The notes under the pieces: model-generated
Told to the model about the DNA's origin: nothing
What the model saw: the letters and a program-made list of their open reading frames with translations, nothing else
Databases searched by the model: none
Source of the DNA: Chloroflexota bacterium
Lineage (GTDB): Bacteria; Chloroflexota; Anaerolineae; Anaerolineales; UBA4823
NCBI GenBank assembly: GCA_029265355.1
Contig: JAJUJL010000001.1
Coordinates: forward strand, 372,001-436,000
Reading direction: 5' to 3'
DNA length: 64,000 nt
In this document: positions 1-64,000 of the stretch, piece by piece
How the letters are laid out: the number at the start of each line of letters is the position of its first letter
Numbering within the stretch: the first letter of the stretch is position 1
Made by a program: the position numbers and the translations under genes

Positions 1-19
1 GAGGCTTACTTGATCGAAG

Positions 20-802
20 ATGATCCAGATTGAAGCGCTCACCTACGGCTACCACGGCGGAATCCCGCTGTTTGAAGCCTTTAACTGGGAGACCCAGCCG
101 GGCGAAGCCTGGGCGGTGCTCGGACCATCTGGTTGTGGCAAGACTACCCTGCTCTATCTGATTGCCGGTTTGCGCTTCCCCCAGGCTGGAAGGGTGCTGA
201 TCGACGGCAATGAGCTCAAACGTCCTCGTCCGCGCAGCGGTTTGATCCTGCAAGATTACGGGCTGCTGCCCTGGGCCAGCGTTCGCCAGAATGTCGCCCT
301 GGGGTTGAACGTGCGCCGCTTTTACGGCCCAGATGGCAAACACGCCCCCGCTGAAGCGCTGCCGCCGGCAAATGTGGATACCTGGCTCAAACGCCTGGGA
401 ATCGATGCCATTGCAGAGAAGTTTCCTGGACAAATCTCCGGGGGTCAGCGACAACGCACCGCTATCGCCCGCACACTGGCCTTGCAGCCGGATTTGCTGC
501 TCATGGATGAACCGTTTTCCTCCCTGGACGCGCCCACCCGGGAAAGCCTGCAAGCGCTCACCCTCGAGATCAAAGCCGAGCAAAATCTCAGCCTGGTGAT
601 CGTGACCCACGCGATTGAGGAAGCTGCTATCATGGGACGCAAGATTTTGCTATTGGGGCAACCGCCCAACCGCCAGGCGGTAGTGATCGACAACCCGGGA
701 AGCGAACATCCAGCCTACCGCAACTCCAGCGAATACCTGGCGCTTTGCCAGCAACTGCGCAGCCGGATGGAACCGGCCAGGACGATGTATGCGACGCCGT
801 GA
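20..802 (+). CDS. ABC importer ATP-binding protein, SsuB/TauB-like
   Basis: This is the cytoplasmic ATPase of a nitrate/sulfonate/taurine/thiamine-precursor type ABC importer. It has Walker A GPSGCGKTT (residues 35-43), a Q-loop glutamine near 78, the signature SGGQRQR near 140 and Walker B LLLMDEP near 160. At 260 residues it has the usual length. The ATG sits in an ATGA, so an upstream gene in frame 3 probably ends at position 23 by a 4-nt overlap; that gene is outside the window. The permease start overlaps the end of this gene by 14 nt, showing one operon. The substrate cannot be told from the ATPase, and the binding protein is not in the window. Confidence 0.93.
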   Translation: MIQIEALTYGYHGGIPLFEAFNWETQPGEAWAVLGPSGCGKTTLLYLIAGLRFPQAGRVLIDGNELKRPRPRSGLILQDYGLLPWASVRQNVALGLNVRRFYGPDGKHAPAEALPPANVDTWLKRLGIDAIAEKFPGQISGGQRQRTAIARTLALQPDLLLMDEPFSSLDAPTRESLQALTLEIKAEQNLSLVIVTHAIEEAAIMGRKILLLGQPPNRQAVVIDNPGSEHPAYRNSSEYLALCQQLRSRMEPARTMYATP

Positions 803-1529
803 TCTGTTCGCCTCGGTTGTCGCCCTGGCATTGTTTTGGCAAATCGCTGCCTGGCTGGTTAATCGCCCGATCCTCCCGCCGCCCGGCCTGGTAGCCAGGG
901 TCCTGGTTGAAGAGCTACAAGCCGAGTTGCCCGGCCATTTCCTGGCTTCTCTATGGCGTGTCATCGCCAGTACGGTGCTTTCCATATTACTGGCAGCGCC
1001 GGCAGGCCTGGTGCTGGGACAATCCAGGCGGCTGAATGCCCTCTTTTCCCCAATCATCTATCTGCTCTACCCGGTACCCAAGGTGGTCTTTGTACCGGTC
1101 GTGCTCCTGTTCCTCGGATTGGGGGACGCGCCAAAGATCGTTATCATCTTTCTCATCCTGTTTTTCCAGGTGCTGGTGCTGGTGCGCGATCAAGCTGCCA
1201 GCCTGAGGCCCGAGTTGATCCAGAGCGTGCGCAGCCTGGGCGCCGGACGCAGGGCTTTGTTCCGCTACGTGTATCTGCCTGCCAGCCTGCCAGCCATCCT
1301 GACCGCGCTGCGTCAATCGGTCGGCACTGCCGTGGCGGTGCTCTATGTGGCTGAGCTTTTCGCCACCCAACGCGGCCTGGGATACTATATCTATCTAAAC
1401 GGAAGCAACCTGCTCAACTATCCAGCCATGTACGCCGGCATTGTTGTTATGAGCCTGCTTGGCCTGGGCTTATACTTCAGCGTGGACTGGCTTGAAAAAC
1501 GACTGTGCCCGTGGGAGTATGCCCATTAG
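789..1529 (+). CDS. ABC importer permease, SsuC/TauC-like (BPD_transp_1)
   Basis: Inner-membrane permease partner of the preceding ATPase. The 246-residue protein has about six hydrophobic segments and the EAA coupling motif in the form RSLGAGRRALF...LPASLPAIL (about residues 150-178), which docks on the ATPase. The length matches SsuC, TauC and ThiX relatives. The start lies inside the last codons of the ATPase gene, suggesting translational coupling. The substrate is not determined: sulfonate, nitrate and pyrimidine precursors all use this fold. Confidence 0.92.
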   Translation: MRRRDLFASVVALALFWQIAAWLVNRPILPPPGLVARVLVEELQAELPGHFLASLWRVIASTVLSILLAAPAGLVLGQSRRLNALFSPIIYLLYPVPKVVFVPVVLLFLGLGDAPKIVIIFLILFFQVLVLVRDQAASLRPELIQSVRSLGAGRRALFRYVYLPASLPAILTALRQSVGTAVAVLYVAELFATQRGLGYYIYLNGSNLLNYPAMYAGIVVMSLLGLGLYFSVDWLEKRLCPWEYAH

Positions 1530-1658
1530 GGACCTCGCCGGCAACGGGAATTGAAGCTTAAACAAGGGATTTTTGTCTTATAATTCATCTACCGGTGTCA
1601 GGACAGCTCACCCCTGGCAACTGGCTTGAACCACTTTTCTTAGTTTAGGAGGATGCTC

Positions 1659-2240
1659 ATGCTAAATTTGCAATCCCGCAGCCAGCCGCTCGCTTTTGTG
1701 CGAGTGCTGCTCAGTATTCTGCTGGCTCTCTCTTTCCTCCTGGCTGCATTTCCCAGCCAGGCTCAGGCTGCCACGACAACCTGCGTGGCTTACTACACCG
1801 TGCAGAAGGGCGATACCACCACCAAGATTGCTAAAACTTTCGGTTTGCGCTGGCGCCAGATTGCGGTGGCAAACGACATGGAATATCCCTATGTATTGAA
1901 GGCAGGTATGCGCCTGTGCATCCCTCCCAAGGATTTTTCCACCGAACCGACCGTTCCAGCTGCCGCAGTCTTGAAAGCCCAGGCCGTCAATAACCGCCTG
2001 ACTGTAACAGTCTCAAACACCAGCGCGCGCCGGGCTTTCTATGTGCGTGTGCGGGATGCGAGCTCCATTGTAGGCGGTTGGACGAAACTCGGATCGATCA
2101 AGGTACCCAAGAATACCACTGTCGTCCGCAGTTACAGCCTACCAGCGAATGTTTCCAAAGCCACGCACTTGCAGGTCTGCCTGAAAGAGGCCACGACTGA
2201 TCAGTTGGTGTGCACCATCGTTCTGCGCACCTACCGTTAA
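1659..2240 (+). CDS. Secreted LysM-domain protein
   Basis: A small exported protein of about 193 residues. A signal peptide (hydrophobic LLSILLALSFLLAAF, then SQAQA) is followed by one LysM motif, YYTVQKGDTTTKIAKTFGL through LCIP (about residues 47-90), a fold that binds peptidoglycan or chitin-type glycans. The C-terminal ~95 residues form an unrecognised beta-rich domain. Start choice: AGGAGG (1647-1652) directly abuts an ATG at 1653 but is 6 nt from the ATG at 1659, so 1659 is preferred. The gene is monocistronic and ends in a strong terminator. The role is probably cell-wall association; the exact function is unknown. Confidence 0.85.
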   Translation: MLNLQSRSQPLAFVRVLLSILLALSFLLAAFPSQAQAATTTCVAYYTVQKGDTTTKIAKTFGLRWRQIAVANDMEYPYVLKAGMRLCIPPKDFSTEPTVPAAAVLKAQAVNNRLTVTVSNTSARRAFYVRVRDASSIVGGWTKLGSIKVPKNTTVVRSYSLPANVSKATHLQVCLKEATTDQLVCTIVLRTYR

Positions 2241-2261
2241 ATCGGTCAATCAGCACAACAG

Positions 2262-2302
2262 GCTGCCGGAGGAAAGCTCATTCCTCCGGCAGCAATTTTT
2301 TT
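2262..2302 (+). terminator. Rho-independent terminator
   Basis: A perfect 13-bp stem (GCTGCCGGAGGAA at 2262-2274 with its complement at 2281-2293), a 6-nt loop, and a run of seven T after AA. It lies 21 nt after the LysM gene and between two convergent genes. Confidence 0.93.
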
Positions 2303-2342
2303 CAGTCTCGGATTGGAAAATCAATCACTTCCGGCGAAACGC

Positions 2343-3260
2343 CTAGCTCGCCAACAAAGCTGAGATAACGAATCCAGCGCTCAGTAAAATTGCGAAATTC
2401 AAATCCAACTGCCCCGTACCTGCCAATGCTTGGTTCAGAGCGCGCCCCTGGGTGGTGTTCACAGTTTGCACCATGCGGTATGCCTGAGGCGCTGATAATC
2501 CCACCAGCAGCGCCCAGGCCGGCGCGAGCCCAGCCAGCCACATCAGCACAACCAGGACATAAGCCGCCGCCACGCAAGCCAGGTACTGCCGGCGGGTGGC
2601 TGCTGCCCCCAGCCGAACGGCAAGGGTGCGTTTGTCGGCTTTGCGATCGCTATCGATATCCCGCAGGTTATTCACTACCAGGATTGCCACCGTGAGCAGG
2701 CCAATGGGGATGGATGCCCAGATCGTCTGTGGCGTGACTGACCTGGCCATCACATAATAGCTGCCACACACTGCCACCGGACCAAAGAAGAGAAAGACAA
2801 ACAGATCTCCCATACCCAGGTAGCCATACGGGAGGGGCCCGCCGGTGTACCCGATGGCTGCTGCGATTGCAAACAGCCCAATCAGAACCACAGGCCAGCC
2901 TGAAATCCAGAGAAGGTAGCTGCCCAACACTGCTGCGCAGCCAAATACGATCCACATGGCGAGCAACACCTGGCGAGGCGAAGCCAGGCCTGCCGTGGTC
3001 ACCCTGACCGGCCCCAGGCGTTCGCCAGCGTCCGCGCCGCGGTAATAATCGAAGACGTCATTTGCCAGGTTGGCGCCGATTTGCAGCAAGAGGGAAGCCA
3101 ACAGCGTGGCGATCCCCGGCAACGGCTTGAAAACGCCATCAGAAAATGCCAACGCGGCGCCTAACACAACCGGAGCTGCGGCTGCCGGGAGCGTCTTGGG
3201 CCGCGCCGCCAGCCACCACAGGCGCCAGCCAGAGGGATTTTGTTCTTTGACGATCTGCAC
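2343..3260 (-). CDS. menA: 1,4-dihydroxy-2-naphthoate polyprenyltransferase (MenA)
   Basis: UbiA-superfamily membrane prenyltransferase that joins a polyprenyl chain to dihydroxynaphthoate in menaquinone synthesis. Two Asp-rich Mg-diphosphate motifs are visible: NDVFDYYRGAD near the first loop, and NNLRDIDSDRKADKRTLAVR, the second in the form typical of MenA rather than UbiA. About eight hydrophobic segments are present. The open frame runs upstream to a TTG at 3305, but GTG at 3260 has AAGGA seven nt upstream and gives 305 residues, close to E. coli MenA (308). It implies a menaquinone-based respiratory chain, consistent with the Fe-S quinone-linked protein at 15074. No other men gene is nearby. 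Confidence 0.88.
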   Translation of the reverse strand: MQIVKEQNPSGWRLWWLAARPKTLPAAAAPVVLGAALAFSDGVFKPLPGIATLLASLLLQIGANLANDVFDYYRGADAGERLGPVRVTTAGLASPRQVLLAMWIVFGCAAVLGSYLLWISGWPVVLIGLFAIAAAIGYTGGPLPYGYLGMGDLFVFLFFGPVAVCGSYYVMARSVTPQTIWASIPIGLLTVAILVVNNLRDIDSDRKADKRTLAVRLGAAATRRQYLACVAAAYVLVVLMWLAGLAPAWALLVGLSAPQAYRMVQTVNTTQGRALNQALAGTGQLDLNFAILLSAGFVISALLAS

Positions 3261-3565
3261 AGTGAAATCCTTGGTCGAAGGTGATCTGCGCCCAAGTATA
3301 CCCAATTCATCGCCTGATTTGACGACATTGCCAACCGAGTTTGAACGAATCTTTGCTGCTTACCGGCAGGGTTGCACCACAGGCAACCGCATCAACGATT
3401 ACTCATGGCGATGAGATCATCGAGCTTGTGCTAACAAGAGACGATATCCTGAATACTGTCTACCAGAAGTTCCAGGCAGCGACATCACCCCAGCCACCCT
3501 GGTATAATGCAGCCAATGAAATATGCCCGAATCTCTCAATACTGCACACACAGGTAATCTTGGTT
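3261..3565. promoter_or_regulatory. Divergent intergenic region, possible -10 at 3503-3508
   Basis: This 305-nt gap separates menA from the L,D-transpeptidase gene. A TATAAT at 3503-3508 lies 57 nt before the ATG at 3566 and is the likely -10 element; no convincing -35 is seen at 17 nt. Nothing else recognisable is present. Confidence 0.4.
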
Positions 3566-4741
3566 ATGAAAAAATTCCTCTCTTTACTGGTGGCACTCTT
3601 CGCCCTGACTTTTCTCCAAAATTCTGCCAGCGCAGCCGAGATATCGCCGGCTGCTGATGACGGGGTTCTGTGTTTACCCGGCATTTACCTGCTGGATGGC
3701 GCGGAATGTCTTCCGGCAGGGCCTGCCGCCTACCGCACCGAGATGGCCCAACAGGGGATTGTCCTGCCCCTGGCGCCCCTGCCGGCGCGTAAGCCGGACT
3801 TTGCTCTCACCCAGGTTTTTACCCGTTACGGACTGGTGCGCACACCGAACGCGCCGGTCTATGGCTCGGTTGAAGATGCCCTCAAGGGCAACAAGAAAAA
3901 TGCCGTTCGCCGCATCGACTCTCCCTTCAGCTACATCTCCTACACCGAAGAGGCCGTCGTGGATGGCAAGCGTTTCTACATGATTGGCCCCGGCGAATGG
4001 ATGACCGCTAACGATGTCTCGCGCATCGGTTCGGTGCCTCTCTTCCAGGGCCTGGTATTCTCGCGCACGCCAGAAAATGCCTTTGGCTGGGTGCTTTCTT
4101 ACTTGAGCAATGGGCCAGTGATCACCAAGCGCACACCGGGTTATGAGAACCAGGATTACACCACTCATGTCCTGAGCAACCTGGAGGTTGTGCAGATTTA
4201 CGGAGAGACCCGCATTGGCGAGGAAGACTGGTATCGCGTTGGACCTGACGAGTGGGTGCACCAGAACGTCATCGCCCGCGTGCTGCCCAACACCACCCCA
4301 CCCCAGGGCGTCACAGGCGACCGATGGATCGAAGTCAATCTCTTCGAACAAACCATCGCTGTCTACGATAACCGCCAGCTCGTCTTCGCCACGCTGATCG
4401 CGAGCGGCCTCGAGCCCTTCTGGACCCGGCCCGGTCTTTTCCAAATCTATTCAAAAATCGATTCCACACCCATGCGCGGCTCCTTCGAAGCCGATCGCTC
4501 TGACGCCTACTACCTGGAAGATGTCCCCTGGACGATGTACTTCGACCAGGCGCGCGCTTTGCACGGCGCTTATTGGCGCGCCAACCTGGGCTTCCCACAG
4601 TCACACGGCTGTGTCAACCTGACCGTTGGCGATGCGCGCTGGCTGTTCGATTGGGCAGTCGAAGGCGATTGGGTGTATGTGTGGGATCCTTCCGGGAAAA
4701 CGCCCGTAGATCCTGAACAATACACCGCCGGTGGCGCGTAG
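3566..4741 (+). CDS. Exported L,D-transpeptidase (YkuD domain)
   Basis: Cell-envelope enzyme of the YkuD family, which makes 3-3 peptidoglycan cross-links or anchors proteins. A signal peptide (MKKFLSLLVALFALTFLQNS, then ASAAE) is followed by an uncharacterised region of about 220 residues with SH3-like repeats (about 95-245). The catalytic YkuD domain begins at WIEVNLFEQTIAVYD and ends with the hallmark SHGCVN at 346-351 (catalytic Cys349), preceded by His in LHGAY. An upstream in-frame ATG at 3341 would add 75 residues with no signal character, so 3566 is chosen. It is monocistronic. Confidence 0.92.
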   Translation: MKKFLSLLVALFALTFLQNSASAAEISPAADDGVLCLPGIYLLDGAECLPAGPAAYRTEMAQQGIVLPLAPLPARKPDFALTQVFTRYGLVRTPNAPVYGSVEDALKGNKKNAVRRIDSPFSYISYTEEAVVDGKRFYMIGPGEWMTANDVSRIGSVPLFQGLVFSRTPENAFGWVLSYLSNGPVITKRTPGYENQDYTTHVLSNLEVVQIYGETRIGEEDWYRVGPDEWVHQNVIARVLPNTTPPQGVTGDRWIEVNLFEQTIAVYDNRQLVFATLIASGLEPFWTRPGLFQIYSKIDSTPMRGSFEADRSDAYYLEDVPWTMYFDQARALHGAYWRANLGFPQSHGCVNLTVGDARWLFDWAVEGDWVYVWDPSGKTPVDPEQYTAGGA

Positions 4742-4775
4742 CGCATCGGAACTTCCCTTTCACCCTGGTTTAAAT

Positions 4776-4805
4776 CAAGGCAGCCGCTCGCGGCGGCGTG
4801 CCTTG
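4776..4805. terminator. Hairpin between convergent genes
   Basis: Arms CAAGGCA-GCCGC and GCGGC-TGCCTTG form a 12-bp stem with one bulged base. It lies between the ends of the L,D-transpeptidase gene and the lsr operon. There is no long T tract, so termination is inferred mainly from position. Confidence 0.5.
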
Positions 4806-4863
4806 GCGATGATTGATATTAAGGGTGTGGTTTTAGAGCTTCTACACCGAGGAATACGGCCGT

Positions 4864-5244
4864 TTACACAGAGATCGGAGCGTCGCCAGGCTTCCAGTCG
4901 ACGTTCGTCTTATCCGATTCGTCATACGGCGACTTGGCGAAGATCGCTTTCCACGGGACCTCGCCTTTGTTGATCAGGTAGTGCGGCGTGCGCGGGGGAA
5001 CATGGCATAGGTCGCCTACGTGCAGCTCCAGTACGCCATCAGGCGTGTGCAACTCGACGCTGCCTTCCAGGGTGTAAAAATTTTCTTCGATCGCAGAGTG
5101 GTAGTGAGTTTGGAAGTCTTCTCCGGGCATCAAAACCACCAATCCGAAATCGGAGCGCGGCCCGCGCAGCAGGTACTTAGGGCCAGAGATATTGTTAAAT
5201 CGGTATTTGACTTCGTTCTCGTTAATCTTGAACAATTTCATCAT
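4864..5244 (-). CDS. Small cupin protein at the end of the lsr operon
   Basis: A single-domain cupin of about 126 residues. Motif 1 is PGEDFQTHYHSAIEENFYTLEG (two His and Glu as metal ligands, about residues 43-64) and motif 2 is VGDLCHVPPRTPHYL, with a further His. Start: ATG at 5244 (or the next ATG at 5241), preceded by TAGGAG at 5249-5254, which overlaps the lsrK stop codon; the GTG at 5259 has no ribosome site. It is the last gene of the AI-2 operon and translationally linked to lsrK. Its substrate is unknown. Because LsrG, the enzyme that normally acts on phospho-AI-2 before LsrF, is missing here, a role as sugar-phosphate isomerase is conceivable but is only inference. Confidence 0.82.
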   Translation of the reverse strand: MMKLFKINENEVKYRFNNISGPKYLLRGPRSDFGLVVLMPGEDFQTHYHSAIEENFYTLEGSVELHTPDGVLELHVGDLCHVPPRTPHYLINKGEVPWKAIFAKSPYDESDKTNVDWKPGDAPISV

Positions 5245-5251
5245 TGAGCTC

Positions 5252-6808
5252 CTATTCACCCGGAGCGCGCCACAGGGAGTGCGTGATGCCCTGGTCCGCC
5301 AGGGAGAGTTGCGGCGGGTACGCTGCCAGCCAGTGGGCGTAAAGGTCTTCGTAAACCGCCTGGTTCTTCACATCTGGCTCATAGACTTTTTCGCTTTTCA
5401 CGAGCTCACTGGCGGCCGACTCGAAATCTTTGTACCAGCCAATGCCCACACCCGCGCACATCGCTCCGCCGAGCGCGGTAGCCTCTTTGACCACCCGGGT
5501 GTGCACAGGCACCTGCAACACGTCAGCCAGGATCTGGCACCACAGCGGGCCTTTGGATGCGCCGCTGGCAAAAATGACGTATTCAGGATACTCACCGGTC
5601 ACCTGCTGGATGCGCAGAAGATTGGCGCGCGTGACCACAGCCGCATTTTCTTGCAACGCCCTGAACATCGCTGGTCGTGAGCAGGCTTGCGGATCGAGGC
5701 TCAGATTCAGGAAGGATGGCGCAGCGTGGCGCCAGTGGCTGTAATCCATGGCATCTGAGAAAATCGGCAGGATGCCATGCGAGCCAGCGGGGACGTCGCG
5801 AGCCATGTCTTCCAGCACGGCGTAGGGATCCTGTCCGCTTGCCAAAGCCTGGGCTTTGATGTCCGGGCAGATAGCATCGCGGAACCAGCGCACAGCCATC
5901 CCCGGGAAAAACACAATCGTTTCGGCTTGCCACAGACCAGGCACGGCGTGGAAGTCCATGCGGATGCGACCGGTCGGGTCAGATAGAGGACGATCTAAAT
6001 TGACTTCCTGCTGCCAGAACGTGCCGCCAAATACCGCCGCTTGCCCAGCACGAACGGCGCCCACGCCGATTGTGCCGAGCTGTGCATCTCGACCTCCCAT
6101 CACAATGGGCGTCCCAGCCCGCAAGCCGGTCTCGAGCGCTGCCTGGGGCGAGACTTCTCCGATCAGGTCGCCGCCCTCGTGTACTGGCGTGCTCAATATC
6201 TGGCTGCGGAAACCGCAGGCATGCGCCAACTCGAGGTCCAGCTTGCGGGTAGCCAGGTTGAACAGGCCAGCAGTACCTCCGTTGGAGGGATCGATCACCA
6301 CGGGCGCGCCCAGGCGGTGCGATACCCAGTCGCTCAACATACCCACCTTCGCCGCTTGTTCGTAGATCTCAGGTGCATGGTCTTTGAGCCACAGGATGCG
6401 CGGCGCAGCACCCAGGGCAAAAGTTTGCCCTGTGCGCAAGTATAATCGGTGCTCTAAATCGGGATCTCGCTGGCGCAGCGCCTTCACCTGTTCGATAGCA
6501 CGGGCATCAACGTTGGCGCAAGCCCACAGCTCGCGGTCATTGGCATCGTACAGCACAAAGCCCTCGCCCATGCTCGTGGCGCTGACTGCGGCCACGTGAG
6601 CATCCGGCACCTGACGCAGGACTTCGCGGATGCAATTAACAAGCAAGCGCCAGTTAGCTTCGCGGTCAAAGTTCATCGAGCCAGGCACACCAGGCTCAGC
6701 GGGATGTGTCCACTCACGGCCGGCAGCGGCGAGCTGCCTGCCCTGCTCATCAAACAGAACCGCCCGTCCGCTACCGGTGCCCGCATCCAAAGCCAGTAGA
6801 TGTTTCAT
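5252..6808 (-). CDS. lsrK: Autoinducer-2 kinase LsrK
   Basis: FGGY-family kinase that phosphorylates internalised AI-2 (linear DPD) at C5, trapping it in the cytoplasm and making the LsrR inducer. At 518 residues it is close to E. coli LsrK (530) and carries stretches recalled as shared with it: LALDAGTGS at the N-terminus, VPGSM, WACANVDARA, SDW, DPSN, GGTFWQQ, MRWFRDA-like VRWFRDA, APSFLNLS and the terminal TSLWKAPG-like HSLWRAPGE. The nucleotide-binding site shows GASKGPLWCQILADV and KEATALG. Start ATG 6808 has AAGGAG 5 nt upstream. It follows lsrB after an 86-nt gap with a strong hairpin. Confidence 0.95.
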   Translation of the reverse strand: MKHLLALDAGTGSGRAVLFDEQGRQLAAAGREWTHPAEPGVPGSMNFDREANWRLLVNCIREVLRQVPDAHVAAVSATSMGEGFVLYDANDRELWACANVDARAIEQVKALRQRDPDLEHRLYLRTGQTFALGAAPRILWLKDHAPEIYEQAAKVGMLSDWVSHRLGAPVVIDPSNGGTAGLFNLATRKLDLELAHACGFRSQILSTPVHEGGDLIGEVSPQAALETGLRAGTPIVMGGRDAQLGTIGVGAVRAGQAAVFGGTFWQQEVNLDRPLSDPTGRIRMDFHAVPGLWQAETIVFFPGMAVRWFRDAICPDIKAQALASGQDPYAVLEDMARDVPAGSHGILPIFSDAMDYSHWRHAAPSFLNLSLDPQACSRPAMFRALQENAAVVTRANLLRIQQVTGEYPEYVIFASGASKGPLWCQILADVLQVPVHTRVVKEATALGGAMCAGVGIGWYKDFESAASELVKSEKVYEPDVKNQAVYEDLYAHWLAAYPPQLSLADQGITHSLWRAPGE

Positions 6809-6835
6809 GGCGCTCCTTCACTTTTACCCCGGTTC

Positions 6836-6871
6836 GGGGATGGGCACTGGCTGAAGCCAATGCCCATCCCC
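6836..6871 (-). other. Intra-operon hairpin between lsrB and lsrK
   Basis: GGGGATGGGCA (6836-6846) pairs perfectly with TGCCCATCCCC (6861-6871), extended inside by TGGC/GCCA across one mismatch. There is no T tract on the transcribed strand, so it is more likely an mRNA-stabilising or processing hairpin that raises lsrB over lsrK than a terminator. Confidence 0.65.
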
Positions 6872-6894
6872 ACTGACCTTGGATATAGAGGGAT

Positions 6895-7974
6895 TTAGAA
6901 ATCGTAGTTGTCGATATTGTCGATGGTGAAGATCACACGCTCAGGCAGCAGGATGATGCCGTTATTCTCGGCTTCGTAGGTGTAGCCCTGCACGCTGTTG
7001 GGCGAAACCTCCACCGTACCGATACCCGGCACTTCGATTTTATCACCGACCTTGAAGGTCTTACCCATCACCAGCTCGTTCGCCATAAACACGGCAAGCT
7101 TACCCTGGATCACCACATCCCACAAACCAAACTGCTTCACCGTGCCGCTCTTGACATACTGGCGCATGACGTTTGGCGTTGAAAAGCCAACAATGATCAC
7201 TTTGCCAGAAATGCCCAAATTTTCAGCCGCCTGTGCGGTGCCGGGCAGAGCGTTGGCATCGGGGCAAATGATCGCATCCAGATCTGGGTAGGTCTGGAAG
7301 ATATCGGTAGGCACCTGAACGGCTTTTTGAGCGTCTTCACCCGAGAACTGCGTGGTGACGATTTCCCAGTTGGGATACTCCTCCGCGATGATTTTCTTGG
7401 CGACCTCTACCCACTGGTTCTGGTCGGTCACGGTGGGGCTGGAGTAGTGGAAAGCCACTTTCTTGGGACCTTCTTTGCCACCGTTGGGCATCTGGCTGGC
7501 AGCCATCTCCACCAGCATGCGTCCGAGCTGATCGGGTGTGCCCTGGTTGATGTAATACGAGCGGCATTCCGGGTTGACATCGGAGTCCCAGGTGAGCACC
7601 TTAACGCCTTTTTCCATAGCGCGCTTAAGCGATTCGCACAGGCCATCGGGCGAGAGAGACGAGATGGCAATGGCGTGGTAGCCCTGGTTGACGAAGTTGT
7701 TGATGTACTGGATCTGATCGCTTACACTGGGTTTCTGCGAGCCATCGTACTTCACGTTGATGCCCAGTTGCTTACCCATCTCCACCGCACCTTTACCGCC
7801 GGACTCGAAAAAGCCAACACCCGTGAGTTTGGGGATGAAGGCGATTTTAACGTCTTTGGGCTCAGGCACCTTTGCCGTATTGCTGGAAGCCCCACCTGAG
7901 CAGGCCGTCAACAACATGGCAGAGACGACGAGCAAGAAAAACAGACTGGTTGCAGAAGAACGAATGCCTTTCAT
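6895..7974 (-). CDS. lsrB: AI-2-binding lipoprotein LsrB
   Basis: Periplasmic-binding-protein-type receptor of the AI-2 importer. It begins with a lipoprotein signal (LLTAC, Cys25), so it is membrane-anchored, as expected where there is no periplasm. Long stretches agree with Salmonella/E. coli LsrB, e.g. [38 protein letters not shown] and LLPERVIF. The six residues known to contact AI-2 in Salmonella LsrB (K35, D116, D166, Q167, P220, A222) map to K50, D131, D185, Q186, P239 and A241, all conserved. Start ATG 7974 has GGAGG 8 nt upstream. At 359 residues it has normal length plus the anchor. Confidence 0.97.
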
Positions 7975-8056
7975 TTCTAATCCTCCAATGTTTCAGTATC
8001 TTGTTTCATGCACAGGTAGGCTGTGCAGATGACCCAATTGATAGAGAGAACACCAG

Positions 8057-9085
8057 TTACCTATTGATCGGTGATACGCCTCCTTTCGATTCTTCGCTAG
8101 CGCGTAGCGCCTTGCGATTCACGCGCGTTTGATTGAGCGCAGCACTGCCCAGTTTGGATGCCACGATGATGACCAACATGCTCCCAATGACCACCTGCGA
8201 TACATCATTCGTCACGCCTATTGCCAGAAGACCCTGCTTGAGAAATCCAACCACAAGGCTGGCAATCAGCGTGCCCGGGATGGTACCCGAGCCGCCCAGG
8301 TTGCTTGTGCCGCCCAATACTACCGCCGTGATGATCGGTAACAGCGCCTCACCACCCAGGTCGGAGCGAGCCGAAGTAAAGTAGGAGGTGAGCATCACGC
8401 CAGCCAACGCCGCACCAAACCCGCTAAGAGCATACGCGCCAATAATCACCCGCTGCACCGGTATGCCGCTGAAGCGGGCCGCTCGCAAATTCACGCCGAT
8501 CAGGTACAGCGAGCGGCCAAAGCGCGTACGGGTCAGGGTTATGTGTAAGATCAACGCAAACGCCAGTACGATCAGCAGTGGATAGGGTACTATGCCGATC
8601 GAGCCGTGCGAGATGTTATTGAAGCTGGTGGGCAGGCCGGAAATGCCCTCGTAGCTTTCCGCCCCTTGCATCCCAGCAATTCCGGTTGCCAGACCGGAGT
8701 ATAGGAACAAGGTGCCAAGCGTAATTACCAGTGGTTGGATATCGGAGTAAGCGACCAGCACGCCGTTGAACATGCCTGCCAGAACGCCAACCAACAACGC
8801 CAGCCCCATAGCCACGAATACATTGATACCAGACAGCCAGGACACGCCCAGCACCACCGACGACAGGCCCATCATCGAGGCGACTGAAATATCGATGCCG
8901 CCGGTGATCATCACCAGGGTGAGCGGCAACGCAGCCAGCATGATATGGGTGAAGTCATTGGTGGAATAAAACAGATTATCCAGGTTCAGGAACGAAGGCG
9001 TGATAGCGCCAAACAGCAGCACCTCAGCGATCAGCAAACCCACCAGCGCCGATTCCCAGTTTCGGAAAAGTTTGAGGATTTTCAC
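8057..9085 (-). CDS. lsrD: AI-2 importer permease LsrD
   Basis: Membrane permease of the sugar-type ABC family (BPD_transp_2), one half of the AI-2 channel. It matches LsrD rather than LsrC: ESALVGLLIAEVLLFGAI, the GGIDIS loop, VITLGTLFLYSG, YEGI, SYFTSARSDLG and AVVLGG. Start: GTG at 9085, which overlaps the lsrC stop in GTGA and has GGAGG 5 nt upstream; an ATG at 9202 lies inside lsrC and is unlikely. That gives 342 residues against 330 in E. coli. Eight or more hydrophobic segments are visible. There is an 82-nt gap to lsrB. Confidence 0.95.
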   Translation of the reverse strand: MKILKLFRNWESALVGLLIAEVLLFGAITPSFLNLDNLFYSTNDFTHIMLAALPLTLVMITGGIDISVASMMGLSSVVLGVSWLSGINVFVAMGLALLVGVLAGMFNGVLVAYSDIQPLVITLGTLFLYSGLATGIAGMQGAESYEGISGLPTSFNNISHGSIGIVPYPLLIVLAFALILHITLTRTRFGRSLYLIGVNLRAARFSGIPVQRVIIGAYALSGFGAALAGVMLTSYFTSARSDLGGEALLPIITAVVLGGTSNLGGSGTIPGTLIASLVVGFLKQGLLAIGVTNDVSQVVIGSMLVIIVASKLGSAALNQTRVNRKALRASEESKGGVSPINR

Positions 9086-10107
9086 AAGGCCTCCTTCGAT
9101 GCCGCATCGATCGCCACTTGCACACTTCGGTGCAAGCGCATCTGGGCGCGTGCCCTTCGCTGGCGCTGGTCCAAAGCCACCCGGATGCGGTAGTCGACCC
9201 ATAGCACCACCAGGAGAATTCCACCGGCTATAGCGTTGTTCCAGAATGCGGGCACCTTCAGGTAAATCAAGACGCTGTCTATAACAGTCAAGAATACGCC
9301 GCCCACCAACGCAGAGAAGGGCGTACCGACGCCGCCGGCCAGGTTGATTCCACCCAAAACACCGGCAGCGATGGCGCGCATCTCCAGGCCATCACCGGTG
9401 GACATGGGTACAAAACCGATCTGGGCGACAAAGATCACCGAAGCCAGCCCGGCAAATAACCCAGCCAGGCTATAGGCGGTGAAGTGCGTCAGACGCACCG
9501 GAATGCCCATCAAGTAGGCGCCATTTTCATTGTCTCCAACCGCATAAAAATAGCGCGCCGTGCGCACTTGCTTCAACAAAATATAGACCATCACCGTCAG
9601 CGCAAGCGTGAACCAGGCAAACATTGAAACACCCAGCAACTTTGCGCCTGCCATAGACTTAATCGACTGCGGGATGGTTTCAATCCATGAACCCTCGGTG
9701 ATAATCAGCATGAGGCCGCGGAAAGCGCCCAAAGAGCCGAGCGTCATGATAATTGGCGGCACTCGCAGAAAGGTCACGCCTGCGCCATTGATCATCCCAG
9801 CCAATAATCCGGTGAGAAGCGCCAGCAGGATCGCCAGCGGCAACGATACACCCGCGTTCAGCGCGGTCCCTAAAATCACTGCGCTAATACCGGTGATAGC
9901 ACCCACCGAGACATCGATGCCGCGCGTCAAGATGACAAACATCTCACCAATAGCAATCAGGATGAGTATCAGGCTGCTATCGAGCATGTTTTTCAGCGAG
10001 GCTGGTTGCAAAAAAGCAGGATTGATCGCCCCGATGACCGCCATCATCCCAAGCAAGATGAACAATACCAACAATTCACGGTTACGTAGAATACGATTCC
10101 AGTTCAT
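9082..10107 (-). CDS. lsrC: AI-2 importer permease LsrC
   Basis: Second permease of the AI-2 channel. It follows E. coli LsrC along its length: LTRGIDVSVGAITG, a WIE..P segment, the YAVGDNENGA loop, AQIGFVP, GLEMRAIAAGVLGGI, and TVIDSVLIYLKVPAFWNN near the end. At 341 residues it matches the family. Start ATG 10107 lies in an ATGA overlap with the upstream lsrR-lsrA fusion gene and has GGAG upstream, so fusion, lsrC and lsrD are translationally chained. The C-terminal tail is long and basic (RQRRARAQMRLHR), as in LsrC. Confidence 0.96.
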   Translation of the reverse strand: MNWNRILRNRELLVLFILLGMMAVIGAINPAFLQPASLKNMLDSSLILILIAIGEMFVILTRGIDVSVGAITGISAVILGTALNAGVSLPLAILLALLTGLLAGMINGAGVTFLRVPPIIMTLGSLGAFRGLMLIITEGSWIETIPQSIKSMAGAKLLGVSMFAWFTLALTVMVYILLKQVRTARYFYAVGDNENGAYLMGIPVRLTHFTAYSLAGLFAGLASVIFVAQIGFVPMSTGDGLEMRAIAAGVLGGINLAGGVGTPFSALVGGVFLTVIDSVLIYLKVPAFWNNAIAGGILLVVLWVDYRIRVALDQRQRRARAQMRLHRSVQVAIDAASKEAL

Positions 10108-12587
10108 ACACCACTCCGCACACCAAACGCTGAGGCTGTAATCCGTTCGATCTGGCATTGGGCGCGCGGCAGCTCTTCTACGATCTGACCGTGATACATC
10201 ACCAACACGCGATCGCTGAGCTGGATGACCTCTTCCAGGTCAGAGGAGATCAGCAGAATGCCCACCCCTTGTTCGGTTAGCTTACGGATCAGGTGATAGA
10301 CATCCTGCCGTGCTTTGGCGTCAACGCCGCGCGTGGGCTCATCTAAAATCACAACCTTAGGGTCGCCTGCCAGGCACTTGGAGAGCACTACTTTTTGTTG
10401 GTTGCCGCCGGAGAGCGTACGGGCTTGCTGCGATAGGCTGTTGATTTTGATACGCAACTGGTCAACAAAGCGGGCGCCTATCCTGGCTTCTTCGCTCTGA
10501 GAAAGTAGAACCTTCCCTAGCCGGGGCAGGATGGAAGCAGTGGTGGTGTACAGGTTGGGCAGCTCCAGGAAAATCCCGTGAGCATGGCGGTCTTCAGGAA
10601 GGTACACCAGCCCCAGCTCAGCACAGCGCCGTGGGCTGCGGCGATCAGCAACCTGACCTGCGATCATCACCGTACCACGCGCCGCGTGCTCCAAACCCAG
10701 AATGGCATGCGCTAGCTCAGTGCGGCCCGCTCCAACCACACCAGCCAACCCCACGACTTCTCCAGCCCTCACACTCAGGTTCAGGTTTTGAAAGGCGTCT
10801 CCGCTCAGGCCTGAAATCTCCAGCACCACCTCACCAAAAATCGCCGAGGGATGCTCATGCCCAGTTTCGCCGTTGTTGCTGCTCGTTTCGGGCAGCATGG
10901 CGCGAATCAGATCGCGTGAGGTGAGCGTGCTGGTAGGTGCAGACAACACCAGGTTACCGTCGCGCAAGACGCTGATCCTCTCGGAAAGCGTCAAAATCTC
11001 GTTCAGACGGTGAGAGATAAAGAATATGCCAATGCCCTTCTCAGCCAGCTTGCGGATAATCGCGAACAACGAATCAACTTCGCGGAAAGTCAAGGTAGAG
11101 GTGGGCTCGTCAAAGATCAAGACCCTTGCATTGCGCAGCAACCCGCGGATGATCTCCAAAAGTTGCTGGTTAGCGATGCTCAGCATACCAGCTTCAGCGC
11201 TTAAGTCGCCTTCAAAGCCCAGATCACGCGCCAGCTCGACAATTCGCGAGCGCGCCTCTTGCTGCTGCAAGCCTGCACCCAGCAGAATGTTTTCTTCGAC
11301 CGTCAGATGAGGGAATATCTGAGGTTCCTGGGGCACCAGGTAAATTCCCATGGCATGCGCATCCGATGGCCCATGGATGGCGATTGGCGAGCCGTTCATT
11401 TCGACTGAGCCAGCTTCAGCAGTGTAAACGCCGGACAGAATCTTCATCAATGTGGATTTGCCGGACCCATTGCCCCCCAGCAGGGCATGGATCTCACCGG
11501 GCAGCAAATTCAGGTTCACACCGCGCAACACAGGCACACCGTCAAAGACCTTCCAGATGCCGCGCATGGCGATCAAGGGGGGCGGCGTGGCTTGAGTCTT
11601 AATCTCAGAAGAAGACACCTGAGTGAGGCCGGTGGTGTGCAGCGCCAGGACGGCTCGGGCCGCCGCTTCATCGGTCACCAGCACATTGACATAACCCTTC
11701 CTTAATGCAGCCAATATCGATCGGGCTTTCTCAGCGCCGCCAGCCACCCCCATCACGGTAGGTATACGTGACAACGTGTCCAGGGTAATACCGATGACTC
11801 GTCGATTGATGGGCAGGTCAAGCCACTCACCCTGAGCATTGTAGTGCTGTGCACAGATATCCCCAACTGCGCCGGACAGGCGGATCTGCTCAGCTTCTGC
11901 TGGCGATACGTAACCGGTGCGGAGCAGGCTGTACAGTTCCGGGTGTGTTGAGCCGATGCCCACCAGGGCGATGCTGAGTTTGGAGGCTCGCGCCAGGGTA
12001 TCGCGGATGGTGCGCTCCTGCAGCAGGGCGTTGCGCCCGGTTTCCGATTCAACAATCAAGGGAGCGTGCAAAAAGCGCACGCCGCAGTTCAAGCGGTTAG
12101 CCAACAGGCGGGCCAAGATTGGGCCATCCGTGGCTACCGGTTCATTGCCAGTAGCGCCGATGAGTTGCACCACTTCCACGTCGGGCAGGTTCATCGGTGG
12201 CATTGCCATGATCATCTGGTACAAAGCGCTGCCCCATGAGATGCCGATGCTGTCCTGCGCGCCCAGCACCTCAGAGAGGTAATCCGCTGCCAGATGCCCG
12301 ATTCCTTCGAGCATTTGCTCAGAGGAGGTCGCCTCAGCAGATAGCACGCGCACTTGTTTGAGGTGAAAAGTCTCCTTGAGCTCCGCTTCCAACTCGGGGT
12401 TGGTCTGCCAGGGACGGTTAATCGTTACCTGGACCACGCCCATTGACCGGGCGCGCTCAAGAAGCTGTTTCACTTCTGCCTCGGAGAGGCCGCGCTGCGA
12501 CGCAATGTCTTGTACGGAGTTGGCGCGATGATAATAATCCGAAGCAATCTCCGCCAGAAAAGCTCGTTGATCATGGTTTTCCGCCAT
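10104..12587 (-). CDS. LsrR-LsrA fusion: AI-2-phosphate sensor joined to the AI-2 importer ATPase
   Basis: An 827-residue protein in one uninterrupted frame. Residues 1-315 are an entire SorC/LsrR-type regulator: a winged helix-turn-helix (about 10-58) and a sugar-phosphate effector domain (about 62-315, with GISWGSAL, QLIGATG, HAPLIVE, GIGST, GVAGG). A linker (316-338) leads to a complete LsrA double ATPase. ATPase 1: Walker A GGNGSGKST 371-379, degenerate signature LSIANQQ from 469, Walker B FDEP 492-495. ATPase 2: the degenerate Walker A usual in sugar importers (GVVGAGRTE), LSGGNQQK 725-732, LDEP 748-751. The start ATG has GGAG 5 nt upstream; no ribosome site precedes the Met at 341, so a separate LsrA product looks unlikely. 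The sensor half aligns gaplessly with the stand-alone LsrR at about half identity, but its recognition helix (35-44) has Glu, Ala and Gln where LsrR has Arg and Ser, so DNA binding may be lost. Role inferred: an importer ATPase gated by phospho-AI-2. Confidence 0.93.
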   Translation of the reverse strand: MAENHDQRAFLAEIASDYYHRANSVQDIASQRGLSEAEVKQLLERARSMGVVQVTINRPWQTNPELEAELKETFHLKQVRVLSAEATSSEQMLEGIGHLAADYLSEVLGAQDSIGISWGSALYQMIMAMPPMNLPDVEVVQLIGATGNEPVATDGPILARLLANRLNCGVRFLHAPLIVESETGRNALLQERTIRDTLARASKLSIALVGIGSTHPELYSLLRTGYVSPAEAEQIRLSGAVGDICAQHYNAQGEWLDLPINRRVIGITLDTLSRIPTVMGVAGGAEKARSILAALRKGYVNVLVTDEAAARAVLALHTTGLTQVSSSEIKTQATPPPLIAMRGIWKVFDGVPVLRGVNLNLLPGEIHALLGGNGSGKSTLMKILSGVYTAEAGSVEMNGSPIAIHGPSDAHAMGIYLVPQEPQIFPHLTVEENILLGAGLQQQEARSRIVELARDLGFEGDLSAEAGMLSIANQQLLEIIRGLLRNARVLIFDEPTSTLTFREVDSLFAIIRKLAEKGIGIFFISHRLNEILTLSERISVLRDGNLVLSAPTSTLTSRDLIRAMLPETSSNNGETGHEHPSAIFGEVVLEISGLSGDAFQNLNLSVRAGEVVGLAGVVGAGRTELAHAILGLEHAARGTVMIAGQVADRRSPRRCAELGLVYLPEDRHAHGIFLELPNLYTTTASILPRLGKVLLSQSEEARIGARFVDQLRIKINSLSQQARTLSGGNQQKVVLSKCLAGDPKVVILDEPTRGVDAKARQDVYHLIRKLTEQGVGILLISSDLEEVIQLSDRVLVMYHGQIVEELPRAQCQIERITASAFGVRSGV

Positions 12588-12626
12588 TACAACTCCTCAC
12601 TCAGGCGCGGCAGGCTTAACCCGGGC

Positions 12627-13493
12627 TTAATGAACCGAGCTAATGGCCACATCCTCAGCCGTAGCGACGTAGAGCTCTTCGCGGCGAGTGCTGTCGTTTT
12701 GCAACCCTTCAACCAGCTCTAAGGCCTGGTCAACCGAAGCCTTTTCATGGACGATGGCGCGCACTCCCTGGAGAATCGCGGCAGGGTAGTCTGATTGCCA
12801 GATATTGCGACCCATATCAACACCAATCGCACCGGCCTGGATCGAACGATAGGTCAGCTCCAATACATCGCGATAGGTGGCTAACTTGGGTCCACCCGCG
12901 ACCACAATGGGCACAGGCGTCTTTGCCACCACCTCTTCAAATCCATCACAGTAATAGGTCTTCACGATATCTGCGCCAAATTCGGCGGCGATACGCGAGG
13001 CCAGCGCCAAATAGCGCTTCTCGACCTTTTCTTTCATCTTCTTACCTACTGCAGTCACCCCCAACACCGGAAGATTGTACTGAGCAGCATCATTGATGGC
13101 AGTCGAAAGGTTTAGCAAAGTCTGGTGCTGATGCTCGGCGCCGATGTAAATGGATACCGCTATTGCTGAGGCGTTCAAACGGATCGCTTCAGCCGCTGTC
13201 AGGATCAAGGATTCGTTGTCGATGTCGGGATCCAGCACGGTATTGCCGCCCGAAGCACGCAGCACCCATCCCACCCCACCAAGCGTGGCCGGTACAGAGG
13301 TGGTCAGGATCCCTGGCGAAAGCATGAGTGAGTCGATATACGGCAGCAGCGGCCGGATTGCCCGAGCGGGGATTTCCATGCCGTGCGTTGGACCCATGAA
13401 ATACCCATGGTCAATCGCTAGCATAACCGTATGCCCGTCTGATTTGATGATTTGATGAAGTCGATTTTGTTTACCCCAGCTCATTATTGCCAT
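12627..13493 (-). CDS. lsrF: 3-hydroxy-5-phosphonooxypentane-2,4-dione thiolase LsrF
   Basis: Class I aldolase-fold enzyme that cleaves the phospho-AI-2 derivative P-HPD with CoA to acetyl-CoA and dihydroxyacetone phosphate, ending the signal. The family pattern is clear: TVMLAIDHGYFMGPT, VLRASG, YIGAEHQHQ, the Schiff-base lysine in IVKTYY (Lys178), VPIVVAGG and GVDMGRNIWQSD. Start ATG 13493 has GGAAGGA 6 nt upstream; the in-frame ATG further up lacks a site. It gives 288 residues (E. coli 291). Here lsrF is the first gene of the operon, unlike E. coli, where it follows lsrB. Confidence 0.95.
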   Translation of the reverse strand: MAIMSWGKQNRLHQIIKSDGHTVMLAIDHGYFMGPTHGMEIPARAIRPLLPYIDSLMLSPGILTTSVPATLGGVGWVLRASGGNTVLDPDIDNESLILTAAEAIRLNASAIAVSIYIGAEHQHQTLLNLSTAINDAAQYNLPVLGVTAVGKKMKEKVEKRYLALASRIAAEFGADIVKTYYCDGFEEVVAKTPVPIVVAGGPKLATYRDVLELTYRSIQAGAIGVDMGRNIWQSDYPAAILQGVRAIVHEKASVDQALELVEGLQNDSTRREELYVATAEDVAISSVH

Positions 13494-13530
13494 ATGCAAT
13501 CCTTCCATTGATTGACACAATTTGCAATCT

Positions 13531-13633
13531 GCACATTTGTGAGTTATACATCACATATGTGATCATTTTAGCATACCATTTCACGAATGTCAAGAATTTA
13601 TTCACATAATTGAAATTTAATTCACATATGTGA
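13531..13633. promoter_or_regulatory. Array of five TCACATATGTGA-like operators
   Basis: Two perfect palindromes, TCACATATGTGA at 13551-13562 and 13622-13633, and three variants, GCACATTTGTGA (13531-13542), TCACGAATGTCA (13581-13592) and TCACATAATTGA (13602-13613). Start-to-start distances are 20, 30, 21 and 20 nt, so most sites face the same side of the helix. They overlap both divergent promoters and are the probable LsrR binding sites. Confidence 0.85.
13565..13593 (-). promoter_or_regulatory. Promoter of the leftward lsr operon
   Basis: On the minus strand, TTGACA (13588-13593), a 17-nt spacer and TAAAAT (13565-13570): an almost ideal housekeeping promoter. One operator covers the -35 and another lies just downstream of the -10, placing the operon under direct repression. 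The leader to lsrF is about 65 nt. Confidence 0.85.
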
Positions 13634-13639
13634 TATAAT
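13610..13639 (+). promoter_or_regulatory. Promoter of lsrR
   Basis: TTGAAA (13610-13615), an 18-nt spacer and TATAAT (13634-13639). The perfect operator at 13622-13633 fills the spacer, which indicates autorepression of lsrR. Confidence 0.8.
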
Positions 13640-13712
13640 AGTTCGTGTCAGAACATGATATGCTTAAACTTATACGGGTTTCAAAACATAGATGCTCTGG
13701 AAAGAGGGGTTT

Positions 13713-14675
13713 ATGGCGAACGAAAGTTCTCGCTTAGATCACCTGGCCTACGTTGCTTCGTTGTATTACGAGCAGGACAAGAACCAACAAGAGATTGCCG
13801 ATGAACTGGGCATCACTCGCTCGGCTGTATCGCGCTTGCTTACTGAAGCGCGCGCTCGCGGTGTGGTTGAAATCATCGTGCACATGCAATGGCGTACCTC
13901 CACAGAGCTTGAAAATGAAATCAAGGAGCGCTTTGGATTGCGAGCAGCGCGCGTGTTGATTCGAGAACAAAAATCGCACGAGATGATGCTACGCGGTCTG
14001 GGGGAGCTGGGCGCCGATTTCTTCACCAGCGTGTTGAAACCCAACGATATTGTTGGCATATCTTGGGGTACCGCCCTGCACCAAATGGTCAATAGTCTGT
14101 CTCCGGGCAAGCACCATGCCGCTGAAGTTGTGCAATTGATTGGGGGCACAGGCACCGAGCAAGCCTCAGCAGATGGTCCACTCCTGGCGCCATTGCTGGC
14201 CAATAGTCTGGGATGCATCTGCCGCTACCTGCACGCGCCGCTCATCGTAGAAAACGAAGCCACGGTCCAGGCCTTGATGAGCGAGCGTATGATCCGCGAG
14301 ACGCTGGAGCACGGCCAGCAAGCCAACATCGCTTTGGTGGGCATTGGCTCTACCGCCTCAGATCTATACAACCCTTTGCGCCTGGGATATGTCAAGCCAG
14401 ATGAGCTGCATGAATTGCAGAAGGCTGGGGCTGTAGGATTAGTATGCTCGCGTCATTACGACATCTACGGACGCCTGGTGAATATTCCAATCAACCAGCG
14501 CGTAGTTGGCATCAGCCTGGCAGATTTATCACTCATTCCTTACGTGATCGGTATTGCCGGCGGCGTGCGCAAGGCTGAAGCCATCTTGGGGGCCCTGAGA
14601 GGTCATTACATCAATGTGCTGATCACAGACGATACAGCCGCCCGCCGCTTGCTTGAGATGGCGCAATTGCGCTAA
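13713..14675 (+). CDS. lsrR: LsrR, AI-2-responsive transcriptional repressor (SorC family)
   Basis: Cytoplasmic regulator that represses lsr genes and is released by phospho-AI-2. The N-terminal helix-turn-helix (about 12-58) has an intact recognition helix TRSAVSRLL (35-43). The effector domain (about 62-315) carries GISWGTALHQM, QLIGGTGTE, YLHAPLIVE, GIGST and GIAGG. At 320 residues it compares with 317 for E. coli LsrR. Start: ATG 13713 with AGAGGGG just upstream; the ATG at 13692 would add seven residues without a site. It is divergent from the lsr operon, sharing a 219-nt control region with five operators. It is a close paralogue of the N-terminal half of the fusion protein. Confidence 0.94.
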   Translation: MANESSRLDHLAYVASLYYEQDKNQQEIADELGITRSAVSRLLTEARARGVVEIIVHMQWRTSTELENEIKERFGLRAARVLIREQKSHEMMLRGLGELGADFFTSVLKPNDIVGISWGTALHQMVNSLSPGKHHAAEVVQLIGGTGTEQASADGPLLAPLLANSLGCICRYLHAPLIVENEATVQALMSERMIRETLEHGQQANIALVGIGSTASDLYNPLRLGYVKPDELHELQKAGAVGLVCSRHYDIYGRLVNIPINQRVVGISLADLSLIPYVIGIAGGVRKAEAILGALRGHYINVLITDDTAARRLLEMAQLR

Positions 14676-14721
14676 TCCAATCGGCTGATAAAAGTCGCAT
14701 GGGCTCCTTATTTGATCCTAG

Positions 14722-14830
14722 CTGTCATTGCGAGATGTTTCCATGACGCTGGAAGCGTCATCTGGTCTGGGAATGACAGATATGTCATGAGTAGACCAGC
14801 GTATTGTGCTGGTCGTGGCAATCTCCTATC
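14722..14830. repeat. Folded repeat-like element with two perfect hairpins
   Basis: The stretch opens with CTGTCATTGCGAG and closes with GTGGCAATCTCC, ends resembling dispersed REP/MITE-type intergenic repeats. Inside are TGACGCT-GGA-AGCGTCA (14744-14760), GACCAGC-N7-GCTGGTC (14794-14814) and an outer inverted pair CTGTCATT (14722-14729) / AATGACAG (14772-14779). It is non-coding. Whether it is repeated elsewhere in the genome cannot be seen here. Confidence 0.55.
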
Positions 14831-15073
14831 AGGTCGTTTTACGTGGCCCACATCGTGCGAGCAGCTTTTTATAGCTCATAGTCCGTGGCTCTATTGATAG
14901 CCAAATATTTTTGCTGTTTTCCAATCTACAATCAGAACCAGACCTTCTCTTCGACTGGGCAGGTGATTTGTTTGCGCCCCCTCCAGGGCTATGGTAGACT
15001 TTAACCTGTGATGGCTCTCACCACGGGAGACCCGGCGCTGCGGTGAGGAACATTTCATTCCCTGGAGGATCCT
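14831..15073. other. Rest of the lsrR to Fe-S oxidoreductase gap
   Basis: This completes the 398-nt gap after lsrR. It is AT-rich at 14860-14940. A good ribosome site GGAGG lies just before the ATG at 15074. No clear promoter or RNA gene is seen. Confidence 0.4.
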
Positions 15074-17074
15074 ATGCTCACCCTGGTTGAGAAACTGCTG
15101 TTTATCCTGGCGGTGATAGCCTCCGGTTATTTCACCTATCAGGCTGCGAACCGAATAATTAAAACCATTGCCCGCGGTCAGGGAAAGCCTGATTGGGGAC
15201 TGGCTGGCAAACGGCTGGTGCAGGTTGGCGTGAAAACGCTCACCTTCCAGCCCGTTTTTCGTTTTCGATTTTGGGTCAGCCTGTTTCATGGTTTGGTCGG
15301 CTGGGGCTTCATTTACTATTTACTGGTAAACCTGGTGGATACCCTCGCCGGATTTATTCCGGGCTTTCACATCCCGGGCGCGATCGGCAATATTTACCGT
15401 TTGCTGGCAGATTTGCTTAGCGTGGGTGTCCTGGCGGGCATGTTAGCGCTGATCGTCCGCCGCTTTGTTTTTCGGGATCCCAATCTATCTGCCCGGCAGG
15501 ATGTGCTTGTTCAGCCAGCAGCCCGCGCCGGCATCCGCCGCGATTCTGCCATCGTTGGCAGCTTCATTCTCTTCCATGTTGGTTCGCGCTTCCTGGGAGA
15601 ATCCTTCAAGCTGGCGAGCGCCTCGAGCGATGCCTGGCAACCCTTTGGCTCTTTGGTCGCCGTGCTGTGGACTAATTGGAGTTCCCAGGCGCTGACGCTT
15701 GCCGAGCATCTCGCTTTTTGGGGCGCTTTGGGCACCATCCTGGGCTTCCTGCCCTATTTCCTGTACTCGAAACACCTGCACCTGTTCTTTGCACCGATCA
15801 ACTTCTTGCTCAAACCAGAAAGGCGTTCGATCGGCGAACTGAGCCGCTTGAATTTCGACGACGAGAGCATCGAACAGTTCGGAGCTACCCGCCTGGAAGA
15901 TTTGGGCTGGGAGCAAATCATGGATGCCTACGCCTGCATCATGTGCTACCGCTGCCAGCAAGTCTGCCCGGCATACAATACCGGCAAGGTGCTCTCTCCG
16001 GCTGCACTGGAGATCAACAAACGCTACTTCTTGAACCAAGAAGGTGCTCGGCTGGCGAGCGGCGAGCAGAGCAGCCAAACGCTGCTAGAGTTTGCCATCA
16101 CCAAGGAAGCTGTTTGGGCGTGCACCGCCTGCGGGGCATGCGTGGATATCTGTCCAGTGGGCAATGAGCCAATGCGCGACATCCTGGATATTCGTCGCGC
16201 CCTGGTCCTGATGGAAAATGATTTCCCCGACCAATTGCAGACAGCCTTTCGCGGCATGGAACGCACCCTGAATCCCTGGAACGTTCCACCCACTGAGCGC
16301 ATGAAATGGGCTGAAGGCCTGCAAGTGCCCACCCTGGACGAAAATCCAGAGCCAGATCTGCTGTGGTGGGTAGGTTGCGCGCCTGCCACTGACGCTCGCG
16401 CCCAAAAGATCGCCCGGGCGTTTGCCCAGATCCTGAAAGCTGCCGACGTCAATTACGCCGTGTTGGGGCAGATGGAGCAATGCACGGGCGACTCGGCCCG
16501 CCGGGCAGGAAATGAATTCTTGTTCAACGAAATGGCGGCAGCTAACGTGGAAATGCTCAACGAAGTGGCTCCGAAACGCATTGTCACTACCTGCCCGCAC
16601 TGCCTGCACACGCTGGCCAACGAATATCCCGCATTTGGCGGCAATTACCAGGTGATCCACCACACCCAGCTTATCAACGAGTTGGTGGCCTCCGGAAAAT
16701 TGAAACTCAAGCAAGACGGGCTGGGCGAGGTCACTCTGCACGATCCCTGTTACCTGGGGCGTCACAATCAAATCGTGGATGCGCCGCGCCAGGCGCTGCA
16801 AGCCGCGGGCGTGAAACTGGTTGAAATGCCGCGCAATGGATTGAAATCCTTCTGCTGTGGCGCCGGCGGCGCCCAGATGTGGAAAGAAGAAGAACATGGC
16901 AACCAGCGCGTCAGCGCCAACCGCTATCACGAAGCGCTCTCCACCGGAGCGGCCAAGCTGGCAGTGGCGTGCCCATTCTGCATGGTAATGCTCAACGACG
17001 CCAACAAGGATGCCGGCGAAAAGATGCAGGTGCTGGATATCGCCGAAATCGTCCAAAAAGCAATCGAAAGCTGA
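15074..17074 (+). CDS. Membrane Fe-S oxidoreductase, HdrD/ETF:quinone oxidoreductase-like
   Basis: A 666-residue membrane protein. The N-terminal ~250 residues contain about six hydrophobic helices (cytochrome b / nitrate reductase gamma-like). Then come two [4Fe-4S] ferredoxin motifs, CIMCYRCQQVCP (near 288) and CTACGACVDICP (near 350), and two CCG domains: VGC.., EQCTGD, CPHC in the first and HDPCYLGRHN, CCGAGG, CPFC in the second. This architecture fits heterodisulfide-reductase-like proteins proposed as ETF:menaquinone oxidoreductases in anaerobic acyl-CoA oxidation. No etfAB genes are nearby, so the electron donor is inferred. It could also serve lactate or glycolate oxidation. Confidence 0.88.
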   Translation: MLTLVEKLLFILAVIASGYFTYQAANRIIKTIARGQGKPDWGLAGKRLVQVGVKTLTFQPVFRFRFWVSLFHGLVGWGFIYYLLVNLVDTLAGFIPGFHIPGAIGNIYRLLADLLSVGVLAGMLALIVRRFVFRDPNLSARQDVLVQPAARAGIRRDSAIVGSFILFHVGSRFLGESFKLASASSDAWQPFGSLVAVLWTNWSSQALTLAEHLAFWGALGTILGFLPYFLYSKHLHLFFAPINFLLKPERRSIGELSRLNFDDESIEQFGATRLEDLGWEQIMDAYACIMCYRCQQVCPAYNTGKVLSPAALEINKRYFLNQEGARLASGEQSSQTLLEFAITKEAVWACTACGACVDICPVGNEPMRDILDIRRALVLMENDFPDQLQTAFRGMERTLNPWNVPPTERMKWAEGLQVPTLDENPEPDLLWWVGCAPATDARAQKIARAFAQILKAADVNYAVLGQMEQCTGDSARRAGNEFLFNEMAAANVEMLNEVAPKRIVTTCPHCLHTLANEYPAFGGNYQVIHHTQLINELVASGKLKLKQDGLGEVTLHDPCYLGRHNQIVDAPRQALQAAGVKLVEMPRNGLKSFCCGAGGAQMWKEEEHGNQRVSANRYHEALSTGAAKLAVACPFCMVMLNDANKDAGEKMQVLDIAEIVQKAIES

Positions 17075-17166
17075 GTGGGCTGAGAGGCGTTCTCTTCCAC
17101 AGTATTGCCTGGGTGAATCGGGGCCGGTTATTCAAAGTGCCACAATATCTCTACCAAAAAGGGCGA

Positions 17167-17172
17167 TATAAT
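17167..17172 (+). promoter_or_regulatory. Possible -10 of the 2-oxoacid dehydrogenase operon
   Basis: TATAAT 60 nt before the E1 start, within the 157-nt intergenic gap. No good -35 is seen at standard spacing. Confidence 0.4.
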
Positions 17173-17231
17173 CTGTTACAGGATGATGGCAGCTCACCCT
17201 TAAGCTGGCTTTAAGAGGAGATACTTTTTGA

Positions 17232-19670
17232 ATGTCTGAACTGGGGCTCGCGACAGCAGATCTGCACTCCGGCGAGCTTTCTCTCAGCAGGGAGGAAATC
17301 CTGCAGGATTATCGCGTGGCGTACCGGAGTCGCCAGGCAAGCCTGATGGGCCGCCGAGAGGTGATGAGCGGCAAAGCTAAGTTTGGCATCTTTGGCGACG
17401 GCAAGGAAATTCCCCAACTGGCAATGGCGCGCGTTTTCCAGCCAGGAGATTTTCGCGCCGGATATTACCGCGATCAAACCCTGATGCTGGCGCTTGGCGA
17501 GCTGAGCCTGACGGCTTTCTTCGCCCAGTTATACGCTCACGCCGATGTCGAGGCAGAGCCCGCCACCGCTGGGCGAGCCATGAACGCCCACTTTGCCACG
17601 CGCTCCCTCAATCCAGACGGCTCCTGGCGAGACCTGACCCAAATCCACAACTCTTCGGCAGATGTTTCACCAACCGGCTCACAAATGCCCCGCCTTGTCG
17701 GTTTGGGGTATGCTTCGCGCCTGTTCCGACAGGTGGAAGCCCTCCGATCATATTCCGAACTGTCCAACAATGGAAATGAGATCGCCTTTGGAACAATTGG
17801 CAATGCCTCCACTGCAGAAGGTATGTTCTGGGAAGCGGTCAACGCTATCGGGGTGCTCAAAGCACCCGTGATTTTATCGATTTACGACGACGGTTACGGA
17901 ATCTCCGTCACCAATGAGCACCAAATGGTCAAACAAGATATCCTGCAACTGCTGAGCGGCTTCCAGCGCCATCCAGACTCCAACGATGGATATGACCTGT
18001 ACCAGGTGCGTGGCTGGGATTACCCTGCTTTATTGCAGGTATATCAATCTGCTGCTAGCAGAGCGCGCAAGGAACACATCCCGGCGATCATCCACATCAT
18101 CGAACTCACCCAACCACAAGGACATTCGACATCCGGCAGCCATGAGCGTTACAAGTCCAAAGAGCGCCTGGCATGGGAGGAAGAATTCGATGGCCTGGCG
18201 AAAATGCGCCAGTGGATGGTAGATCAAGGCATCGCGAGCCGCGAAACCCTTGAAAAGCTCGAACAGGAAGACCGTAAGCTGGTGGATGAAGCGCGCCGGG
18301 CTGCCTGGCAGGCTTACATCATGCCTATTCAACGCGAGCGCAAACAAGCTCTAGAGCTGATGGATCGCCTGGTTTTATCCTCCAGCCGAAAGGCTGAGCT
18401 GGAAAAAATCAAGACTGATCTCAAAAATGCGGCCATGCCGCTGCGTCGCGATGTCTCTTCAGCGCTGGCAAAGGCGTTGAGCCTGACGCGTTTTGAAAAT
18501 TCGCCGGAAAAACAGGCCCTCATTCGTTGGAGGAAAACCTTTGAGGAAGCCCAGGAAGACCGCTACAGTTCCCATCTGTACAACCCCACAGAGCGATCTG
18601 CCCTCAAAGCGACCGAGATACCGGCTGTGTATGCCGAGCAGCCGCCGCTGATCTACGGTTTTGAAGTGTTGAACGCTTGCTTCGACGCTGCCTTGCAGCG
18701 CGATCCCCGTGTGATTGCCTTCGGTGAAGATGTCGGGCGACTGGGCGACGTGAACCAGGGCTTCCGTGGATTGCAGGAAAAGTACGGCGAGCTGCGCGTT
18801 TCAGATACTGGCATCCGCGAAGCCACGATCCTGGGACAGGCGATCGGCATGGCGATGCGCGGCCTGCGCCCAATTGCCGAGATCCAGTACCTGGATTATG
18901 TGCTGTACGCCCTGCAGATCATGTCCGACGACCTGGCCACTTTACACTGGCGTACCAAAGGCGGCCAGGCAGCGCCGGTGATCGTCCGCACCCGCGGCCA
19001 CCGCCTGGAAGGGATCTGGCACTCGGGCTCTCTGATGGCAGGCATTATTCACCTGGTGCGCGGTATGCACGTGCTGGTGCCCCGCAACATGACCCAGGCC
19101 GCCGGTTTTTACAATACCCTGCTCAAATCCGACGACCCCGCCATCGTCGTGGAAGTGCTGAACGGTTATCGGCTGCGGGAGTACTTACCAGAAAACATTG
19201 GCGAGTTCAGCCTGCCCCTGGGGGTGCCACACATCTTGCGCCCCGGAAGTGATCTCACCATCGTCACCTATGGCGCCTGCTGCCGCATTACCCTGGAGGC
19301 GGCCGAACAACTGGCAGAAGTTGGTATTCAAGCTGAGGTGATCGATGTGCAATCCCTTCTGCCATTCGATGTGCGCGGCATGATCCTTGAATCGCTCAAG
19401 AAAACCAGCCGCATCCTGTTTGTCGATGAAGATGTTCCCGGCGGAACAACCGCTTACATGCTCCAAAAGGTAATCGAGGAGCAAGGCGGCTACTACTGGC
19501 TCGACTCGCCGCCGCGCACCCTGCCCGGCAAGCCACACCGCCCCGCTTATGGATCGGATGGCGATTATTGGTCTAAACCCAACGCCCAAACGATCTTCAA
19601 GACCGCCTACGAAATGATGCACGAGACCGACCCCGCTGCGTATCCTGCATTCGACCAGGAGGCAACATGA
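17232..19670 (+). CDS. 2-oxoacid dehydrogenase E1, fused alpha and beta subunits
   Basis: Thiamine-diphosphate-dependent decarboxylase of a pyruvate or branched-chain 2-oxoacid dehydrogenase complex. Residues about 20-430 are the alpha part (NGNEIAFGTIGNASTAEG, then SIYDDGYGISV for thiamine diphosphate/Mg binding). Residues about 475-800 are the beta part (FGEDVGRLGDVNQGF, GIREATILGQAIGMA, and a C-terminal transketolase domain ending VDEDVPGGTTAYM). The 812-residue fusion replaces the usual two subunits. GGAG lies 11 nt before the ATG. The stop overlaps the E2 start by 4 nt (ATGA). The substrate cannot be assigned from sequence alone; fused E1 forms are often annotated as branched-chain (2-oxoisovalerate) enzymes. 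Confidence 0.93.
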   Translation: MSELGLATADLHSGELSLSREEILQDYRVAYRSRQASLMGRREVMSGKAKFGIFGDGKEIPQLAMARVFQPGDFRAGYYRDQTLMLALGELSLTAFFAQLYAHADVEAEPATAGRAMNAHFATRSLNPDGSWRDLTQIHNSSADVSPTGSQMPRLVGLGYASRLFRQVEALRSYSELSNNGNEIAFGTIGNASTAEGMFWEAVNAIGVLKAPVILSIYDDGYGISVTNEHQMVKQDILQLLSGFQRHPDSNDGYDLYQVRGWDYPALLQVYQSAASRARKEHIPAIIHIIELTQPQGHSTSGSHERYKSKERLAWEEEFDGLAKMRQWMVDQGIASRETLEKLEQEDRKLVDEARRAAWQAYIMPIQRERKQALELMDRLVLSSSRKAELEKIKTDLKNAAMPLRRDVSSALAKALSLTRFENSPEKQALIRWRKTFEEAQEDRYSSHLYNPTERSALKATEIPAVYAEQPPLIYGFEVLNACFDAALQRDPRVIAFGEDVGRLGDVNQGFRGLQEKYGELRVSDTGIREATILGQAIGMAMRGLRPIAEIQYLDYVLYALQIMSDDLATLHWRTKGGQAAPVIVRTRGHRLEGIWHSGSLMAGIIHLVRGMHVLVPRNMTQAAGFYNTLLKSDDPAIVVEVLNGYRLREYLPENIGEFSLPLGVPHILRPGSDLTIVTYGACCRITLEAAEQLAEVGIQAEVIDVQSLLPFDVRGMILESLKKTSRILFVDEDVPGGTTAYMLQKVIEEQGGYYWLDSPPRTLPGKPHRPAYGSDGDYWSKPNAQTIFKTAYEMMHETDPAAYPAFDQEAT

Positions 19671-20986
19671 CCGTGGAAGTGACCATGCCCCAATTGGGGG
19701 AATCGGTTGTTGAAGGAACGATCACGCGCTGGTTGAAAAAAACAGGTGAGTACGTTGAAGAATACGAAGCGCTGTTGGAAATCAACACCGACAAGGTGGA
19801 TACCGAAATTCCCAGCCCGTCATCCGGGATTTTGACCGCGATCCTGGCGCCGGAAGGCGCCACGGTGCAAGTGGGAGCCGCCCTGGCGCGCATCGACCCC
19901 TCGCTGGGGACGGCAGGCGCGCCGCAGGAGTCCAGCCAGCCAAGCACAGCCGCCCCAGTAACCAGCCCTGGAGACGCGCCGGGCGCATCCGCCAGCCCGC
20001 CTGCAGAGAGCAAACCCAGCCTCGAAAAATCCGCTGGCAGAGATCATCTCCTGGGTTTTATCTCACCGGTGGTAGCCCGAATTGCCAACGAGTTTGGCGT
20101 AGATTTACGGAAGGTGAGCGGCACGGGTCAAAGCGGGCGCATCACGAAAAAAGATGTGCTGGCCTACATCCAGAACCAGCCTTCGCTGTCGGCTGCGCCG
20201 CAGGAACAACCGCAAGAGAAAGGCGCCCCTCCCGCCGCAGCACCAGCGCCGCAAGCTGTTGCGCCCGCCCCAGCTCCGCTGCCCGATGAACTGCTGCCGC
20301 TGAACGCGATCCGCCGCGCCATCGCCGAGCACATGGTCATGTCCAGGCGGACCTCGCCGCATGTCTCAACCATCATGGAAGTGGACCTGAGCCGCGTGAT
20401 CGCCCATCGCAGCGCATGGAAGGCGGAGTATGCCCGCGATGGCGTAAATCTCACCTATACCGCCTATTTTGCCGCCGCGGCTGCGGTGGCCCTGAGAGCT
20501 TACCCGATCGTCAACTCTTCCTGGAGCGAGGAAGGCATCCTGCTTCACCGCGCCATTAACCTTGGCATTGCGACTTCACTGGGTGAGGCAGGCTTGATCG
20601 TGCCAGTCATCAAAAACGCTGATGGGCTCTCGTTGCTGGGCCTGGCGCGGGCGATCAACGATCTTGCCAGCCGGGCTCGCTTGCGCAAACTGCAACCCGA
20701 CGAAGTGCGGGATGGCACGTTTACCATCACCAACCACGGTGTGACTGGCTCGCTCTTCGCCATGCCCATTATCAATCAACCGCAATGCGCTATCCTGGGG
20801 GTCGGCGCCATCCAAAAACGCGTCGTGGTGATCAGCGATGCAGCCCACGGTGATACAATAGCCATCCGCCCCATGGCCTACCTGTCCTTGACTTTCGACC
20901 ATCGCATCCTGGATGGCGCTGTGGCTGATCACTTCCTGGGCAAGATGGTAGAATCTCTGCAAAATTGGGAAACAGGCGCTCGCTGA
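19667..20986 (+). CDS. Dihydrolipoamide acyltransferase E2
   Basis: Core acyltransferase of the same complex. A single lipoyl domain (about 1-78, lipoylated Lys in INTDKVDTE) and an Ala/Pro-rich linker lead to a peripheral-subunit-binding domain (about 125-163, ISPVVARIANEFGVD.. to ..GRITKKDVLAYI), a second Pro/Ala linker, and the catalytic domain (about 208-435) ending with the active-site HRILDG. At 439 residues it has normal length for a one-lipoyl E2. It is translationally coupled to E1 upstream and followed by E3, completing the operon. Confidence 0.95.
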   Translation: MTVEVTMPQLGESVVEGTITRWLKKTGEYVEEYEALLEINTDKVDTEIPSPSSGILTAILAPEGATVQVGAALARIDPSLGTAGAPQESSQPSTAAPVTSPGDAPGASASPPAESKPSLEKSAGRDHLLGFISPVVARIANEFGVDLRKVSGTGQSGRITKKDVLAYIQNQPSLSAAPQEQPQEKGAPPAAAPAPQAVAPAPAPLPDELLPLNAIRRAIAEHMVMSRRTSPHVSTIMEVDLSRVIAHRSAWKAEYARDGVNLTYTAYFAAAAAVALRAYPIVNSSWSEEGILLHRAINLGIATSLGEAGLIVPVIKNADGLSLLGLARAINDLASRARLRKLQPDEVRDGTFTITNHGVTGSLFAMPIINQPQCAILGVGAIQKRVVVISDAAHGDTIAIRPMAYLSLTFDHRILDGAVADHFLGKMVESLQNWETGAR

Positions 20987-21018
20987 GCGTTCTTCATGTT
21001 AAATCAAAGGAGCAATTC

Positions 21019-22416
21019 ATGAGCGATTACGAGGTCATCGTTGTGGGCGCCGGGCCAGCCGGGTACGTCTGCGCCATAAAAGCAGCTCAACTCGGTTTGA
21101 AAACCGCCATCGTAGAAAAGCAGTTCTTGGGGGGTGTGTGCTTAAATGTGGGCTGCATTCCGTCAAAATCTCTGCTCAAAAATGCTGAAATCGCGCACCT
21201 GCTGCGCGAGCGCGCCAAGGAATTTGGTATCTCGTTCGAGAACCTGACCCTGGATTTCAGCGTCGCGGTAAAGCGCAGCCGACAAGTCTCTGGACGCCTG
21301 ACCAAGGGGGTCGGCTTCCTAATGAAGAAGCACAAAATCGATGTCTACATGGGCGTTGCCCGGCTCACCGCCAAAGATACCCTGCAGGTAACCGATGAAA
21401 AAGGCGCGGTGACGCACCTCAAAGGTAAGAACATTGTCATCGCTACCGGCGCCCAGGCTGCTGTTCCTGGCGCCTGGAAAGTAGATGGCGAGAAAGTGGT
21501 CACCTATTGGGAAGCCATCCTGCAGGAGAAGCTGCCCAAATCCGTGATTGTCATTGGCTCCGGCGCCATCGGAGTCGAATTTTCGACCGTGTGGCATTCC
21601 TATGGAACAGAAGTCACCATCGTTGAAATGTTGCCTCACCTGGTGCCGCTCGAGGACGAGGAAGTATCCACCGAGCTGGAGAAAGCCTTCAAGAAACGCG
21701 GTATTCAATTCTTGACCAATCACCGCGTTGAAGCGGTGGAAGCAACTCCAAACGGCGTTCGCGTGAAAGTCTCGTCTCAAGAAGGCGAAAAAACCCTTGA
21801 GGCCGAACAGGCGCTAATTGCTATTGGCTTCCGCCCCAACAGCCGCGACCTGGGCCTGGAGGAGATTGGCGTAAAAATTAGCGAGCGCGGTTTTGTCGAA
21901 ATTGACGAGCGTATGGCGACCAATGTGCCCGGTATTTGGGCGATTGGCGATGTCACGGGCAAGTTGATGCTGGCGCATGTCGGCTCAGCCATGGGCATCG
22001 TCTGCGCGGAAAATATCGCTGGCGCAGATACGGTGACGTTGAATTACGAAATGATGCCGCGCGCCACCTATTGCCAACCGCAGATCGCCTCCTTTGGGCT
22101 CACCGAAGCGCAGGCCAAAGCGCGTGGATACGAGGTCAAGGTGGGACGCTTCCCCTTCCAGGCAAATGGCAAGGCGCTGGGACTGGGAGAGTCCACGGGT
22201 TGGGTCAAGATCATCACCGACGCCCGCTACGGGGAAATTCTGGGGGCGCATCTGATCGGACCTGAAGTGACCGAGCTGTTGCCCGAGCTCACCATTGCCC
22301 AGATGATGGAGCTGACGACAGCAGAAATTGCCCGCAATGTTCACGCCCATCCAACGCTCAGCGAGGTGCTCATGGAAGCGGCTCATGCCGCCGAGGGCGA
22401 GGCCATTCACATCTGA
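21019..22416 (+). CDS. lpdA: Dihydrolipoyl dehydrogenase E3
   Basis: FAD flavoenzyme that reoxidises the E2 lipoyl groups with NAD+. FAD-binding GAGPAGYVCA lies at the N-terminus, the redox disulfide is in GGVCLNVGCIPSK (about 39-51), the NAD-binding GSGAIGVEF is near 180, and the C-terminal active-site motif is HAHPTLSE. The start ATG at 21019 has AAAGGAG 6 nt upstream; the frame runs open to 20965 inside E2 but has no ribosome site there. That gives 465 residues, normal. It ends the operon at a strong hairpin. Confidence 0.95.
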   Translation: MSDYEVIVVGAGPAGYVCAIKAAQLGLKTAIVEKQFLGGVCLNVGCIPSKSLLKNAEIAHLLRERAKEFGISFENLTLDFSVAVKRSRQVSGRLTKGVGFLMKKHKIDVYMGVARLTAKDTLQVTDEKGAVTHLKGKNIVIATGAQAAVPGAWKVDGEKVVTYWEAILQEKLPKSVIVIGSGAIGVEFSTVWHSYGTEVTIVEMLPHLVPLEDEEVSTELEKAFKKRGIQFLTNHRVEAVEATPNGVRVKVSSQEGEKTLEAEQALIAIGFRPNSRDLGLEEIGVKISERGFVEIDERMATNVPGIWAIGDVTGKLMLAHVGSAMGIVCAENIAGADTVTLNYEMMPRATYCQPQIASFGLTEAQAKARGYEVKVGRFPFQANGKALGLGESTGWVKIITDARYGEILGAHLIGPEVTELLPELTIAQMMELTTAEIARNVHAHPTLSEVLMEAAHAAEGEAIHI

Positions 22417-22429
22417 TCTATTTGCTCAC

Positions 22430-22477
22430 GCCGAGGATGGCAAACCGGTCCACGCCGGTTTGCCATCCTCGGCTTTC
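22430..22477 (+). terminator. Terminator after the 2-oxoacid dehydrogenase operon
   Basis: A perfect 19-bp stem (22430-22448 with 22455-22473) and a 6-nt loop TCCACG, followed by TTT. The T run is short but the stem is exceptionally stable. Confidence 0.8.
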
Positions 22478-22526
22478 CGACCTCCCACAACGAGATTTCA
22501 AAATATATCTGCGGGGACAATTTCAG

Positions 22527-22554
22527 TTGCAATTTGGATAATATATGGTATAAT
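22527..22554 (+). promoter_or_regulatory. Probable promoter of the sigma factor gene
   Basis: TTGCAA (22527-22532), a 16-nt spacer and TATAAT (22549-22554), about 50 nt before the ATG. Confidence 0.6.
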
Positions 22555-22603
22555 TTTATTATTATTATCGGCTGCCCAGTTCATTGCACAATCCGTGTGA
22601 GGT

Positions 22604-23833
22604 ATGGACTACACCATCGAATCAAACTCTCGTCGAGCAGCGAAAAACAAGGGGCAAGATAACGATAATACTCGAAAACCCCTCGCCCGATTATTCGAAA
22701 TCGGACATCGCCGGGGATATATCACTCTGGAAGATGTGATTGCTCAATTTCCTGAGGCAGAGAACGATCTCGGCCAGCTCGAATATCTGCTGGACGCCTT
22801 GATTAACGCCAATATTCGCATCGTTGAAATCTCTGAACTGCAGGACTCAGACGACACCGGTCTGGAGGATGAGCCGACCAGGCACTCAGCGCGCTATGCC
22901 AGCGATCGGGACTACCTCGAAGGTATCGATTCAAACGACACCATCGGCCTGTATATCAAAGAGGCAGTGCAAGTCCCCTTGCTGACAGCCGAAGAAGAGA
23001 TGGAGCTTTCCCAACGCATCGAGAGCGGACGATTGGCGCGTGAGGAGCTGGCGCGCGGGAATGTCAGCTCGCACCGCAAAGAGGAGCTCTACCGCCTGGT
23101 GCAGAGCGGTTGGCGGGCGCGCGAACATCTCATCATTGCCAATGCCCGGTTGGTGATCAGCATCGCGAAAAAATACATGGGGCGCGGCGTTCCTTTCCTG
23201 GATCTCATTCAAGAGGGTAATATTGGATTGATGCGCGCCGCGAAAAAATTCGAGTACCAACGCGGCCTGAAATTCAGCACGTATGCCACCTGGTGGATCC
23301 GCCAGGCGGTGACGCGCGCTATTGCTGATCAAAGCCGCACCATCCGCATCCCCGTTCACATGGGCGACCAGATCAGCCGCATGTTGCGCATGCAGCATCG
23401 CTTGAACCAAACCCTGGGGCGTGAGCCCACCCCGGAGGAGCTGGCCGATAAGTTGGATGTGCCGCTGAAGAAAGTTGAACAGCTTCTGCAGGTTACCCGC
23501 CAAACGGTCTCCTTGCAAGCCCCTGTAGGCGACGAAGAGAACGATGTCCTGGCAGACTTTATCGAAGACCAGGATACACCAGACCCCGACGAAACAGCAG
23601 CCTTTAACCTGTTGCGCGAGCAATTAACCGAGGCGCTCGAACAGCTTCCACCCCGCGAAGCGCGCATTCTACAGCTTCGCTATGGGCTGCTGGATGGGCG
23701 AGTCCACACTCTCAATGAGGTTGGACAAAAGATGGGTGTTACCCGTGAGCGGGTGCGACAAATCGAGGCCCAGGCGCTTCGCCGACTGCGTACACCACGC
23801 TTAAAACGCGTCTTGCGTTATCACCAGGATTAA
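22604..23833 (+). CDS. rpoD: Primary RNA polymerase sigma factor (RpoD/SigA)
   Basis: Housekeeping sigma-70 factor of 409 residues. A short region 1.1-like segment (about 25-75) and an acidic stretch lead to region 1.2/2 (from about 105), with the core-binding and -10-melting block [37 protein letters not shown] and [17 protein letters not shown]. Region 3 follows (RIPVHM.., [14 protein letters not shown]). Region 4, with the -35-reading helix [20 protein letters not shown], is near the end. The non-conserved insertion is short, as in SigA of Gram-positives. Other group 1/2 sigma factors in the genome cannot be excluded. Confidence 0.93.
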
Positions 23834-24104
23834 CGCATTCCAGTGGGGAGATAGGTTAAATTTCCTTCAAGATAGCTCCCGGCAACGCAAACGCCTGGGC
23901 GAAGTTGGGCTGCATCTGCTGATCCGCGATCGGCAATATGACCTTTGGGGGAGTGCATCCTTGCAAGTCTGTTAAATCCACAACCTTTTGCGAATGATAA
24001 AATCAAACAAATCTTTTCTCTGTCAGAGACGTCCTTTTGGCAGGAATATTGCGGTTGGTGCACCACTGCCTAAACCGCATCAATTCGAAACAGGAAAGAG
24101 AACC

Positions 24105-25847
24105 GTGGGACACAATACGAGTAAATTGCTAAAAGAAGCGGAACGGCTCTACCAACGAGGGGAAAAACGCAAGGGAGCCGAGTTGGTCGAGAGTATCTTG
24201 ATGAAAGACTTCAACGACCCCGGCGCCTGGGCGCTGCTCCACCGCCAATATGGGAATGGGAAGCCGCTGCCCGTCTTCCAACGTGAATTTACGCAAACGT
24301 ATTATCCAGATAAATTGGTCCTCTTGAACAGCGATGATCAGCCCACCAACGGAAATCATGGCAGACGTGGTTTTTTAGGCCGGTTATTAGGCGCATCTTC
24401 GTCCGAGCCAGCCTCCACCTCTGCGAATAGCGGTCCAGCGCCTGATGTAGAGGTTGCTCTGCCTGCGCAATACAGCGATTCTGCGCCGAAGCAGGCAACA
24501 CCACTGCCTAGCAGCCCCACTGCCCAATTAGGTGTGTTCGCCCAGGCCGAAAATACCAGATTCTCGCTTCCCACACAACCAGCCCAGTCAGCTAACAAGC
24601 CTGAAACGCCCGCTCCTTCTACCAATAACAATATCATCCGTGTAATGGTCGTGGATGATATCGCCATGACCCGTGAAAATATCATTCGGTCCCTGGCGTT
24701 TGAAAAACAGATCGAAGTCATTGGCAGCGCTGAGAATGGGCGGCAGGCGGTCGAAATTGTGGGCCGCCTGCAACCCGATGTGATCCTCATGGATATCAAT
24801 ATGCCTGGCATGGATGGCATCACGGCAACGCGCGAGGTGACCCAAATCGTGCCATACACACAGGTGGTCATCTTGACAGTCCAGGATGACCCCGATTACC
24901 TGCGCAAGGCAATGATGGCTGGCGCCCGCGACTTCTTATCCAAGCCACCCACCATTGACGAGTTGATCGGCGCTGTGCTACGCGCTGGAGAAATTGCCCA
25001 CCGCGGGCGCGCCAGGATACCAGCAAGAACTTCGGTTGACAAATCCAATGGAAACGGAGCAGCGACAGCGATCTCTGGTAAACCGAGGGGCAAAATTATT
25101 ACCGTTTACAGCCCCAAGGGTGGAGCAGGCTGCAGCGTGGTGGCCTCCAACCTGGCCGCCTGCTTGCACACTCCAGACACACGCGTGGCTTTGATCGATG
25201 GCAGCCTCCAATTCGGCGACTTGTTGGTGCTGTTCAATGAACAAAGCAAGAATAGCGTGTTGGACCTGGCGCCTCGCGCTCACGAGTTGGACGCTGAAAT
25301 TGTCGATGACGTGATGGTGACGCACAAATCCGGCATCCGTATCCTGGCAGCCACCGAACCTGAAATGGCTGAGCAGGTAGCCGGCGAACAATTCGCCGCG
25401 CTGCTGGAGTTCTTCCGCAGCATGTTCGCCTACACCATTGTCGACACCACCTCCCGCCTTTCGGATGTCACAATCGCTGCCCTGGACTCTAGCGATGCCA
25501 TCGTGCTGCTCACCACCCAGGATATCCACGCCATTGCCAGTGTGCGGAAATTTCTCGACCTGGTACCCTTGCTGAAGCTAGACCGGCGGCGCATTCTCAC
25601 CGTTATGAATCAGTACAATGCGCGCGTTAAAATCGACCCTATCAAAGTGGGGCAGACGCTGCAAAATGAGATCGTGGCAGTTCTCCCTGATGATGCTCGC
25701 GTCGTCGTTCCATCCATCAACCGCGGCCTTCCATTCATGTTGCAAGGCGATGGGCGAACGGGTGAAATTGGAAAATCCATGCTCAAATTGACCGAGTCTG
25801 TCCGGCAACTTTGCATGGAATCCGCCCCGCTGCCGGTTTCCGCTTAG
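24105..25847 (+). CDS. Receiver domain fused to a MinD/CpaE-type ATPase
   Basis: A 580-residue protein. Residues 1-75 form an N-terminal helical repeat region, followed by a low-complexity Ser/Pro/Ala linker. A response-regulator receiver domain occupies about 178-295 (acidic VVDD, phospho-acceptor Asp near 229 in LMDINMPGMDG, Lys in LSKPP). A ParA/MinD ATPase spans about 330-575, with deviant Walker A SPKGGAGCSVVASN near 337. This order is that of CpaE/TadZ proteins, which place Flp/Tad pili at the pole. Start: GTG 24105 with AGGAAAG upstream; the open frame begins at 23988 but that part looks non-protein-like. No other tad gene is present, so the function is inferred. Confidence 0.85.
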   Translation: MGHNTSKLLKEAERLYQRGEKRKGAELVESILMKDFNDPGAWALLHRQYGNGKPLPVFQREFTQTYYPDKLVLLNSDDQPTNGNHGRRGFLGRLLGASSSEPASTSANSGPAPDVEVALPAQYSDSAPKQATPLPSSPTAQLGVFAQAENTRFSLPTQPAQSANKPETPAPSTNNNIIRVMVVDDIAMTRENIIRSLAFEKQIEVIGSAENGRQAVEIVGRLQPDVILMDINMPGMDGITATREVTQIVPYTQVVILTVQDDPDYLRKAMMAGARDFLSKPPTIDELIGAVLRAGEIAHRGRARIPARTSVDKSNGNGAATAISGKPRGKIITVYSPKGGAGCSVVASNLAACLHTPDTRVALIDGSLQFGDLLVLFNEQSKNSVLDLAPRAHELDAEIVDDVMVTHKSGIRILAATEPEMAEQVAGEQFAALLEFFRSMFAYTIVDTTSRLSDVTIAALDSSDAIVLLTTQDIHAIASVRKFLDLVPLLKLDRRRILTVMNQYNARVKIDPIKVGQTLQNEIVAVLPDDARVVVPSINRGLPFMLQGDGRTGEIGKSMLKLTESVRQLCMESAPLPVSA

Positions 25848-25850
25848 GCG

Positions 25851-27020
25851 TCAACGCAGCAGACGGCGGTAGAACTCCTCCGCCTGAGCCATCACGCGCC
25901 CGTATTCGGCCTTCTCCCGGATCAAGCCCCTATTGATCAGGCGCGCCTGCATTCTCAGCCGATTATCCCGCAGGGCAAGCAGAACTGACTGCGCCAGTGC
26001 TTGCGGATCATTTGGGTCAAACAGCAGCCCGTTTTCACCCGGCTCGATCCACTCACGCAGCGATTCGATATCCCCCGCCACCGGAAAACAGCCACAGGCC
26101 ATTGCCTCCAACAGCGTGTTTGGTGTGCCATCATGCAAACTGGGGGAAACTACCACCTGCGCCTTGCGGAAAACGTCTGCCATCTCGAGGCGGCTCAACC
26201 TGGGCAGCAGTTGCACCTTTCCTTCCAGGTGTAGCGCTTTTAACCAGTTTTGCGCCTCGGATTCTCCAGCCATGGCCGGACAAACAAAGCGCACACCGGG
26301 AAGTTGCTCCAGCACAGCCGGGATCGACCGGAAGAATACGTCGCTGCGCACGTAGGATCGTATGCCACGCGGATTCACCACACAGCCCGGCGATTGAGTC
26401 GCCTCCTCGCCGGCTGGGTAAAACACATCCAGGTGGATACCGCCGTTCCCTGGTGCAACCAGCACAGGCTTCTGGGGGTCGTAGCCCCATTCCTGGGCAA
26501 GGCGGGCGTCACGCTGACAATCGGGATGCAAACCATTGGCGCGCTGCAGGGCAGCGCGTGTCAAACGACCCAGGCGCAGCGAGGAGGGCGCGTGCAGGGT
26601 GAAATCATTGCCCCAAACCGAAACCAGCAGCGGGATCGACCTATCGCCCTGCAGCGCTCGAGCAGCCAGCATCCCCTCGAACGGGATGCGCATGGCATGC
26701 ACCAGGTCGGGCCGAACAGAACGCACCAGCTCGGTCAGCCTTTGCCCGGCTCGATCCAATGTGCGCATCCCCAGCCAACGGCGCGCCGCGGTGCGCAGGC
26801 TCACCGGTATCAGTCGGCGCAGCCCCTGGCGCACACTGTCCGGCGAAGCGCCAGCCAGCTCGCTGCCGCCCAGCGGGATGATGGTCAGGGAGGCCAATCC
26901 AGGAACATCCTGGCATGGATAGGTGGATGCCAGGTGCACCGCCTCGCCAACCTCGATAAAATGGCGAATCCAATTCAAGGCAATCGGTGAGCGACCATCG
27001 GCGACAAACAGTAGGCGCAT
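25851..27020 (-). CDS. Glycosyltransferase family 4 protein
   Basis: A 389-residue GT-B glycosyltransferase, probably cytoplasmic or membrane-peripheral, transferring a sugar from an NDP-sugar to a glycan or lipid. The C-terminal donor domain has the retaining-enzyme pattern SPSLHDGTPNTLLEAMACG, then ENGLLFDP (E-x7-E type). The N-terminal domain carries PDLVHAMRIPFEGML. It is convergent with the preceding gene (4-nt gap). Donor and acceptor are unknown. The start ATG at 27020 has no clear ribosome site. Confidence 0.88.
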   Translation of the reverse strand: MRLLFVADGRSPIALNWIRHFIEVGEAVHLASTYPCQDVPGLASLTIIPLGGSELAGASPDSVRQGLRRLIPVSLRTAARRWLGMRTLDRAGQRLTELVRSVRPDLVHAMRIPFEGMLAARALQGDRSIPLLVSVWGNDFTLHAPSSLRLGRLTRAALQRANGLHPDCQRDARLAQEWGYDPQKPVLVAPGNGGIHLDVFYPAGEEATQSPGCVVNPRGIRSYVRSDVFFRSIPAVLEQLPGVRFVCPAMAGESEAQNWLKALHLEGKVQLLPRLSRLEMADVFRKAQVVVSPSLHDGTPNTLLEAMACGCFPVAGDIESLREWIEPGENGLLFDPNDPQALAQSVLLALRDNRLRMQARLINRGLIREKAEYGRVMAQAEEFYRRLLR

Positions 27021-27119
27021 ACTGCACGGAGGTTACACCACCTGGCTGAATCTGGCAATAGCCTTCCCGCGCGGAGAACACTCACAAGTTGCCAGGTCTA
27101 GTACCCCTCCAAAAAACCT

Positions 27120-28553
27120 TCACCCTTCCCGCTCTGTTCCCGGCGGTGTCTCCCAAATCATCTCCACCAGCGCCGTTTCCGGCGCGCCAGGCTGGCGCTC
27201 GAAACCCTCAAGCACCCGTTCCAACAGCGGCAGGCAGCGGTTGACCTGCCCCAGGCGGATGACGGCATCCCAGAATGACTCCAATTTCTTCCAGGCGCCA
27301 GCATAAGCCAGGTGCCGCAGTGCACCGGGAATAGAGTCTTTGCTGGCCGCTCCTTTCAGAATCGAGCCCCAGGAATAAAACTGATGGTAGGCCTGCCAAT
27401 AGCCCGCTTGTAAGCGTTCGGGGCTGATTTTCTTGGGGCGGTAGACCACATGCCGAGTATCGTAGAGATCCCAATCCTGGCTGATGATGCGCCCCTCTGC
27501 CTGCAAACGCTGGTGCAGGGCCGTACCCGGGTAGGGAGTGAGGATATGAAAGGTGGCGGTCTCGATGCCGCGGGAGACAGCCCAGGAAACCGTCCGCTCA
27601 AAAACGCTCTCATCATCCTCATCCATGCCGAACACAAAGCTGGCATTGACCATAATCCCCAGGTCGTGCAAGCGGCGGATTGCCATATCATAATCGCGAT
27701 TGAGATTGTGCATTTTGTGCTGTTGGCGCAAGTTGTGCGCGTTCAAAGTTTCAAAACCAACGAACAGGCTGCGCAAGCCGCCAGCCGAGGCGCTTTCTAA
27801 CAACCCTGGCTGCAGCACGGATTGCACTGTACCGGCTGCCTGCCAGATGCGCCCCATGCCGCGCATCTCGCGAAACAAGGTTGAGGCAAAGCGCGAACTG
27901 GCAAACAGGTGGTCGTCGAGAAAATACAGGTGCTTGCCCGGCAACCGCTCGATCTCTGCCAGGGCAGCCTCCACCCTTTGGGTGTAATAAGATTTCCCGC
28001 CCTGGAAGAAAGCGTCTTTATAACAAAAGTCGCAATGGTGCGGACAGCCTCGCGAGACGACGATTGAATTTGGCGCCAAGTAGAGATGGCGCTTGATCAG
28101 GTCGCGTCGGATCGGAGGTGTATCGTGCAAACTTCGATTGCGCGAAATATACACCTTGCGCGGAAACCAGGTGCGTAAGTCAGCCAGAAAGTCTGGCCAG
28201 GTATCTTCTCCCGGTCCGATAAAGATCGTATCGGCATGCTGCATAGCCTCTTCTGGCATGGATGTGACATGCAATCCGCCCAGGCAGACATAGACGCCTC
28301 GGCTGCGGTAATGGTCGGCAATCTGGTATGCCCGGTAGGCCGAAGTGATATATACCTGGATGACGACCAGGTCGGGGCTGTCTTCCAGGTTCAGCGTCTC
28401 CACATGCTCATCCTGGATTTCCACTTCGTCATCCGGCGATAGGTACCCAGCCAGGGTTGCCAACCCCAACGGAGGAAACAAGGAATACTTGATCGGTCTC
28501 CAGAAAGGGCTGCGGGCTTCGGTGAGAGCAGGTAGAATCATTTTCACTTTCAC
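27120..28553 (-). CDS. B12-binding radical SAM protein
   Basis: A 477-residue enzyme with an N-terminal cobalamin-binding Rossmann domain (about 30-130; VIQVYITSAYRAYQ, CLGGLHVTSMPEEA, IFIGPGEDTWP) and a radical SAM domain (about 160-390) with the cluster motif CPHHCDFC (C-x3-C-x2-C). Such class B enzymes methylate or rearrange unactivated carbons; relatives include hopanoid and antibiotic methylases, but the substrate here is unknown. A Cys-poor helical C-terminal region follows. Start: GTG 28553 with GAGG 7 nt upstream. It is divergent from the membrane protein gene at 28715. Confidence 0.9.
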   Translation of the reverse strand: MKVKMILPALTEARSPFWRPIKYSLFPPLGLATLAGYLSPDDEVEIQDEHVETLNLEDSPDLVVIQVYITSAYRAYQIADHYRSRGVYVCLGGLHVTSMPEEAMQHADTIFIGPGEDTWPDFLADLRTWFPRKVYISRNRSLHDTPPIRRDLIKRHLYLAPNSIVVSRGCPHHCDFCYKDAFFQGGKSYYTQRVEAALAEIERLPGKHLYFLDDHLFASSRFASTLFREMRGMGRIWQAAGTVQSVLQPGLLESASAGGLRSLFVGFETLNAHNLRQQHKMHNLNRDYDMAIRRLHDLGIMVNASFVFGMDEDDESVFERTVSWAVSRGIETATFHILTPYPGTALHQRLQAEGRIISQDWDLYDTRHVVYRPKKISPERLQAGYWQAYHQFYSWGSILKGAASKDSIPGALRHLAYAGAWKKLESFWDAVIRLGQVNRCLPLLERVLEGFERQPGAPETALVEMIWETPPGTEREG

Positions 28554-28664
28554 TGGCGTTACCTCATTGACTTGAAAATCCGTATCTCAGCGTGCAAGCA
28601 GATTCTAGTGACACTGCCGGGCAAGCGCCACCTTCCAGGTGATCGGATATAAGCACTCAGGTGC

Positions 28665-28693
28665 TTGACCGTTTTCAGCCGTGGTTGTATGCT
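28665..28693 (+). promoter_or_regulatory. Promoter of the membrane protein / two-component operon
   Basis: TTGACC (28665-28670), a 17-nt spacer and TATGCT (28688-28693), 21 nt before the ATG at 28715. Confidence 0.6.
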
Positions 28694-28714
28694 TAGGCAA
28701 ACTGAGGAGACTTC

Positions 28715-30031
28715 ATGAGCTACCTGGAAAGCATCCAAAACTTCCGCAACCAACCAGCAGAGCTGGAAGCGCTCTACCAAGCTGCGCTGAGCAACCGCAA
28801 TGGCGAACAATTCGCGACCGATTTAATCGCCTGTTACAATGCCGAGCCCCACAACCTGCTCCTGGCAGCCTGGTACTACCGGTTACAAGCCAAAGCGCCG
28901 GAATCGGCTGTCAAGAGGCTGTGGGGACTGGCGGTTCCCCTGGCGGTTCTGGCAGGGCTGGCGCTGTGGGCAATCTTCGATGAAAACAACCTGTTTGCCA
29001 GTCAGGTGCCTTACCTGATGGTATTTTGGGCGCCGCTGGCTGGTCTATTCATCCTGGCGTTTCTCGCCATTGGAGGGCGCAGGGCTTACGGACGCGCCCT
29101 CATTGCGGGCACCAGCCTGGCGGCTGCCAGCGCCTATGTTTTTTTCATGATCCCTGGAATGAAAGGATTGGCGCAGGAGCACACCACGATCTTGATGATG
29201 ATCCACCTGCCGCTGCTGACCTGGATTGCGGTTGGCTTTTTACTCCTGGGAAACCGTTCTCAACACGGTGACCGCTTCGCCTTCTTGATCAAATCCTTTG
29301 AAGTGTTCGTCACTGCTGGTGTGTACCTGATCGCTGGCGTGGCCTTCACCGCCGTCACGGTTGGCATGTTCGAGGCGCTGAATGTGGAGATCCCAGCCGC
29401 AGTGATGCGCCTGATGGTCGCCGGTGGCCTCGGTTTAGTCTCTGTTCTCGCTGTCGCCAGCATCTACGATCCACGTTTCTCGCCTTTGGGGCAAGACTTT
29501 CAACAAGGGCTGAGCCGCTTCATTGCCACTCTGATGCGCCTGCTGCTGCCGCTCACCCTGCTGGTGCTGGCGGTGTACCTGGTTGCCATACCGTTCAATT
29601 TCATGGCCCCTTTCCAGGAGCGAGAGGTGCTGATTGTTTACAACGCCATGCTTTTCGGGGTGATTGGCATGCTGATCGGAGCCACACCCGTCAGGCTGCA
29701 GGAACTCTCCCCCCAGGTTGGAACGCTGCTGCGTAGAGGCATCCTGGCTGCGGCGATCATGGCTCTGCTGGTCAGCTTGTATGCCCTGGCTGCCATCCTG
29801 TATCGCACATTCGACGGCGGCATCACCATCAACCGCCTGACTGTGATCGGATGGAACAGCATCAATATCGGTATTTTGGTGCTGGCAATCATACGGCTGC
29901 TGCGCATCCCCACCGGGCAAGATTGGGCAGCGGCGTTGCAGCGGGTGTTTGGCGCTTTCATGATCGCCTACATCGTTTGGGATGTGTTTATCATCTTCGC
30001 CATTCCGCTGCTCTTCCGCTCCACTCAGTAA
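28715..30031 (+). CDS. Polytopic membrane protein, DUF4153-like
   Basis: A 438-residue integral membrane protein with a short cytoplasmic N-terminal region (about 60 residues, helical) and roughly twelve hydrophobic segments. The C-terminal part, with FDGGITINRLTVIGWNSINI, resembles DUF4153 membrane proteins; this assignment is tentative. GAGGAG lies 5 nt before the ATG. Its stop overlaps the next start by one base (TAATG), so it belongs to one operon with the response regulator and histidine kinase. A role as sensed or regulated envelope component is inferred from context. No catalytic motif is recognised. Confidence 0.85.
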   Translation: MSYLESIQNFRNQPAELEALYQAALSNRNGEQFATDLIACYNAEPHNLLLAAWYYRLQAKAPESAVKRLWGLAVPLAVLAGLALWAIFDENNLFASQVPYLMVFWAPLAGLFILAFLAIGGRRAYGRALIAGTSLAAASAYVFFMIPGMKGLAQEHTTILMMIHLPLLTWIAVGFLLLGNRSQHGDRFAFLIKSFEVFVTAGVYLIAGVAFTAVTVGMFEALNVEIPAAVMRLMVAGGLGLVSVLAVASIYDPRFSPLGQDFQQGLSRFIATLMRLLLPLTLLVLAVYLVAIPFNFMAPFQEREVLIVYNAMLFGVIGMLIGATPVRLQELSPQVGTLLRRGILAAAIMALLVSLYALAAILYRTFDGGITINRLTVIGWNSINIGILVLAIIRLLRIPTGQDWAAALQRVFGAFMIAYIVWDVFIIFAIPLLFRSTQ

Positions 30032-30798
30032 TGCTGAACACATTGATCGTCGAAGACAATGAACGCCTGAGGCTGGCATTGAAGAGCGGGCTGCAGGCCA
30101 CCGGCGAGGTGCTGGTAAGCTACGACTGCACCCGCGGAGAGGACGCACTGGCATATTTCCTGGAATGCTCCGCCTCATCTGAGCTGCCTCTGCCTGCCGT
30201 GATCCTGATGGACGTGCAGCTTGCTGGAAAGATGAACGGCATCCAGGCAGCCGTCGCCATTCGCCATGAATTCCCCCGCATGCCCATCGTGTTTTATTCG
30301 ATCCAGGATGACGCCGCCTACTACCGCGACTTTCGTCGTTCGGGCATTCTCAGCCACTATGCCTATGTGCGGAAGTCCAACTATCTCTTGCCACAGATGA
30401 TCTTACCCCTGCTGAAAGACGCCTGCGCAGGGCGCAGCTTCATCGATCCAGAGATCGAGGCGCGTGTGCACGAGGTGCGTCGCCTGGATGAAAACGATCC
30501 TATGTCTTTGCTGGAACCCAATGAGCAGGCGGTGGCGCGCATGCTGGCCGCGGGCATGACCAATGAACAAATCGCCCGGCGCATGGGCTTCCGCGACAAA
30601 CGCACCATCAGCCGCACCAATGGACAGATCTACGCCGCCTGGGGCCTGAGCGACAGCGCCACCGACGAAAAAATCGCTCGAACGCGGGCGGCGCTCATCG
30701 TGCATAAGCGCAGGCTGCTTTCATGGAATGAACTGGGGCTGCCCATGGCGCAAGATGAGCGCGGCAACTGGCAGCAAATCGACCTCGAAGCCTTATGA
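30031..30798 (+). CDS. NarL/LuxR-type response regulator
   Basis: A 255-residue response regulator. The receiver domain (about 1-135) has acidic residues in LIVEDNE, phospho-acceptor Asp61 in LMDVQ and a late RKSNY segment supplying the lysine. The C-terminal helix-turn-helix (about 165-215) reads LEPNEQAVARMLAAGMTNEQ, then IARRMGFRDKRTISR, close to the LuxR/GerE pattern, followed by an unusual ~40-residue tail. The start at 30031 overlaps the previous stop by 1 nt; its own end overlaps the kinase start by 4 nt (ATGA). The partner is almost certainly the following kinase. Target genes are not evident beyond possible autoregulation. Confidence 0.9.
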   Translation: MLNTLIVEDNERLRLALKSGLQATGEVLVSYDCTRGEDALAYFLECSASSELPLPAVILMDVQLAGKMNGIQAAVAIRHEFPRMPIVFYSIQDDAAYYRDFRRSGILSHYAYVRKSNYLLPQMILPLLKDACAGRSFIDPEIEARVHEVRRLDENDPMSLLEPNEQAVARMLAAGMTNEQIARRMGFRDKRTISRTNGQIYAAWGLSDSATDEKIARTRAALIVHKRRLLSWNELGLPMAQDERGNWQQIDLEAL

Positions 30799-32924
30799 GC
30801 GGAATTTTTTGGCTGGATTGGGCCACCTCGGGGGTATCGCTGTTGAACGCCATACTGCTTTTCTGGCTGGGGTTGAGCGTGCTGCTGAACGCCAGCCAGC
30901 GCAGTCCAGGCTTTTGGATTGCCTCGCTCGCTTTGCTGATGGGGGGGCTTTTCTTTGCGGTGCACACCATCATCCTCGGGTATGGCCCGGCGATCTTTAC
31001 CCCCCAACTCGATTTTTGGTGGCGCCTGGGCTGGATCCCGGTGGTAGCGCTCCCCTACATTTGGTATGCCGTGATGCTTTGGTACACTGGACATTGGGAT
31101 CCTCCCATCACCGGCTTGTCGGACCGTCATCGCGCTGGACTCGCGGCTGCCACGCTGCTGGCAGGCCTGGTCACCTGGATGCTGTTTTATGCCAATCCAC
31201 TGCCGTCCTTGTCGCAGGTCTACCAGGCCGAACTTTCCGCGACGCCGCTCGTGGCAGGTATCCCTCTCCTGGTGGTGATCTACCCGGTCTATATCATCCT
31301 GTGCACGAGCCTGGCTTTAGGCACGTTGCACAAGCCCGGCCCTGCCAGGCGCCCCTTGGGCGACCTGGCTCGGCGGCGAGCGCAACCCTGGTTGACGGCG
31401 GCCACTCTGCTGCTGATCCTGGTCAGCCTGCTGGTAGGCGGCATGATGGTGTGGTTGACCTGGCAACTGCCCCGCCAACAGGCGCCTTCGCTTCTGCAAG
31501 CGGTGGCAGTCTTTGATGTGGCAGTCGCAGCCATGATCACGGCTTGCATTCTAGTGATCGGTCAGGCGATCGTCTCGTACGAGATCTTCACCGGAAGGAG
31601 GCTGCCCCGGCAGGGTTTACGGCGCGCCTGGCGCAGCGCCATCTTGCTGGCCTCCGGCTATGCCGCAGCGGTGAGTTTTATTCAGCATCTCCCCATCCCC
31701 GCGGTGTTCGGTTTGCTCCTGGCATCGCTGCTCATGACCATCTTCTTCGCTCTTTGGAGCTGGCAAGCGCTACGAGAAATAGACCAGCCCCTGCAAGCCC
31801 TCCAGCCAATCCTTGGGGGTCCACATCTATATCGCCAGCTTTTGCGTGCGCAAACTTCAACCCAGGACGCCCATGCCCAGGAATTGTTCGATGCCCTGTG
31901 CAGCCAGATTCTCGGTGCTACACGGGCTTCACTCGTGCCAATCGGCCCATTTCGCGCCCTGGAGGGGATCAAAACGCTGCATTATCCTGCTGGCGCACCA
32001 GCCTGGCAGGCCCCAATAGAAACTCTGGCGGAAGCGCAAGACCCAGGCGCGCCAGATCTGATTTCCATGGAGGGAAGCACTGACGGTGAGATGCGTTGGA
32101 TGGTGCTACTGCGCAGCGGGTCTGAGCTGGTCGGTCTGCTCTTGCTGGGTGAGAAAAACTCGGGAGGCCTGTACAACCAGGAGGAGATCGAGACAGCACG
32201 AGCGGCTGCCGAACGGCTGTTGGATAGCCTGGCCGCTGCTGAGATCACCCGCCGGCTGATCGGTTTGCAACGGCAGCGCCTGGTTGAAGCTGGGCTGCTC
32301 GACCAGCAGGCGCGTCGCGTGCTGCACGACGAAGTGCTGCCCGATCTACACGCGGCCCTGCTCAGCTTGAATGAGGCTGGTTCTTCACACCAGGCGCTCG
32401 ATCGCGCTGCCCAAAACCTGGCCTCCGCACACCGCCAGATCGCCAACCTGCTGCAACAGGCGCCACCTTCTTACCCGGCTACGCTGGCACGGCAGGGTTT
32501 GTTGGCTGCTCTTCAGGAAGCGGCCCAGGAGCTGCAAGAGTCTTTCGAGCGCATCGATTGGGAGGTACCCGAAGCGGCGGAGAATGCCATGCGCAGCCTG
32601 CCGCTGGCTGAGGCGCAGGTGCTCTTCTATGCCGCCCGGGAGGCGATGCGCAATGCCGCCCGCCACGGAAAACAACACCCCGCGCATGCCCTGCGCCTGA
32701 TCATACGCAGCGAAATACAGGATGGTTTGCTGCTGGTCATCGAAGACAACGGTGGCGGGCTTTCCAGCCAGTCCAATGCTGGCGGCAGCGGGCAGGGATT
32801 GGCCTTGCATTCCACAATGATGGCGGTCATTGGCGGCTCGCTGGCTTTATCCGGTACACCTGGAGAGACCACCCGTGTGATTCTGCACCTGCCACCAATC
32901 AGCGCCGGCTCAGAAACGACCTGA
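30795..32924 (+). CDS. Membrane histidine kinase (HisKA_3 type)
   Basis: A 709-residue sensor kinase. The N-terminal ~330 residues have about eight hydrophobic helices (7TM/histidine-kinase-N-like sensor). They are followed by a GAF-like region (about 345-480), a dimerisation/phospho-acceptor helix with RVLHDEVLPDLHAAL (His511), and a HATPase_c domain (about 605-705) with N-box REAMRNAARHG, G1 EDNGGG and G2 GSGQGLAL. The H-box form HDE is that of NarL-partner kinases, matching the preceding regulator. The gene end overlaps the end of the convergent glycosyltransferase gene by 26 nt. The signal sensed is unknown. Confidence 0.92.
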   Translation: MSGIFWLDWATSGVSLLNAILLFWLGLSVLLNASQRSPGFWIASLALLMGGLFFAVHTIILGYGPAIFTPQLDFWWRLGWIPVVALPYIWYAVMLWYTGHWDPPITGLSDRHRAGLAAATLLAGLVTWMLFYANPLPSLSQVYQAELSATPLVAGIPLLVVIYPVYIILCTSLALGTLHKPGPARRPLGDLARRRAQPWLTAATLLLILVSLLVGGMMVWLTWQLPRQQAPSLLQAVAVFDVAVAAMITACILVIGQAIVSYEIFTGRRLPRQGLRRAWRSAILLASGYAAAVSFIQHLPIPAVFGLLLASLLMTIFFALWSWQALREIDQPLQALQPILGGPHLYRQLLRAQTSTQDAHAQELFDALCSQILGATRASLVPIGPFRALEGIKTLHYPAGAPAWQAPIETLAEAQDPGAPDLISMEGSTDGEMRWMVLLRSGSELVGLLLLGEKNSGGLYNQEEIETARAAAERLLDSLAAAEITRRLIGLQRQRLVEAGLLDQQARRVLHDEVLPDLHAALLSLNEAGSSHQALDRAAQNLASAHRQIANLLQQAPPSYPATLARQGLLAALQEAAQELQESFERIDWEVPEAAENAMRSLPLAEAQVLFYAAREAMRNAARHGKQHPAHALRLIIRSEIQDGLLLVIEDNGGGLSSQSNAGGSGQGLALHSTMMAVIGGSLALSGTPGETTRVILHLPPISAGSETT

Positions 32925-34068
32925 GCGGCATCGCCCGGACCTGATCAACCGCCTCCATGAAAGATTGCGCCATCGTTTCCAGGTTGATTTCCTGCGCAAC
33001 GATACGGTAGGAATTTTGCCCCATCTGGCGCAGGCGCGGCAGATCGTTCAAAGCCAGTTGCAGCGTCTTTGATAGAACCTGGGGATCATCCGGGGAAATC
33101 TGCCAGCCGTTCTCGGAACGCACCAGGTCATCCTGCGTACCATCTCCCTGCGCCACGATCACCGCCAGCCCGTGAGCCATGGCTTGTTGAACCGCCAGGC
33201 CACCCGTGCCAGGCAGCACGAACAGGTCTGCCGCCTCGAAATGAGCGTCGAGCGCCTGCCCGTATTGAGCGCCAGCAAAATGGGCACGCGGGTAAAGGGT
33301 GCGCGCTAGCTGCTCAAACATTGCCCGCGCTGGCCCATCACCCACGATGGTCAGGTCGGGCTGGAGCTTTTCCGGCAGCATGGCGCAGGCCTGTAGCAAA
33401 TGATCGATCCGCTTGCGGGCTTGCAAACGACCAACGAACAAAACCTGCGGGCGTTTGCCCGGTTCGATAGGTTTCGGGCGCGGCGGCTGCGCCGGGCGAG
33501 GGGCAGCGGCGTTGTGGGCTACAAATACCCGTTCAGCGGGTATGCCCAGGGCGCGAAATTCTGCTGCGCCGCGCTGGCTGTAAGCGATCAAGCCATCGAA
33601 CTGCTCGAAGAATTTCCGCCGGTTCAGATCGCGCAGGCCTGCCGGGGAGGATGGCGCTTCAGCAGTCGCCGGTGAGATCGCCCCCGGCGCGCCCAATCCC
33701 CAGCCGAGCACTGCCCGGCCGCGGGTGTGCATCCAGCGCAGCGCCAGGCGCGTGCTGAGCAGGCGCGGGTTGGCTTCTACAACGAGCGCCTGGGGCTGCC
33801 ATTCTGCCAGCCAACGCAGCAAGCCAATTTGCCAGCACAGGTAAAACGGCTGCTCTACCCGCCCCAGGTGCAGGTTGAGCGCTGGATAGTAGCTGGCAAC
33901 CTGCAGCGACGCTGCAGTGTGGATCGCCTCGCTCTTGCCGGGAGCGCCGGCAAACACCGCCAGGCCAGCCCTGCAGCGATCGGCAAGCAGCTCAAAAAAT
34001 GCTACCCGATAGACAGGCAGCACGCGCTGCTGAATACCCAGGCGAATACCGCTTACCAGACCTGCCAT
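32899..34068 (-). CDS. Glycosyltransferase family 4 protein (polysaccharide cluster)
   Basis: A 389-residue GT-B enzyme; last gene of a leftward polysaccharide operon that starts with wecC. The donor-binding half has VLFVGRLQARKRIDHLLQA, IVGDGPARAMFEQLA and ADLFVLPGTGGLAVQQAMAHG; the usual EA.A.G loop is altered to QQAMAHG, so the second conserved Glu is replaced by Gln. Substrate unknown. Three nt separate its start from the FkbM stop. Confidence 0.87.
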   Translation of the reverse strand: MAGLVSGIRLGIQQRVLPVYRVAFFELLADRCRAGLAVFAGAPGKSEAIHTAASLQVASYYPALNLHLGRVEQPFYLCWQIGLLRWLAEWQPQALVVEANPRLLSTRLALRWMHTRGRAVLGWGLGAPGAISPATAEAPSSPAGLRDLNRRKFFEQFDGLIAYSQRGAAEFRALGIPAERVFVAHNAAAPRPAQPPRPKPIEPGKRPQVLFVGRLQARKRIDHLLQACAMLPEKLQPDLTIVGDGPARAMFEQLARTLYPRAHFAGAQYGQALDAHFEAADLFVLPGTGGLAVQQAMAHGLAVIVAQGDGTQDDLVRSENGWQISPDDPQVLSKTLQLALNDLPRLRQMGQNSYRIVAQEINLETMAQSFMEAVDQVRAMPLRSFLSRR

Positions 34069-34071
34069 ACT

Positions 34072-34935
34072 TCATCCATCCAGCGCTTCACCCATCACGT
34101 ACGATTTCCAATCCAACTCTGCCAGGCTGTTCACCACCGGATAACCCGGCGCCAACTTCCGGATACGGTAGCGCGCTGCGCCAAGCTCCTGCCAGGCTGC
34201 CTGGGCTGACTCGGGACCGTGCAGCTCCATGAGCAGCCTGGGCTGCGCTTGCCGCAGCAGCCGTCTCATTCCCGGCAACGCCAGCACCTCGCCGCCTTCG
34301 ATGTCCAGCTTGATCACCTGTGGGGCGGGATGTCCCTGCTGGTAAACGAACTCATCCAGAGAGATACCGGGCACACTGACCTGTTGCTGGTAAGCCAGGT
34401 TGCTGCGCCCCGCCGAGCCTTGCGCTTTGCCGGTGCCGCCGGATGGCCCGACCAGAAAATGGACTTCTCCGGCCTGCGCCACTACCGCGGCGTGTTGCAC
34501 ATCGATGCGCGCCCCGAAAGGCGAGCCGCTCGTGTTTTGCCGCAGGCGCGCCACGTTCGCCGGTAAGGCCTCGAAAGCGATCACACTGCCTCCCGCCCCG
34601 ACAGCTTTTGCCAGCATCAAGCTGATGTAACCGATATTCGCCCCCACGTCATAGACTGTCATACCGGGACGCACCCAATGCTGCACCGCTTCTTGCAGCT
34701 CGATCTCATAAGTTCCCAGCCAATAATCTTTCTCGGATTGCAAATCCAGCCACAACGCCACACCAGCCAGACTGCCCGCCGCCACGCGCACCTGCACAAT
34801 CTCCCGGGGAGCAGCCTGGTTGAGGCCTCTGCGAACCAGGCGCGCCAGCCAGGGCACACGGTAGATCGCCTTGCGCGCCCCCGCAGGCAACATCCGGGCG
34901 GTGATTTCAGCCAAAGAAAAAACGATCTTTCTCAT
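34072..34935 (-). CDS. FkbM-family SAM methyltransferase
   Basis: A 287-residue methyltransferase of the FkbM family, generally O-methylating sugars in glycans or polyketides. The SAM site is YDVGANIGYISLMLA (about residue 95), followed by VIAFEALPANV, and the family motif VIKLDIEGGEVLALPGM is near 215. It lies between two glycosyltransferase genes in the polysaccharide operon, so it probably methylates the exported glycan or its precursor. The N-terminal 80 residues are basic and helical. Start ATG 34935 has a GGAAG-type site very close. Confidence 0.88.
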   Translation of the reverse strand: MRKIVFSLAEITARMLPAGARKAIYRVPWLARLVRRGLNQAAPREIVQVRVAAGSLAGVALWLDLQSEKDYWLGTYEIELQEAVQHWVRPGMTVYDVGANIGYISLMLAKAVGAGGSVIAFEALPANVARLRQNTSGSPFGARIDVQHAAVVAQAGEVHFLVGPSGGTGKAQGSAGRSNLAYQQQVSVPGISLDEFVYQQGHPAPQVIKLDIEGGEVLALPGMRRLLRQAQPRLLMELHGPESAQAAWQELGAARYRIRKLAPGYPVVNSLAELDWKSYVMGEALDG

Positions 34936-34950
34936 CTTCCACGATCCCGC

Positions 34951-35994
34951 TCATTCAATCATCAGGTCGAGCGCATCCAGGTATCCCTGCGCCATTTGCT
35001 GCAGATCGAAAGCAGCTTCGGCGCGCTGGCGAGCTGCGCTGCGAAAGCGCGGCTGGCTGGCAAGTACCTGGCTGGCGGCTTCGACTAACGCGGGGAGATC
35101 CGGCGGCTCCAGGCGCCAGGGGTCGCCGCCGTAAGGCGCCAGCCGCCCGGAGTCGCCGGTGACCAGCTCCGGCAGCGCACCGGTATCGAAAGCTACCACC
35201 GGCAAGCCGCACGCCAGCGCCTCGATCACCGAGTTCGGGCAGGCGGCGTTGATGTCCGATGAGAACAATACATGCGCTGAGCGGTCGATTTCCGGGATGC
35301 GTTCGCCGGGCAGCTTGCCAGTCCACAGCACTGTAACAGGCGCTTGCGCCTGCCAGCGCGCCTTCACCCGCTCATCGACACGACCAACCACCATCAGCTC
35401 CAATTGCGCAGTAGACCCAATTTTGCGCGCCAACCCTTCCATCAAAGCAAAGGCGGTCTCCAATCCTGCTTCGTAGCCTCCCATCAGGCTCCCCTCGACC
35501 AGCAGCACACGCCAGCCCTCAGCCGGGCGATCCCCCTTGCCGTGCGGGTGAAACGCTTGCAGATCGACGCCGTTATACACCACGCAATCCGGGACTGGAG
35601 CAGCCCCGTGCGCCCGCTGCCACCATTGCTTTGAAAAGCGACTCTGGTAAACAATCACGCTGGCCAGCCGGTTGCGGATCAACTTCAGCAGCATGTTGCC
35701 ATATTCCGCCCGCAAGTAGTGGCGCACTCCGGTGCGCCTCAGGCGGTGCAGCCAGTTCATGCCATCCAGGCGCTGGATCACCGGTATGCCGCGCTGGCGC
35801 GCCTGCCACAGCCCGCCCAAGTGGCGGGTGCCGCCGGTGACCAACACAGCGTCGTAAGGCAGATCGGTGAGCTCGAACACGGCCTGAATGCCGCGCTGCT
35901 CCAGGGCTGCTGCCATCTTGCGCTGGAAGGAAACCATGCCCCCCACCCCTGCCAGCCGCGGCACCATGCACAATCGCTTCACTGCGCCTGCCAT
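34951..35994 (-). CDS. Glycosyltransferase family 4 protein (polysaccharide cluster)
   Basis: A 347-residue GT-B glycosyltransferase. The glycine-rich MVSFQRKMAAALEQRG at the N-terminus is the typical acceptor-side loop. The donor half shows VLLVEGSLMGGYEAG, VTVLWTGKLPGERIPEI and PNSVIEALACGLPVVAFDTG (E-x7-type motif). Its ATG overlaps the stop of the acyltransferase gene (TGATG), so the two are translationally coupled. The sugar transferred is unknown; the ManNAcA donor made by WecB/WecC in the same operon is one candidate. Confidence 0.88.
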   Translation of the reverse strand: MAGAVKRLCMVPRLAGVGGMVSFQRKMAAALEQRGIQAVFELTDLPYDAVLVTGGTRHLGGLWQARQRGIPVIQRLDGMNWLHRLRRTGVRHYLRAEYGNMLLKLIRNRLASVIVYQSRFSKQWWQRAHGAAPVPDCVVYNGVDLQAFHPHGKGDRPAEGWRVLLVEGSLMGGYEAGLETAFALMEGLARKIGSTAQLELMVVGRVDERVKARWQAQAPVTVLWTGKLPGERIPEIDRSAHVLFSSDINAACPNSVIEALACGLPVVAFDTGALPELVTGDSGRLAPYGGDPWRLEPPDLPALVEAASQVLASQPRFRSAARQRAEAAFDLQQMAQGYLDALDLMIE

Positions 35995-36464
35995 CAGTTT
36001 ACCGGTTCTTCAGCAGCGCCTGTTGCTTCTCTTCGCCCGATGCAACGCGCCGGCACCCCAGCCCAGATTTCATTTTCGCCTGTGGACTGCAGCAGCACGG
36101 CGTTGGCTCCGACCACCGTGCCGCGCCGCACACGCAAGATACCCTGGCTGCACAGCACTTTGCATCCCGGCGACAGGATGACATCATCTTCGATAACGAT
36201 GCCTTCGAACCGCGACAGGCTGGCCGGGCGATAAATATCCGCCCGCCCAATGCCAGCGCCAGGGTAGATCTTGACCCGCTTGCCGATCACAGTGGACGAA
36301 TGAACCACCACACCAAAGCCCCCGTGAGCCAGTTCAAAAGCTTCGCCCACCGGCACAGAGCGGGGTATCTCAACGCCTAACAGCTTGAGCGCGTAGTACG
36401 CCAGCCTGCCAAAAAGAGGCCACTGGCGGGCATAGACCAAAAAGGTGGGCAAATCTCTAGCCAT
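35994..36464 (-). CDS. Left-handed beta-helix acyltransferase, CysE-like
   Basis: A 156-residue protein with hexapeptide repeats (VVVHSSTVIGKRVKIYPGAG, then IVIEDDVILSPGCKVL and GTVVGANAVLL) and the GVPAR end typical of serine acetyltransferase-like enzymes. It has the length of glycan-cluster acetyltransferases rather than biosynthetic CysE (about 270), so sugar O- or N-acetylation is more likely than cysteine synthesis. It lies between wecB (35-nt gap) and a glycosyltransferase (1-nt overlap). Confidence 0.85.
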   Translation of the reverse strand: MARDLPTFLVYARQWPLFGRLAYYALKLLGVEIPRSVPVGEAFELAHGGFGVVVHSSTVIGKRVKIYPGAGIGRADIYRPASLSRFEGIVIEDDVILSPGCKVLCSQGILRVRRGTVVGANAVLLQSTGENEIWAGVPARCIGRREATGAAEEPVN

Positions 36465-36499
36465 TGCTAATTCGCCTTACCGGCTCTGGCGGCTGCTGT

Positions 36500-37636
36500 T
36501 CAAGAATGCTCCAGGATTGCTTGTAAGATGCGCGTGGCAGCTTTTCCATCTCCATAGGGATTGACCGCCGAAGCCATGCGAGCGTACTCTGCCGGGTCGT
36601 CCAACAATAATCGAGCCTGGGAGACAATGCGTTGCGTATCCGTTCCAACCAGGCGCACCGTACCCGCTTGCACACCTTCCGGTCGCTCGGTGACCTCGCG
36701 CATCACCAGCACCGGCACGCCAAATCCGGGCACTTCCTCTTGCAGGCCGCCCGAATCGGTCAACACCAGGGCGGCGCGCTTCATCATGTGCACCATGGGC
36801 AGGTAATCCAGCGGCGGTGTGAGGATGATGTTGGGCACCTCGCCGAGCAGACGGTAGACCGGTTCCTGCACGTTGGGATTGAGGTGCACCGGGTAAATCA
36901 ATTGCAGGTCCTCGCCGTATGTCTCCGCCAGCGTGCGCAACGCGGCGCAAATGGCTTCGAGCGGCGCGCCGAAATTTTCCCGGCGGTGGGCGGTGATCAG
37001 CACCAGGCGACGTCGCGAACTGCCTTGCACCGGTATTCCAGCCCGCCGCAATAATTGGACCGTCTGCTCATCCGGCGGCAGGTTCGCCACCGAGTACAAG
37101 GCGTCGATCACCGGGTTACCAGTCACCACGATTTGCTCTGCCGGCACACCTTCGCGCAGCAGGTTTTGCCGCGACCACTCGGTAGGAGCAAAGTGCAAAT
37201 CGGTGACCACGCCAGCAACGCGCCGGTTGATCTCTTCTGGAAAGGGTTGCCATTTATCCCCAGTGCGCAGGCCCGCTTCGACATGCCCCACTCTTATGCG
37301 GTGGTAGTACGCCAGCAGAGCCGCGGCCATCACCGTGGTGGTATCCCCCTGCACCAGCACCCAGTCAGGCTGCAAACGCTTCAACACCGGATCCAGGTGA
37401 GTGAACACGGCTGCGGTCAGCTCTGCCAACGATTGGTCAGGGCGCATCAAGTCCAGATCCACATCCGGCTTGATCTGGAACAAGTGCAACACCTGGTCCA
37501 GCATCTGGCGGTGTTGGGCGGTCACACACACCAAAGATTCGATGCGGGGGTGACTGGAAAGAGCGCGCACGACCGGCGCCATCTTTACCGCTTCGGGACG
37601 CGTGCCGAACACAGATAAAACACGCAGCTTAGCCAT
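36500..37636 (-). CDS. wecB: UDP-N-acetylglucosamine 2-epimerase
   Basis: Non-hydrolysing epimerase that interconverts UDP-GlcNAc and UDP-ManNAc in the cytoplasm. The 378-residue protein has the family's N-terminal VFGTRPEAVKMAPVVRAL, VQGDTTTVMAAALLAYY, HVEAGLRTGDKW.PFPEE, TAHRRENFG, and the allosteric/UDP site TDSGGLQEE with GTVRLVGTD. It starts 3 nt after the wecC stop with an AGG site. Paired with WecC it makes UDP-ManNAcA for the operon's glycan. Confidence 0.95.
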   Translation of the reverse strand: MAKLRVLSVFGTRPEAVKMAPVVRALSSHPRIESLVCVTAQHRQMLDQVLHLFQIKPDVDLDLMRPDQSLAELTAAVFTHLDPVLKRLQPDWVLVQGDTTTVMAAALLAYYHRIRVGHVEAGLRTGDKWQPFPEEINRRVAGVVTDLHFAPTEWSRQNLLREGVPAEQIVVTGNPVIDALYSVANLPPDEQTVQLLRRAGIPVQGSSRRRLVLITAHRRENFGAPLEAICAALRTLAETYGEDLQLIYPVHLNPNVQEPVYRLLGEVPNIILTPPLDYLPMVHMMKRAALVLTDSGGLQEEVPGFGVPVLVMREVTERPEGVQAGTVRLVGTDTQRIVSQARLLLDDPAEYARMASAVNPYGDGKAATRILQAILEHS

Positions 37637-37639
37637 TAC

Positions 37640-38968
37640 TTACCTGCTCACCGTGGTGGAGGTATTCCAGCGGCGCTCCGCTCGACCTACGCCCAGGCGG
37701 AAAAGCTGAAAACCGGCTTTCGACCAGTCTTGAGTGGACCAACCATTGACCGTGTCCACCGCCAGGCGGGCAGGCGTCGCTTGCGCCAACAGATAGGGAT
37801 CCTGCTGGCGCAGCACCTGGTGACCCACCAGCAGCAGCAGCAGCTCGGCGTCTTGCACAGCTTCTTCCAGGCTGGAAACGGCGTGCACGCCGGGCAACTC
37901 CGGCTGCGGCTTGAAAGGCTCATAGGCAACCACCTGCGCGCCAGCCCGCGACAGCAGGTGCACCACCTCCACCGCTGGGCTTTCACGCAAATCATCCACG
38001 TCCGGCTTGTAGGCCAGACCCAGCGCGGCAATACGCCGCCCCTGCAAAGCAGCATCCTTCTCCAGGCCAAAAGCCTCCCGCACCATCCCTGTAACATGCA
38101 CGGGCTGCCTGTCGTTCACCTGGCGAGCCGTGTGGATCAGGGGTGTCAGGTCCGGGGCGGCTTCCACCAGGAACCAGGGATCGACGCTGATGCAGTGTCC
38201 CCCCACGCCCGGCCCCGGTCGCAGGATATTGACGCGCGGATGGCGGTTAGCGATGGCGATGGCTTCCCACACGTCGATGCCGAAGCGCTCCGCCAGGTGA
38301 GAAAATTCATTGGCGATGGCGATGTTCACATCCCGGTAGGTGTTTTCCATCAGCTTCACCATCTCGGCGGTGGTGGCGTCGGTCATCACAATCTCGCCGC
38401 GCACGAAGGTGGCGTACAAATCCCGCCCTGCCTGGGTGGAGGCGGCGTCAATCCCGCCGATCACACGGGCATTCTCGATCAACTCGCGCAGGATTTGCCC
38501 CGGCAGCACCCGCTCAGGTGTATATGCCAGGTGAAAATCAATCCCCGCCTTCAAGCCAGAACGCTCCAGTATGGGAGCGACCACGTTAACCGTGGTCAAC
38601 GGCGGCGAGGTCGATTCCAGCACCACCAGGTTGCCTGGCTGCAAGCAGGCTACGATCTGCTCGGCAGCCGACTGCACGGCGCGTAGATCGGCGCGTTTAT
38701 CGTCGTAGAATGGCGTCGGCACAGCGATAATAAACGCATCCGCGGTTTCGGGCGTTTCGCTAATTTTTAAATTGCCGGAACCTATGGCTGCCTGCACCAG
38801 CGTGCGCAGGCCGGGTTCGTGAATGTGCAGCCCGCCCGAGCGCAGTGTATGCAGCACATGCGGATTGATATCCACCCCCACCACCTGCAGGCCATGCGTG
38901 GCAAAGGTGCTGGCGGTGGGCAAACCTATATAGCCCAGCCCGATGACACAGATTTTTTCAAATTTCAC
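37640..38968 (-). CDS. wecC: UDP-N-acetyl-D-mannosamine dehydrogenase
   Basis: NAD-dependent dehydrogenase of the UDP-sugar family oxidising UDP-ManNAc to UDP-ManNAcA. N-terminal VIGLGYIGLPTASTFA binds NAD. The middle has LESTSPP, YTPERVLPGQ, AEMVKLMENTYRDVNIA, NRHPRVNILRPGPGVGGHCI (catalytic Cys) and VDPWFLV. The C-terminal domain shows GLAYKPDVDDLRESPA. The RHPRVNI / DPWFLV forms agree with WecC rather than UDP-glucose dehydrogenase. At 442 residues the C-terminus is about 20 longer than E. coli WecC (420). First gene of the leftward operon. No clear promoter is seen upstream. Confidence 0.94.
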   Translation of the reverse strand: MKFEKICVIGLGYIGLPTASTFATHGLQVVGVDINPHVLHTLRSGGLHIHEPGLRTLVQAAIGSGNLKISETPETADAFIIAVPTPFYDDKRADLRAVQSAAEQIVACLQPGNLVVLESTSPPLTTVNVVAPILERSGLKAGIDFHLAYTPERVLPGQILRELIENARVIGGIDAASTQAGRDLYATFVRGEIVMTDATTAEMVKLMENTYRDVNIAIANEFSHLAERFGIDVWEAIAIANRHPRVNILRPGPGVGGHCISVDPWFLVEAAPDLTPLIHTARQVNDRQPVHVTGMVREAFGLEKDAALQGRRIAALGLAYKPDVDDLRESPAVEVVHLLSRAGAQVVAYEPFKPQPELPGVHAVSSLEEAVQDAELLLLLVGHQVLRQQDPYLLAQATPARLAVDTVNGWSTQDWSKAGFQLFRLGVGRAERRWNTSTTVSR

Positions 38969-39136
38969 ACCCAGCTCCCGAGTTGGATTTTGCGGCAGCC
39001 GCTGGCCGGATTTTCCAGAGCAAGCTACCGAACCTTTCGATTAGACTGTTGAATTATGCCACAAGAATGGGGTTTGAGGAGTGATCATCGAGCAGAGCAG
39101 CATACCCTCAATTTGAAATTGGGCGAAATTTCGGCC

Positions 39137-39165
39137 TTGACACAGAACTAATGTTCTGTTATAGT
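39137..39165 (+). promoter_or_regulatory. lexA promoter with SOS box in the spacer
   Basis: TTGACA (39137-39142), a 17-nt spacer and TATAGT (39160-39165). The spacer holds ACAGAAC-TAAT-GTTCTGT (39142-39159), the GAAC-N4-GTTC geometry of Gram-positive-type SOS boxes, so LexA should block its own promoter. Confidence 0.85.
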
Positions 39166-39243
39166 TATTTTAGCACAAATGGACGAATTATTATTGTCCA
39201 GCACAGACCATGGCAGAGGCATCTGCCGGGAGGTACAGCACAC

Positions 39244-39993
39244 ATGATGGCACGCAAACGCGCCAAAGGACTATCCCCTCGCCAGATCAAAATCCTGGAG
39301 GTACTGGAACGCTACCAGGAACAGGTCGGCTACCCACCCTCCATCCGGGATATCTGCGACAAAACCGGTATCACCTCCACATCGGTGGTCAACTACTACC
39401 TGAAACAGCTCGAAACTTCCGGGTTCATCGAGCGGGATGGCGGCGTTTCCCGTGGCATACGCCTGGTCAAACCCCTGGGAGAAACTGTCGAAGCCCCAAC
39501 CGCATCCCTGGCAAGCCAGGTCAAGAAGACGGTCGAAAACGTGCGCCAAACTGTCGAAGACATCCTGCGCATCCCGGTGTTGGGACGCATCGTCGCCGGC
39601 TCGCCGGTGCCCGTGCCCTCCTCGGACTTTTCCCTATACGACGCCGACACGATGGTAGATGTCGCCCGCAGTCTGCTACCGGCGCGCGAGACCGGCGCCA
39701 ACCTGTTTGCCCTGGAAGTCCAGGGAGACTCAATGATCGATGCCATGGTCAATGACGGCGACATTGTCATCATGAAGCCCGCCCAGGAAGCGCGCAATGG
39801 CGAGATGGTGGCCGTGTGGCTGGAGGGCAAGGACGAGACCACGCTGAAGTACTTCTACCTGGAGAACGGGCGGGTGCGCCTGCAGCCCGCCAACCCCACC
39901 ATGCAGCCCATTTACGTGAACGATCCCTCTACGGTAAAGATCCAGGGCAAGGTGATCATGGTCATCCGCCAGCTCCAGACCATGGCTTCCTGA
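39244..39993 (+). CDS. lexA: LexA repressor
   Basis: SOS repressor of 249 residues. An N-terminal winged helix (about 8-75; LSPRQIKILEVLERY, then YPPSIRDICDKTGITSTS) is joined by a long hinge to the S24 self-cleaving domain. The cleavage bond is A118-G119 in IVAGSP. The catalytic Ser163 is in GDSMIDAMVNDGD and Lys202 in TTLKYFY. E. coli LexA is 202 residues; the extra length is mostly an extended, helix-prone hinge (about 77-110). Start ATG 39244 follows GGGAGG; upstream in-frame residues lie inside the promoter. It is autoregulated through the box at 39142-39159 and ends in a terminator. Confidence 0.95.
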   Translation: MMARKRAKGLSPRQIKILEVLERYQEQVGYPPSIRDICDKTGITSTSVVNYYLKQLETSGFIERDGGVSRGIRLVKPLGETVEAPTASLASQVKKTVENVRQTVEDILRIPVLGRIVAGSPVPVPSSDFSLYDADTMVDVARSLLPARETGANLFALEVQGDSMIDAMVNDGDIVIMKPAQEARNGEMVAVWLEGKDETTLKYFYLENGRVRLQPANPTMQPIYVNDPSTVKIQGKVIMVIRQLQTMAS

Positions 39994-40026
39994 GAATCCG
40001 CTTGTAGCTACGGCTCACCCTCACCG

Positions 40027-40062
40027 CTCCCCGCACGGTATCCCCTTGCGGGGAGTTTTCTT
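40027..40062 (+). terminator. Rho-independent terminator after lexA
   Basis: A 9-bp perfect stem (CTCCCCGCA at 40027-40035 with 40047-40055), an 11-nt loop and TTTTCTT. It lies 33 nt after the lexA stop, between convergent genes. Confidence 0.9.
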
Positions 40063-40074
40063 AACGAAAGTGAC

Positions 40075-41433
40075 TTATCTCCTGCTCTCGCTGATTGATG
40101 GGTTTACGCAAGTGGGAAACGCCTGTCCATCCAGGCGTGTGCCAGGTGAAAACAGGCGGCCCTCGGCCCCCTGCGCCAGGCTGTGCGGCGTCAGCGGCTC
40201 CAATCCAAAAAGGTCGGGATTACGGGTGATAGACTGGTTCTGCCCAGCCTCGCTGCCATAGATGAACTGGATGACAAGGCTGCCCTCTCCATCCAGCAAG
40301 CGGATGTAATCTCCCAAATCGTCCAGGCCCAAGACCCCGGTCGAAGCGATCTGCACCAGGCTGCCGCCGAAATCACCCGCTGGCTCGCCGCCGCCGAAAA
40401 CCAGCAAGGCGCAGCCGTGCGGCAACAGGCTGCCCGGCGAAAAGGTGTGCCGGGTTTGCAGGTAATCCGCCAACTTCCAGCCGCTGAGATCGACCGCCGC
40501 GCCGGTCAGGTTGATAATTTCGACAAACTCATCCTGCGAGGCGCTGATGAACCCATCGCCATTGGCGTCGCCCAGCACTCCGTCCGGGTCGGCGTGCACC
40601 TCGTTCAAGAACCATCCCGGCGGGAGCGCCAGCGTGGGCGTGGCGCTGGGGGTGAGCGTCGGCATGCCTGGCGGCGTCGCGGAAGGCGTCGGGGTCGGCT
40701 GGGCGGTGAAAATCGAGCCTGGGTTGGGCTCTGCGAGGTCGCGCCAATCATCGGCGGTGTCATGATCCAGGTTTGCCGGGTATCTCTCCAGAGAATGCCC
40801 TTCGAGCACATCCAGCGCAGCCGGAGAGAAGGCATATTGCGAATTTCCCCATGAAACAGCATCCAACTCCTCATCGCGCCATCCCAGCAACAGCACTTCA
40901 TCACCGCCGTTATCCAAAGAAACGCCGCCCAACGCCCAGGCGCTGTGCCTGAGCATGGTGGGCACCAGCGGGTGAGACTCGATCAACTCGAAATCCGGCA
41001 AGAAACCGTACAGGCTGGCAAAGGTCGCTCCCCGCACCGCAATAATGGCAGCCTCGCCGCCCCCCAGCTCGAATCCAACAGGAAATTGGTACATGCCCTC
41101 GTCGCCGCCCAGCATCTCCTCATCACCCAGCTTATAATCTGCCAACGAAAGCGGCAGATCACCCACGTTGGCGACTTCAATCCATTCGGCGTCTGGCTCT
41201 TTTGCCAGCGGATTGTAGCTGATCTCGGTGATCAACAATTTTGCCGGAGCAATCGTGGGTGTTGGCGTGATCGTAGGCGTCGGAGTAGGGAAACCGCGGT
41301 ACATCAGTGGGAAGAAATATGCGCTGTCCAGGCCCACCGAAGACGAAACCGGCGCCAGGTTGAGCATTAGAAGCAGGCCGACCAGGCATACCAGGTAGCA
41401 CAACAGCAACCAGCCGGGAAATTTTTGTTTCAC
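40075..41433 (-). CDS. Exported protein with two lamin-tail domains
   Basis: A protein of about 452 residues. An N-terminal hydrophobic segment (GWLLLCYLVCLVGLLLML) is the export signal or anchor, followed by a Pro/Thr linker PTPTPTITPTPT. Lamin-tail domain 1 (about 66-235) has LITEISYNPLAKEPDAEWIE. A second Thr/Pro linker precedes lamin-tail domain 2 (about 275-410, with FLNEVHADPDG and DEFVEIINLTG). Lamin-tail domains accompany secreted nucleases and adhesins. Start: GTG 41433, with GAGG 6 nt upstream inside the end of the nuclease gene; a TTG at 41436 is the alternative. It follows the nuclease gene directly, so it is co-expressed. No enzymatic motif is seen. Confidence 0.85.
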   Translation of the reverse strand: MKQKFPGWLLLCYLVCLVGLLLMLNLAPVSSSVGLDSAYFFPLMYRGFPTPTPTITPTPTIAPAKLLITEISYNPLAKEPDAEWIEVANVGDLPLSLADYKLGDEEMLGGDEGMYQFPVGFELGGGEAAIIAVRGATFASLYGFLPDFELIESHPLVPTMLRHSAWALGGVSLDNGGDEVLLLGWRDEELDAVSWGNSQYAFSPAALDVLEGHSLERYPANLDHDTADDWRDLAEPNPGSIFTAQPTPTPSATPPGMPTLTPSATPTLALPPGWFLNEVHADPDGVLGDANGDGFISASQDEFVEIINLTGAAVDLSGWKLADYLQTRHTFSPGSLLPHGCALLVFGGGEPAGDFGGSLVQIASTGVLGLDDLGDYIRLLDGEGSLVIQFIYGSEAGQNQSITRNPDLFGLEPLTPHSLAQGAEGRLFSPGTRLDGQAFPTCVNPSISESRR

Positions 41434-41436
41434 CAA

Positions 41437-43338
41437 CTACCTCACCAGAGCATCAACCAGAATTGGCAAGTACACTCGGTTCGCCCGCAGGTTAAGCCAA
41501 AACAAGATTGGATCGTGATCCGAACTGCGAAAGGGGATATCGGCCACTTGCTCGAAAATTATCGGGAAATCGCTGTTGATATGGGCAATGTAAGGCTCGC
41601 TGGCGCTCATTCCAGGATGGAGATCCACCAGAATACCGTCGGTGAATTCGGATATGCCCTGGCGAACCGAGGTGTAGCGTTGCTCTGTCGGCAGAGACTG
41701 GCCCAGGTTCTGCATGCCAGCATCCAGGAAAGCCTGCATCGAGAGCGAATCTGGCGCATCGTTGAAATCGCCCAAGAAGACCACATTCGCTTGCGGGTCG
41801 GCGCTGCGAATCTGCGCCAGCAATCCAGCCATAAAATCAACCTGCTCCAGGCGGCGCGGCTGAGTGTAGAGTATTCCTGGCACATCTTCATCTCTGGATT
41901 CCAGATGAACTGCGACCACCCACAGCACTTGTTCGACCGGGCTGCTTGTCAGCGAAGGCCGCGGATCGCGCCCGGCGAGTCGTAACCGCGCCAGCAGAGG
42001 CGGGTACGAGAACAGGCGGTTGCCGTCGAATAAGCCATCGCCATTGCGGTCACAGGTCAGGCCATTGGCAGGAAACTCGACATCGCCATTGCCATCCGGA
42101 CCCAGGCCATCGATGAGCCCCGTGCACGCCTGGCGGCTGGTTGCTTCCAAGACAGTCACACTTTCCGGCTGAAACAGCAAAGCCACGTCCAGGCCGTGTT
42201 TATCGGGACCATCAAACCACAAGGCGGCATAACTTGCTTGAAGCTCGGGTCGCGAGAGCAGCGCATCCAGCACAGCCTGGTTTTCCACTCCCTGGACTGC
42301 CACAAGGTCTGCTTCTGCCAGCCACTCATGGATGGCCAGGGCGCGCTTTTGTAAACCACGCTGGTACTCGGTCGCTGACCACACTTTGTCGCTCGTCGTG
42401 GGGTCATCCAGGGTATCGTACAATCCACCCATGTTGAAAGTCGCTGCGGCGACGCCGACACCGGAAAACTGCGGGGGTTCCTCCGGCTGGCGCACCGACT
42501 GGAGCACGGTCGGGCTTTCGACAGGGAGCCAACGATAGAGACCCTGGCGGTAATCGATCACACCATGAACATTCAGCAACTGATCGGACACTCGCACTTC
42601 TGGTTCGACAAGAAACAACCCGCTGCCATCCAGGCTGATGATCTCACCAAAGCCGCGCGGGTCGTTCCAGAAGATGCGATCGTCTCCCAATGCCGCATCC
42701 ACCAGCCAGGCAGTCTCAACACCATCCGTCGGTCCTACGACGTTGGCCTTGGAAAGGTATGCCAGCATGCTCTCGCGCCCTTCCAGGTAAACCAGCGCCT
42801 GCGCAGGATCAAACGGTGGGCTTAAGTAAAATGGCTGTGGTTGAGGCTGATCCGCGGCCAGGATAACGATCCCGGCCGGAGAGGCATAGATTTCAGTGCG
42901 CCCAAAGTACTCGCGCACCACGCCGCTGACCTGCACACGCTCACCGAGGCGAACCAGCTCGAGCTGCTCGCCGGTGTAAACGAAAATTGCGTCCGAGGTA
43001 GCCGGGTCGGCGTCGCAGCCCTCCGCCTGCATGAAGAAACCCTTGCGCGAAGTCTGATCCAGGTCAAGGGTCACCACGCCGCTGGTGCGCACCTCCTGGT
43101 TGACATACGGGGATGAACTGCCACTGCCCTGGATGACGCACACACTCAAATCACGCACGGTTGGGGCGCGCTGCCACGCTCCTGGCAATGCCAGCAGTGC
43201 TGCAATGATCCAATTGACCCACCCGAATGCCTGCATTATCGCGCTCATGAGGCTGCGCCATAAACGGTGCAGTCGATGAAACTGAACTTGAAATAATCCT
43301 ATACCAAGAAGGTTGAAGGCGTCAAGTCGGTTTTGCAT
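41437..43338 (-). CDS. Secreted ExeM/NucH-type endonuclease
   Basis: A 633-residue extracellular nuclease. A hydrophobic segment at about 32-55 serves as signal/anchor, an OB-fold-like region (about 65-290; KGFFMQ.., VYTGEQLELVRLGERVQVSG) follows, and the endonuclease/exonuclease/phosphatase domain spans about 300-620. The latter shows AAATFNMGG, DLVAVQGVEN, VVAVHLESR, VVFLGDFNDAPDS and RSSDHDPILFWL, the Mg-binding and catalytic motifs. One departure: the usual Glu of the (Q/I)E motif appears as VQGVEN, with Glu shifted by two positions. It is in operon with the downstream lamin-tail protein. Likely role: degrading extracellular DNA for nutrients. Confidence 0.88.
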   Translation of the reverse strand: MQNRLDAFNLLGIGLFQVQFHRLHRLWRSLMSAIMQAFGWVNWIIAALLALPGAWQRAPTVRDLSVCVIQGSGSSSPYVNQEVRTSGVVTLDLDQTSRKGFFMQAEGCDADPATSDAIFVYTGEQLELVRLGERVQVSGVVREYFGRTEIYASPAGIVILAADQPQPQPFYLSPPFDPAQALVYLEGRESMLAYLSKANVVGPTDGVETAWLVDAALGDDRIFWNDPRGFGEIISLDGSGLFLVEPEVRVSDQLLNVHGVIDYRQGLYRWLPVESPTVLQSVRQPEEPPQFSGVGVAAATFNMGGLYDTLDDPTTSDKVWSATEYQRGLQKRALAIHEWLAEADLVAVQGVENQAVLDALLSRPELQASYAALWFDGPDKHGLDVALLFQPESVTVLEATSRQACTGLIDGLGPDGNGDVEFPANGLTCDRNGDGLFDGNRLFSYPPLLARLRLAGRDPRPSLTSSPVEQVLWVVAVHLESRDEDVPGILYTQPRRLEQVDFMAGLLAQIRSADPQANVVFLGDFNDAPDSLSMQAFLDAGMQNLGQSLPTEQRYTSVRQGISEFTDGILVDLHPGMSASEPYIAHINSDFPIIFEQVADIPFRSSDHDPILFWLNLRANRVYLPILVDALVR

Positions 43339-43499
43339 CCCCCCGCAACTTTTGGGCAGCTTATCCGACTATATTGATAACTTAACCCTTATTTGTGAAG
43401 CAAGCGTATCTTCGACGAGGCTTTTTCGTCATATATATTGGCTGGAAAGCAACAATTTCGAACAGCAGCCAGTGAGTAAATCACCTTTAGGAGATTACC

Positions 43500-43736
43500 A
43501 TGAACGCGACGCAGAGATCTCGGGTATGGGTTCAGTATCGCAGCGGTCAGAAACAGGCCGTGCGCGATATTTTACAGCGCGCTGGCGCAGTATTCCACTA
43601 CGATTTCGGCGACCTGGAATCCTTCGTCGTTACCCTGCCGGAGAACAAGCTCAGCATGCTGTCTGACAATCCGGCAGTTGCTGATTACTGGTATGCTTCG
43701 ATGCTCACGCAGAACGAACCGGTGCTGCGCATCTGA
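43500..43736 (+). CDS. Small protein resembling a peptidase-inhibitor I9 propeptide
   Basis: A 78-residue soluble protein with a strong ribosome site (TAGGAG, 7 nt spacing). The pattern RVWVQYRSGQKQAVRDIL, then GAVFHYDF, SFVVTLPENKLSML and NPAVADYW follows the beta-alpha-beta fold of subtilisin propeptides (I9 family), which fold and inhibit subtilases. Here it stands alone, with no protease gene next to it and no signal peptide. It is monocistronic and ends in its own terminator. The family call is by pattern and is moderate; the function (free protease inhibitor, or orphan domain) is inferred. Confidence 0.72.
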   Translation: MNATQRSRVWVQYRSGQKQAVRDILQRAGAVFHYDFGDLESFVVTLPENKLSMLSDNPAVADYWYASMLTQNEPVLRI

Positions 43737-43760
43737 CAGATTGTTGCCTCGGTAAGAGAT

Positions 43761-43808
43761 AACGTGAGGTATGCGGGTTTGCTCCACCCGCATACCTCAC
43801 GTTGTTTT
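43761..43808 (+). terminator. Rho-independent terminator after the small I9-like gene
   Basis: An 18-bp perfect stem (43761-43778 with 43786-43803), a 7-nt loop, then GTT ending in TTTT. It lies between convergent genes. Confidence 0.88.
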
Positions 43809-43811
43809 AAG

Positions 43812-46800
43812 CTATCCCCGGCGCCTGAGCCAGGCGAACACCCCCGGGCCAACCCATGTTAACCCCCACCAGCCTGCGCTGGCATCTGCCCGATTGGTAT
43901 TGTACGCCTGCGGCACTTGCGGCATGAAGATCTTGCTACCGGTGACCTGCACCGTCCCAGTCACCACCTGGGTACCCAGTGGGTTGGTCGCAGTCATCAC
44001 CACGGTGTAGCTGCCCACCACCGTATACCGGTGAGTCGGGTTGACGTCTGTGATCACCTCCGTCTGGTCACCGAAGTTCCACTGGTAGGAAATCGGGCTC
44101 AGTCCAGTGGTTGTATTGGTGAAGACAACCGTCTGCCCAAAAGCCACTGGAGAGTTGCTCTCGAAACTGGCTGCCAGTATGCCGGGGGTGATCCCGATCA
44201 CCACGGGGTCGTGATCCGAGGAACGGTACGGCGTGGGTGTGTACAGGTCCTGCGACTTGAACTCGGTGTTGTAGTCGATCACCGAAGGCTCGTCGGTGTT
44301 GATGTGCCAGATGGTAGCGCCGGTGATCTGCCGGTCCAGCTTGCCGGTCGACAGGGCGTGATCCAGGTAGCCAGACAATCCATCGAAGATGTAGGAATAG
44401 CGATTGGCAGCGGGCACATGCTTCGCCAGCTCGTTGGTTAACCCGCCCGTCACCAAGGTCAGGATCGGGTCTTCCTCACCATAGGCGTTGAGATCACCGA
44501 TCACCAGCACATCCGGGTCGCCGCTGGCGGTTACCAGCGTGTCAATGTAGGCCAGCAATGCCTGGGCCTGCTGCACGCGCAGTAAGTTCCAACAACCCTG
44601 CCCATCGCCCTGGTCAGCGTTCGGATCGGTTGGATCTGCCGGGCAGCTTCCCTTGGATTTGAAGTGATTGACCACCGCAGTGAATATCTCGCCGCTGGCA
44701 TTGTCCTGGAAGGTCTGCGCAACCGGTGGGCGAGAAAAGACCGGATCGGTGCTGCTGTCTGAGCTTCCCACTGGCGTGACACGCGCCGGCTTATAGATGA
44801 AGGCCTGCTTGATTTCATCGGTGCCGATGAACGGTGGATCAGCCACCAGGGCAAAGGTGCCTGCGCCAGCCGCGTCGTTCAGCCCGTTGACCAGGTCCTG
44901 GATAGCGCTCAAGGCGTCATCGCCGTCGTTCTCGATCTCGATCAACCCATAGATATCAGCGTCGATCGCCAGCATGGCCGTGATGATCTTGGTTCGCTGG
45001 CGAATAAATTCATCCAGCGTGCTGGCGCCGCGCGTGGTGGGGAAGCCGCCGCCCAGCCCATCGCCGTTGAAGTAATTCAGCACGTTGAAGCTGGCGACTT
45101 TTAGCGTGCCGGAAATGACCTCCGGTGCAGCAGTGCGCGGGTTGGCGCGCGTGAAGGTCACCGCGCCCACCGGCTGCAGGCGGTAGAAGCGCGCTCCGCT
45201 GGAATTGATCTCACCGTAATCGATCACTCCCGTCAGCCCTGAGACGGTATCCCCGGCGCGGTGGGTATTGTCCTGGCCGATGTACGGGATGGGAAAGACA
45301 TTCTCCACGGTCGTGCTATCGTCCAAAATGATCATGCGCCGCAGATCCAGCTCGAAGGTGTCGCCGAGACCATTGCCATTGGTCGGGTTGTACATGCGCC
45401 CGTCAGAAGACAGGGTGATTTGCCCGTAGCGCCCCTGGAAGTAGTTTTGGCTGGCGGTCAGCTCTTCGGGGAAGGTGACCAGCATACCCTCGTATGGCTC
45501 CAGGGTTTGGCCAACCGGCACTGGAAGATCGACTTCGGTGGGTGTGATCGTGTCGGTGGTTGTGAAGGTGACCACCTGGGTGCTATCAAGCTGAGTATGA
45601 GTGAAATACTCGTTCACCAGCCCATCCACCGAGGCTCCCTCGCCCACTTCGACAACTGGCGCCGCGCCCGTGAAAACGAAAATACCTTCTGAGGTTTCAT
45701 CAACCACATCTGGAGCGACTTCTTGCATGAAGAAGCCGTTGTTCATCAACGAGGTGACCACGCCATCCACGCTGGTCACGCTGCGCCCGACGAAGGGCGA
45801 GACATCTCCTGCACCCTGGATATGGTGGATGCTGATCTCGCTTCCCACCACAGTCGCCAGCGGAGCGCCGAAGGTGGGTGTGACAAAGTTGCTTGCATAT
45901 ACTGCGTATTGGTCATTCAACACGTAGGCTTCGGAGAGCGCCGCAGTCACCGCAAAACGCACCTGCACCGTCTGCAGCGCGGGAAGGGTCGGGATGCTCC
46001 ACATCACCTCGCCCCCCGACTCCACCCCGCCATCCAGAGCATAGGCGAAAGTCGTGTCAGCCGGAACCCGGTCGGTGATCACCACGCCGGTCAGATCATA
46101 GGTGAACAGGTTCTCCACGCTGATCGTGTAGGTGAACACTCCGCCTGGCACCACCTGGCTGGGAGCGTCTTTCGTGATCGCCGGCCCACCCACCTTCAAC
46201 TGGATATCCAGGTCCGAGCGCGGCACCAGCTTATAGACGCCGAACGAGTAATACCCGATACCTCGAATGAACTGGTACACGTCGCCCAGGGTTGGCAGGT
46301 ATGTCAGATCGCCGTCCAGCTCACCCAGGTCGTCCGCTGCGGTTGCCCCGCTGCCATCGCTGAATGCCCATTCGCCATAACCCAGGTTTGCATTCGTCAC
46401 GGTGGCATTCTGAAACTCGATCAGCACGCCTTCCCATTGCTCGGCGCTGCTGGCCGCGATGTAGTCGCCGGTCGGAAGCGCCACCGGAGCAGGCAGCGGA
46501 TGACCGGTGCTGATCACCTGTACGCCAGCCGCGCCGTTGCTCACCACCAGCTCGGTCAAGCCGTAGTATTCCTGCACCTGCCCGGTGACACGCACACGCG
46601 TGCCGGGAGGCGCGCTCAACCCGGCAAAACCGCCGCTGGAGAACACCACCAGTCCGCTCCAGGGGCCGCCCAGTGCGTCCTGGATCACAAAGGTGCGTGT
46701 ACCCGAGTCGATGTCGCCCGGCTCGGAGGTGACGATGCCTTCCACCGCCACCGTTTGCCCGGCATAGGGTGAAACATCACTGGTGGCAGGATCGGGCACA

Positions 46801-48488
46801 GTCTGGATATCATAGATCGTCACCAGGTTGAGCACCGTGGTCGCCCATTGGCTGCTGTTGTTTGCCGGGTCGTCTCCGGAGAGCGTGCTGGTCACCTGCG
46901 CCTGGTTGGTGATCACCCCTGGCGTCAGCGTGATGCTGCTGGTAGCCGTCAAAAAGATTGTGGTCGTCACCTGCGCTGGCAGCGTGCCCAAGCTCCAAAC
47001 ATAGGTGCCGGGCGCCGGCTGGGTTGGTGTGATCCCGCTCGTGTCGCTGAGATAGGAAACCCCTGACGGCATTGTATCGGTGAGCACCACGCCGCTCGCC
47101 GGTATGGGCGAGAAGTTTTTCAACTGCAGGGTATAGACCAGGTCCTCGCCCGCCAGGATGCCGCTCGGTCCGCTTTTGGCAAGCACAAGATCATTGGGCG
47201 GCAGCACCGCCTGGTTGATAACTCCCGGTGTGTTGTACGCTTCACCCACCACCGGTGTGCCGACAAAGCCAGGCAGCCCCTCGCCGTCGAAATCGTTGCG
47301 CATCCAATCACCCGGCGCATTTGTATCCGCTCCGTTGGGGATGCGGGATGCGCCTCCTGGCAAGAGCGTACCGCCGTCATAGCTGGGGGTGAGCGCTACC
47401 CCACCGTAGGTCTGATCGCCGACGCCCAAATCGTTGACCGCCACGCTATCCAGCAGGATGGCCCACGGAGTGCTATCCAGGATCCCGTCGTCGTTCGTAT
47501 CCAGGTCGGTGGCAACGGTGCCAGTGAAACCCTGCACCAACAGCAGCGACATAGTGCCGTTTTCGTAGCCACTGTTGATAAAACCGGTGGTCCAGTAGCC
47601 GCTGGCGCTGGCAGTCCCCAGTGTGGTTGCCCGGTCAATTGTGCCGGCAGCCGGCGCGCCATCCCCTTCCAACGAGAGCAAGGTAAAGGATGAATAATCC
47701 ACCCCCGGCCCGCCCAACACTTCCACGTATTCGTTGGTATCGGTGCCCACGTGGTTAGCGACAAACTCGTTGATCACCGGCACGGTCCAGTTGCTGGCAA
47801 GCGGTGTGTTGTAGGCCTCGCCCAGAACCGGTGTGCCGGTGAAGCCCGGCAGCCCGGCGCCGTCGAATTCGTTGCGCACCCAATCGCCGGGCGCGTCGGT
47901 GTCGGTTCCATTGGGGATGCGCGAGGCGCCGCCCGGAATGAACGCGCTGCCATCAAAGCTGGGGGTGAGCGTCACGCCGCCGTAGGTCTGGTCTCCGGCG
48001 CCCAGGTCGGTCACAGCCACGCTGTCCACCAGCGCCGTCCAGGGGGTAGCGTCCAGCACACCGTCGTCGTTGGTATCCAGGTCAGTGGCGACAGCGCCAG
48101 TGAAACCCTGCACCAGCAGCAGCGACATGGTGCCGTTCTCATAAGCATTGCTGAGAAAACCGGTGCTCCAGTAACCGTTGGCGTCTGTCGCGCCCAGCGT
48201 GGTAGCCCGGTCGATCGTTCCGGCAGCCGGCGCGCCATCGCCTTCCAACGAGAGGAGGGTGTAAGCCGAGTAATCCGTGCTCGGCAGCCCAAAAATCTCC
48301 ACAAATTCTGCGGTGTCTGTACCGGTGTGGTTGACAACAAACTCATTGATCCCTGGCACAGCCAAAGGCGCCGCTGGGGCGGCCGCCTGTCCAATTAGCG
48401 CCAGGGGAGAAAAGCATCCCAAAGCCAACGCCAGTGCTGCCAGCAACCTTGCTGATTGGAGCAATCCTTTTGCAAATTTTTGCCTCAT
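43812..48488 (-). CDS. Giant secreted ExeM/NucH nuclease with lamin-tail, DUF11 and PKD domains
   Basis: A 1558-residue exported protein. A signal peptide leads to two near-duplicate lamin-tail domains (about 45-235 and 240-430), a DUF11 repeat (about 437-555), an OB-fold region (about 565-775; VAVEGIVTSEPGDID, VRVTGQVQEYYGL), a second DUF11 (about 783-900) and a second OB-fold region (about 905-1125). The endonuclease/exonuclease/phosphatase domain (about 1145-1435) has LKVASFNVLNYF, YGLIEIENDGDDA, VVNHFKSKG, VLVIGDLNAYGEEDP and RSSDHDPVV, followed by a PKD domain (about 1440-1525; YQWNFGDQTE). The C-terminus ends WWGLTWVGPGVFAWLRRRG: hydrophobic then basic, like a sorting or anchor tail. 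AAAGGAAA precedes the ATG. Probably a surface DNase. Confidence 0.92.
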   Translation of the reverse strand: MRQKFAKGLLQSARLLAALALALGCFSPLALIGQAAAPAAPLAVPGINEFVVNHTGTDTAEFVEIFGLPSTDYSAYTLLSLEGDGAPAAGTIDRATTLGATDANGYWSTGFLSNAYENGTMSLLLVQGFTGAVATDLDTNDDGVLDATPWTALVDSVAVTDLGAGDQTYGGVTLTPSFDGSAFIPGGASRIPNGTDTDAPGDWVRNEFDGAGLPGFTGTPVLGEAYNTPLASNWTVPVINEFVANHVGTDTNEYVEVLGGPGVDYSSFTLLSLEGDGAPAAGTIDRATTLGTASASGYWTTGFINSGYENGTMSLLLVQGFTGTVATDLDTNDDGILDSTPWAILLDSVAVNDLGVGDQTYGGVALTPSYDGGTLLPGGASRIPNGADTNAPGDWMRNDFDGEGLPGFVGTPVVGEAYNTPGVINQAVLPPNDLVLAKSGPSGILAGEDLVYTLQLKNFSPIPASGVVLTDTMPSGVSYLSDTSGITPTQPAPGTYVWSLGTLPAQVTTTIFLTATSSITLTPGVITNQAQVTSTLSGDDPANNSSQWATTVLNLVTIYDIQTVPDPATSDVSPYAGQTVAVEGIVTSEPGDIDSGTRTFVIQDALGGPWSGLVVFSSGGFAGLSAPPGTRVRVTGQVQEYYGLTELVVSNGAAGVQVISTGHPLPAPVALPTGDYIAASSAEQWEGVLIEFQNATVTNANLGYGEWAFSDGSGATAADDLGELDGDLTYLPTLGDVYQFIRGIGYYSFGVYKLVPRSDLDIQLKVGGPAITKDAPSQVVPGGVFTYTISVENLFTYDLTGVVITDRVPADTTFAYALDGGVESGGEVMWSIPTLPALQTVQVRFAVTAALSEAYVLNDQYAVYASNFVTPTFGAPLATVVGSEISIHHIQGAGDVSPFVGRSVTSVDGVVTSLMNNGFFMQEVAPDVVDETSEGIFVFTGAAPVVEVGEGASVDGLVNEYFTHTQLDSTQVVTFTTTDTITPTEVDLPVPVGQTLEPYEGMLVTFPEELTASQNYFQGRYGQITLSSDGRMYNPTNGNGLGDTFELDLRRMIILDDSTTVENVFPIPYIGQDNTHRAGDTVSGLTGVIDYGEINSSGARFYRLQPVGAVTFTRANPRTAAPEVISGTLKVASFNVLNYFNGDGLGGGFPTTRGASTLDEFIRQRTKIITAMLAIDADIYGLIEIENDGDDALSAIQDLVNGLNDAAGAGTFALVADPPFIGTDEIKQAFIYKPARVTPVGSSDSSTDPVFSRPPVAQTFQDNASGEIFTAVVNHFKSKGSCPADPTDPNADQGDGQGCWNLLRVQQAQALLAYIDTLVTASGDPDVLVIGDLNAYGEEDPILTLVTGGLTNELAKHVPAANRYSYIFDGLSGYLDHALSTGKLDRQITGATIWHINTDEPSVIDYNTEFKSQDLYTPTPYRSSDHDPVVIGITPGILAASFESNSPVAFGQTVVFTNTTTGLSPISYQWNFGDQTEVITDVNPTHRYTVVGSYTVVMTATNPLGTQVVTGTVQVTGSKIFMPQVPQAYNTNRADASAGWWGLTWVGPGVFAWLRRRG
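47180..48360 (-). repeat. Tandem duplication of the lamin-tail domain coding region
   Basis: Within the giant nuclease gene two consecutive segments of about 580 nt encode nearly the same ~190 residues (both have LLSLEGDGAPAAGTIDRATT, NGTMSLLLVQGFTG and GGASRIPNG). Nucleotide identity is clearly high, indicating a recent in-frame duplication. Confidence 0.85.
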
Positions 48489-48665
48489 TTTATTTTCCTT
48501 TCTGTGGGGAAAATGGTAACAAGCAAACGTTCCACGCCAGGCTCAACGCTGTTTTAGTGCAGATCTTTTCGCATCATAACAGTATCTGGTTTATTTAGCT
48601 GGATCATCTCCCTTCTTTTAACGAACCTTTACCAGGATTAACACGCCGGTTGCCCGGTGTTAACC

Positions 48666-50015
48666 TCATCTCACCAGGACAAACAATAAGTCGTTGACGT
48701 TGGTACCGGTTGGCCCAGTTTTCAGCAACGCCCCAGCAGCCTCCAGCACGGGGTAGGCGTTATTGTTTTCCAACTCATGATATGGGTCAAAGCCCGCTTG
48801 CTCGATAGCCTTCAGCGTACCGCCATCCACTATTCCCCCGGCGGCGTCGGTCGGGCCGTCAGTGCCATCCGTCGCCAGAGACATGATTACCACACTCGGG
48901 ATACCCTCCAATGCCAGGGCAGCCGCCAGGGCCAGCTCCTGGTTGCGCCCCCCTTTTCCAGAACCACGCACGGTTACGGTGGTCTCGCCGCCCAGCACCA
49001 GGCAGGCAGGCGGCGGCAGCGGATCGCCATGTGCTCGGATTCCCATCGCCAGCCCTGCCAGCATCAATCCCACCTGGCGCGCCTCGCCTTGCAGAAATGT
49101 GGTCAGCAGGAGGGTGTTATAGCCGCGATCTCTGGCGGCCTGCACTGCAGCCAGGGCTGCCTGGCGGTTGGAACCAACCAGCGTATGGGTCACTCGCGCA
49201 AAAATGGGCTCGCCCGCTTTGGGCGTATCTGGCACCTCTCCGCGCATCCCAGCGCGCAACCTTTCCACAACACCTGGCGGCGTGGCCTGCAGCAGGTTGC
49301 GTCTTGCCAGGACATCCCAGGCGTCAGCAAACGTGGAAGGGTCCGGAGCGGTTGGCCCGGAGGCGATCACGTCCAGGCTGTCGCCGATGACATCCGAAAG
49401 GAGCAGGCTGGTCAGCGACGCCGGCGCCGCCAGGCGAGCCAACTGTCCACCTTTCAGTTGATCAATGTGCTTGCGCACAGCGTTCAATTCCTGGATCGTC
49501 GCCCCAGAGCGCAGCAGTAGATCGGTCAATTGCTGCACATCCCGCAGCGTGATGTCCTCTACGGGTAACGGCATCAGCGCAGAGGCGCCGCCAGATAGCA
49601 GCACTAAAACATGGTCCTTTGCGCCGGCTGAGGCGATCATCTGGGCTGCGGCTTGCGCGCCAGCCAGGCCTTGCTGGTCTGGCACTGGATGCCCAGCTTC
49701 AAAAACCTGGACTCGCTCTGGCAGTCGCATCCCCCTGGCATGCCCGTACTTCGTAATCACAATCCCCTGGTGCAGGTGCTTGCCAAGCAGATCAACCGCC
49801 GCCTGCGCCATGGGAATGGCAGCCTTCCCAACGGCCATCAGATATAGCCGCCCATCCGATTGAAGGCGCCGCCTGGCCTCGCCCGAGCAAAGCCAAATCC
49901 TCCCATCGCTCTTTTGCTCCAGAGAGAGGTGACGGCGCACCGCCAGGAATGGATCGACCGCCTGGAGGGCCGCCTGGCGTATCGCAAGCAAATCCTCTCG
50001 AATGTCGGTATTCAT
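48666..50015 (-). CDS. Glycerate 2-kinase (MOFRL family)
   Basis: About 449 residues. It phosphorylates D-glycerate to 2-phosphoglycerate, feeding lower glycolysis. The N-terminal DUF4147 domain has LMAVGKAAIPMAQAA, GHPVPDQQGLAGAQAA, LLSGGASAL and RKHIDQLKGGQLAR. The C-terminal MOFRL domain has GGETTVTVRGSGKGGRNQEL and SLATDGTDGPTDAAGG. Start: ATG 50015 gives the usual short lead before the domain; the frame remains open to an ATG at 50063; neither has a good ribosome site. It lies downstream of the radical SAM gene on the same strand but after a 362-nt gap, so it is probably transcribed separately. Confidence 0.9.
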   Translation of the reverse strand: MNTDIREDLLAIRQAALQAVDPFLAVRRHLSLEQKSDGRIWLCSGEARRRLQSDGRLYLMAVGKAAIPMAQAAVDLLGKHLHQGIVITKYGHARGMRLPERVQVFEAGHPVPDQQGLAGAQAAAQMIASAGAKDHVLVLLSGGASALMPLPVEDITLRDVQQLTDLLLRSGATIQELNAVRKHIDQLKGGQLARLAAPASLTSLLLSDVIGDSLDVIASGPTAPDPSTFADAWDVLARRNLLQATPPGVVERLRAGMRGEVPDTPKAGEPIFARVTHTLVGSNRQAALAAVQAARDRGYNTLLLTTFLQGEARQVGLMLAGLAMGIRAHGDPLPPPACLVLGGETTVTVRGSGKGGRNQELALAAALALEGIPSVVIMSLATDGTDGPTDAAGGIVDGGTLKAIEQAGFDPYHELENNNAYPVLEAAGALLKTGPTGTNVNDLLFVLVR

Positions 50016-50377
50016 CTTGAGGAAAGGTATCACGCGCTCACTGTTTGGCGGGCCTCTGAACATCCAGCCCGAGGGTCAGGCTGACAGTTTCGTGCGCCGG
50101 GGGGTAACGCTACAAAATACGAAAAACCCCAGGCGTTGCAGGGCGATGCTTTTCCCGTGGCGTGGATTGTTCCTTCTTCGCAGCCACGCTAGAGCTGACG
50201 CTACGCAGTTGGCCACGCACAAAGGGCTTGCCCTGGGGAAGCGAGTGAAGCGCAGCTTCACTCAGCGGCCGAAAGGTCTGCCAAAAGAGCCGGCGCTATT
50301 GAATTATATGGGAAAACCAGCTTACGGAGAGGTAAGATTTCTTAAATTTCTCACGCCAGACAATCATCCCGTAGATT
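50016..50377. other. 362-nt gap with a 9-bp hairpin, no gene seen
   Basis: It contains a perfect hairpin GAGTGAAGC-GCA-GCTTCACTC at 50243-50263 and, on the minus strand, a lone TATAAT (50303-50308) without a matching -35. No tRNA, coding frame or known riboswitch was recognised. Confidence 0.4.
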
Positions 50378-51631
50378 TCACGGGCACTGGATAACCCCTT
50401 GCGACCACAAACACCCACCGCATGTCGGAAATTCATTGCCCAGGCAGTCTTCCAGGTTGGATTCGGACAGCTCACAGCCGCCGCAAAACGTGCAGGGGGC
50501 GAAGCCAAAATTTTGCACCTTTTGGCGGTAGGCCACGTAATCTGGATCGAGCCAGATCTCCAACACCGAGCGCTGGTTCACATTTCCCACCACGTGACGG
50601 TAGACGCGCCGTTCTTTTCCGTGCAGGTAGCTGACGTGGTCGTGCATCAACGGCCAGCATGGGCTGACGCCGCCATCCCAGGCAATCGACATCGAGCCGC
50701 TGGCGATAAAGTTGCACACGTCATTGGCGCGGCTGAAGTTATTCCCAGCATAGCTGACATTGCAACTGCTGTTCAATGCCTGGAAGAACGCCTCGCGCGT
50801 GGAGTCGTCTATATCCATCTTTGGCAGCGAGATCGATGGCAGCCAGGGAGAGGACATGTAAGCAATGTTCTTGAGAGTGTTGGAATACAGGCGTTGGGCT
50901 TGCATGGTTTCTGTATACGGCATCACATTGGATACCGAGAAAAGGCTGGCGCCCAGCTTCTTTCCCAGCTTGATCACCGCCGGCAGGTCAGCGATGTTAT
51001 CTTTCATAGCGACAAAGGCAACGCCCAGCAATGGGTACGGTTTGTGCCCGCCAGGGCGCATGCGTGAAAACCGCTGCACGTTTTCGAGGATCGTCGGCAA
51101 TTCGGCGCCCAGGCGCACATCAGCGTAACTTTGCGGGGTGGCGCCGTCGATCGAAACCCACAAAACGTCCAGCCCATATTCGATCAACTGCCGGGAGCGT
51201 TTCTCAGTGAGTGTGGTACCGTTGGTGATCAGCTCCACGCGGGCGCCGGTCTGCTTCGCGGCTCGCACCCATTCCACCGTCTTTGGATGAAACAGCGGCT
51301 CCCCCAAACCACCAAAGAAGACAGTCACGGGCTGCATCAAATCTTGTAAGCCGCTGAGGATATGCTCGAAAGTTTCCTCGCTCATGCGTCCCAGGGGCTC
51401 GTCCCAACCACTGCGAATGCACATCGTGCAGTCCAGGTTGCACAGGTCGGTGGGTTCGATATATATTTTGGAGAGGTGAGCACTGGAGCGGTGAATGCGC
51501 AGGTGGTTAGTTCCTCGTTCCACGCGAAACTGTGCGCCGGCTGTCAACCCCAGTTCGTGAGTGAATGCAGCCGGCAGCACCAGCCGCCCCTGCTCATCGA
51601 CATACGCCCATTCGTTATGATTCGTTTCCAT
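50378..51631 (-). CDS. Radical SAM/SPASM maturase with N-terminal AbrB-like domain
   Basis: A protein of about 417 residues. Residues about 8-47 (YVDEQGRLVLPAAFTHELGL, then QFRVERG) look like a SpoVT-AbrB swapped-hairpin domain. Next is a radical SAM domain with CNLDCTMC (C-x3-C-x2-C, near 64-71), GGLGEPLFHP and ITNGT. The C-terminal SPASM-like region is rich in Cys (CWPLM, CTFCGGCELSESNLEDC, then CGGCLWSQGVIQCP) for auxiliary clusters. The N-terminal CNLDCTMC..WDEPLGRM and the terminal CGGCLW.QG..QCP recall radical SAM maturases linked to tungsten aldehyde oxidoreductases; this narrower assignment is moderate, as no such oxidoreductase is in the window. ATG 51631 is favoured over the adjoining GTG. 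Confidence 0.85.
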   Translation of the reverse strand: METNHNEWAYVDEQGRLVLPAAFTHELGLTAGAQFRVERGTNHLRIHRSSAHLSKIYIEPTDLCNLDCTMCIRSGWDEPLGRMSEETFEHILSGLQDLMQPVTVFFGGLGEPLFHPKTVEWVRAAKQTGARVELITNGTTLTEKRSRQLIEYGLDVLWVSIDGATPQSYADVRLGAELPTILENVQRFSRMRPGGHKPYPLLGVAFVAMKDNIADLPAVIKLGKKLGASLFSVSNVMPYTETMQAQRLYSNTLKNIAYMSSPWLPSISLPKMDIDDSTREAFFQALNSSCNVSYAGNNFSRANDVCNFIASGSMSIAWDGGVSPCWPLMHDHVSYLHGKERRVYRHVVGNVNQRSVLEIWLDPDYVAYRQKVQNFGFAPCTFCGGCELSESNLEDCLGNEFPTCGGCLWSQGVIQCP

Positions 51632-51705
51632 CACGCTACCTATCGGATACCTTGGACAGCGGGTCTGTAATCAACTTTATTGTACGTTTTTACCGGGCCC
51701 AGAAC

Positions 51706-51721
51706 AGTGATTTAAGTCACA
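51706..51721. promoter_or_regulatory. CRP/FNR-like palindrome upstream of the radical SAM gene
   Basis: AGTGA-N6-TCACA lies 75 nt upstream of the maturase start, in the 259-nt gap. The form is close to the TGTGA-N6-TCACA class. No regulator is identified; apart from this the gap shows nothing clear. Confidence 0.4.
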
Positions 51722-51893
51722 GTTTTATTAGCCTTATATCATCTGATTTGTTTGCATTCTCGCTTCTTTTGGCAGGATCATCACTTGCGCCTGCTGCGCT
51801 TGTTACTGATATAGCGTGAGTTCGGGATAACAAGGAACGTGGTTGATTGGGGGTTGTTTTAGGCGCAGCAGCGGGAGAAGTGAACCGGTGTGC

Positions 51894-52880
51894 TCAGGCG
51901 CGCAGCTCGACGATATCCCCGTCTTGTAGCTGATAATCTCGTTGCACCAACTGTCCATCGAAAACGGAACTGCCCCAAACCCGTGCAGATTTCAAATTGT
52001 TGTAAAAGTCGCGGTGGATCTTCAGCGCCAGGTCGTCAACCGTAGCGCCTTTTTTGAGCACAAAGGGACGTTCCAGGTCGGGCGGTTTGCCAGGTGGTTT
52101 GGCATACACCCGGATGATATCCAGGCGTGAGAAAACTTCGCGCCTGAAAGCCTCTAAATTGCGCCTCGACTGCACCGAAATTGGCAGCAAGGGACAATCC
52201 TCTTCGAAAAGCTCGCACAGGATTGTGAAATCTTCATCCATCTGCGGATCATCGCACTTGTTCACCACCACCATCATCGGCACAAAAGACATCCGCTCCT
52301 GGGCGCCCAACACATCGCGCCGCTCCGGCGGGGCAATGCGGTGCTCCTGCAATATCGCCAGCGCATCTTCGAGCTGCTGCAAAGGATCGGCCTGTAGATC
52401 CACCATCAACACGATCAAATCTGAGCGGCGCGCCAGTTCGAACAGTCCACCCTCGACATAATCGCGATCCAAGGGGGGTGTATCCACCAACTGCACCTGG
52501 ATGTTTTCCACCGGCATCATCCCCGGCGCGGGCTTCCAGGTGGTGTATGGGGCCGCCGATATCTCCGGTTGAGCGTTAGTCAGCGCTGCAACCAATGAGG
52601 ATTTGCCCACATTGGTTGGCCCCAGGATCACCACCTGCCCGGCCCCCTCGCGTTCCACCACATAGGCGCTGGTGTGCCCGCCGGTTTTCTTGCGGCTCTG
52701 CGCCTCTTCCCTGAGGTGGGAAAGCTGCCGGCGCAGGTCGGCGCGTAGTTTATCCGTGCCCTTGTGCTTGGGAACGATGCTGATCATTTCTTCCAGGCAA
52801 GCGATCTTCTCCGCGGGCGTCTGAGCTTCGCGGAAGCGCTTATCAGCCTCGAAATAATCGGGTGGAAGGTTGGTCGGCAT
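51894..52880 (-). CDS. DRG/Obg-like GTPase with C-terminal TGS domain
   Basis: A 328-residue cytoplasmic P-loop GTPase. A helical N-terminal region (about 10-65, YFEADKRFREAQTPAEKI) precedes the G domain: G1 GPTNVGKSS (about 86), G3 as DTPP where the usual form is DTPG, and G4 NKCD. The C-terminal TGS domain (about 262-326) ends YQLQDGDIVELRA. The order helical-G-TGS is that of DRG-type GTPases, which act in translation in archaea and eukaryotes; the bacterial members are uncharacterised. The missing Gly of G3 is notable. Confidence 0.88.
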   Translation of the reverse strand: MPTNLPPDYFEADKRFREAQTPAEKIACLEEMISIVPKHKGTDKLRADLRRQLSHLREEAQSRKKTGGHTSAYVVEREGAGQVVILGPTNVGKSSLVAALTNAQPEISAAPYTTWKPAPGMMPVENIQVQLVDTPPLDRDYVEGGLFELARRSDLIVLMVDLQADPLQQLEDALAILQEHRIAPPERRDVLGAQERMSFVPMMVVVNKCDDPQMDEDFTILCELFEEDCPLLPISVQSRRNLEAFRREVFSRLDIIRVYAKPPGKPPDLERPFVLKKGATVDDLALKIHRDFYNNLKSARVWGSSVFDGQLVQRDYQLQDGDIVELRA

Positions 52881-53005
52881 CTGATCACAATCCGTCGATC
52901 GCCAGATTACGCCTTGTCGTTTGAACTACGTGAGATCAGGATAACCCGGAAAATGCTGCATAGGAGAGTTGTTTTGGGATCGTCGCCTAAAACGACCCCC
53001 AAAAC

Positions 53006-53034
53006 TTTACCCTGTACTCACGCCATATTATAGT
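53006..53034 (+). promoter_or_regulatory. Possible promoter giving a near-leaderless transcript
   Basis: TTTACC (53006-53011), a 17-nt spacer and TATAGT (53029-53034). The ATG at 53047 lies only 13 nt after the -10 and has no ribosome site, consistent with a leaderless mRNA. Confidence 0.4.
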
Positions 53035-53046
53035 AGAATTGCCCGC

Positions 53047-53736
53047 ATGGAAGAGCATTCCATTGCGATTCAACGCATGCGCAATCAATTTGAAAAGTGG
53101 CAGCAAGCCTCTGATCCACGCGCCACCTTCCTCTATTGCTATTTGATGATGACAGAAAATATGCTGGCTGCCATCCAGGCGGGTGAGTTTCATGATCGGC
53201 GTTGGGTTTACGACCTGCTGGAGCATTTTGCTGGCTATTACTTTTCGGCGCTGCAAAGCTATGAGCAGCAAGACCCGCAGACCCCCGCCATCTGGCGCCT
53301 GACCTTTGACAGCGTTAAGCAGACCGACTTGATGGCGCTGCAAAACCTATTACTGGGTATCAATGCTCACATTAATTACGACCTGGTGCTGGTGCTTTGC
53401 GACCTGCTAGAAAAAGAATGGGGGACTTTGGATGAAGACCAGCGCAGGCAACGCTATGAAGATCACTGCCATGTGAATCGCGTGATTGCGCGTACGATGG
53501 ACATCGTCCAGGATGAGGTCATCGAGCGCAATAACCCGATGATGGAATTCATCGACCGTGTTTTTGGGCAGCTCGATGAGTGGATGATCTCTCAATTGAT
53601 CGAATCCTGGCGAGAACATGTCTGGCAGATCGCCCTCACGCGAATTCAACTCAACGATCAAAATGAACGCGAAAACCAGCGCCAGGCCGTAGAGAGCGAC
53701 TGCCTGGCGCGCGCCCGCCGTGTGCTGCTGATTTGA
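53047..53736 (+). CDS. DUF5995 family protein
   Basis: A 229-residue soluble, helical protein. It has the family's FLYCYLMMTENMLAAIQAG, an Asp-Leu-Leu-Glu-His-Phe region and the central LLLGINAHINYDLVLVLCDL with the conserved His. A metal-dependent or helical-bundle fold is suspected for this family, but no function is known. Start ATG 53047 is the first Met in a plausible protein sequence; upstream residues in the same frame fall in the putative promoter. It is convergent with the channel gene at 53790. Confidence 0.85.
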   Translation: MEEHSIAIQRMRNQFEKWQQASDPRATFLYCYLMMTENMLAAIQAGEFHDRRWVYDLLEHFAGYYFSALQSYEQQDPQTPAIWRLTFDSVKQTDLMALQNLLLGINAHINYDLVLVLCDLLEKEWGTLDEDQRRQRYEDHCHVNRVIARTMDIVQDEVIERNNPMMEFIDRVFGQLDEWMISQLIESWREHVWQIALTRIQLNDQNERENQRQAVESDCLARARRVLLI

Positions 53737-53789
53737 AAGACCGATGTAAAGCGGATGATCAGCCGCAACCTTGTGCGTATACTGGGGGA

Positions 53790-55040
53790 TTATGCTCGGA
53801 TCGTCACGGCAGATCCAATCCCATTTTGAGCCAGGCGGTGCGCAAAACCTGCAAAATCTTGCCCGGTCGGCTCCTGGAACACGCGCAGGTCGAAGTGTCC
53901 CGCTGCCGCCAGGAGATGGTCGAAGACCTCCGCCTGGATGCCCTCGTACACTTCCCATTGCGTGGTGCGCGCAAATACATATAGCTCAATCGGCAGCCCA
54001 CTGGGGGTAGGCGCCAGCGTGCGCACCAGGAACGGCATACCTTCCTGGTGAATGTCCTTGCGGTCGCGCAGGTAACGCTCGATGTAGATGCGAAACACTT
54101 CCGTATTGGTGATCTGCGGCCCATCCAGCGGGGAGTCGTAATGATCGGCGTGCTCTTTTTGGTAGGCCCGGATCTTAGCAATACGCTCTTGCAGGTAATC
54201 GTGGATCAAATCGATTTTTTGCAGCCGAACCAACAGTTCCTCATCACAAAAACGCACCGTGTTCATATCCACGAGCAGCGAGCGCTGGATGCGCCGTCCA
54301 CCGCTTTCGCGCATGCCGCGCCAGTTCTTGTATGCCACATCCACGATTTTAAAGGTGGGGATAACCGTGAAAGTCTTGTCAGAGTTTTGCACCTTGATGG
54401 TGTGCAGGCTGATATTGACCACCTCCCCCTCTGCTCCATAGCTGGGAACCTCGATAAAATCGCCCTCCTTGATCAGGTCGTTCGCCGCAATCTGAACGCT
54501 TGCCACCAGCGATAGGATCGTATCCTGGAAGATCAGTAGCAGCACCGCAGTCAACGCCCCAAGGCCCGTCAGCAGCACCACCGGCGACTCCCCGGAAAAC
54601 AGTGAGATGCTGAGAATAACCGCAACCACAACCAGCATGATCTTGGCGATATCCAGGTAACTCTGGATGCTGACGCCATTGAATCCCGGGCGGCCTTCGT
54701 AGATCTCGTTCAGAGCATCCATCAGCCCATTGATGGTCACGACGGTGATCCACATTATCAGAAACAACGCCCCCCGCCGCAACACCAGCGCATAAGCCGG
54801 CGCCAGGTAAGCCAGGGCAAAGATCGCCCCCAACGGAGCCAGCCAGGCGATGCGGTATGGGTGCAGGTGCTTGACCAGGCTGTCATCCACCTTGTTCGCC
54901 GTTCGTCCGGCAATCGTGATCAGCCCCCGTGCCACGATATTGCGCGTGAACAAATATAAAATCACACACAAAATCACCAGCAGGCTGAACGCCATCACCA
55001 GGTTTTGCGCGACCCAGTCTTGCACCATGGCTGTATCCAT
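53790..55040 (-). CDS. Mechanosensitive channel, YbdG/MscS family
   Basis: A 416-residue inner-membrane channel protein. It agrees with E. coli YbdG (415 residues) in arrangement and in passages such as the pore-lining LLTGLGALTAVLLLIFQDTI, ANDLIKEGDFIEVPSYGAEG, YKNWRGMRESGGRRIQRS, LAPTPSGLPIELYVF and the late PTGQDFAG. About five transmembrane helices precede the MscS beta domain. It opens at hypo-osmotic shock at low conductance in E. coli. Start: ATG 55040 with GGAGGG 6 nt upstream; the longer frame to 55106 has no site. Confidence 0.92.
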   Translation of the reverse strand: MDTAMVQDWVAQNLVMAFSLLVILCVILYLFTRNIVARGLITIAGRTANKVDDSLVKHLHPYRIAWLAPLGAIFALAYLAPAYALVLRRGALFLIMWITVVTINGLMDALNEIYEGRPGFNGVSIQSYLDIAKIMLVVVAVILSISLFSGESPVVLLTGLGALTAVLLLIFQDTILSLVASVQIAANDLIKEGDFIEVPSYGAEGEVVNISLHTIKVQNSDKTFTVIPTFKIVDVAYKNWRGMRESGGRRIQRSLLVDMNTVRFCDEELLVRLQKIDLIHDYLQERIAKIRAYQKEHADHYDSPLDGPQITNTEVFRIYIERYLRDRKDIHQEGMPFLVRTLAPTPSGLPIELYVFARTTQWEVYEGIQAEVFDHLLAAAGHFDLRVFQEPTGQDFAGFAHRLAQNGIGSAVTIRA

Positions 55041-55158
55041 TGACGCCCTCCGAGGATGAAATGTGACATATTTTATCAGTATTGGAATGAATTGGAAATC
55101 CCCCAACTAATCTTCACCAGCCGAGGAGCTCTGCGCCGATGCACTGCCCCCAGCCGAT

Positions 55159-56607
55159 TCACGGCAAGTTGTCCATCCCCGCCCGTTGCGCTTGCCAGCT
55201 CACCAAATCCTTGAGCGCCTGCACTTGCCCCGCATCCTGCTGTGGCGCCTGGTACGCTGCCAGCAGCTCCTCAACGCGCTGGCGCGCCCGCCCGAAGGTA
55301 TCCAGCCTGCCGGCTTGCTCCCAGCCGCGGTGCGAATCGCGGTCGATCACCAGCGAAGGCAGCAAATGTTCTTTGTGAAACAGCTCTCGCGTGGCTTTCT
55401 GCTTCAAAAAATCGCCTTTGAAATCAATGTTGGTAAACAACTCGCTTGCCAGCGTGGCGGTGTGAAGCTGCACACCCCGCAGCAGGCGCTTCGCCATGGC
55501 AATGCCTTCGGCGTCGACCACCAGCTTCTCTGCGCTTTGGCAAGCCAGGAAATCCAGCATACCCGCCCCCGAGATCATGTTGATGCCCGCCAGGGCGCCG
55601 ACCAGGGCGCTTATTCCGCTCTCCATGCCAGCCTGGGCGTCAACCAGCTTGGCGTCGCTGGCGCCCAGGTAGGCGTGCGTGGGTAAACCCAGGCGCTTGC
55701 CCACCTGGCTGTAGCAAACGTCGATCATGGCGGTTTCGATGGCGCCCATCGGCGTGGTGCCTTTGCGCATATCAAAGATCGCCGGAGCGCCGCCCCACAC
55801 GATTGGCGCTCCCGGCATGGCGAGCTGGTGAATGGCCAATCCGCTCAGGCTTTCGGCGGCGTGCTGCACCACCGAACCTATCAGCGTCACTGGCGCAGCC
55901 GCGCCTGCCAGGGGCATCGAAACCATCTGCGCCGGTACGCCAGCCCGCGCCAGGTCAATCAAGTTCTGGGCGGCGAAATCGCTCCAGATCAGCGGCGGCG
56001 AGGGGCACACATCGAAGACAGCCTGCGGCCTGGCAGCCAACGCCTGGCGACCGCCGGCGAAGATCGCCAGCATATCGATCATCACCTGCAGCGTGGCGGT
56101 CGAAAAAGCCCCCGTGACCACCGGCTTGCGCGAATGCAGCAGCACCAGGTAAAGGCGGTACAAATCGCCGATCTCTTTGGGGATTTCGTTGCACACCACC
56201 ATGGTCGCCTGGGCGTCGTACGCCGGCAGCATTTCCGCCACCTTGATCAGGCGCACCAGATCGGACGTGTAAGAAGGGCGGTGCTCGCCGGTATGAGCGT
56301 CCAGGATATGAACGCCTGATGAGCCCGGATCAAAATGCACAGCGTCGCCGCCATACTCGATCACCGGCTTGCCTCCCCGATCGTGCAGCCAGAAGCGCCG
56401 CGGGGCGCTGGCCAATGCCCGCTCAATCACAGCGCGAGGGATCGAAACGACTTCGCGCGCCTCATCCACGCTGGCGCCGGCTTCTGCCAACAACCGGCGC
56501 GCCTCGGGGAGCTGCACTTTTATGCCCGGTTTTTCCATGAGCTGGCAGGCTTCTTCCAGCACCCGTTCGATCAGCTCGGCGGATAAAAGCTCGATGCGCG
56601 GCTGCAC
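55159..56607 (-). CDS. MttB-family corrinoid-dependent methyltransferase (second copy)
   Basis: A 482-residue TIM-barrel methyltransferase of the trimethylamine methyltransferase (MttB) superfamily. It transfers a methyl group from a quaternary amine or related donor to the Co(I) of a corrinoid protein. Family features: FDPGSSGVHILDAHTGEHRP near 95, VVCNEIPKEI, SPPLIWSD, GMESGISALVGALAG and a C-terminal KEHLLPSL region. There is no in-frame amber codon, so it is the non-pyrrolysine type (as MtgB, MtpB or MtcB), whose substrates are betaines rather than trimethylamine. Last gene of a five-gene leftward operon (6-nt gap). Substrate unknown. Confidence 0.92.
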   Translation of the reverse strand: MQPRIELLSAELIERVLEEACQLMEKPGIKVQLPEARRLLAEAGASVDEAREVVSIPRAVIERALASAPRRFWLHDRGGKPVIEYGGDAVHFDPGSSGVHILDAHTGEHRPSYTSDLVRLIKVAEMLPAYDAQATMVVCNEIPKEIGDLYRLYLVLLHSRKPVVTGAFSTATLQVMIDMLAIFAGGRQALAARPQAVFDVCPSPPLIWSDFAAQNLIDLARAGVPAQMVSMPLAGAAAPVTLIGSVVQHAAESLSGLAIHQLAMPGAPIVWGGAPAIFDMRKGTTPMGAIETAMIDVCYSQVGKRLGLPTHAYLGASDAKLVDAQAGMESGISALVGALAGINMISGAGMLDFLACQSAEKLVVDAEGIAMAKRLLRGVQLHTATLASELFTNIDFKGDFLKQKATRELFHKEHLLPSLVIDRDSHRGWEQAGRLDTFGRARQRVEELLAAYQAPQQDAGQVQALKDLVSWQAQRAGMDNLP

Positions 56608-56613
56608 AGCGCC

Positions 56614-58065
56614 TTATCCTCTTTCCGCCGCGGCGATGATGCGCCCCAGCTCTTTGGAGAGCTTCTCATCCAGCGGCTCCGGCTGGTGTTTTTCCAGGAT
56701 CTGGCGCGCCCGCGCCAGCGCCCAGTCCTGCGGTCCATCGCCCTGCTCTTCCCACACATTGTATGGACGGCGATCCATGAACTGCGGCACGAATAGCTCG
56801 CGCATGTGCTTGCGCGTATGCTTTTGAGCCAGGAAATTGCCCCCCGGTCCGACGGCGCGGATGGCCTCCATCGCCAACGTCTCATCATCGACGGGTATGC
56901 CCTGCATCATCTTATAAACGATGTTATAGATTTCGCAATCCAGCAGCATCTGCGCATAGGACCAAATGCGGCTGCCGTGCAGAAAGCCCACGCCCAGCAG
57001 CATGTCCGACATCGCCACGCAGGCCATGAAGGTGGACAGGGAGTTATCCACGCCTGCCTGCCAGTTGGGTTGTTTGGCGCCCGTGGCAAAGGAACCCATA
57101 GAGAGCGGCACCTGGTAAAAATCGGCCAGCACATTGGTAGCTGCGCCAAACAAGTAATCTTCTGGCCCACCGCCCGTGTAAGCGCCAGTGCGCAGGTCTG
57201 AGGCGGTTTGGGCAGCGGCGTAGAAGACCGGAGACCCAGGATGGGCAAGCTGCACCAGCGCCAGCGCGCTGATCACCTCGGCGTTGCCCACCGCCAACGT
57301 GCCCGCCAGCGTGGCTGGCCCAGTCGTCAGGCAGGCTGCCATGGTCATAAAGCCGACCGGTACACCCGCTTCCGCCGCCACCAGGGCTGCTTCCAGGCTG
57401 CCCCCATCATGACCGAGGGGCGAGGCCGTGCATTGCATCAGTGAGAGTACCGGGCGCTTGCGCAGGTTCTCGCGCCCGCCGGCGATCGCTGCCGCCATCT
57501 CCACCGCGGCGCGGGCTTCCGTTTGGTTGTACACGCTTTCTGTTTGGGCATGCTTGGTTGAATTCTCCCAGATGGCGCGCAACTCGTGCAGCCCGCGCGT
57601 CTCAGCCGGGTAATCCTGCGCCGAGAGCGCCACCCAATGAAAGGCGATTTCCTCCAGGTAATCGGCGATGCGGGCAATCTCGACCACATCCTGCAGCCGG
57701 GAGCGGCGGCGCTCGCCGTTGTACAGGTCAATCACCTCGACTCCGCAACCATCGGTGCCCAGGTAGACATGATTGCCATCCATCGGCAGGTCTTGCTCGG
57801 GAATGCGCGCTGCCAGGGTATAAACCGGGGGGGCGCTTTTCAGGGCGTTCTCGATCAGATCAGGCGGCGCCTTGACAATGAACGTTTCCCGATCCACCTG
57901 AGCGCCATGCTGTTCCCAGAGGTCCAGCGCCCAATGGGAGGGAAACCTGACGCCCACCTGGGCAATGATCTCCAGCGTGGCGGAATGGATGCGCTGCACA
58001 TCTTCTGGACTGAGGATTTGCAAGCGCAGCGCCGGATTGGTGATCGATTTGATTTTTCCAGGCAT
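56614..58065 (-). CDS. MttB-family corrinoid-dependent methyltransferase (first copy)
   Basis: A 483-residue member of the same superfamily as the next gene, but clearly diverged from it. Features: VYLGTDGCGVEVIDLYNGER, a central TASPLGHDGGSLEAALVAAEAG, and the C-terminal HTRKHMRELFVPQFMDRR with NVWEEQG. It is without an amber codon, so not a pyrrolysine enzyme. It starts 12 nt after the corrinoid protein stop. Two different methyltransferases sharing one corrinoid protein suggests either a heteromeric enzyme or two methylated substrates. Confidence 0.92.
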   Translation of the reverse strand: MPGKIKSITNPALRLQILSPEDVQRIHSATLEIIAQVGVRFPSHWALDLWEQHGAQVDRETFIVKAPPDLIENALKSAPPVYTLAARIPEQDLPMDGNHVYLGTDGCGVEVIDLYNGERRRSRLQDVVEIARIADYLEEIAFHWVALSAQDYPAETRGLHELRAIWENSTKHAQTESVYNQTEARAAVEMAAAIAGGRENLRKRPVLSLMQCTASPLGHDGGSLEAALVAAEAGVPVGFMTMAACLTTGPATLAGTLAVGNAEVISALALVQLAHPGSPVFYAAAQTASDLRTGAYTGGGPEDYLFGAATNVLADFYQVPLSMGSFATGAKQPNWQAGVDNSLSTFMACVAMSDMLLGVGFLHGSRIWSYAQMLLDCEIYNIVYKMMQGIPVDDETLAMEAIRAVGPGGNFLAQKHTRKHMRELFVPQFMDRRPYNVWEEQGDGPQDWALARARQILEKHQPEPLDEKLSKELGRIIAAAERG

Positions 58066-58077
58066 GGCTTGACCCTT

Positions 58078-58728
58078 TCAACCGGCGCCGACCAGGCGTT
58101 TGGCGATTTCGACTGCGCCGATGGCGTCCTCGCTGTAACCGTCTGCGCCAATCTCCGCCACCCATTCGCTGGTCACCGGCGCTCCTCCAACCATGACCTT
58201 TACTTTGGGTCGCAGCCCCAGGTCATCCAGCGCTTCGATCACATCCCGCTGGCGCACCATGGTCGTGGTCAGCAGCGCGCTGAGCGCAACAATGTCGGCG
58301 TCCACTTCGCGCGCTTTGCCGACGATTTTGGGCACCGCCACATCCACTCCCAGGTCAAAAACCTGGAAACCAGCCGCGGACAGCATCGTGCCAACCAGGC
58401 TTTTACCAATCTCGTGAATATCTCCCTGCACAGTTGCCAGCACCACTTTGCCCAGCATCTGGCGACTGGAACCGCGGCGCTGCATTTCGGGTTCAAGTAT
58501 GGCAACCGCTGCTTTCATCGCCTCGCCCGCCATCACCAACTCGGGGAGGAAGGCATTTCCACAGCTAAATTGGTCGCCCACAAAGTTCACCCCCAAGACA
58601 TACCCCTGGTTGATCGCCGTCAGCGGATCGATTCCCTTCTCGATCGCCTCTTCGGCTAACTGCGCGGCCGCATCTGGATCGCCATCGATGATGCTTTGCG
58701 CCATGGCCTGGAATAACTCGGTGTGCAT
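58078..58728 (-). CDS. Corrinoid protein, MttC-like
   Basis: A 216-residue methyl carrier. The N-terminal helical cap domain (about 1-85) precedes the B12-binding Rossmann domain (about 93-215) with the base-off motif GDIHEIGKSLV (Asp103, His105 as lower cobalt ligand, Gly108), then SALLTTTM and MVGGAPVT. It accepts the methyl group from the MttB-type enzymes downstream and hands it to a second methyltransferase, which is not in the window. Start: ATG 58728 with GGAGG upstream; the longer frame to 58944 lies in the nucleotidyltransferase gene. No reductive-activation (RamA-type) protein gene is nearby. Confidence 0.94.
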   Translation of the reverse strand: MHTELFQAMAQSIIDGDPDAAAQLAEEAIEKGIDPLTAINQGYVLGVNFVGDQFSCGNAFLPELVMAGEAMKAAVAILEPEMQRRGSSRQMLGKVVLATVQGDIHEIGKSLVGTMLSAAGFQVFDLGVDVAVPKIVGKAREVDADIVALSALLTTTMVRQRDVIEALDDLGLRPKVKVMVGGAPVTSEWVAEIGADGYSEDAIGAVEIAKRLVGAG

Positions 58729-58750
58729 CCTGTCTGCCTCCTCAATGAGA

Positions 58751-59704
58751 TTAAGACACAACCTGGTTGGTAATGATGGCGCCGGACGGCACAATGCTGC
58801 CATGCAGGACAACCGCATCTTGCAGCACAACGTCATTGCCGATTTGAACTTCGCCTTCGATGTACACATTCGGACCGATGACACAGCCCGAGCCAATCCG
58901 GGTGCCATCTTCGATGTACAGCGGCGTAACAAATCGGGTGCCATCTCCGGCGATAGCGCTCAATTTCAGCGGGTTGGTCGAGCCATTGCGCAGGTAGTCC
59001 TGGTTGATCGCCAGCAGGTCCGCGGCTGTGGTCAGCGTCAGCCGACGCTGCACCATGCAGCCCCTAACCCCCCCATCGTGCTGGATCAGCATTTCGATTG
59101 CGTCCTGCAGCTCGTATTCACCGCGCGGCGAGGGCTTTACCAGGGGCAAGTAATCCAGCAGCTTCCGCGAAAAGCAGTACAAAGGCAGGCTGGCGATATC
59201 CGAAGGCGCCTGGTCGGGATCGGGTTTCTCGACGATGTGCGTCACAAGCTCGCCTTGCAAGCTGACAATGCCAGACTTGCGGATTTGCTCCGGCGGCACT
59301 TTCATCAGGGTCAGCACCGCATTGGGCTGCGGTTGGCTGCGCCACATCGCCACCATGCGCTGCACATCCTGACCGCTCACCAAGTTATCGCACGCTGACA
59401 GGATGAAGTCTTGGGTGAGGCGCGGGGCGGCGTGCTGCAGTGCATCTGCCATGCCCTTTCGTTCCGGTTGGTGAACGAAAGTGATCTCCACATCCAGGTC
59501 CGATTGCTGGCGAAAATAGCGCACGATGTCTTCATCCTTTGAGTTGACCACCAGGATGAAATCGCGGAGGCCACAGGCAGCGATGCTTTCGATGACGCGC
59601 GCCACGATCGGCTTTCCCAGGATTGGCAGCATGGCTTTTGAGCGTTTGATTGTGATTGGATTTAGCCGGGAGCCTCGCCCGGCAGCCAGGATGACAGCTT
59701 GCAT
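58751..59704 (-). CDS. Sugar-1-phosphate nucleotidyltransferase
   Basis: A 317-residue protein with an N-terminal RmlA/GlmU-type nucleotidyltransferase domain (about 1-230; signature LAAGRGSRLNPITIKRSKAM, catalytic DN in SACDNLVSG, EKPDPDQ) and a C-terminal hexapeptide beta-helix (about 245-315; IGSGCVIGPNVYIEGEVQIG). It activates a sugar-1-phosphate to an NDP-sugar. Its ATG lies 2 nt after the stop of the GHMP kinase gene, so kinase and transferase probably act in sequence on one sugar. The domain set resembles archaeal dual-function sugar-1-phosphate transferases. The acceptor sugar is not readable from sequence. Confidence 0.9.
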   Translation of the reverse strand: MQAVILAAGRGSRLNPITIKRSKAMLPILGKPIVARVIESIAACGLRDFILVVNSKDEDIVRYFRQQSDLDVEITFVHQPERKGMADALQHAAPRLTQDFILSACDNLVSGQDVQRMVAMWRSQPQPNAVLTLMKVPPEQIRKSGIVSLQGELVTHIVEKPDPDQAPSDIASLPLYCFSRKLLDYLPLVKPSPRGEYELQDAIEMLIQHDGGVRGCMVQRRLTLTTAADLLAINQDYLRNGSTNPLKLSAIAGDGTRFVTPLYIEDGTRIGSGCVIGPNVYIEGEVQIGNDVVLQDAVVLHGSIVPSGAIITNQVVS

Positions 59705-59706
59705 GG

Positions 59707-60828
59707 TTATTCGATCATCAATCCTTGCTTTGCGATTTGGAGGGAGAAGATTTTGGCATCTTTCAAGTTCCACTGGCTGGCAGTGCGCTCCCACGCCGCC
59801 AACAACCGGGATTGGCTTTCGGCATCGCTGACCAGGGCAAACACCGATCCGCCGCCGCCGGCGCCGGTCAGCTTGGCGCCCAATGCCCCGTTCTCGTGCG
59901 CAATTTGGATGAACAGGTTGTTCGCCCAACCCGCCCCATCTTCGAAGCCGCAGTACAGCATCATCTCATCTACAAGCTGGTGATTGCGATTCATCAGGCG
60001 CCCGAACGTTTGGAGATCGTTTTTAAGCAATGCAATTTTACCGCGCCAGGCCGTTTCATAGGCGCCGCTCATAAAGCGCACCATCGGAGGCGGTTCGCCG
60101 CAGCCTCCATTGGCTTGCCATTCGGCGTATTCCGCCAGGTAGCGCGGCCGCATGCGCCCATGCACATCGCCAGAGTCATGCTGCACGCCTGTTGTCACCG
60201 CCACCAGGCGCGGGATTTCAACATAGCCATCCAGGCGCTCGTAGGTGGTGTATGGCTCTTGATCCACATCCTGCTGCAACAATTTGCCGCGATAATCCAG
60301 GTACGCCAGCCCACCAAACAGCGGAACGTAACGATCAGCGTAGCCGCAGGCGATCCCCAATTCCCTGGCCTCCACGCGTTGGGTCAGCTCCGCAAGCAGG
60401 TAGTCGTTGTGCACGCGCCGGTCTAGCTGGTACAGCTCACGCAGCCCAGCCAGGGTCAGCAGCACAAACAGAGACGATCCTCCCAACCCGCTCTGACGGG
60501 GAACATCGCTGGATACCCGCAATCGAAAGCCATGTGTGGTGAGCTTTTCGCGAAACTCGGCGCTATGGGCGTACAGTCGATTCACTGCACCTTTGAGCAG
60601 GTTGTGCTGCCCGTTATACGCCAGCGGCACCGCATCGCAAGCGCAGTATTCCGGGTCTGCCTCGCCTGGCTGTTCGAAAGCTATCCCATCGGCGATCTCG
60701 ATCTCCGCCCTGGCGCGCAGCTCAACCGCCGCCGAGATAGTCGCAAAATCGCCTTCATTGCCATCCGAAGGATTGCCGAGGATATTGACTCTCGCCGGCA
60801 GGCTCAGCCGGATCGATCCACTACGCAT
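59707..60828 (-). CDS. GHMP-family sugar kinase, glucuronokinase-like
   Basis: A 373-residue anomeric sugar kinase. It has GHMP motif 1 PARVNILGNPSDGNEGDF at the N-terminus, motif 2 PRQSGLGGSSL near 110, and motif 3 AKLTGAGGGGSVFALV near 327. GNPSD, VEARELGIACGYADRYVPLFGG, DSGDVHGRMRPRYL and the MNRNHQL region parallel plant glucuronokinase, which makes glucuronate-1-phosphate; other uronates or sugars are possible. First gene of the five-gene operon running to 55159. A 25-codon frame overlapping its start is ignored. Confidence 0.88.
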   Translation of the reverse strand: MRSGSIRLSLPARVNILGNPSDGNEGDFATISAAVELRARAEIEIADGIAFEQPGEADPEYCACDAVPLAYNGQHNLLKGAVNRLYAHSAEFREKLTTHGFRLRVSSDVPRQSGLGGSSLFVLLTLAGLRELYQLDRRVHNDYLLAELTQRVEARELGIACGYADRYVPLFGGLAYLDYRGKLLQQDVDQEPYTTYERLDGYVEIPRLVAVTTGVQHDSGDVHGRMRPRYLAEYAEWQANGGCGEPPPMVRFMSGAYETAWRGKIALLKNDLQTFGRLMNRNHQLVDEMMLYCGFEDGAGWANNLFIQIAHENGALGAKLTGAGGGGSVFALVSDAESQSRLLAAWERTASQWNLKDAKIFSLQIAKQGLMIE

Positions 60829-61177
60829 AGGCGCCTCGAGCCAGCAGGCGCATCGTGTGCGTTCCGTCCAGGCAAACCATAGAGATTGCTTCCCACATGG
60901 CGTGATTCTACCCGATGAACGTTCAAAATCCAGGGCAGATTGCTTCTCACGATCTGACAGTTTCTTCAGCCTCGGCCGCGGTATTCACATGACCGGGTTG
61001 GTCATTGATGCAATCCGCAATTTATCTCCCAATGGCAGAGATTTGCTTGAACCGCTCTTTTTATTTTGCTATAATGAATTTACACCCTGCGATGTGGGAG
61101 GGCAATTGGGGGGGGTAGCAGCGCTTTCTCCCCATGCAGGAATAAGTGGTCGGATCATTCGCTGGCGGGGACAGGCT
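60829..61177. promoter_or_regulatory. Divergent intergenic region with promoter for the surface protein gene
   Basis: A 349-nt gap. On the plus strand TTGAAC (61047-61052), a 17-nt spacer and TATAAT (61070-61075) form a convincing promoter. Two similar words (GAGATTGCTTCCCAC near 60878, CAGATTGCTTCTCAC near 60936) may be a degraded repeat. No RNA gene is recognised. Confidence 0.7.
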
Positions 61178-64000
61178 GTGAACAAGAAAATACGGTCACT
61201 ATACCTGCAATTTTGGATGCTGGCGGGGGCGTCAGCTATTGTGCTATTGATCTTCCTCAGCCTTTGCGCGCAGGCAACCGCCCTGGCTTTTCCCTCCACG
61301 CTCACAGCAGAGACCCTCCTCGAGATACAACAATTCCCGCCACAAATGCAGGTGCAACCAGGCGAATGGATCACCTTTACGATCACGCTCACCAATACCG
61401 GAAGCATCACCATCAGCCATTTGTCCGTCGTGGATGCGCTCATCCCCACTTGCAACCGTTGGCTTGGCGATCTTAATCCCCTGCAAAAAACCAGCTATGA
61501 GTGCTCAACCAACGCTTTGGAAACCTTTACCAGTACGCTCACCGCCAACGGTGTGAACGCCCTCGGCGTGTCGCAGGTCGCCTCCGACACTGCCCGCGTC
61601 GATGTAGTGACACCAGTCTACGTTTATGAAGATATTCCTGCCGAGCCCATCGCCATCGACTTCGACACCAAGTGTGATACCAGCGAAATCATCCGCACCA
61701 TTCAGGTAGCGGATGCCTTTACCATCGGAGATGTCAACTTTGGATTCAACGCCAACCACAGCTTCCGCAGTCAGATCTGGGCTTTTTTGGTTTCGCCGTC
61801 GGGCACAGTCGTGGAATTGTTCAGCAGTGTGGTGCTGGATGACGCAAACGATAACTATGACCTGATGTTCGATGACGCCTCTGCCAACCCTATCGACGAT
61901 GGCAACAATGACAATACCGGTGAGCCATATTACGACCGGACCGCCAGGCCTTTCCGCAGCTTGAGCGCCTTCAATGGCGAAAATTCCCAGGGCGACTGGA
62001 AGCTGCGCATCTGCGACAAGTACCCCCTCTTGTACAACGGCGCATACAACCGCAGCATGCTGGTGCTGCAGCCGGCTGCCCTGACTGCCCAACACACCAC
62101 CGGGCAGCTCAAAGTGGCCCCCGGAGATCTCATCACCTACACAACGCAGATCGCCAATCACACGTCTTATCCCTTGCACGACCTCTCCATGACAAACAAG
62201 CTACCAGGCAGCCTGGCTTTCCAGCCGGGATCGTTGATAGCCTCGATTGGAGAAGCGTACGAAGCTGGCCAAGAAATCTCCTGGAGCGGCGCCATCTCAG
62301 CCGGGCAGGCTGCGCTGATCACCTTTACAGCCCAGGTGATCAGCCCCACAGCAGGCCTGATCAGCGATACGGCGACCATCCAGCACCCGACCCTGGCTGC
62401 GCCGCTGAGTGAAATCGTTGTCAGCCAGGTCTTCACCGATCAAGATTATTTCTACACCAATGAAACCGATATTCCCATTCCAGAAGGCGGCTCTGGCGGC
62501 GTATGCCTGGCGCCCATTGCCTCCACCATCCAGGTCAACGAGAATTTCCCGATTGGCGACCTGCGCGTGGGCGTCAGCATCCTGCACACCCTGCGCGGCG
62601 ACCTGACCATCACCCTCACAGCGCCCTCGGGTGCAACCATCGCCTTGCTCAACGATGTTGGTGTTGCCGAAAACCTGGATGCATTGTTCAGCGATGCCGG
62701 GCCTGAAGATGCCTTTGCAGAAGGGGTGCACGACGTATCCGCGCCCTACTATGATGTCATCGGGCGTCCCAGCGGGACGGGCAGCGGCGCGCTGGCAGCC
62801 TTCGACGCGCTCCCATCGCAAGGTGAATGGACGCTGCGCATCTGCGACAATGCAAGCTACGATGTGGGCACACTGCTTCAGTGGTCGCTGTTCTTCGACG
62901 AGGCCGATGTCTGGCTGGGAAACTCGTCCGCCTGGGATGCCCCCGAGAATTGGAGCCTCGGTCAAAAACCCGCTCCTGCCGACCTGGCAATCATCCCCAG
63001 CGCCCCCTCGGGAGGGTGGATGCCAGTGCTGCAAGCGGTGGAGCAAACCGGCGCATTGCGTGTGGACCCAGGCGCCGGCCTGGACATGGCAAGCCATACG
63101 CTGTACATTGAGGATTACCTGATCAACCGAGGCGCCTTCAGCCAGACCCTGCCTGTGGACAATGTGGGCGTTGGCGTGGAATTCTTGCATCTGACCAACT
63201 CGCTCGGCGATGTGCACCAGTTCTACGGCCTGGTCATCACCCCGACAATCAATAGCCTGGGGTCGACCCGCGTCGCCATACGCGCCAACCAGGTCAACGG
63301 CTGCACCACGGTGGCCTCGGATGCCTTGCTCCAGCGCTGCTACCGGCTCGACACCGAGACAGAAGGTGAAGCATCTGTGCGGTTGTACTACACCGAAGCT
63401 GAGCGAAACCAGCAGGATGCATCCAGGTTGAGATTGTGGCAGCGCGGCGAGCCTGCCGCCTATTGGGTACCTGTCGGAACCAGTTACGCAAGCTCAGAAA
63501 GCGGCAGCGATTGCCGCACATCCGAAGGGTTGGCTTGTTACCTGAGAGCTGAGCAGGTCGTTGAGCGCGGCGCGCTGCTGGCGGGAAGCAGTTCGCCCCC
63601 CGAGGTGTCGACCGACTTGATTAATACCGGGTTGAGGTTGGAGTGGAACAGTTCTGAGAGTTATGTCGATCACTACGAGGTGTGGGCTTCCAGCAGCGCC
63701 CCGTACTTTACACCAGGCGATCCAGACGCCACGCTCCTCGCCAGCCTGCCAATCAACCAGGAAAGCAGTTACATCTATACCGATACAACCGCCATGAGTG
63801 AAAACCTGGTGGGTATCAAGGACTACCTGGTTCGCACCGTTTACGCCAATGGTCAGACTGCCGATGCAAACCGGGCCGGCCTGTTCATTGCGCCGCTGCA
63901 GCCCGGGGATGAAGACCTTGCCTGGAGCAGCCTGGCTGTCACCCTGCAGAGCAGCGTGACCACAGCCGATGAGCTGGCAGCTTACCTGGACCCTGGCGGC
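61178..64000 (+). CDS. Large surface protein with DUF11 and P-domains, cut by the window end
   Basis: At least 941 residues, open to the last base. The proposed GTG start gives a signal peptide (basic NKKIRS, then a hydrophobic stretch to CAQATALA); an ATG at 61217 is the alternative. Domains: DUF11-like repeat (about 45-130), proprotein-convertase P-domain (about 165-290; FGFNANHSFRSQIWAFLVSP, ending WKLRICD), DUF11 (about 295-405), a second P-domain (about 430-575; HTLRGDLTITLTAPSG, ending WTLRICD), then a domain starting WLGNSSAWDAPENW and fibronectin-like segments (from about 800). No protease domain has appeared so far. It is probably a cell-surface adhesin or scaffold; the C-terminus is unknown. 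Confidence 0.88.
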   Translation, partial: MNKKIRSLYLQFWMLAGASAIVLLIFLSLCAQATALAFPSTLTAETLLEIQQFPPQMQVQPGEWITFTITLTNTGSITISHLSVVDALIPTCNRWLGDLNPLQKTSYECSTNALETFTSTLTANGVNALGVSQVASDTARVDVVTPVYVYEDIPAEPIAIDFDTKCDTSEIIRTIQVADAFTIGDVNFGFNANHSFRSQIWAFLVSPSGTVVELFSSVVLDDANDNYDLMFDDASANPIDDGNNDNTGEPYYDRTARPFRSLSAFNGENSQGDWKLRICDKYPLLYNGAYNRSMLVLQPAALTAQHTTGQLKVAPGDLITYTTQIANHTSYPLHDLSMTNKLPGSLAFQPGSLIASIGEAYEAGQEISWSGAISAGQAALITFTAQVISPTAGLISDTATIQHPTLAAPLSEIVVSQVFTDQDYFYTNETDIPIPEGGSGGVCLAPIASTIQVNENFPIGDLRVGVSILHTLRGDLTITLTAPSGATIALLNDVGVAENLDALFSDAGPEDAFAEGVHDVSAPYYDVIGRPSGTGSGALAAFDALPSQGEWTLRICDNASYDVGTLLQWSLFFDEADVWLGNSSAWDAPENWSLGQKPAPADLAIIPSAPSGGWMPVLQAVEQTGALRVDPGAGLDMASHTLYIEDYLINRGAFSQTLPVDNVGVGVEFLHLTNSLGDVHQFYGLVITPTINSLGSTRVAIRANQVNGCTTVASDALLQRCYRLDTETEGEASVRLYYTEAERNQQDASRLRLWQRGEPAAYWVPVGTSYASSESGSDCRTSEGLACYLRAEQVVERGALLAGSSSPPEVSTDLINTGLRLEWNSSESYVDHYEVWASSSAPYFTPGDPDATLLASLPINQESSYIYTDTTAMSENLVGIKDYLVRTVYANGQTADANRAGLFIAPLQPGDEDLAWSSLAVTLQSSVTTADELAAYLDPGG

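What the first reader, a model, noticed from the sequence alone, without database searches (positions are those of the whole stretch)
4864..5244. Cupin protein in the place where LsrG is missing
The usual AI-2 degradation route needs LsrG to convert phospho-DPD before LsrF cleavage. LsrF is present but no LsrG-like ABM-domain gene is found in the operon; the last gene is instead a metal-site cupin coupled to lsrK. Cupins include sugar and sugar-phosphate isomerases, so it could be a non-orthologous replacement.
Basis: inference. Interest (0 to 1): 0.58.

Follow-up and report, generated by a model that had tools for sequence, protein, structure and literature searches.

The report
Cupin paired with AI-2 kinase LsrK
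A small metal-binding protein sits right behind the kinase that traps the bacterial signal AI-2, also in distant bacteria that lack the usual next enzyme (LsrG), so it may do that enzyme's job; the pairing itself was already in print, and its function is still untested.

Summary
Window 4864-5244 (-) is a complete cupin gene, translationally coupled to lsrK, last in an lsr operon with lsrF but no lsrG. The pair is strongly conserved: all 26 cupin-bearing loci among 47 lsrK loci classified have it directly after lsrK (Chloroflexota, Thermaceae, an Atribacteria MAG, Deinococcus, Lacticaseibacillus, Salmonella, an E. coli island). Of the 47, 23 have cupin only, 13 LsrG only, 3 both, 8 neither. In nine alphaproteobacterial loci LsrG occupies the slot the cupin holds elsewhere. 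None of 16 cupin genomes has an LsrG over the curated cut-off; the window's genome has one distant LsrG-like protein beside an iron alcohol dehydrogenase. This supports a cupin phospho-DPD isomerase. Against a simple swap: Salmonella and an E. coli island carry both genes. The association is not new: PMC3420918 (2012) reported it in Salmonella, Bacillus cereus and Spirochaeta and suggested AI-2-P processing. No activity is shown. Most likely: a metal-dependent enzyme acting on phospho-DPD, doing LsrG's isomerisation where LsrG is absent.

The parts
4864..5244 (-). cupin gene (126 aa from the ATG at 5244; 131 aa from the GTG at 5259); metal ligands His52, His54, Glu59, His93 in the 131-aa numbering
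5249..5254 (-). lsrK stop codon TAG overlapping the AGGAG ribosome-binding site of the cupin gene: translational coupling (inferred)
   Evidence: read
5252..6808 (-). lsrK, autoinducer-2 kinase (NF008187, 755 bits, cut-off 528)
6895..7974 (-). lsrB, AI-2 binding protein (NF011937, 581 bits, cut-off 384)
8057..9202 (-). lsrD-like permease (best NCBIfam match LsrD 316 bits, below cut-off 500)
9082..10158 (-). lsrC-like permease (best NCBIfam match LsrC 335 bits, below cut-off 388)
10104..12587 (-). lsrR-lsrA fusion: SorC/LsrR ligand domain fused to the importer ATPase (LsrA 567 bits, cut-off 586)
12627..13520 (-). lsrF, 3-hydroxy-5-phosphonooxypentane-2,4-dione thiolase (NF006081, 377 bits, cut-off 297)
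13692..14675 (+). separate divergent lsrR-type SorC regulator with an intact helix-turn-helix pattern (best NCBIfam match DeoR 257 bits, LsrR 173 bits, both below cut-off)

Best explanation
The protein is a small metal-dependent cupin enzyme of the AI-2 uptake and degradation pathway. AI-2 is imported by LsrACDB and phosphorylated by LsrK to phospho-DPD. The cupin, made in step with LsrK by translational coupling, then acts on phospho-DPD: most likely it moves the carbonyl from C3 to C4 through a metal-held enediolate, giving 3-hydroxy-5-phosphonooxypentane-2,4-dione, the substrate of LsrF, which yields DHAP and acetyl-CoA. In operons without LsrG it thus stands in for LsrG. Shown here: the gene, its overlap with the lsrK stop, fold and metal-ligand conservation, strict linkage to lsrK, presence of LsrF and lack of a good LsrG in the same genomes. 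Inferred: coupling, substrate, reaction, metal, and that it suffices without LsrG.
For: Cupin directly after lsrK on the same strand in all 26 cupin-bearing loci of the 47 classified (16 of them came from a cupin search blind to lsrK). In kinase-first searches, 8 of 8 genomes of the Thermaceae MAGs' phylum with LsrK over cut-off carry it (loci read). LsrF over cut-off in 20 of 21 cupin genomes, the 21st with LsrF split over contig ends. LsrG model NF007791: 0 of 16 cupin genomes over cut-off, 1 of 16 with any match. Same-slot exchange: in 9 of 13 LsrG-only loci, all nine alphaproteobacterial, LsrG follows lsrK on the same strand as the cupin does elsewhere. Lacticaseibacillus: full lsr operon with lsrF and cupin, no lsrG in the 20 kb read. 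Cupin and LsrK distances correlate, r = 0.90, 0 of 5000 permutations reach it, n = 25. H52, H54, E59, H93 and R20 invariant in 25 sequences. Phosphomannose isomerase cupins 7zvm/7zvy are among the best-ranked PDB fold matches.
Against: Salmonella and two E. coli island loci have cupin and lsrG together. The window's genome and one relative have an LsrG-like protein elsewhere. Deinococcus psychrotolerans has lsrK-cupin with no other lsr gene within 10 kb. In the four newly read Thermaceae-phylum loci LsrF is not near the operon. The cupin fold does not fix the reaction: dioxygenases, lyases and decarboxylases match as well by sequence. K28 and K109, candidate phosphate ligands, are not invariant. 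The mirror correlation may only reflect shared ancestry of the hosts or operons.
Confidence: 0.5

Rival explanations
1. The cupin works on AI-2 or phospho-DPD but at a different step from LsrG: for example ring opening or dehydration of DPD before or after LsrK, or conversion of another stereoisomer or hydrate, so that it complements LsrG.
For: Salmonella and E. coli island operons keep both genes, and the cupin always follows lsrK while enteric lsrG follows lsrF. Lacticaseibacillus adds a pyranase (rbsD) behind the cupin, showing that accessory steps occur.
Against: It does not say what makes the LsrF substrate in the LsrG-less genomes; alphaproteobacteria put LsrG in the cupin's slot.
Confidence: 0.27
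2. The isomerase step is done by the distant LsrG-like protein elsewhere in the genome or runs without an enzyme, and the cupin is an accessory.
For: The window's genome has an LsrG-like protein on another contig; it also occurs in G032, G276 and G450.
Against: 15 of 16 cupin genomes have no LsrG-model match at all; the protein is below cut-off, closer to PDB 2omo (107.7 bits) than to LsrG (51 bits), and in three of four genomes lies beside an iron alcohol dehydrogenase.
Confidence: 0.1
3. An oxygen-dependent dioxygenase that destroys the diketone, like acetylacetone- or acireductone-cleaving cupins (recalled).
For: Quercetin dioxygenase is the best sequence match in the PDB, though only over the generic cupin motif.
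Against: Present in an Atribacteria MAG, a group recalled to be anaerobic; LsrF is kept in the same genomes and would lose its substrate.
Confidence: 0.06
4. A non-catalytic binding protein that buffers phospho-AI-2 and so tunes LsrR.
For: The overlap with the lsrK stop would keep binder and product in step.
Against: Four metal-ligand residues are invariant in 25 sequences from distant hosts, which points to catalysis.
Confidence: 0.07

Closest known systems
lsr-associated 'mannose-6-phosphate isomerase' / STM4071 of Salmonella and the B. cereus group (PMC3420918; PMC4804515)
   Same: Cupin directly after lsrK; the Salmonella homologue is 46% identical; the 2012 paper suggests an AI-2-P processing role.
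   Different: Salmonella also has lsrG and an lsrE-like epimerase in the locus; the window's operon has no lsrG and an lsrR-lsrA fusion. That STM4071 is the gene rests on position (STM4072 is lsrK) and was not aligned.
RASTtk 'Cupin domain protein in autoinducer 2 (AI-2)-related operon' (name seen in a table of PMC8876208)
   Same: Named cupin in an AI-2 operon with LsrK and LsrF; that table lists no lsrG.
   Different: Name only; the passages read give no function, and I had no sequence to compare.
LsrG (NF007791, ABM family PF03992; PDB 2gff, 3qmq)
   Same: Proposed reaction and pathway position; in alphaproteobacteria the same slot after lsrK.
   Different: Unrelated family and fold.
Cupin phosphomannose/phosphoglucose isomerases (PDB 7zvm, 7zvy, 1j3p)
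   Same: Cupin fold, sugar-phosphate isomerase chemistry; 7zvm 27% identity over 94 residues, Z 12.0, rmsd 3.4.
   Different: Different substrates; the fold match is shared by many other cupins at similar Z.

Membership tests
lsr-associated cupin family | Cupin_2 domain | tested here: met
   PF07883 57.7 bits, cut-off 27.2
lsr-associated cupin family | directly downstream of lsrK, same strand | tested here: met
lsr-associated cupin family | sequence relation to the Salmonella lsrK-linked cupin | tested here: met
   tblastn E = 3e-23; 45.7% identity over 116 residues
lsr-associated cupin family | intact HxH...E...H metal site | tested here: met
   H52, H54, E59, H93 invariant in 25 sequences; that these bind metal is recalled cupin knowledge
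LsrG, phospho-DPD isomerase | homology to LsrG / ABM family | tested here: not met
   no ABM or LsrG match in Pfam or NCBIfam at E 0.001
LsrG, phospho-DPD isomerase | phospho-DPD isomerase activity (works like) | not testable with these tools
   needs an enzyme assay
Cupin sugar-phosphate isomerases | cupin fold similar to solved isomerases | tested here: inconclusive
   many cupins of other functions score as well; model mean pLDDT 79
DMSP lyase (PF16867) | curated score cut-off | tested here: inconclusive
   30.2 bits against cut-off 27, but Cupin_2 scores far higher and the context is lsr; read as generic cupin similarity

The most novel reading that the evidence does not exclude
A metal-dependent cupin is a second, unrelated phospho-DPD isomerase: it replaces LsrG across lsr operons of Chloroflexota, Thermaceae, an Atribacteria lineage and Lacticaseibacillus, and Salmonella carries both solutions side by side.
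Probability: 0.45. Interest if true: 0.62.

Novelty: new member of a known kind. Interest (0 to 1): 0.43.

Why it matters
If true, the AI-2 degradation pathway has two unrelated isomerases, and lsr operons scored as incomplete because they lack lsrG would be complete. It would also give a function to a Salmonella lsr-locus gene listed as hypothetical. It makes a concrete question testable: what makes the LsrF substrate where LsrG is absent.

Tried and rejected
Genome-wide lsrG as an easy refutation: the only ABM match is a distant LsrG-like protein below the curated cut-off. My own LsrG profile gives it 148.6 bits, but it was in the seed of that profile, so that score is inflated; its relatives in G032, G276 and G450 score 112-124 for the same reason, and the other ABM frames that scored reach at most 35.

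Cupin homologues at low identity: one search found matches in 22 of 61 genomes, but only the window's and two relatives' (67-69% identity) are this family; the rest are at most 36% identical. As a control, none of 27 such loci (L007-L033) shows an AI-2 kinase; three have another FGGY kinase in the locus, best matched by the xylulokinase model, below its cut-off. That listing hid kinase scores under 150 bits.

LsrK-like kinases over the NF008187 cut-off but without LsrACDB nearby: five Chloroflexota loci and two in the phylum of the Atribacteria MAG lack both cupin and LsrG. They are counted as 'neither' together with the broken lsrK of an Enterobacter plasmid (L127): 8 of 47.

Counts: 45 loci plus two. 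From 79 lsrK plasmid records I read 17, chosen by genus, so the 13 LsrG-only loci are not independent (three Sinorhizobium loci, two Klebsiella). The cupin-only class is partly ascertained: 16 loci come from the cupin search. Of the 16, several lie on short contigs, so absence of lsrF or lsrG near them means little; the whole-genome searches are the test. Alignment A1 had one row on the wrong strand and was replaced by A2. No structure coordinates were available for mapping residues.

Literature: searches listed no paper in the held library that tests this cupin's activity or proposes it as an LsrG replacement. The LsrG characterisation paper (PMC3093905) is not held, so LsrG chemistry is recalled. 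Of PMC3420918 I read section 13 and passages; of PMC4804515, PMC11000858 and PMC8876208 passages only.

Full report
WHAT IS THERE. The gene at 4864-5244 (minus strand) is a complete Cupin_2 protein. Its ATG at 5244 follows AGGAG at 5253-5249, which overlaps the lsrK stop codon at 5254-5252 (read), so its translation is very likely coupled to that of LsrK. The operon reads lsrF, a fused lsrR-lsrA, lsrC, lsrD, lsrB, lsrK, cupin, with a second lsrR-type gene diverging upstream. LsrK, LsrB and LsrF pass their NCBIfam cut-offs; LsrA, LsrC and LsrD are best matches below cut-off. No LsrG-like frame lies in the operon.

LSRG IN THE REST OF THE GENOME. One ABM-family match exists in the 98% complete genome. 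It matches the LsrG model at 58.9 bits against a cut-off of 135, is nearer to PDB 2omo (107.7 bits) than to LsrG 2gff (51 bits), and lies beside an iron alcohol dehydrogenase. Similar proteins beside such a dehydrogenase occur in G276 and G450, which lack the cupin next to their LsrK-like kinase, and one without a dehydrogenase match in its 2-kb locus occurs in G032. It is a possible but weak LsrG.

CONSERVATION OF THE PAIR. A genome-collection scan with a three-sequence cupin alignment found 16 loci; tblastn showed lsrK directly upstream in all 16. They include records titled Chloroflexi, Anaerolineae, Caldilineaceae, Thermaceae, Syntrophus and Atribacteria. Kinase-first searches: 7 of 400 Chloroflexota have LsrK over cut-off, two of them with the cupin; 8 of 111 in the phylum of the Thermaceae MAG, all eight with the cupin; 3 of 50 in the phylum of the Atribacteria MAG, one with the cupin; 1 of 395 in the phylum of the Syntrophus-titled MAG, with the cupin. 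In the plasmid collection 8 records match the cupin; seven are Deinococcus, Salmonella and Lacticaseibacillus and the eighth is a weak Streptomyces match. I read three of the seven; all have the cupin after lsrK.

CUPIN VERSUS LSRG. I scanned 45 lsrK loci with profiles for cupin, LsrG, LsrK and LsrF and two more. Cupin only: 23. LsrG only: 13. Both: 3. Neither: 8. All 26 cupins lie on the lsrK strand directly behind it. In nine LsrG-only loci, all alphaproteobacterial, LsrG occupies that slot instead; these loci show no LsrF match and, in the five checked, a class II aldolase in the operon. Whole-genome searches: LsrF over cut-off in 20 of 21 cupin genomes; LsrG over cut-off in 0 of 16, any match in 1 of 16. 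Other ABM proteins occur in many of these genomes (18 of 26 searched, five of the 26 being genomes without the cupin locus) but, apart from the four LsrG-like ones, do not resemble LsrG.

THE COUNTER-EVIDENCE. The Salmonella locus holds lsrG, lsrF, an lsrE-like epimerase and the cupin; the record is labelled plasmid, but tpiA, pfkA and fieF nearby suggest a chromosomal piece. A homologue of the Salmonella cupin at about 70% DNA identity is in 125 of 5426 E. coli genomes. The two I read sit in an lsr operon with lsrG on what looks like a genomic island. So the cupin is not simply an alternative to LsrG. Either both catalyse the same step or the cupin does a neighbouring one.

STRUCTURE. The model (17-sequence alignment, mean pLDDT 79) is a cupin barrel; phosphomannose isomerase cupins are among the closest matches, together with many cupins of other or unknown function. 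H52, H54, E59 and H93, R20, N97 and a GP.YL..GP motif are invariant in 25 sequences from distant hosts. Fold and ligands fit a metal-assisted enediolate isomerase but do not prove it.

LITERATURE. PMC3420918 (section 13) reported in 2012 a novel lsr-associated 'mannose-6-phosphate isomerase', consistently adjacent to lsrK in Salmonella, the B. cereus group and Spirochaeta smaragdinae, in the Salmonella LsrR regulon, with a possible AI-2-P processing role. PMC4804515 lists STM4071 as hypothetical and changing together with lsr genes. PMC8876208 shows the RASTtk name 'Cupin domain protein in autoinducer 2 (AI-2)-related operon' for a Bacillus strain whose table lists no lsrG.

VERDICT. Involvement in AI-2 processing is very likely (about 0.85, judgement). 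The specific reading, isomerisation of phospho-DPD in place of LsrG, is about even. The pathway chemistry of LsrK, LsrG and LsrF used here is recalled, as the primary paper was not available.

Noticed in passing
window 10104-12587 (-); also L037, L038, L046, L042: In five of the 23 LsrA-type frames listed an LsrR/SorC ligand domain is fused in frame to the importer ATPase LsrA, while a separate LsrR-type gene is kept. In four the recognition helix has lost the RS..SRL pattern of the separate LsrR copies; in the fifth (L042) that part is missing. A phospho-AI-2 sensing domain may here gate the importer instead of binding DNA.
   Followed up: partly
genomes G000, G061-G069, G071, G075, G076: None of these 13 cupin genomes has a LuxS match, while all eight of the Thermaceae-phylum cupin genomes do, one as a fragment. 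The window's organism probably consumes AI-2 made by others.
   Followed up: partly
L129, L130: 125 of 5426 E. coli genomes carry a homologue of the Salmonella cupin; in the two loci read it belongs to a full Salmonella-type lsr operon with an lsrE-like epimerase and cupin, near IS and group II intron genes.
   Followed up: partly
L074, L076, L078, L079, L080: Alphaproteobacterial lsr operons have LsrG after lsrK but no LsrF match, and a class II aldolase in the operon, suggesting a different cleavage step.
   Followed up: no
L001, L066, L067: LsrG-like ABM protein next to an iron-containing alcohol dehydrogenase in three Chloroflexota genomes: a separate conserved pair of unknown role.
   Followed up: no
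L061-L065, L132, L135: Kinases over the AI-2 kinase cut-off (41-46% identical to the window LsrK) with no lsr transporter nearby, several near a SorC gene, probably act on another substrate; the NF008187 name may mislead there.
   Followed up: partly
L043:4435-4590: A second, partial copy of the cupin (71% identical to the window cupin over 38 residues) on the same short contig; duplication or assembly artefact.
   Followed up: no

Follow-up and report, generated by a model that had tools for sequence, protein, structure and literature searches.

Repeated 12-bp palindromes lie in the 219-bp gap (32% GC) between the divergent lsrR gene and lsr operon of a Chloroflexota bacterium, and they raise the question of which protein reads them and in what unit. 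Computation gave the sites and showed them to be unique in the genome, arranged in pairs, placed at predicted promoters and conserved beside LsrR; the stretch of DNA analysed, referred to below as the window, is 64,000 nucleotides long. It is very probable that LsrR, the AI-2 repressor, docks at these TCACATATGTGA repeats in two places, one on each of two back-to-back promoters.

The lsr locus and its palindromic sites

The regulator gene stands on one side of the gap and a seven-gene operon on the other, with the operon genes given here in their order on the minus strand:

13713..14675, plus strand: lsrR, SorC/DeoR-subfamily repressor, recognition helix ITRSAVSR intact, ribosome-binding site AAAGAGGGG
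12627..13493, minus strand: lsrF, first gene of the operon, NCBIfam PRK08227 above the curated cut-off
10104..12587, minus strand: SorC effector domain fused to the LsrA ATPase, N-terminal HTH degenerate
9082-10158, minus strand: lsrC
8057-9202, minus strand: lsrD
6895-7974, minus strand: lsrB
5252-6808, minus strand: lsrK
4864-5259, minus strand: cupin gene, closing the operon

The AI-2 pathway homologues lsrF, lsrA, lsrC, lsrD, lsrB and lsrK are thereby placed downstream of an operator predicted to control them, and identity to E. coli LsrA, B, C, D, F and K is 43-64%; the LsrA, LsrC and LsrD models are the best-matching ones for their proteins, yet these matches fall below the curated cut-offs. 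The cupin gene (4864-5259) stands at the operon end, in the position of lsrG in E. coli; seven related loci also have it, and it may stand in for the LsrG isomerase.

The original prediction placed five operator sites in this gap, and all five 12-mers were confirmed at 13531, 13551, 13581, 13602 and 13622, as were their start-to-start spacings of 20, 30, 21 and 20 nt and their description as two perfect palindromes with three variants (2, 0, 3, 2 and 0 mismatches from 13531 to 13622). The two perfect sites, 13551 and 13622, read TCACATATGTGA with 0 mismatches each, and these are the only exact copies in the 5,051,516-base genome; 13531 (GCACATTTGTGA) and 13602 (TCACATAATTGA) have 2 mismatches each. 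A weight matrix built from 17 operators at nine other loci, with the window left out, ranks 13551 and 13622 both first, 13531 third and 13602 fourth among the 64,000 window positions, so that a matrix taken from the lsr loci of other species finds four sites far above chance. The sites and predicted promoters of the gap are as follows:

13531..13562, unstranded: Operator A (operon operator), GCACATTTGTGA-N8-TCACATATGTGA, palindromes 20 bp apart
13565..13593, minus strand: predicted lsrF operon promoter TTGACA-17-TAAAAT, a promoter type that recurs beside the operator in relatives
13581..13592, unstranded: doubtful fifth site TCACGAATGTCA, 3 mismatches, overlapping the operon promoter -35
13602..13633, unstranded: Operator B (lsrR operator), TCACATAATTGA-N8-TCACATATGTGA, palindromes 20 bp apart
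13610..13639, plus strand: predicted lsrR promoter TTGAAA-18-TATAAT, extended -10 TGATATAAT

The fifth site behaves differently: 13581 ranks 13th in the window, among the background, the remainder of the gap would contain a site with 3 mismatches by chance with a probability of 0.11, and the right half of 13581 is complementary to the operon -35 TTGACA. It was therefore dropped, and with it the reading of five equal sites. In the related G042 promoter, TTGACATTCG is kept and the palindrome of the 13581 site is not preserved, and the -35 box offers the best explanation of the site. Because four sites rank at the top while 13581 ranks 13th and overlaps the -35, the array is, as far as its sequence goes, better read as two bipartite operators of two palindromes each, the unit being a palindrome pair 19-20 bp apart and not, as first proposed, one of five equal sites.

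Spacing, placement and distribution of the paired operators

The half-operators are about two helical turns apart, at 20 bp in the window and 19 bp in ten related regions. In leave-one-out scans, where the best pair at any spacing between 12 and 60 was compared with 200 dinucleotide shuffles, a spacing of 19 was best in all nine regions (L077 to L085), and the same was seen in L101, which had no part in matrix training; in these nine regions and L101 every best pair exceeds the 200 shuffles. A relative labelled Thermaceae (L039) has a weak pair, with a score of 15.3 vs a shuffle maximum of 13.3. Although the training sites were collected at 19 bp, the matrix scores palindromes one at a time and the spacing result is therefore not built in; a few weak partner sites were, however, selected for their spacing and may have a slight influence on the matrix. 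Within the pairs the inner half-sites are better kept than the outer ones (means of 5.1 vs 4.35 of 6, p ~0.01), a difference not expected from a simple model of one palindrome per dimer; it hints at a contact pattern that is not simply one equal dimer per palindrome.

Both operators fall on predicted promoters, and the earlier claim that the sites cover the operon -35 and initiation region and the spacer of the lsrR promoter was correct for these. With start sites set 7 nt after the -10 box, so that absolute positions may be a few bases off, operator A spans about -4 to +28 relative to the start predicted for the lsrF operon, and in eight relatives the operon operator lies between -4 and +31. 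Operator B overlies the -35 and the spacer of the lsrR promoter, at -44 to -13 of the predicted start, whereas in six relatives the lsrR-side operator is found between +1 and +43; either position would block RNA polymerase.

A scan for the motif, which had been suggested as a check, places the exact palindrome and the full pair in this genome at the lsr gap only, and in relatives paired sites stand upstream of lsr transport and processing genes, 19 bp apart in ten regions. With up to 3 mismatches allowed, a search of the whole genome finds the paired operator at 13531-13562 and 13602-13633 alone (0 for the reversed control pattern), and a wider LsrR regulon in this genome was rejected on this ground; a looser 19-bp pattern with one mismatch has four other matches. 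Across 396 genomes of the class, the strict pair pattern was met at nine places in seven genomes vs one for the reversed control. Matches in G429, G076 and G360 are within ~0.5 kb of lsrA, lsrF or an LsrR-type gene and two in G047 are 6-7 kb from an LsrR-type gene, while on the fragments with the other four places no LsrR homologue is present; similar sites may therefore be read by related SorC regulators or by others.

In G042, lsrR (L077 7424-8392) is found at the 3' end of the operon and is not divergent, and two paired sites still stand upstream of lsrF. In G002, TCACAAATGTGT-N8-TCACGTATGTGA (L107 5550-5585, 20 bp apart) is seen just upstream of a more distant SorC gene that adjoins apparent pyruvate dehydrogenase genes, a similar operator code for another SorC protein.

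The original prediction also had most of the sites on one face of the DNA in a helically phased array. The first part holds loosely, as site angles at 10.5 bp per turn are 0, -34, -86, -86 and -120 degrees and thus spread from 0 to -120 degrees; the phasing of the whole array was rejected, since at nine loci only the within-pair spacing is conserved. The centre distances between operators at these loci are 71, 75, 83, 177, 183, 194, 251, 378 and 384 bp. These values share no helical phase (Rayleigh p ~0.55 at 10.5 bp per turn) and so lend no support to an obligatory loop. A looped or wrapped complex, in which tetramers at A and B (and perhaps at 13581) join and enclose the operon promoter, would suit compact layouts such as the 71 bp between A and B here and the 83 bp in G031, and G042 has the same flanking layout (+1 to +31; about -75 to -45) though its lsrR is not divergent. 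Distances that range from 71 to 384 bp in no common phase, and a middle site at chance level, make such a complex unlikely; the compact layout in the window and G042 leaves room for looping or wrapping but does not call for either.

Candidate binding proteins

Two separate LsrR operators are the preferred reading, and LsrR is the nearest candidate to bind them. The best PDB match of LsrR is DeoR 8r7y (E 5e-54), and this SorC/DeoR-subfamily regulator with its HTH (13713-14675) adjoins the sites and keeps the contact arginines, LsrR R36 and R41 aligning with DeoR R34 and R39, two residues in contact with bases in the crystal structure of DeoR bound to DNA (PMC11229326). The SorC effector domain is present in the genome in LsrR and the LsrA fusion only, and the HTH is intact in LsrR alone.

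It is very improbable that a CRP/FNR-family regulator reads TGTGA-Nx-TCACA between the palindromes. In its favour, the half-sites here agree with TGTGA, the half-site of CRP, and conservation is higher in the inner ones; however, CRP sites have the form TGTGA-N6-TCACA, with a gap of N6, and the gap is N8 in the window and N7 in relatives. No copy of TGTGA-N6-TCACA was found in the region, where the N8 form alone occurs, and this parse was rejected for its wrong spacing; across species, moreover, the sites go with LsrR and lsr genes.

Fusions of a SorC effector domain to LsrA are found in five genomes (G000, G042, G032, G076 and G414), with the HTH decayed or deleted. The suggestion that an HTH-like N-terminus lets the fusion bind the operators in competition with LsrR draws on the alignment that this stretch still gives to the LsrR HTH in four of the five, but the recognition helix of the fusion has lost both arginines equivalent to the DeoR DNA contacts. 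Among the five fusions the DeoR R34 position is changed or missing in all and the R39 position in four, and the G414 fusion is without an HTH altogether. As the contact arginines are lost, and in one species the whole HTH, binding of operator DNA by the fusion is unlikely on its sequence, and competition with LsrR has a very slim probability indeed. Relatives with an unfused LsrA carry the same operators, so the fusion is not needed for the operator architecture. The fusion suggests direct sensing of phospho-AI-2 by the transporter ATPase.

That the repeats are chance or structural and serve no regulatory role is next to impossible, since, although AT-rich gaps such as this 32% GC region commonly hold short palindromes, two exact TCACATATGTGA copies in the 219-bp gap have a chance of ~3e-10, and spacing and promoter placement conserved in other genera already contradict it.

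A proposed LsrR switch and its relation to known systems

We consider it highly probable that the gap holds two LsrR operators, one per divergent promoter and each for one tetramer, with repression relieved by phospho-AI-2; that LsrR is the bound protein, that it represses and that phospho-AI-2 is its inducer is what we infer. To this extent the original prediction is supported, both in placing an LsrR operator region at the two divergent lsr promoters and in matching several sites to the tetramers of the SorC family. SorC-family repressors have been described as dimers of dimers, whose tetramers bind two half-operators, and DeoR is tetrameric, as is the LsrR of E. coli; the effector exerts its action where the effector domains meet, and in CggR it breaks the tetramer into dimers (PMC11229326). 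By analogy, a pair 19-20 bp apart fits one SorC-family tetramer per operator.

In the proposed switch, each palindrome would take one LsrR dimer, and two dimers would join via their effector domains into one tetramer per 32-bp operator. The tetramer on operator A would cover the start site and the first ~28 bp of the lsrF-lsrA(fusion)-lsrC-lsrD-lsrB-lsrK-cupin transcript, and that on operator B the -35 and spacer of the lsrR promoter, and thus both promoters would be off without signal, with lsrR autoregulated. Imported AI-2 would be phosphorylated by LsrK and then bound by the LsrR effector domain, and the bound phospho-AI-2 would loosen the tetramer and free both promoters, while LsrF would drain the signal. 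Relatives share the paired layout, so this would be an ordinary quorum-signal switch. LuxS was not detected in ten genomes (G000 and nine relatives) with the lsr system or its LsrR, and AI-2 from other producers is therefore the probable signal for the switch. It is a rather doubtful further idea that the effector domain of the fusion, a SorC tetramerising domain kept although DNA binding would have been lost, pairs with LsrR and keeps it off the operators in one transporter state; if true, this pairing would couple AI-2 transport directly to operator occupancy, as in MalK and MalT.

The closest parallel is the lsrR-lsrA intergenic region of E. coli, which likewise has a divergent lsrR and transport operon and a SorC/DeoR-subfamily repressor. 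As read here from its sequence, it has two 33-bp TGAACA-N21-TGTTCA elements, one per promoter (L087 3759 and 3927), whose dyads would be ~19 bp apart by our own comparison if ACA is placed at the DeoR distance from the dyad. The half-site is TGAACA in E. coli vs TTCACA here, E. coli shows the outer half-sites only, and the operon here, unlike that of E. coli, begins with lsrF and carries the effector-domain::LsrA fusion. The LsrR footprint motifs in two papers on avian E. coli are also unlike the TCACATATGTGA-type site.

Another example is the CggR operator of B. subtilis gapA, where two half-operators take one tetramer on one DNA side (PMC11229326), as proposed here, and where the half-sites repeat 20 bp apart, as in the window, by our own count on the operator printed in that paper; CggR differs in its DNA-binding domain and half-site and in the operator position, +32 to +77. 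The DeoR operator of B. subtilis dra-nupC-pdp is bound by a tetramer with the same type of DNA-binding domain, has ACA equally far from the dyad, and has a regulator gene that adjoins the operon, as in the window (PMC11229326), but its half-operators are ~22 bp apart, the right one is degenerate, and it is a single operator at -60 to -21. The TGAACA half-site of E. coli and B. subtilis DeoR is not the one used here, ACA alone being shared with TTCACA; the CggR half-site also differs, so TGAACA does not define the class.

These comparisons suggest that one tetramer operator per divergent promoter is a plan common to E. coli despite the changed half-site. An autoregulated LsrR switch is of a known kind, and for its clearly readable site code no earlier description in this bacterial group was found in the literature searched. 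The locus would thus provide an operator code for AI-2 regulation in Chloroflexota, in which two palindromes of the TCACATATGTGA type stand 19-20 bp apart and together span about -4 to +28, and the matrix is usable for finding LsrR targets.
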